Of a stretch of DNA of 18,644 nt, positions 1-18,644 are shown in pieces (positions within the stretch are counted from its first letter, which is position 1; every line of letters starts with the position of its first letter). Both the position numbers and the translations under genes were made by a program. Source of the DNA: Gemmatimonadota bacterium (GTDB taxonomy: Bacteria; 4572-55; J002); assembly GCA_003697105.1 (NCBI GenBank), contig RFFQ01000029.1, positions 1 through 18,644 of the forward strand. Reading direction: 5' to 3'. The notes under the pieces are model-generated. The model did not search any database. It saw only the letters and a program-made list of their open reading frames with translations, and was not told the DNA's origin.

Positions 1-34
1 CGCACAGCGCTTGCCGCTCCTTCCGAAAATATAA

Positions 35-63
35 TTGACAATCCTCTTGAATTCTACTAACAT
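35..63 (+). promoter_or_regulatory. Candidate sigma70-type promoter for the carboxypeptidase gene
   Basis: A perfect TTGACA (35-40) is followed after 17 bases by TAACAT (58-63), which matches four of six positions of the TATAAT consensus. The spacing is ideal, and the pair lies about 60 bases upstream of the Shine-Dalgarno of the first gene, in an AT-rich stretch. No competing gene is seen in positions 1-123. The call rests on pattern matching only; a lineage with a divergent sigma factor could use something else. Confidence 0.5.
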
Positions 64-123
64 AAACGATTCCCACAGGCGATGAAACCCCCTGTTTCCA
101 TCACGTTTTTGTGGAGGTTATCC

Positions 124-2787
124 ATGTTTAAAAAATGGGTTTTAGTTGTGCTGTTCATGTTCTTTCCTGCGCTGGGGAACGCCGTGGAAGAAATGTATAT
201 TCAGTTTGAGATCGAGTCGGTGAGTGAGTTAGAAGCACTTACCCGTGTGATTGCCATCGATCAGGTTATCGATGGCAGTACGGTCATCGCCAATGTGATT
301 CCTTCGGAACTGGTGCATTTACGCGCACTGGGCTATACGGATTATACCATCCTACCTAACTACGGCAAGCCCGTCATCCCGCCTCGCATGTCCGCTACTT
401 TGCGAGAATGGGATAGCTACCCGACCTACGATGCCTATCTGGAGATGATGCAACAATTTGCCATCGATTATCCGGAACTGTGCCTGCTGGATACCCTCGG
501 GTACAGCACCCAAGGACGCCAGCTTTTGGCAGTCAAAATCACTGATAATATTCACACGGAAGAAGATGAACCAGAATTTTTTTATACCAGTACCATGCAT
601 GGGGATGAAACCACCGGGTATGTCCTCATGTTGCGTTTTATTGATTATTTGCTCACCCATTACGGTGAAGATGAGCGGGTGACGCATCTGGTTGATAATG
701 TGGAAATTTGGATCAATCCACTTGCTAACCCAGATGGTGCCTATTATGCGGGTAATGATAACATTTTTGGAGCGATCCGGCGGAATGCAAACGGCGTTGA
801 CCTCAACCGCAACTTTCCCGATCCCGATGATGGACCCCACCCCGACGGGCGCGAATGGCAACCCGAAAACCTAGCCATGATGGCGTTTGCCGCCCGTCAG
901 AACATCACCATGAGTGCTAATTTTCATGGTGGAGCAGAAGTTGTCAACTATCCGTGGGATACCTATTCGTGGGAATCTGCCGATGATGACTGGTGGCAAT
1001 TGGTTTGCCATGAATATGCCGATGCGGCACAAGAAAACAGCCCGCCCGGTTATATGGATGGTTTCGATGACGGTATTGTCCGCGGCTACGTCTGGTATCC
1101 GATTGCCGGTGGACGGCAGGATTATATGATCTACTACCACGGTGGGCGAGAATGCACCATCGAACTTTCCAACATCAAGTTGCTGCCGGAAAATCAGTTA
1201 GACGCCCACTGGGAGTATAATCAGGAATCCTTTCTGCTCTATCTGGAACAGGTTCTGTACGGCATCCGCGGCATCGTCACGAATCCGGCGGGTGAACCGG
1301 TAGCCGCCACGGTGACGGTTCTAAATCATGATGAGGATAGCGTTTGGGTCTATACAGACCCCGATGTCGGTGATTATCACCGGGTGATCCATGCCGGGAC
1401 CTATGATGTTCAATTTACCGCGGAGGGGTATCTCCCCTATCTTGTTGAAGATGTTGAAATTAACGATTACGAAACGGTACGGATTGATGTGGTGATGCAA
1501 CCGATCCCTCGCTATACCCTTCGTGGTACGGTGGTGGATGGGGAAACCGACCAACCACTTGCCGGCGTGGAGGTTTTTATCCTAGAACTTCCAGAGAATC
1601 AGACGATCACCGGTGAAAATGGAGTGTTCCAATTTGACGATCTGATGTCCGGTGATTATACGCTGCGGCTCTATGCAGAACAGTACGCCTCTGTTACCCA
1701 ACAGGTAACCCTAGAGGAGGATATCGACCTCGATATCGCGCTCTACCCCAGTTTTACCGAGAGTTTTGAGGGGGGTGAATTTCCGCCAGAATGGGAGTTT
1801 CATGGCAATGCTCCGTGGGAGATCGACAACATCGCGGCAGATGGGTCTTTCTCTGCACGTTCCGGGCGGATTTCCAGCTACCAGCGCTCCCAAATGTGGA
1901 TCACGCTCGATATAAATCACCCCGGTGAAATTGTATTTCAGTATAAAACTTCTACTGAGATCGGGGATAAACTTGAATTTTATATTGATAATGTCCGGCA
2001 AGGCTCCTGGTCTGGTGAAATCGACTGGACAGAAGCCCGGTTTCCTGTTTCCACGGGGTCGCATATCTTCAAGTGGTCTTACCAAAAGAACGCCAGCGGT
2101 AGTGGCGGGGAAGATGCCGTCTGGGTGGATGTGATCATCTTTCCGCCCACACCCACCGGCGGAGATGCGCCGGAGATCACCCTTTCACCCGCTGAATTTG
2201 ATCTGACGTTGCCCCCGAACTTCGTCGGGCAAGGGCATCTGGATGTGTTCAATACGGGTAGCCGTGACTTACAGGTTCGGGCGGAATTACCGGAAGTGGA
2301 TTGGCTCAACCTAGACCCGGTATCGGGTACGGTTCGCCCGGACGAAATGCTCCGGCTCCATCTCAATTTTAATTTGATCGGGATCGATTTGGGTACGGAG
2401 TTGAACACCACGATTACCCTCTACAGTAATGATCCGGACACACCGGAAATCCATGTTCCGGTGAACGTCCTCGTGGATGAATTCACGGCGGCGACCTATC
2501 CGGCGGCGATCCATCTACCGGCAACATCCGAATTGGGGCGAAATTATCCCAACCCGTTTAACCCTCAAACGGTAATCCCGTATGCGATTGCCCATGCTGG
2601 GCAGGTCACCCTCATGATTTATGATCTGCACGGGCATTTGGTTCAGGTACTGGTGGATGCCGTCCAACCTGCCGGATACTACACCGTGATGTGGGATGCC
2701 TCCGCCAGGGTGTCCGGGCTGTATATTTGCCGGTTGGAAGTCGATAACCTGCCGGTCGATACAACCTCATTACTCTTGTTAAAATAA
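124..2787 (+). CDS. Secreted M14-family zinc carboxypeptidase with C-terminal sorting domain
   Basis: Exported metallocarboxypeptidase of 887 residues, expected to remove C-terminal residues from peptides outside the cytoplasm. A signal peptide is clear: MFKKW, a hydrophobic core, and likely cleavage after GNA (residue 20). The catalytic domain covers about residues 100-380. It has the zinc ligands H159 and E162 (motif HGDE) and H268 (FHGGAEVVNYPWD), the substrate-binding DLNRNFP (226-232), and the general base E347 (CTIELS). This pattern fits the M14 N/E-like carboxypeptidase branch. Two transthyretin-like CarboxypepD_reg repeats follow (about 380-465 and 470-550). Next come a beta-rich MAM/concanavalin-like segment, a BACON/Hydin-like Ig domain, and a C-terminal FlgD-type Ig sorting domain starting at YPNPFNP (Y808), which suggests surface delivery by a type IX-like route. 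I chose ATG 124 because GGAGG lies six bases upstream and it places the signal peptide at the N terminus. An in-frame ATG at 82 would add 14 residues ahead of it. Confidence 0.93.
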   Translation: MFKKWVLVVLFMFFPALGNAVEEMYIQFEIESVSELEALTRVIAIDQVIDGSTVIANVIPSELVHLRALGYTDYTILPNYGKPVIPPRMSATLREWDSYPTYDAYLEMMQQFAIDYPELCLLDTLGYSTQGRQLLAVKITDNIHTEEDEPEFFYTSTMHGDETTGYVLMLRFIDYLLTHYGEDERVTHLVDNVEIWINPLANPDGAYYAGNDNIFGAIRRNANGVDLNRNFPDPDDGPHPDGREWQPENLAMMAFAARQNITMSANFHGGAEVVNYPWDTYSWESADDDWWQLVCHEYADAAQENSPPGYMDGFDDGIVRGYVWYPIAGGRQDYMIYYHGGRECTIELSNIKLLPENQLDAHWEYNQESFLLYLEQVLYGIRGIVTNPAGEPVAATVTVLNHDEDSVWVYTDPDVGDYHRVIHAGTYDVQFTAEGYLPYLVEDVEINDYETVRIDVVMQPIPRYTLRGTVVDGETDQPLAGVEVFILELPENQTITGENGVFQFDDLMSGDYTLRLYAEQYASVTQQVTLEEDIDLDIALYPSFTESFEGGEFPPEWEFHGNAPWEIDNIAADGSFSARSGRISSYQRSQMWITLDINHPGEIVFQYKTSTEIGDKLEFYIDNVRQGSWSGEIDWTEARFPVSTGSHIFKWSYQKNASGSGGEDAVWVDVIIFPPTPTGGDAPEITLSPAEFDLTLPPNFVGQGHLDVFNTGSRDLQVRAELPEVDWLNLDPVSGTVRPDEMLRLHLNFNLIGIDLGTELNTTITLYSNDPDTPEIHVPVNVLVDEFTAATYPAAIHLPATSELGRNYPNPFNPQTVIPYAIAHAGQVTLMIYDLHGHLVQVLVDAVQPAGYYTVMWDASARVSGLYICRLEVDNLPVDTTSLLLLK

Positions 2788-2800
2788 TCAGCGGAATTAA

Positions 2801-2834
2801 AAACGTGCCGAATCTGTAAAGATTTGGCACGTTT
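2801..2834 (+). terminator. Strong hairpin, probable terminator after the carboxypeptidase gene
   Basis: Positions 2801-2815 pair with 2820-2834 in a 15-base-pair stem with one G-T wobble, closed by a GTAA tetraloop, starting 13 bases after the stop codon. On the + strand only TTTGGTT follows, so the U-tract is poor. On the - strand the same stem is followed by TTTTTAATT, a better tract, but no - strand gene is seen to the right. The hairpin separates the carboxypeptidase unit from the downstream rel gene. Confidence 0.65.
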
Positions 2835-2877
2835 GGTTCAGAATAACCACCGTTCGGGTAATTCGAGCCGCTAACAC

Positions 2878-5064
2878 ATGAATGCTACGGAATTTTTAAA
2901 TCGTCTTAATACCAATTTTACAGCGGCAGAGTGCGACCTGATTCGCCGGGCATACGATTTTGGCTGGTACCATCACCGGAGTCAAACGCGCGATTCTGGA
3001 GAGCCATATTTTACCCATTGTGAAGCCGTGGCAGAAATTTTCGTCACGGAGGTTTTCGCCGATGCCGAAGGATGTGCCGCCGCCTTGCTCCATGATGTGG
3101 TGGAGGATACGTCCGCCGAACTCGGGCAGATCGAGCAGGAGTTTGGGGGAACTATCGCGCTACTGGTGGATGGATTGACCAAAATCGAACGCATTCAGAA
3201 AAAAAGTCGTTGGGAACGGCAAGTGGCGACCTTGCGCAAAATGCTCCTTTCTACGGTTAAAGATGCACGAGTAGTTCTGGTCAAGCTTGCCGACCGGTTG
3301 CACAACATGCGTACCCTCACGTCACTCAGTGCGGATCGACAACAGCGAATTGCCTCCGAAACATTGGAAATTTACGCTCCCATTGCCCACCGCTTTGGGA
3401 TGGGGCAGATCAAATCCGAACTCGAAGATTTATCCTTAAAGGCACTTCACCCCGAAGCGTTTTATCGCCTCAAGGAATTGGTCAATCAAAAGAAACAAGA
3501 GCGCGATGCGCTGATCGATTTTGTCAGAGTGCAGGTGGTGGCGGAATTGGCGGAAAACGGGTTAGAAAACTATGAAATTTTCGGACGCTCCAAGCATTTT
3601 TACAGCCTGTACTGTAAAATGAAAAAAGGCTATACTTTTGACGAAATTTATGATAAAATCGGCTTGCGAATTGTCTTTGGAGACAAGGGCGCGACGGACA
3701 CACTCTCAAAAATGGAACACCAAGCGCTGATTGGAAACTGTTATCAGGCACTCGGTATTATTCATCGCCTCTGGACTCCTTTGTCAAACCGGTTGAAAGA
3801 CTATATTGGTAATCCCAAACCCAACAAGTACCAATCCTTGCACACTACGGTGATGATTCCCGACGTCGGCCAAGTGGAATTTCAAATCCGTACGGCACGG
3901 ATGCACCAAACTGCCGAAAGAGGAATTGCAGCACACTGGCGTTATAAAGAAAAAAATACCACCGAAAATTTTAACGATGAACTCTCGTGGCTGGGACGGG
4001 TTTTGGAGGCGGATCAATATAGTGAAAACCCTCATGAATTTTTGGAATCGCTCCGAATTGAGCTGTTCAAGGATGATATTTTTGTGTACACGCCTCGCGG
4101 TGATGTAGTTCAGTTGCCCCAAGGAGCAACGTTACTAGATTTCGCCTTTGCCATCCATACGGAGATCGGGTTAAGTTGCACGGGAGGTCACATTAATGGT
4201 CGATTTGCCAAATTAGGGACACCGCTACGGAGTGGGGATCAGGTCCACATCTCCCGTTCCCCCTCGCAATCCCCCAATCCAAATTGGCTTAATTATGTGG
4301 TCACGTCCAAAGCTCGCAATAAAATCCGGCAATATTTACGGGTGGAAGCGTTTCGTCACCATGTGGAACTGGGCAAGGAAAAATTGTTGCAGGAGGCGAA
4401 GCTCCAAAATTACAAACTAAAGCTGGTTCCATCCAAATTTGAAGACCTCATCCGGGAATATCATCAAAAAAGCTTTGAGCATTTACTGGAAGCCATTGGC
4501 TCGGGCAATATTAGCCCCCAGACGATCCTCCGCAAACTCTTTCCGGAAAGTGCCGGAAAAGACACCTTGCCAGAAGTGGAACCGCCGGTTATCCCCAGCG
4601 CCCACCTGCAACGGGGTGCGGCAACCGTCCATCTCAAGGAGGTGGGGCAAGTTTTACTCCGTTTTGCCCGCTGTTGCGAACCCATTCCCGGCGACCGGAT
4701 TGTGGGGTTTATCACCCGTGGGCGCGGATTGACCATCCACCGGACAGATTGCCGGAATATCACCACCATGTCCCCTCCTGAAAAACAACGACTGATACCA
4801 GTCCAGTGGGAAATCCCCAAGAAAAAGGGCAAATTTCCGGCAAAAGTGTGGGTTCGTGCCTACCATTCAGAAACCTTTTTAGAGCGCCTGAAACGGACGG
4901 TAGAAAGCTATAATTCTACGTTGACGGCACAAATTAGTATTAATCAACGTGAAATCTATGGTATTCTGATTATCGAGGTGGTGGATTTGGATCACCTCGA
5001 CCGAATTATTCGCCACTTACGCACCATGAAAGAAGTACAAGAGATCAATCGTGCCAAACGGTAA
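2878..5064 (+). CDS. rel: Bifunctional (p)ppGpp synthetase/hydrolase, RelA/SpoT family
   Basis: Cytosolic enzyme of 728 residues that makes and degrades the stringent-response alarmone (p)ppGpp. The domain order is that of long Rel/SpoT proteins. The N-terminal HD hydrolase has H47 (SGEPYFTH), the HDVVED motif (H72 to D77) and VKLADRLHNM, so the Mn-dependent hydrolase looks intact. The synthetase domain (about 230-360) has GRSKHFYSLY (from G236), RLKDYI, NKYQSLHT (from N316) and VEFQIRT, so synthesis also looks intact. A TGS domain starts at about residue 400 (DIFVYTPRGDVVQLP). A Cys-Cys/zinc-finger region contains ARCCEPIPGD (C599, C600), and an ACT domain ends the protein. No strong Shine-Dalgarno precedes ATG 2878, but this start gives the usual family N terminus. 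The next gene starts 72 bases downstream with no convincing terminator between, so co-transcription with the kinase array is possible. The symbol could equally be spoT or relA. Confidence 0.95.
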   Translation: MNATEFLNRLNTNFTAAECDLIRRAYDFGWYHHRSQTRDSGEPYFTHCEAVAEIFVTEVFADAEGCAAALLHDVVEDTSAELGQIEQEFGGTIALLVDGLTKIERIQKKSRWERQVATLRKMLLSTVKDARVVLVKLADRLHNMRTLTSLSADRQQRIASETLEIYAPIAHRFGMGQIKSELEDLSLKALHPEAFYRLKELVNQKKQERDALIDFVRVQVVAELAENGLENYEIFGRSKHFYSLYCKMKKGYTFDEIYDKIGLRIVFGDKGATDTLSKMEHQALIGNCYQALGIIHRLWTPLSNRLKDYIGNPKPNKYQSLHTTVMIPDVGQVEFQIRTARMHQTAERGIAAHWRYKEKNTTENFNDELSWLGRVLEADQYSENPHEFLESLRIELFKDDIFVYTPRGDVVQLPQGATLLDFAFAIHTEIGLSCTGGHINGRFAKLGTPLRSGDQVHISRSPSQSPNPNWLNYVVTSKARNKIRQYLRVEAFRHHVELGKEKLLQEAKLQNYKLKLVPSKFEDLIREYHQKSFEHLLEAIGSGNISPQTILRKLFPESAGKDTLPEVEPPVIPSAHLQRGAATVHLKEVGQVLLRFARCCEPIPGDRIVGFITRGRGLTIHRTDCRNITTMSPPEKQRLIPVQWEIPKKKGKFPAKVWVRAYHSETFLERLKRTVESYNSTLTAQISINQREIYGILIIEVVDLDHLDRIIRHLRTMKEVQEINRAKR

Positions 5065-5068
5065 GCGG

Positions 5069-5110
5069 GCGGACATCTCCGCAGAAGCCCGAAACCGGAA
5101 TGGAGCGGAG
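5069..5110 (+). promoter_or_regulatory. Two competing small hairpins in the rel-HK1 gap
   Basis: GCGGA (5069-5073) pairs with TCCGC (5078-5082) around a CATC loop. Alternatively, CTCCGC (5077-5082) pairs with GCGGAG (5105-5110). The two structures share bases and exclude each other. Only CTTTAG follows the second, so neither is a clear terminator. They end 15 bases before the good Shine-Dalgarno AAAGGA (5126-5131) of HK1. They may attenuate read-through from rel or may be chance; I see no promoter in this gap. Confidence 0.25.
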
Positions 5111-5136
5111 CTTTAGAATCGAGAGAAAGGATAAAA

Positions 5137-7590
5137 ATGATCGAGAACGTCAAACAGAAACAGCAGGAACTGGCTACCTTGACGGATTCAGTTGAAAAAG
5201 TGGATTTGCTGAAAGAGATATCCGAATATTTTCAGCGGAAAGACCCACTTCAAGCGCTGCAATATGCGACCCAAGCCGCCGAAATTGCCGGACGCATTGG
5301 CTACGACTCGGGTTATGCCGAGGCCATCTTTCTGCAAGGGAAGCATCAAAACAATTTGGGTCAATATGTCGAATCCATGAAGCTTCTGAAACAGGCACTT
5401 TCTCTGTTTGAAACCCTGAATGATCGCACGGGGTATATTAAAGCCCTAAATTTAAAGGGAATGGTCAATTACCGGCTAGGTGATTTTCAGGATGCACTGG
5501 TTGACTTGACGGAAGTCCTCAAATCGGAAGAGGACATCGATGATAAATCCATACGGGCTAGTGCGCTGAACACGATGGGAAATATTTATTCCGATCTCGA
5601 TGATTATGATAATGCCCTCAAATATTATCAGGAAGGGTTAGAAAAATTTCGGGAAACCGGCGATCGAAATGGTGAGGCAAGTATCCTCAATAACTTGGGG
5701 ATTCTTTACTCTGATTTGGGGGCGTATGAAAAATCGCTTTCACACTATTTGGCGTGTCTAAAAATTCGCGAGGAACAAGAAGACCCCCGTGGAATTGCAA
5801 TTACACTCTTAAATATTGGTGATTTGTATATGAAGCAAGGTGAATTTGGGAAAGCCCTTGCCTGCCACCATAACGCGCTAGATATAAACACCGGTATCGG
5901 GAATAAAGCAGTGGAAGCCCATATCAATGGGTCAATTGGTAAACTGTGGGTCAAGCAGGAGAAATGGGAAAAAGCGATTCCGTACCTTGAAAAAGCGACG
6001 GAATTAGCGGCGGAAGTGGAAGACCGGAATCTGCGTGTACAAACGCTGAAAAACCTTGCCTCTGCTCACGAAGCTCTCGGAAACATGTCCGATGCCTTGA
6101 GTTACTTTAAAATGTGCTATCAGATTGAGAAAAAAGCCTTTGATGAGGAGTATAAAGAACGAATCGATTATCTGAAAAACCGCTACGAAGCGGAAAAAAA
6201 AGAAAAAGAAGCCGAAATTTACCGGCTCAAAAATGTGGAACTGGCACGGCTATACGATCACATCCGCCTCATCAGTGAAATCGGACAAAAAATCACCGCC
6301 TCTTTATCATTGGAGACGATTCTGACCACCGTTTATGAGAACATCAATCAGTTAATGAAGGCAGATGGCTTCGGAATTGATCTGTATCATCCAGAAACCG
6401 AAGAGATCGAGTACAAATTCTTCATTGAACGAGGGGAACGCTTAAAGCCTCTCACCGGTTCGGTACATGATGAGGGAAGTTTCTCCGCTTGGGCAATTCG
6501 GAATCGCAAAGAGGTTTTTCTGAACGATGCGACCCAAGAATACATGGCCTATATACCGAAGTTGAAAGCGGTGGGAGCCGACGAAGGAGGTGAAACCCTT
6601 TCCGCACTGTATGTTCCGCTGATTGTGGAAGACCGCGTCGTGGGGGTCGTGACGGTACAAAGTTTTGATCCGGGCGCGTACACCCCAGCGGATTTGGATA
6701 TGTTGCGGGCGCTAGGCAACTATATTGCCGTCGCGTTGGATAATGCCCGGGCTTATGCCGAACTCAACAAAGCGATAGACGATTTGAAAACCGCGGAAGT
6801 CCAGATGCTCCAATCGGAACGGATGGCATCCTTAGGGGAACTTTCCAGCATGATCGGGCATGAATTTAACAATATCCTGAACGGGATCAGTTCTCCGGTG
6901 GAACTGATTATGAGCCAACCTCCCCTTGATGAAGATGTGATCTGGCACTGTTGGGAATCGGATCAAGAAGGGCATGAACTACAAGCATATCTGGAAGAAC
7001 GCCGTCAGGTATGGGAAAAAATCAGAGAAGCCTCTAAGATGATTAAATTAGCCTCGGATCGTGCTTTCGAGACCATCCGCGACCTGCAAGCCATTGCCGG
7101 CGGTAAAAGCCGTAAATTAGGCTTAACCGATATTGTGGAAACCCTGGAAGAGACCATCCGCCTCCAAAGACATAAATTGCACAAGATTGAGATCGTGAAA
7201 GAGATTGAAGCGGAACAATTTCGGGTGATGATTACCAGCGGGGAAATGGGACAAATCTTTATGAATTTTCTGGTAAATGCCGCTCATGCGCTGGAAGGTC
7301 AGGAAGACGCGCGGATTACCATCCGGATGCGCCAGCAAGATGGCGGTGTGGAGATTCAATTCGCCGATAATGGCAAAGGTATGTCGGAGGAAGTTCAAAA
7401 ACGCATTTTTGAACCCTTTTTTACAACCAAAGGCGAAAAAGGTACCGGTATCGGTCTGACCATGGTCAAGCGGATTGTAGATCAGCGGGGCGGAAAAATC
7501 ACCGTGGAAAGCCAAGAAGGTGAGGGCACCACCTTTACCATCTGGTTCCCCCAAGAGATTCAAGAATTGAGCAAACATCATGGCAACTAA
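5137..7590 (+). CDS. HK1: soluble TPR-GAF sensor histidine kinase
   Basis: Predicted cytosolic sensor kinase of 817 residues, with no signal peptide or membrane segment. About eight 40-residue TPRs of the kinesin-light-chain/LGN style fill residues 15-345 (for example SALNTMGNIYSDLDDYDNAL). A charged coil follows (KKEKEAEIYRLKNVELARL). A GAF domain then occupies about 378-545 and may bind a small ligand or be purely structural. The phosphoacceptor is H575 in IGHEFNN. The family's insert follows (W603, C605, W606, then ESDQEG). The GHKL domain has N710 and N714 of the N box, DNGKG (D744), FEPFFTTK, GTGIGLT and GTTF, all expected for ATP binding. It is the first gene of a tandem family and the only one with GAF. 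ATG 5137 has AAAGGA five bases upstream. The stop overlaps the HK2 start by 11 bases. No receiver partner is seen; the stimulus is unknown. Confidence 0.92.
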   Translation: MIENVKQKQQELATLTDSVEKVDLLKEISEYFQRKDPLQALQYATQAAEIAGRIGYDSGYAEAIFLQGKHQNNLGQYVESMKLLKQALSLFETLNDRTGYIKALNLKGMVNYRLGDFQDALVDLTEVLKSEEDIDDKSIRASALNTMGNIYSDLDDYDNALKYYQEGLEKFRETGDRNGEASILNNLGILYSDLGAYEKSLSHYLACLKIREEQEDPRGIAITLLNIGDLYMKQGEFGKALACHHNALDINTGIGNKAVEAHINGSIGKLWVKQEKWEKAIPYLEKATELAAEVEDRNLRVQTLKNLASAHEALGNMSDALSYFKMCYQIEKKAFDEEYKERIDYLKNRYEAEKKEKEAEIYRLKNVELARLYDHIRLISEIGQKITASLSLETILTTVYENINQLMKADGFGIDLYHPETEEIEYKFFIERGERLKPLTGSVHDEGSFSAWAIRNRKEVFLNDATQEYMAYIPKLKAVGADEGGETLSALYVPLIVEDRVVGVVTVQSFDPGAYTPADLDMLRALGNYIAVALDNARAYAELNKAIDDLKTAEVQMLQSERMASLGELSSMIGHEFNNILNGISSPVELIMSQPPLDEDVIWHCWESDQEGHELQAYLEERRQVWEKIREASKMIKLASDRAFETIRDLQAIAGGKSRKLGLTDIVETLEETIRLQRHKLHKIEIVKEIEAEQFRVMITSGEMGQIFMNFLVNAAHALEGQEDARITIRMRQQDGGVEIQFADNGKGMSEEVQKRIFEPFFTTKGEKGTGIGLTMVKRIVDQRGGKITVESQEGEGTTFTIWFPQEIQELSKHHGN

Positions 7591-9556
7591 CATCGAAACC
7601 CTGCGGGCACAAATCGAACAAGAAACAGAACCACGGGCAAAAATCGATCTGCAAAATCGCTTGGTGTTTGAACTCAGCTATTCCAACCCCGAAGAAGCCC
7701 AAACGTTGGTGAACGCCGTTGCCCAAAAAGCGGAACAGTTAGGGTATGCCGTAGGTCTGGCAAATAGCTACCGCAATATGGGAATTTTGGATATTTATCA
7801 GTCGGAATATCACCACGCGTTAGCGCATTTTTTGCGGGCAATTGAACTATACAAAGATGCCGGCTGTAAAGAAGGGTTGGCAACCACCTACAACAACATG
7901 GGCGTGATCTACTACTACTTGATTGACTATGAAAACACGCTAACTTACTACAAAAAAAGCCTTCAGCTCAGTGAAGAAATCAGTGACTATGAGACCCAAG
8001 TCTCGTTACTGAGCAATATTGGCGCGGTTTACGCCCAAATGGAGAACACCCGAGAGGCAAAGCATTACTTTGAACGGTCTTTAGCACTGGCAGAAGCACA
8101 TCAAGATTATGAAGGGCAGGTCAACGCGCTGCATAATTTAGCCCATGTTACCGAAGGCGAAAAACTCCATCAGGCGGCTCTAAATTACGCGCTGAAAGCC
8201 AAAAGCATTGTCGAAAACCACTACCCCAGCCAGCGACACTTGATGACCTGTTGGAGCGGAATCGGATTGGCATATCGGGGCTTAGAACGCTTTTCCGAGG
8301 CAATTGATTTTTACCAGCGCGCGTTGGAACTCAGTCGTAAACTCCATGATAAACGGGAACAAGTGATCGGTCTGCGTGAGATCGGTGAATGTTATATTGC
8401 CCTTCATCAAATGGAAAATGCATTAGATTACCTAAAACAAGCCGAACACCTCGCCGAGGCCATGGATTCTCAGGAGTTGGAAATTAATGTGTATGAATCG
8501 CTCTTTCGTCTATACGAACAGCAGAATGATATTGCCGCGGCATTAGCTTATCACAAAAAGTATCATCAGGCAGAGATCACGGTTTTAAGAGAAAAATATG
8601 ATCAAAACACACAGTTGCTTCAAGTGCGATTCCAAGTGGAACAAAAAGAACGTGAAGCCGAACTCTACCGGCGGGAAAACGAAGAACTTGAACGCCTCAA
8701 CGCGGAATTGGAAGCCACCAACCAGAAATTGGTCGAAACCCAAGCCCAATTGATAGAGTCACAAGCCAAACGTATTCAAGCAGAAAAACGAGCAACCCTC
8801 GGCGAACTTGCCGGAATGGTGACGCATGAAATCAATAACGCTCTCAGTGGTATTCGGAGTTCGTTAGAGCAAATTTATCACACGCCTCGTTTAGATGAAG
8901 ACCGGATTTGGCACTGCTGGGAGAACGACCAAGAAGGTACGGAGTTGCAAGCCTATCTGGCGAAACGCCGCATGGAAGAAGACCACATTATTGCCGCCAC
9001 CGAACTGGCACAGCGTGCTGAGGTACGGGCAGAACAGGTCATTAAAGACCTAAAAAGCCTTGTGGGAGATGAAAGTCAGGAACTGGGAACGATCCATCTT
9101 GTGGAGATATTCCGCAAAGCCGTACGATTACAATGGGAACGACTGGAGCGCATCAACATTATTGAGGATATTGAGTCTGAAGATTTAACCCTGACTGCCA
9201 CCAGTGGCGAAATAGGTCAACTTTTTTTGATTTTGCTGAGTAATGCCAGTGATGCCCTGAAAGACCACTCCGAACCGGAAATTCATGTGAAAATGCAAAC
9301 CCAAAATGGGGGAATTCAGGTTGATTTCAGCGATAATGGCTGTGGAATACCGCCATCGATTCAGGCGGAGATATTCCACCCGTTTTTTACCACCAAAGGG
9401 GAGTCCAGTTCTGGCGTGGGGCTTTCCACCTTTAAACGAATCATTGACGCCTACAACGGAACCATTCACCTCAAGAGTGACATTGGAAAAGGTACAACCT
9501 TCTCCTTTTGGTTACCCGAGGACGCCAAAGGAAAAACGGCTGTATTTAAATCGTAA
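7580..9556 (+). CDS. HK2: soluble TPR sensor histidine kinase
   Basis: Predicted cytosolic kinase of 658 residues. TPRs cover about residues 15-345 (TTYNNMGVIYYYLIDYENTL is one unit). A long coiled coil follows (EREAELYRRENEELERLNAEL, then QLIESQAKRIQAEK). The phosphoacceptor is H416 in THEINNALSG. The shared hairpin insert begins with W444 (IWHCWENDQEG). The GHKL domain has N555, DNGCG (D585), FHPFFTTK, SGVGLS and GTTF. The first asparagine of the N box is replaced by Ile (I551), a change shared with HK3, so nucleotide binding may differ from HK1. HK2 and HK3 look like a sister pair (shared VEIF/AVRLQW, LTATSGE and SGVGLST). The start lies inside the end of HK1 (11-base overlap) with little Shine-Dalgarno of its own, so translation is probably coupled. 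No membrane or DNA-binding part is visible. Confidence 0.92.
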   Translation: MATNIETLRAQIEQETEPRAKIDLQNRLVFELSYSNPEEAQTLVNAVAQKAEQLGYAVGLANSYRNMGILDIYQSEYHHALAHFLRAIELYKDAGCKEGLATTYNNMGVIYYYLIDYENTLTYYKKSLQLSEEISDYETQVSLLSNIGAVYAQMENTREAKHYFERSLALAEAHQDYEGQVNALHNLAHVTEGEKLHQAALNYALKAKSIVENHYPSQRHLMTCWSGIGLAYRGLERFSEAIDFYQRALELSRKLHDKREQVIGLREIGECYIALHQMENALDYLKQAEHLAEAMDSQELEINVYESLFRLYEQQNDIAAALAYHKKYHQAEITVLREKYDQNTQLLQVRFQVEQKEREAELYRRENEELERLNAELEATNQKLVETQAQLIESQAKRIQAEKRATLGELAGMVTHEINNALSGIRSSLEQIYHTPRLDEDRIWHCWENDQEGTELQAYLAKRRMEEDHIIAATELAQRAEVRAEQVIKDLKSLVGDESQELGTIHLVEIFRKAVRLQWERLERINIIEDIESEDLTLTATSGEIGQLFLILLSNASDALKDHSEPEIHVKMQTQNGGIQVDFSDNGCGIPPSIQAEIFHPFFTTKGESSSGVGLSTFKRIIDAYNGTIHLKSDIGKGTTFSFWLPEDAKGKTAVFKS

Positions 9557-9571
9557 ATCTAAGGTAAAACA

Positions 9572-11554
9572 ATGACAGAAAAAATAAAACAACTTCAAGA
9601 TCAACTCGAACATGCCTCCAGTGTACATGAAAAAGTTGATACCTTAACCGAGTTGTCAAAAGAGTATACTCAAAATCAACCGCACGAGGCACTATCCGCG
9701 GCAAATCAAGCGTTAGAACTTGCCAAAACCATTGATTATAAAAGTGGTATTGCCAAAGCATTAGCCCGATTGTGCCGCTGTTATGAACGGTTTTCCAATT
9801 ATGAAAAAGCCCTCTCATTAGGTCTGGAATCCCTAGAGTTATTTGAATCTATCGACGATGACAACGGCAAAGCCGGCATTTTAAGCCGGTTGGCCTGGAT
9901 TTATCAAACTTTAGGCGATTATGCCACCGCCCTTGATCACGCCATGACCAGTTTGGAATTATACCGTAAGATCAATGATCCCCAAGGAATTTTTAGTGCG
10001 TTCAACACGTTGGGTTCCGTCAGTGGTAATGCAGGTGACCCCGATAAAGCATTGGAATATTACGAAGAAGCGTTACAAATCAGTCGGGAATCCAATTTAC
10101 GAGCCAGTGAAGCCGTCGCCCTCGTCAATATCGGCACAGTTTATTGCCGGACATTTGACGACCCGGAAGAAACCAAAACCAAAAATGAACTGGCGATTCA
10201 ATATTTTGAAAAAAGCGGTGTAATCTTTGAGGAAGAAAAGAATCTGTTCAATAAAAATATCACGATAATGAACACCGGCGCTGCCTATCTCAACTTGAAA
10301 AAATATCCTGAGGCGCTGGAATGCTTTTACCACAGCTTGGAAACCGCAGAATCACTCGAACAAAAGTCCATCCAAGCCCATTGCCTGAGCAATATTGCGG
10401 GCGTGTACTCCCAGCAAGAAAAATATGATGAGGCGTGTACCTATTACTTCCGTGCTCTCGCCTTAGCTGAAGATACCAAAGAGAAACCCCGTTTGGCGGC
10501 GATTCATCAAAATTTAGCCGAAGTGTTTGAAAAGATGGAGGAGTTCACCAAAGCCTTGGAACACTTCAAAAAATACCATGAACTAAATAGCGAAGTTTTT
10601 AATGAAAATTCAGACCGGAAATTGAAGAACTTACAAGTCATGCATCAAGTGGATCAGTCCAAGCGGGAAGCCGATCTTTTACGAGAAAAAAACGAAGAAC
10701 TCGCCAAATTAAATCAGGAATTAGAGCAAACCAATGAACAATTGGTCAAAACACAAATTCAACTGATGCAGGCACAAGCAAAACGGCTGGAAAATGAACG
10801 AATGGCGGCGTTAGGGGGGATTACCAATATGGTCGCCCACGAGATGAATAATGCTCTGAACGCTTTAAAAATGCCCCTCGAACAACTGAGTAACTTGCCG
10901 AAATTAGATAGCGAGCGCATTTGGCACTATTGGGAAAATGACGATGATGGTATCGAACTTCAGGCATACCTCGCCCAGCGAGAACGAGAATTGAAAACCG
11001 CTGCTGACTGTGTCGAATGTGCGAAAAATGCGGAACTTCGGATGGAACAGGTTATTTGCGGCTTACGACATTTAGCCGGCGAAAAAAGTCAAGATTTACG
11101 CTCAATTAACATCGTTGAAATTTTTCAGGAAGCTGTCCGCTTGCAATGGCAATATCTGGAAAAGCTGGCACTCATCAAAGAGATAGAACAACCGGAAATG
11201 TATCTCACCGCTACCAGCGGTGAATTGGGGCAAATCTTCCTCATTTTAATCAGCAATGCTTGTGATGCCCTGAAAAATAAGCCTCATCCCACCATCACGG
11301 TTAAAATGCACTATAAAAATGACGGTATTGAAATTCTATTTCAGGATAACGGTAGCGGAATACCCTCTGATATCCAACAACGAATATTTGACCCCTTTTT
11401 TACCACCAAAGGTGAACAAAACTCCGGGGTGGGGCTTTCCACCCTGAAGCGAATTATTACCAAATACAAAGGGCATCTTACCGTCGCCAGCGAAGAAAAT
11501 GAAGGTACAACGTTCCGAATTTGGCTTCCCCTGCATACTAAAGCGAGCCGCTAA
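9572..11554 (+). CDS. HK3: soluble TPR sensor histidine kinase, divergent insert
   Basis: Predicted cytosolic kinase of 660 residues with the same plan as its neighbours: TPRs to about residue 350, a coiled coil (KREADLLREKNEELAKLNQEL), a phosphoacceptor domain with H423 (AHEMNNALNA), and a GHKL domain with N562, DNGSG (D592), FDPFFTTK, SGVGLS and GTTF. One TPR unit near residues 185-225 is irregular and longer (DDPEETKTKNELAIQYFEKS). This copy departs most from the hairpin-insert consensus: the second position after the first Trp is Tyr, not Cys (W451, HYWENDDDG). The first N-box asparagine is Ile (I558), as in HK2. ATG 9572 is preceded by AAGG at a good distance, 15 bases after the HK2 stop. 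Its stop shares one base with the HK4 start (TAATG). The ligand and output are not evident. Confidence 0.92.
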   Translation: MTEKIKQLQDQLEHASSVHEKVDTLTELSKEYTQNQPHEALSAANQALELAKTIDYKSGIAKALARLCRCYERFSNYEKALSLGLESLELFESIDDDNGKAGILSRLAWIYQTLGDYATALDHAMTSLELYRKINDPQGIFSAFNTLGSVSGNAGDPDKALEYYEEALQISRESNLRASEAVALVNIGTVYCRTFDDPEETKTKNELAIQYFEKSGVIFEEEKNLFNKNITIMNTGAAYLNLKKYPEALECFYHSLETAESLEQKSIQAHCLSNIAGVYSQQEKYDEACTYYFRALALAEDTKEKPRLAAIHQNLAEVFEKMEEFTKALEHFKKYHELNSEVFNENSDRKLKNLQVMHQVDQSKREADLLREKNEELAKLNQELEQTNEQLVKTQIQLMQAQAKRLENERMAALGGITNMVAHEMNNALNALKMPLEQLSNLPKLDSERIWHYWENDDDGIELQAYLAQRERELKTAADCVECAKNAELRMEQVICGLRHLAGEKSQDLRSINIVEIFQEAVRLQWQYLEKLALIKEIEQPEMYLTATSGELGQIFLILISNACDALKNKPHPTITVKMHYKNDGIEILFQDNGSGIPSDIQQRIFDPFFTTKGEQNSGVGLSTLKRIITKYKGHLTVASEENEGTTFRIWLPLHTKASR

Positions 11555-13527
11555 TGACCGATCCCATCCAACATCTTGAACAGAAATTGGAAACCGTTAC
11601 CCGTGAGGCAGAACGGGTCGATCTGCTAAATGACCTCACCAAAGCGTGGGCAACCCGTTCCATCGACAAAGCGGCGATGTACGCCCAAAAAGCCCTCGAA
11701 CTCGCCGAACAGATCAATTACCCCTTTGGATTCGCCGTTGCCTTATACCGGGGTGGCGCCGTCTCTTTTTATCAGGGATACGCGACAAAAACAATTCAAC
11801 AATGCCAACGCGCTTGTGAGATGTTTAAAGAATTGGGCGAAGCCGAGTTGATGATCGAATCGTTGCAGTACACCGGTAACGGTTACATGGAATTGGGTGA
11901 CCATGAAAAAGCGTTAGATTATCTGATCCAAGCGCTACGCGCCGCTGAAGAACTCGGGGATAAATCCATAATCGCTAAATGCTTGAATACGTTGGGTAAT
12001 TTCTACAACGAAATTCGGCAACGAGAGCGTGGCATGAAGTATCATCAGCAGGCATTACAACTTTATCAGGAGATCGGTGATCACGATGGAATTGCGGTGG
12101 CTCAAACCAATCTGGGTATTGGATACACCCAATGTGAGCAATACGACCAAGCGGTAGAAGCTTTTACCACTGCCTTGCATTATTACGAGGAAATGGGGCA
12201 AACCTTACGGGCGGCGCAGGTGATGAATAACCTAGGGTTCTTATATAAACGACAGGAACAATGGGACACCGCCTTGGAGTATTTCAACCGCTCATTGGAC
12301 ATCAAAACCCAACACCATGATCAGCGGGGGATGATTCATTCCTTGATGAATAAGAGTGAGATTCTCAATAACCTAGGTCAGCCGGAAACCGCACTGGAAA
12401 ATCAGTTGACCGCCTTACGCCTAGCGGAAGAACTCAGCCTAAAATCAATGATCGCTAACATTAACTATAACATTGCCCATACCTACACCATGTTGGGGGA
12501 TCACAAAACCGCCTACCAATCTCTTCTGAAATATGTAGAATTAAATCGGGAGTTAACCTCCGAAGATATGCGAAAGAAACTTGCCGAAATGGAAACACAG
12601 AATGAACTGGAGCGAAAAGAAAGAGAAACTGAATTATACCGCCTGAAAAATGTCGAATTAGCGCGACTGAATGAAGAATTGGAGAAAACAAACCAATCCT
12701 TGATCGAAACTCAGCTTAAATTGGTGGAATCTCAAGCGCAACGGATTCAAGCAGAGAAATTAGCAACCCTTGGTGAACTGGCGGGGGTCATCGCTCATGA
12801 AGTCAACAATGCCTTGAGTGGCATCATGGTGCCCAATGAAATCATTTTGAACACGCCGGAGTTGGATCGGGACAAAATCTGGCAATGTTGGGAATCAGAT
12901 GAAGATGGCAGTTTGCTCGAAGCCTATCTGGACCAGCGGGAAAAGGAATTCCGCCGGGTGAAATCGGCCGCAGATATGATTCGCACCGCCGCTAAACGGG
13001 CGGCACATGTGGTGGATGACCTGCAAAATCTCATTGGGGGACGAAGCCGGCAGTTGGGTCCGGTGAACCTGTGCCAAGTGTTCCGGAGTGCCTGCCGTCT
13101 CCAAAAACAGCGCCTCGAACGGATCACCATTATTGAAGAATTTGAGTGTGACCCTTTAGAAATCGTTATCACCAGCGGGGAAGTGGGGCAGATTTTTATG
13201 CATTTGCTGGTTAATGCCAGTGATGCCCTGCAAGAGCAAAAAAGCGCAATCATCACGGTCCGAATGTACCGCCAAGCGAACGGAGTCCAGATTGAATGTG
13301 CCGATAATGGTCGTGGCATACCACCAGACCACCTAGAACACCTTTTTGATCCGTTCTTCTCCACCAAAACCCGGGACGGTTCCGGCTTAGGATTGACCGC
13401 CGTTAAGCGTATTATTGAAGAATACGGTGGATCCATTGATGTTCAAAGTGAAATCGGAGTAGGCACAACCTTTTCGGTGTGGTTGCCAACGGATCACAAA
13501 GGAAAAGGTCGCGTATTTCATTTATAA
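11554..13527 (+). CDS. HK4: soluble TPR sensor histidine kinase
   Basis: Predicted cytosolic kinase of 657 residues. The N terminus (LETVT, then ERVDLLNDL) closely matches HK5. TPRs run to about residue 345 (for example NNLGFLYKRQEQWDTALEYF). The linker ETELYRLKNVELARL is nearly identical to the one before the GAF domain of HK1, but here it runs on into a coil (NEELEKTNQSLIETQ). The phosphoacceptor is H415 (AHEVNNALSG). The shared insert starts at W443 (IWQCWESDEDG). The GHKL domain has N554, DNGRG (D584), FDPFFSTK, SGLGLT and GTTF. The first N-box asparagine is His (H550), which is unusual. The last residues (KGKGRVF) resemble the tail of HK2 (KGKTAVF). The start codon shares its A with the HK3 stop, so the two are likely translationally coupled. 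Confidence 0.92.
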   Translation: MTDPIQHLEQKLETVTREAERVDLLNDLTKAWATRSIDKAAMYAQKALELAEQINYPFGFAVALYRGGAVSFYQGYATKTIQQCQRACEMFKELGEAELMIESLQYTGNGYMELGDHEKALDYLIQALRAAEELGDKSIIAKCLNTLGNFYNEIRQRERGMKYHQQALQLYQEIGDHDGIAVAQTNLGIGYTQCEQYDQAVEAFTTALHYYEEMGQTLRAAQVMNNLGFLYKRQEQWDTALEYFNRSLDIKTQHHDQRGMIHSLMNKSEILNNLGQPETALENQLTALRLAEELSLKSMIANINYNIAHTYTMLGDHKTAYQSLLKYVELNRELTSEDMRKKLAEMETQNELERKERETELYRLKNVELARLNEELEKTNQSLIETQLKLVESQAQRIQAEKLATLGELAGVIAHEVNNALSGIMVPNEIILNTPELDRDKIWQCWESDEDGSLLEAYLDQREKEFRRVKSAADMIRTAAKRAAHVVDDLQNLIGGRSRQLGPVNLCQVFRSACRLQKQRLERITIIEEFECDPLEIVITSGEVGQIFMHLLVNASDALQEQKSAIITVRMYRQANGVQIECADNGRGIPPDHLEHLFDPFFSTKTRDGSGLGLTAVKRIIEEYGGSIDVQSEIGVGTTFSVWLPTDHKGKGRVFHL

Positions 13528-13548
13528 CACGGCAGAGAGATGACCACC

Positions 13549-15528
13549 ATGTCTGAGTTGGCAAAAAAACTGAAAACCCAATTGGAGACCGTCACCGACC
13601 CCGCCACAAGGGTCGATCTTCTCAACCAGTTGGCGTGGCATACATGGCGCCAAGATGCCAATCAAGCACTCCGCTATAGTGAGCAGGCGTTTGCTCTGGC
13701 ACACGAGATCAATTATCCCAAAGGCATTATCCAAAGTTTGATCCGTAAAGGACTAAGTTGCCTGACATTTGCCCGCTATGACGAGGCACTATCTCACTTC
13801 CAAACCGCATTGCGCATAATGGATGACACCGGGGAAACCGGCGAGAAGGGATTTATTCATAACCGAATCGGTGTGGTCTATTACAATTTGGGAGATTATA
13901 ATAAAGCCTTGCAAGAACAATTAGTCTGCTTAGAAATCAGTCAAGAAACTCAGGATAAACGGCTGGAAAGCCGGGCTTTAAACAGCATCGGTATCATTAG
14001 TAATGCGTTGGAACGCTTTGAAGAAGCACTCGAATATTACCAACGAAGTATGACCCTCGCCGAAGAGATTAACGACTTGCAATTACAGGCGTTTGCGCTT
14101 AATAACATGGGCACCGTTTATGACTCCCTAAAACATTATGATAAAGCCCTCGAAAATTATCGAAAAAGCATTGAAATCAATGAAAAGTTAGGAAATGATA
14201 CCGCCCGCGCAATTGGGATCAGCAACATGGGAGATGCATATCGTCTAATGAAAGATTACCCCCAAGCCTTAAAATATTATCAAGAAGCACTCGCCATCGA
14301 CCGGCAACGGGGAACAAAAAGCAGTGAAGCACACGTGTTGCACTCCTTAGGCGAACTGTATCTGGAACAAAAGGATACAGAACAGGCATTGCACTACCTC
14401 ACAGCGGCGTTGGAACTCAGCCAGCAGATTAAAAATAAGCATTTGGTATTCGAGGTGCATTTCTCGCTCTCCAAATTATATCGCACGGTAGAAGATTTTG
14501 AGCAAGCGTTAACCCATTTTGAGAAATATCATCAGATTAAAGAAGAAGTCCTCAATGAAGACTCCGCCCAAAAGGTGAAAAATTTCCAAATCCGGCTCGA
14601 ACTGGAGCGGAAAGAAAAAGAAGCCGAAATTTACCGCAAAAAAAATGAAGAATTGGCTCGTTTGAACGAAGAACTCGAAAAAACGAACCAACAACTGCTG
14701 GAAGCCCAAATTCAGACGGTTACTGCCCAAGCAAAACAGATGGAAGCGGAACGGCTGGCAACATTGGGACGGGTTGCCAGTATGATCGGGCATGATATGA
14801 ACAATGCCCTCAGCGGGGTCATTTCCCCTTTAGAATATATCATCTTGGCAGAACCCCTCGATCAGGGTGAAATTTGGGACTGTTGGGAAACCGATGAAGA
14901 TGGTAGTCGCCTAAAAGCCTATCTGGAAGAATGGGAAAAAACATGGAACCGGATACAGGACGCCGCCCAAATGATCCAAATCGGCGCAAAACGAGCGCAC
15001 ATGGTGATTAACGACCTGCAAAGTGCTGTCGGTGGCAAAAGCCAGAAACTGGGCTATATCAATCTACCGGATGTCTTTCGGGAAAGTGTCCGGCTGCAGA
15101 AAAAACATTTGCTGAACATCAATGTTATCGAAAAATTTGAGAGCGAGGAGATGCGGGTTGTGACCACCAGTGGTGCCATGAGCCAAATATTTATGAACCT
15201 CCTGATCAATGCCTGCCATGCGCTAGAAGGACGGGAAAACCCGACGATCATTGTCGAATTGAAAACCAAAAATGAGGGGGTCGAAATCCGTATTTCCGAT
15301 AATGGAAAGGGTATTCCCGAAGACATCATGCCCCATATTTTTAAGCCCTTCTTCTCCACCAAAGGTGAAGATGGCTCCGGGTTGGGGTTAGCCGCCATCA
15401 AACAAATTTTGAAAGGGTTTAACGGTACCATCGAGGTCGAAAGTGAACTGGGTAAAGGCACTACTTTTATCGTTTGGATACCCAAAGAGGGTAAAGAAGT
15501 TCCGCTAATGAAACCACGCTGGGTCTAA
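13549..15528 (+). CDS. HK5: soluble TPR sensor histidine kinase
   Basis: Predicted cytosolic kinase of 659 residues from ATG 13549. An in-frame ATG at 13540 would add three residues. I prefer 13549 because it puts 11 residues before the LETVT motif, as in HK2, HK3 and HK4, and leaves GAGAG about nine bases upstream. TPRs fill about residues 15-345 (ALNNMGTVYDSLKHYDKAL is one). The coil is KEKEAEIYRKKNEELARLNEEL. The phosphoacceptor is H415 in IGHDMNNALSG; Asp follows His instead of Glu, a known conservative variant in kinases. The insert starts at W443 (IWDCWETDEDG). The GHKL domain has N550 and N554, DNGKG (D584), FKPFFSTK, SGLGLA and GTTF. It ends the tightly packed part of the array, and 124 non-coding bases separate it from HK6. 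No clear terminator is seen after it. Confidence 0.92.
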   Translation: MSELAKKLKTQLETVTDPATRVDLLNQLAWHTWRQDANQALRYSEQAFALAHEINYPKGIIQSLIRKGLSCLTFARYDEALSHFQTALRIMDDTGETGEKGFIHNRIGVVYYNLGDYNKALQEQLVCLEISQETQDKRLESRALNSIGIISNALERFEEALEYYQRSMTLAEEINDLQLQAFALNNMGTVYDSLKHYDKALENYRKSIEINEKLGNDTARAIGISNMGDAYRLMKDYPQALKYYQEALAIDRQRGTKSSEAHVLHSLGELYLEQKDTEQALHYLTAALELSQQIKNKHLVFEVHFSLSKLYRTVEDFEQALTHFEKYHQIKEEVLNEDSAQKVKNFQIRLELERKEKEAEIYRKKNEELARLNEELEKTNQQLLEAQIQTVTAQAKQMEAERLATLGRVASMIGHDMNNALSGVISPLEYIILAEPLDQGEIWDCWETDEDGSRLKAYLEEWEKTWNRIQDAAQMIQIGAKRAHMVINDLQSAVGGKSQKLGYINLPDVFRESVRLQKKHLLNINVIEKFESEEMRVVTTSGAMSQIFMNLLINACHALEGRENPTIIVELKTKNEGVEIRISDNGKGIPEDIMPHIFKPFFSTKGEDGSGLGLAAIKQILKGFNGTIEVESELGKGTTFIVWIPKEGKEVPLMKPRWV

Positions 15529-15584
15529 CCTGTATTATTTGTAACATGATACCCCAACGGCTCTAGAAAAAAATATAAACGACA

Positions 15585-15612
15585 TTGACTCTTTTCGCGG
15601 TTTATGAATAAT
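15585..15612 (+). promoter_or_regulatory. Candidate sigma70-type promoter for HK6, fluC and DUF190
   Basis: TTGACT (15585-15590) and AATAAT (15607-15612) are each one base from consensus and 16 bases apart, in the AT-rich 124-base gap between HK5 and HK6. This is the only real intergenic space inside the kinase array, so a second transcription unit (HK6, fluC, DUF190) may start here, about 40 bases before the HK6 start codon. No terminator is seen for HK5, so read-through remains possible. Confidence 0.5.
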
Positions 15613-15652
15613 TCAGGCTAAATAAAACGGTCCCGATTTTGTGGGGAAGGAA

Positions 15653-17629
15653 ATGCCGGATATTGCAGAATTAGAAAGACAACTTGAAATCTGTACCAGT
15701 GAACTTGAGCGAATTAACCTACGCAACCAACTTGCTTGGGAACTCAAAAAAAAAGATACGGATCACGCCTTTGCCCTCGCCACCGAGGCGTATAAGCAGG
15801 CAACCCAATTGAATTACTCCAAAGGGGTTGCCTACGCCCAGCGTGCCCGAGGGGCTTGCCTGATGTTCCAAGCAAAATATGATGAAGCCCTCCTGAATCT
15901 CTCTCAAGCCGCTCAAACATTCAACGCCCTTACCGATCCATTTGGTGAAGCCTCCGTTTACAACGTGATGGGGGTCATTTATAAACGGATGGGTCATTAC
16001 AACCGTGCTTTGGAGTACTATCTGTTGGGACTAGATTATGCCGAACAGGCACAGGATTCGTTATTAATATCGAGCATTCTTAGCAATGTTGCCGGTATCT
16101 ATAGCGCCCTTGGGCAAAACCAACAAGCCCTTGATTATTATCAGAAAAATCTAGAGATCTACCGGCAAGCCGGGGATCGGGACCGGGAAGCCTTAGTATG
16201 GGGCAACATCGCCAGTGTATATGATGCTCTTGGCGACCACGAAAAGGCACTCCAAGCCAGTTTTGATTGCCTCAAACTGAGCCAACAGGTTCAGAATCAA
16301 TGGCGTATCTGCAATACCCTGTGTAATATTGGGGCGATCTATTACCACTTGAAAACGTATGATGAGGCGCTGGAGTATTTCCAGCAAAGCCTGGTACTGG
16401 CTAGGGAAATAAATAACATTCAGTTGCAAGCTCATGCCATGTTGGCGCTGGGTACGGTATATCGTGAAAAACAGATATATGATAAAGGATTGGATTACCT
16501 GCACCAAGGGTTAGCACTGGCGGAACAGGTGCAAGAAAAGGAATCCATTAAAACCGCCTATAAAGCGATCTCTGAAATTTATGAAGAGACGGGAGATTTC
16601 CAAAACGCTCTGGACTATCACAAAAAATTTCAGGAGATCGATCATGAAACCCTCACTATCAAGGCGGATGAGAATTTGCGGAAGATGCAAACCCAGTTTC
16701 AAGTTGATCTCAAGGAAAAAGAAACCGAAATACTTCGCCAAAAAAACGAGGAACTGGAGCATCTCAATGCCGAACTGGAAACCATGAATGAAAATTTAGT
16801 GGAAACCCAATTGAAACTCGTCCAATCTCAGGCACGGCGCATCGAAAGTGAAAAACTCGCCAAGCTAGGCGAACTCGCCAGCATGATGGCACACGAAATA
16901 AATAATGCTCTCAGCGGGATTCTGGGTCCGGCAGAGCAAATCCAGAAAACCCCCCCACTGGATGAGGAGAGGATCTGGAAATGCTGGGAAACCGATCAGG
17001 AAGGTACTCAATTAAGTGCCTATTTGCACCAATGGAACTCCACGTGGCGCCGCATTCAAGATGCGGCAAATCTCATCACTACTGCCGGAAAACGTGCACA
17101 ACAGGCCATCTTGGATTTACAGAATTTTGTGGGGGATAAAAGCCATAAGTTGGGCGCTATCGTGATCAAAGATGTCCTTCAAGGGTCAATCCGGCTACAA
17201 GCCCAGCGCTTGGAAAAATTACGTCTTATTCAGGATTTTGAAGACGATGACCTCCGGATCACGGCTACAACCGGTGAACTGAGCCAAATTTTTACAAACC
17301 TGATCAGTAATGCAACGGACGCCTTGCAGAATGCGACAGACCCCACCATTACCATTCGGGTAAGCACCCACAATGGGGGCATCGAAATGCAGTTTAGCGA
17401 TAACGGGATCGGCATCGCTCCGGAAGATATGCGCCGTATTTTTGAACCCATGTTCACGACGAAAGGGGAGAAAAGCTCCGGGTTGGGGCTTTCCACAGTC
17501 AAACGGATTGTAGAGGCGTACAACGGGACGATCCACGTTCAAAGCGAACTTGGAAGCGGCACAACGTTCACCCTCTGGCTACCGCTGGATGGTAAAAAAA
17601 GCCCTCATGCTCCTGCGGGTGCGGTATGA
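15653..17629 (+). CDS. HK6: soluble TPR sensor histidine kinase
   Basis: Predicted cytosolic kinase of 658 residues. TPRs cover about residues 15-345 (SNVAGIYSALGQNQQALDYY is one). The coil is KEKETEILRQKNEELEHLNAEL. The phosphoacceptor is H414 (AHEINNALSG). The insert starts at W442 (IWKCWETDQEG). The GHKL domain has both N-box asparagines (N549, N553), DNGIG (D583), FEPMFTTK, SGLGLS and GTTF. I chose ATG 15653 because it aligns with the start of the other copies and GGGGA lies about five bases upstream. A GTG at 15641 would add four residues. The copy sits behind its own promoter candidate. Its stop overlaps the start of the fluoride channel gene in ATGA, so the kinase and channel are probably translated from one message. 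Whether HK6 senses anything linked to fluoride is unknown. Confidence 0.91.
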   Translation: MPDIAELERQLEICTSELERINLRNQLAWELKKKDTDHAFALATEAYKQATQLNYSKGVAYAQRARGACLMFQAKYDEALLNLSQAAQTFNALTDPFGEASVYNVMGVIYKRMGHYNRALEYYLLGLDYAEQAQDSLLISSILSNVAGIYSALGQNQQALDYYQKNLEIYRQAGDRDREALVWGNIASVYDALGDHEKALQASFDCLKLSQQVQNQWRICNTLCNIGAIYYHLKTYDEALEYFQQSLVLAREINNIQLQAHAMLALGTVYREKQIYDKGLDYLHQGLALAEQVQEKESIKTAYKAISEIYEETGDFQNALDYHKKFQEIDHETLTIKADENLRKMQTQFQVDLKEKETEILRQKNEELEHLNAELETMNENLVETQLKLVQSQARRIESEKLAKLGELASMMAHEINNALSGILGPAEQIQKTPPLDEERIWKCWETDQEGTQLSAYLHQWNSTWRRIQDAANLITTAGKRAQQAILDLQNFVGDKSHKLGAIVIKDVLQGSIRLQAQRLEKLRLIQDFEDDDLRITATTGELSQIFTNLISNATDALQNATDPTITIRVSTHNGGIEMQFSDNGIGIAPEDMRRIFEPMFTTKGEKSSGLGLSTVKRIVEAYNGTIHVQSELGSGTTFTLWLPLDGKKSPHAPAGAV

Positions 17630-18009
17630 GATGGGTCTGGATTGCCGTTGGCGGGGCGCTGGGTGCAATCTGCCGCTATGTTGTGTCTGGATTGGCACAT
17701 CAACTGGTGCCCACTACCTTCCCGTGGGGGACCTTGGTAGTCAATTTGACCGGCTCATTTCTTATTGGGTTCTTATGGGCACTATTTGAAGAGCTGTGGC
17801 TCAGCCCATCATTGCGGCTACTGATTTTCACCGGCTTTTTGGGAGCATTTACGACGTTTTCCACCTTTAGTCTGGAAAGTACCCAACTATTACGCGATAA
17901 CGAGATCAAACTCGCCCTGATCAACCTAATCGGTAGCACCGTTTCGGGTATTATGCTGGTGTTGGTGGGTTTTATCTTTGCCCGCTTCTTACTTCAACTT
18001 TTACGATAG
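17626..18009 (+). CDS. crcB: Fluoride ion channel FluC/CrcB
   Basis: Small inner-membrane protein of 127 residues that exports fluoride as a dual-topology dimer. Four hydrophobic segments are visible. Family motifs are present: GGALGAICRY (G9 to Y18, with R17), PWGTLVVNLTGSF with the conserved N40, and GAFTTFSTFS, where T76 to F81 form the Phe/Ser/Thr track lining the pore. The length is normal for the family. A single copy is present here, fitting the homodimeric form. Its ATG overlaps the HK6 stop by four bases, so it is probably coupled to the kinase. No fluoride riboswitch is possible directly upstream, since that sequence is kinase coding DNA, and none is seen in the HK5-HK6 gap. Confidence 0.95.
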   Translation: MRWVWIAVGGALGAICRYVVSGLAHQLVPTTFPWGTLVVNLTGSFLIGFLWALFEELWLSPSLRLLIFTGFLGAFTTFSTFSLESTQLLRDNEIKLALINLIGSTVSGIMLVLVGFIFARFLLQLLR

Positions 18010-18017
18010 GTGAGACG

Positions 18018-18350
18018 ATGATCCATGCCGATCACGAGATTTTACTCCGAATTTTCATCAGCGAAACGGATACCTACCACAAAAAACCGCTCTATGAACA
18101 GATCGTCATCAAAGCACACGAATTAGGTATTGCCGGTGCGACCGTTTTACGCGGCTTGATGGGCTACGGCGCCGGTAGCCGTATCCACAGCGCCAAGGTC
18201 TTACGGCTGTCGGATGATCTACCGGTGGTGGTAGAACTTGTGGATGTGGAAGAAAAACTAAATCCCTTGATTCCGTTCCTCAACGACGTCGTCACGGAAG
18301 GCTTGATCACGATGGAAAAAGTAACGGTAATCAAGTACCGGAAAGGGTAA
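18018..18350 (+). CDS. DUF190 family PII-like protein
   Basis: Small soluble protein of 110 residues belonging to DUF190, which has a ferredoxin-like fold related to the PII signalling proteins. Recognisable family features are YHKKPLYEQIV near the N terminus, GIAGATVLRGLMGYGAGSRI in the middle, the DLPVVVELVD strand, and GLITMEKVTVIKY at the end. The family often sits next to crcB/fluC; its role is not established, and a regulatory, ligand-binding role is only an analogy to PII. It starts eight bases after the fluC stop, with AGGTGAG as a good Shine-Dalgarno, so the two are almost certainly one operon. It is the last gene in the window. Confidence 0.9.
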   Translation: MIHADHEILLRIFISETDTYHKKPLYEQIVIKAHELGIAGATVLRGLMGYGAGSRIHSAKVLRLSDDLPVVVELVDVEEKLNPLIPFLNDVVTEGLITMEKVTVIKYRKG

Positions 18351-18570
18351 GAGTACTCTCGGATGTGTAACTACTTGAGGTTACGAATCTTAAAATTTAG
18401 GTTTCAGCAGTTGCAATACACAAAAATTTAAATCACCACACCTCTCGGGATGATGTCTCATTCTTCGACTCTCATTTTTCAAAAACGACACGGTCGAAGA
18501 CGGATGAAAAAGGGGATTAAGGGGGTCAAACATCCTTCCTCCCGTGCGGTTCCAACGCGCCTTCCCGCAT
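18351..18570. other. Non-coding region after the DUF190 gene
   Basis: I see no convincing gene here on either strand. There is a small GTAAC/GTTAC stem at about 18367-18384, a perfect TTTTTCAAAAA palindrome at 18475-18485, and flanking arms CTTCGAC (18463-18469) and GTCGAAG (18493-18499) that could pair around it. A purine-rich run, AAAAAGGGGATTAAGGGGGTC (about 18507-18527), resembles pieces of dispersed intergenic repeats. No clear terminator with a U-tract was found for the fluC-DUF190 unit. Confidence 0.5.
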
Positions 18571-18639
18571 GGTAGAGACGTTGCACTGCTTTGTGCCCCT
18601 ACCAAAAAGACGTTGCAGTGCTTTGTGCCCCTACCAAAA
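18571..18639. repeat. 32-base tandem direct repeat, two units
   Basis: The units 18576-18607 and 18608-18639 are identical except for one base (C versus G at the tenth position). Each reads AGACGTTGCA-type sequence followed by CTTTGTGCCCCTACCAAAA. GGTAG at 18571-18575 and CTACC at the end of each unit are inverted complements, which gives the element terminal inverted ends. It looks like part of a dispersed GTAGRGRC-type intergenic repeat family, and it may continue past the window edge. Confidence 0.75.
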
Positions 18640-18644
18640 CACCG

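Follow-up and report, generated by a model that had tools for sequence, protein, structure and literature searches.

The window analysed here, a stretch of 18,644 nucleotides that makes up contig C92 in full and belongs to a draft genome of 4.18 Mb, carries six histidine kinase genes (HK1 to HK6) in a tandem array on the forward strand, flanked by a RelA/SpoT gene and by crcB/DUF190 genes. The six genes, between positions 5137 and 17629, overlap or are closely spaced and have no adjoining response regulator, and they therefore constitute an orphan kinase array. All of the encoded proteins contain TPR repeats and a C-terminal HATPase_c domain. In HK1 (5137..7590) the TPR repeats are followed by a GAF domain, a DHp with the hairpin-tip insert that is the subject of this study, and HATPase_c, whereas HK2 (7580..9556), HK3 (9572..11554), HK4 (11554..13527), HK5 (13540..15528) and HK6 (15641..17629) have a predicted coiled coil between the TPR repeats and the tip-bearing DHp. 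An arrangement with a TPR array ahead of the kinase core is also seen in TPR-histidine kinases such as Porphyromonas FimS, to which there is a weak NCBIfam match that lies far below the cut-off for that family (128.6 bits against 600). Elsewhere in the window (82-2787) is an M14 zinc carboxypeptidase with CarboxypepD_reg domains and, at its C-terminus, a weak Por_Secre_tail (NYPNPFNPQT), a type IX-like sorting signal.

The HATPase_c profile (PF02518) matches all six kinases with E values of 1e-21 to 1e-27, and none of them matches HisKA (PF00512) over its full length at the gathering score. Partial HisKA matches were obtained for five of the six (13-23 bits against a cut-off of 26.9, over profile positions 2-35 of 66) and none was listed for HK5; the Pfam domain covers helix 1 only and ends at the insert. 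The H-box, the CA domain and the model fold identify these proteins as HisKA-type kinases and, as far as the models indicate, their DHp appears to function as a HisKA domain whose hairpin has been interrupted.

Downstream of the phosphoacceptor His, every one of the window kinases carries the motif LDxxxIWx(C/Y)WExDxxGxxLxAYL. In HK1 the phosphoacceptor is His575 (6859..6861, forward strand), which is assigned from the sequence of its GHEFNN H-box and the partial HisKA match. The insert at the hairpin tip of this protein, QPPLDEDVIWHCWESDQEGHELQAYL, comprises residues 594-619 (His+19 to His+44; 6916..6993, forward strand), and its core, VIWHCWESDQEG (His+26 to His+37; 6937..6972, forward strand), corresponds to a short helix and an acidic turn in the predicted model. 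The equivalent inserts, on the same strand, lie at 8882..8959 in HK2 (His+19 to His+44, with W444), 10895..10972 in HK3 (W451), 12853..12930 in HK4 (W443), 14848..14925 in HK5 (W446, counted from the first ATG) and 16949..17026 in HK6 (W446, counted from the GTG start). The initial annotation had placed the first Trp at exactly His+28 in all six proteins, and our ungapped alignment bears this out and adds a second Trp at His+31 that is equally constant; only its residue numbers for HK5 and HK6 (W443 and W442) need revision, the sole difference being the start codon chosen. It was also right that the Cys at His+30 is kept in five of the six, HK3 having Tyr instead. The invariance that it claimed for the remaining motif positions holds within the window, where L, D, I, W, W, E, D, G, L, A, Y and L are all fixed, but has to be relaxed across the wider family described below, in which L, D, A and Y are only near-invariant. 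The conservation of the tip in the window kinases is real, non-random and lineage-restricted.

The same segment is present in 13 kinases of this genome. A DHp profile search gave 13 full-length matches (2e-33 or better), the next being partial matches to helix 1 at 2e-6, and a profile of the insert only (35 columns) recovered the identical 13 proteins from their own genome, as expected of a positive control. Over the DHp-CA region the members score at least 223 bits, compared with 110 bits for the next kinase of the genome. In a catalytic-domain tree from which the insert was left out, a single clade (support 100/97) unites the 12 members with parsable boxes, and kinases with a long hairpin but without the motif fall at several other places. 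The expectation of a discrete family in which the insert is always present is thus borne out: all 13 members carry the motif, the 12 that were placed form a clade, and the other kinases examined lack the tip. The link that follows helix 2, L-V/I-G-x-x-S-x-x-L-G, in which the Gly and Ser are invariant, likewise has a family-specific look.

The members share only 43-50% identity over DHp-CA and have very different sensor parts. The front ends of the seven located outside the window are quite unlike those of the window kinases and comprise membrane sensors, one TPR kinase and one receiver fusion together with, as judged by eye, a long protein with propeller-like repeats and a very long one whose start resembles a kinase and which also has a GAF-like part. 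The tip thus marks a discrete family, one that has expanded through duplication and the exchange of sensors. Two of the members (L093:7164-8696 and L096:16052-17557) have a membrane sensor with haem-type motifs (CxxCH or Cx4CH), and that of the former matches Mcp40H-20_sensor. At L092:6721-10111, on contig C187, a family gene overlaps a gene for a REC-DUF3369-SpoIIE phosphatase by 8 bases, which suggests an output through partner switching. On contig C194 a PAS-STAS gene lies immediately upstream of the family TPR kinase (L097:534-3391), after which the contig ends in a further, truncated TPR gene; this region is probably a second kinase array.

Conservation within the family is concentrated in the insert. 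Eight positions are invariant in all 13 members (I27, W28, W31, E32, D34, G37, L40 and L44, numbered from the His) and an acidic residue (Glu or Asp) occupies position 36 throughout, while L22 and Y43 are kept in 12 members, D23 and Cys30 are kept in 11, and the interleaved positions +29, +33, +38, +39 and +41 vary. Of the 23 insert columns 8 are invariant, whereas the DHp helices on either side have a single such column among 45 (Fisher p = 0.0005, which is indicative only because neither columns nor paralogs are independent). Mean pairwise identity is 0.63 over the insert and 0.74 over its core; the corresponding values for helix 1 past the H-box and for the remainder of helix 2 are 0.34 and 0.32. 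At the codon level, third positions are 0.45 identical and second positions 0.80; this variation at third positions indicates that selection acts on the protein, and it rules out a DNA-level repeat or recent copying.

AF2 models of HK1 and HK6, built from the six window sequences only, agree on the layout of this region. The mean pLDDT is 73 for HK1 and 79 for HK6, with moderate values over the tip itself (about 63-71 and 70-83, respectively). In both models helix 1 runs to His+18, a short helix occupies His+24 to His+30, an acidic turn follows at +31 to +37, and helix 2 extends over 42 residues from His+38 to His+79. The short helix has a single conserved hydrophobic face (27, 28 and 31). The a/d heptad of helix 2 is unbroken from H+40 through H+79 (places +40, 44, 47, 51, 54, 58, 61, 65, 68, 72 and 75), such that the extension joins the standard part without a break and hence belongs to the bundle core, although not every heptad place in the extension is hydrophobic, position +47 being Arg in five members. 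The models therefore favour the earlier proposal that the tip of the hairpin is rebuilt, with a short helix, an acidic turn and a lengthened helix 2 as its predicted parts. Comparison of the DHp-CA model with HK853 and ZraS gave Z scores of about 21 with rmsd values of 5-9 Å over about 200-218 residues, but this result is dominated by the catalytic domain and is uninformative about the fold of the tip.

The tip family shares the helix 1 H-box, the N-box/G-box and the DHp-CA fold with HisKA (PF00512) kinases of the HExNN type such as CckA (5idj), ZraS (9jfj) and HK853 (2c2a), and differs from them in having about 26 extra hairpin residues with the Trp/acidic motif; PDB profile matches to kinases stop at or just past helix 1. 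The size of the insert follows from the distance between the His and the N-box, which is 138-141 in the family members measured and 110-119 in the ordinary kinases of our sample. The general statement that the HisKA hairpin has a short turn at this height is correct for those ordinary kinases but too broad, since extended hairpins (133-149) occur both in other phyla and within the same class. In particular, long-hairpin kinases from four genomes of another phylum (G043, G188, G320 and G386; loci L084-L091 and L099) carry, after a HEINN H-box, an insert about as long as that of the tip family, and the hhalign alignment passes through it with gaps totalling four residues. These proteins have neither the Trp nor WExDxxG, and in the catalytic-domain tree they are not sisters of the tip family. 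Seven sequences from this four-genome phylum (L084 and L088 in G320; L085, L090 and L091 in G188; L086 and L089 in G043) form an extended-hairpin family with an invariant Cys near His+31.

The phylum of the source organism is represented in our material by two genomes, and the tip was not found in the second, which is of the same class and 93% complete; its nearest kinases have either an ordinary hairpin (His-to-N-box 113) or a long one (133 and 144) that lacks the motif. Neither was it found in 769 sampled genomes, including 385 others around the source genome, with at most 12 first-look candidates from each, and 383 relatives of G029, in which the insert profile gave no match. A scan of 84,980 genomes with [CY]WE[SNT]D[QED][ED]G or an H-box pattern, which misses divergent versions and may leave out records very near the source genome, yielded 22 related loci with the tip absent wherever they were read, and seven pattern matches in viral contigs were all unrelated. 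The idea that the segment might correspond to a described HisKA subfamily loop also found no backing: its 35 residues have no match in Pfam at E values up to 10 (HMMER being weak on so short a segment) or among PDB sequences, and a literature search of partial coverage did not turn up an account of this kind of tip. What is new here is the WxxWExDxxG tip, extended hairpins being a recurring variation.

We lean, on balance, towards an interpretation in which the tip is a lineage-specific aromatic/acidic structural cap, which would make the DHp bundle longer and determine both the geometry of the hairpin and the way in which dimers pair. This reading is preferred because the residues kept in every member suit either a core (I27, W28, W31, L40 and L44) or a turn and cap (E32, D34 and G37), while those interleaved with them vary. 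Helix 1 would end about five turns past the His, and after a PP-LD break a short amphipathic helix (EExIWxC) would pack its I27, W28 and W31 face onto helix 2. The latter would be longer by about three turns and contribute L40, Y43 and L44, often with W47/W51, as contact residues, and the turn WExDxxG would both close the hairpin and cap helix 2. In the dimer such a tip may add aromatic layers to the four-helix bundle and so influence handedness and pairing. A fixed hairpin geometry, together with dimer compatibility within the family, would then allow sensor parts to be swapped on a single kinase core. According to Ashenberg 2013 (cited in PMC5956149), the DHp inter-helix loop decides whether autophosphorylation takes place in cis or in trans, and a fixed tip would thereby set one mode for the whole family. 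Two observations sit less comfortably with a structural cap: three conserved acids (32, 34 and 36) are not obviously needed for a purely structural role, and other long-hairpin kinases manage without a Trp/acidic motif.

The phosphoacceptor His is kept in all six window kinases and in 12 of the 13 family members. The exception, L021 (L098:12806-14110, contig C131), reads VASELSNS where the others have HExNN, with Ser in place of the His; its tip is intact, its ATP boxes appear intact by eye, and it carries an N-terminal receiver. Retention of the tip in a protein without the phosphoacceptor fits a role in folding, scaffolding or pairing, and not one in phosphotransfer. L021 resembles other His-less histidine kinases, including DivL, which has Tyr at the phosphoacceptor position, in combining a replaced His with intact-looking ATP-binding boxes; it is unlike DivL in being a receiver-bearing member of the tip family. 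Paralogous kinases are able to heterodimerise, and inactive forms can work through partner kinases (PMC9491836), which suggests that L021 might heterodimerise with other kinases of the family. The reading frame of L021 opens where that of a 1709-residue Reg_prop-HisKA-HATPase-REC protein ends, and the latter protein has a further kinase core that is extended in a different manner.

A possible but less probable explanation is that one family-wide partner, be it a response regulator, a phosphotransfer protein or an adaptor, docks on the tip, such that all 13 kinases feed a single hub. The tip is indeed the most uniform part of the DHp among paralogs with different sensors, there is likewise little variation at H+8 (Gly) and H+12 (Pro), two positions close to the surface normally used for docking, and the window kinases have no adjoining response regulator, as in many-to-one phosphorelays. 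A docking surface should, however, conserve the interleaved and probably exposed tip positions, which vary; the neighbours of family members also differ (REC-SpoIIE phosphatase on C187, REC-GerE on C134 and a fused REC on C131), and the member with Ser for His retains the tip. Response regulators dock at the stretch just after the His, and the suggestion that the tip selects different phosphotransfer partners is not supported, in view of the greater uniformity of the tip (0.63) compared with that stretch (0.34). A specificity element that discriminates between paralogs is disfavoured in the same way, the tip being uniform across members.

It is improbable that the extended hairpin is ancestral baggage, inherited from a founder kinase and conserved as a folding unit with no special role. 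Its restriction to one clade in one genome and the scatter of long hairpins across kinases would fit such an origin, but paralogs that are 43-50% identical over DHp-CA retain 74% identity in the tip core, above that of the flanking helices, and this needs continuing constraint. Rather harder to credit is the idea that the tip is cation-sensing or cation-stabilised, with its acidic turn, E-x-D-x-[ED]-G, holding a divalent cation as a DxDxDG loop does. E32, D34 and G37 are invariant, position 36 is always acidic and the turn lies between two predicted helices; the EF-hand pattern D-x-[DNS]-x-[DNS]-G with a bidentate Glu at position 12 nevertheless does not fit, since loop position 1 is Glu rather than Asp and position 12 (His+43), where Glu is expected, is Tyr in 12 of 13 members, and moreover in the models the Gly is immediately followed by helix 2, and the segment is unmatched in Pfam and PDB. 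The redox or Cys-metal switch that had been proposed from the conserved Cys and Trp is very improbable: the Cys at His+30 is present in 11 of 13 members, and the two that lack it have Tyr or Ala there with no replacement Cys in the tip.

A broader proposal, which we consider unlikely, is that the tip is a shared recognition or cation-binding module joining all 13 kinases, the His-less receiver-bearing one included, into a single network. If this were true, the members would form homo- and heterodimers or share one common partner, with many sensors wired to one hub through the hairpin tip and not through the usual surface just after the His. To our knowledge, natural and strongly conserved elements at the hairpin tip of histidine kinases have been little studied. 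With 13 paralogs that combine one fixed tip with many sensors, and with one His-less member among them, this family offers a natural system in which to study control of dimer pairing, or a shared output, by the hairpin tip.
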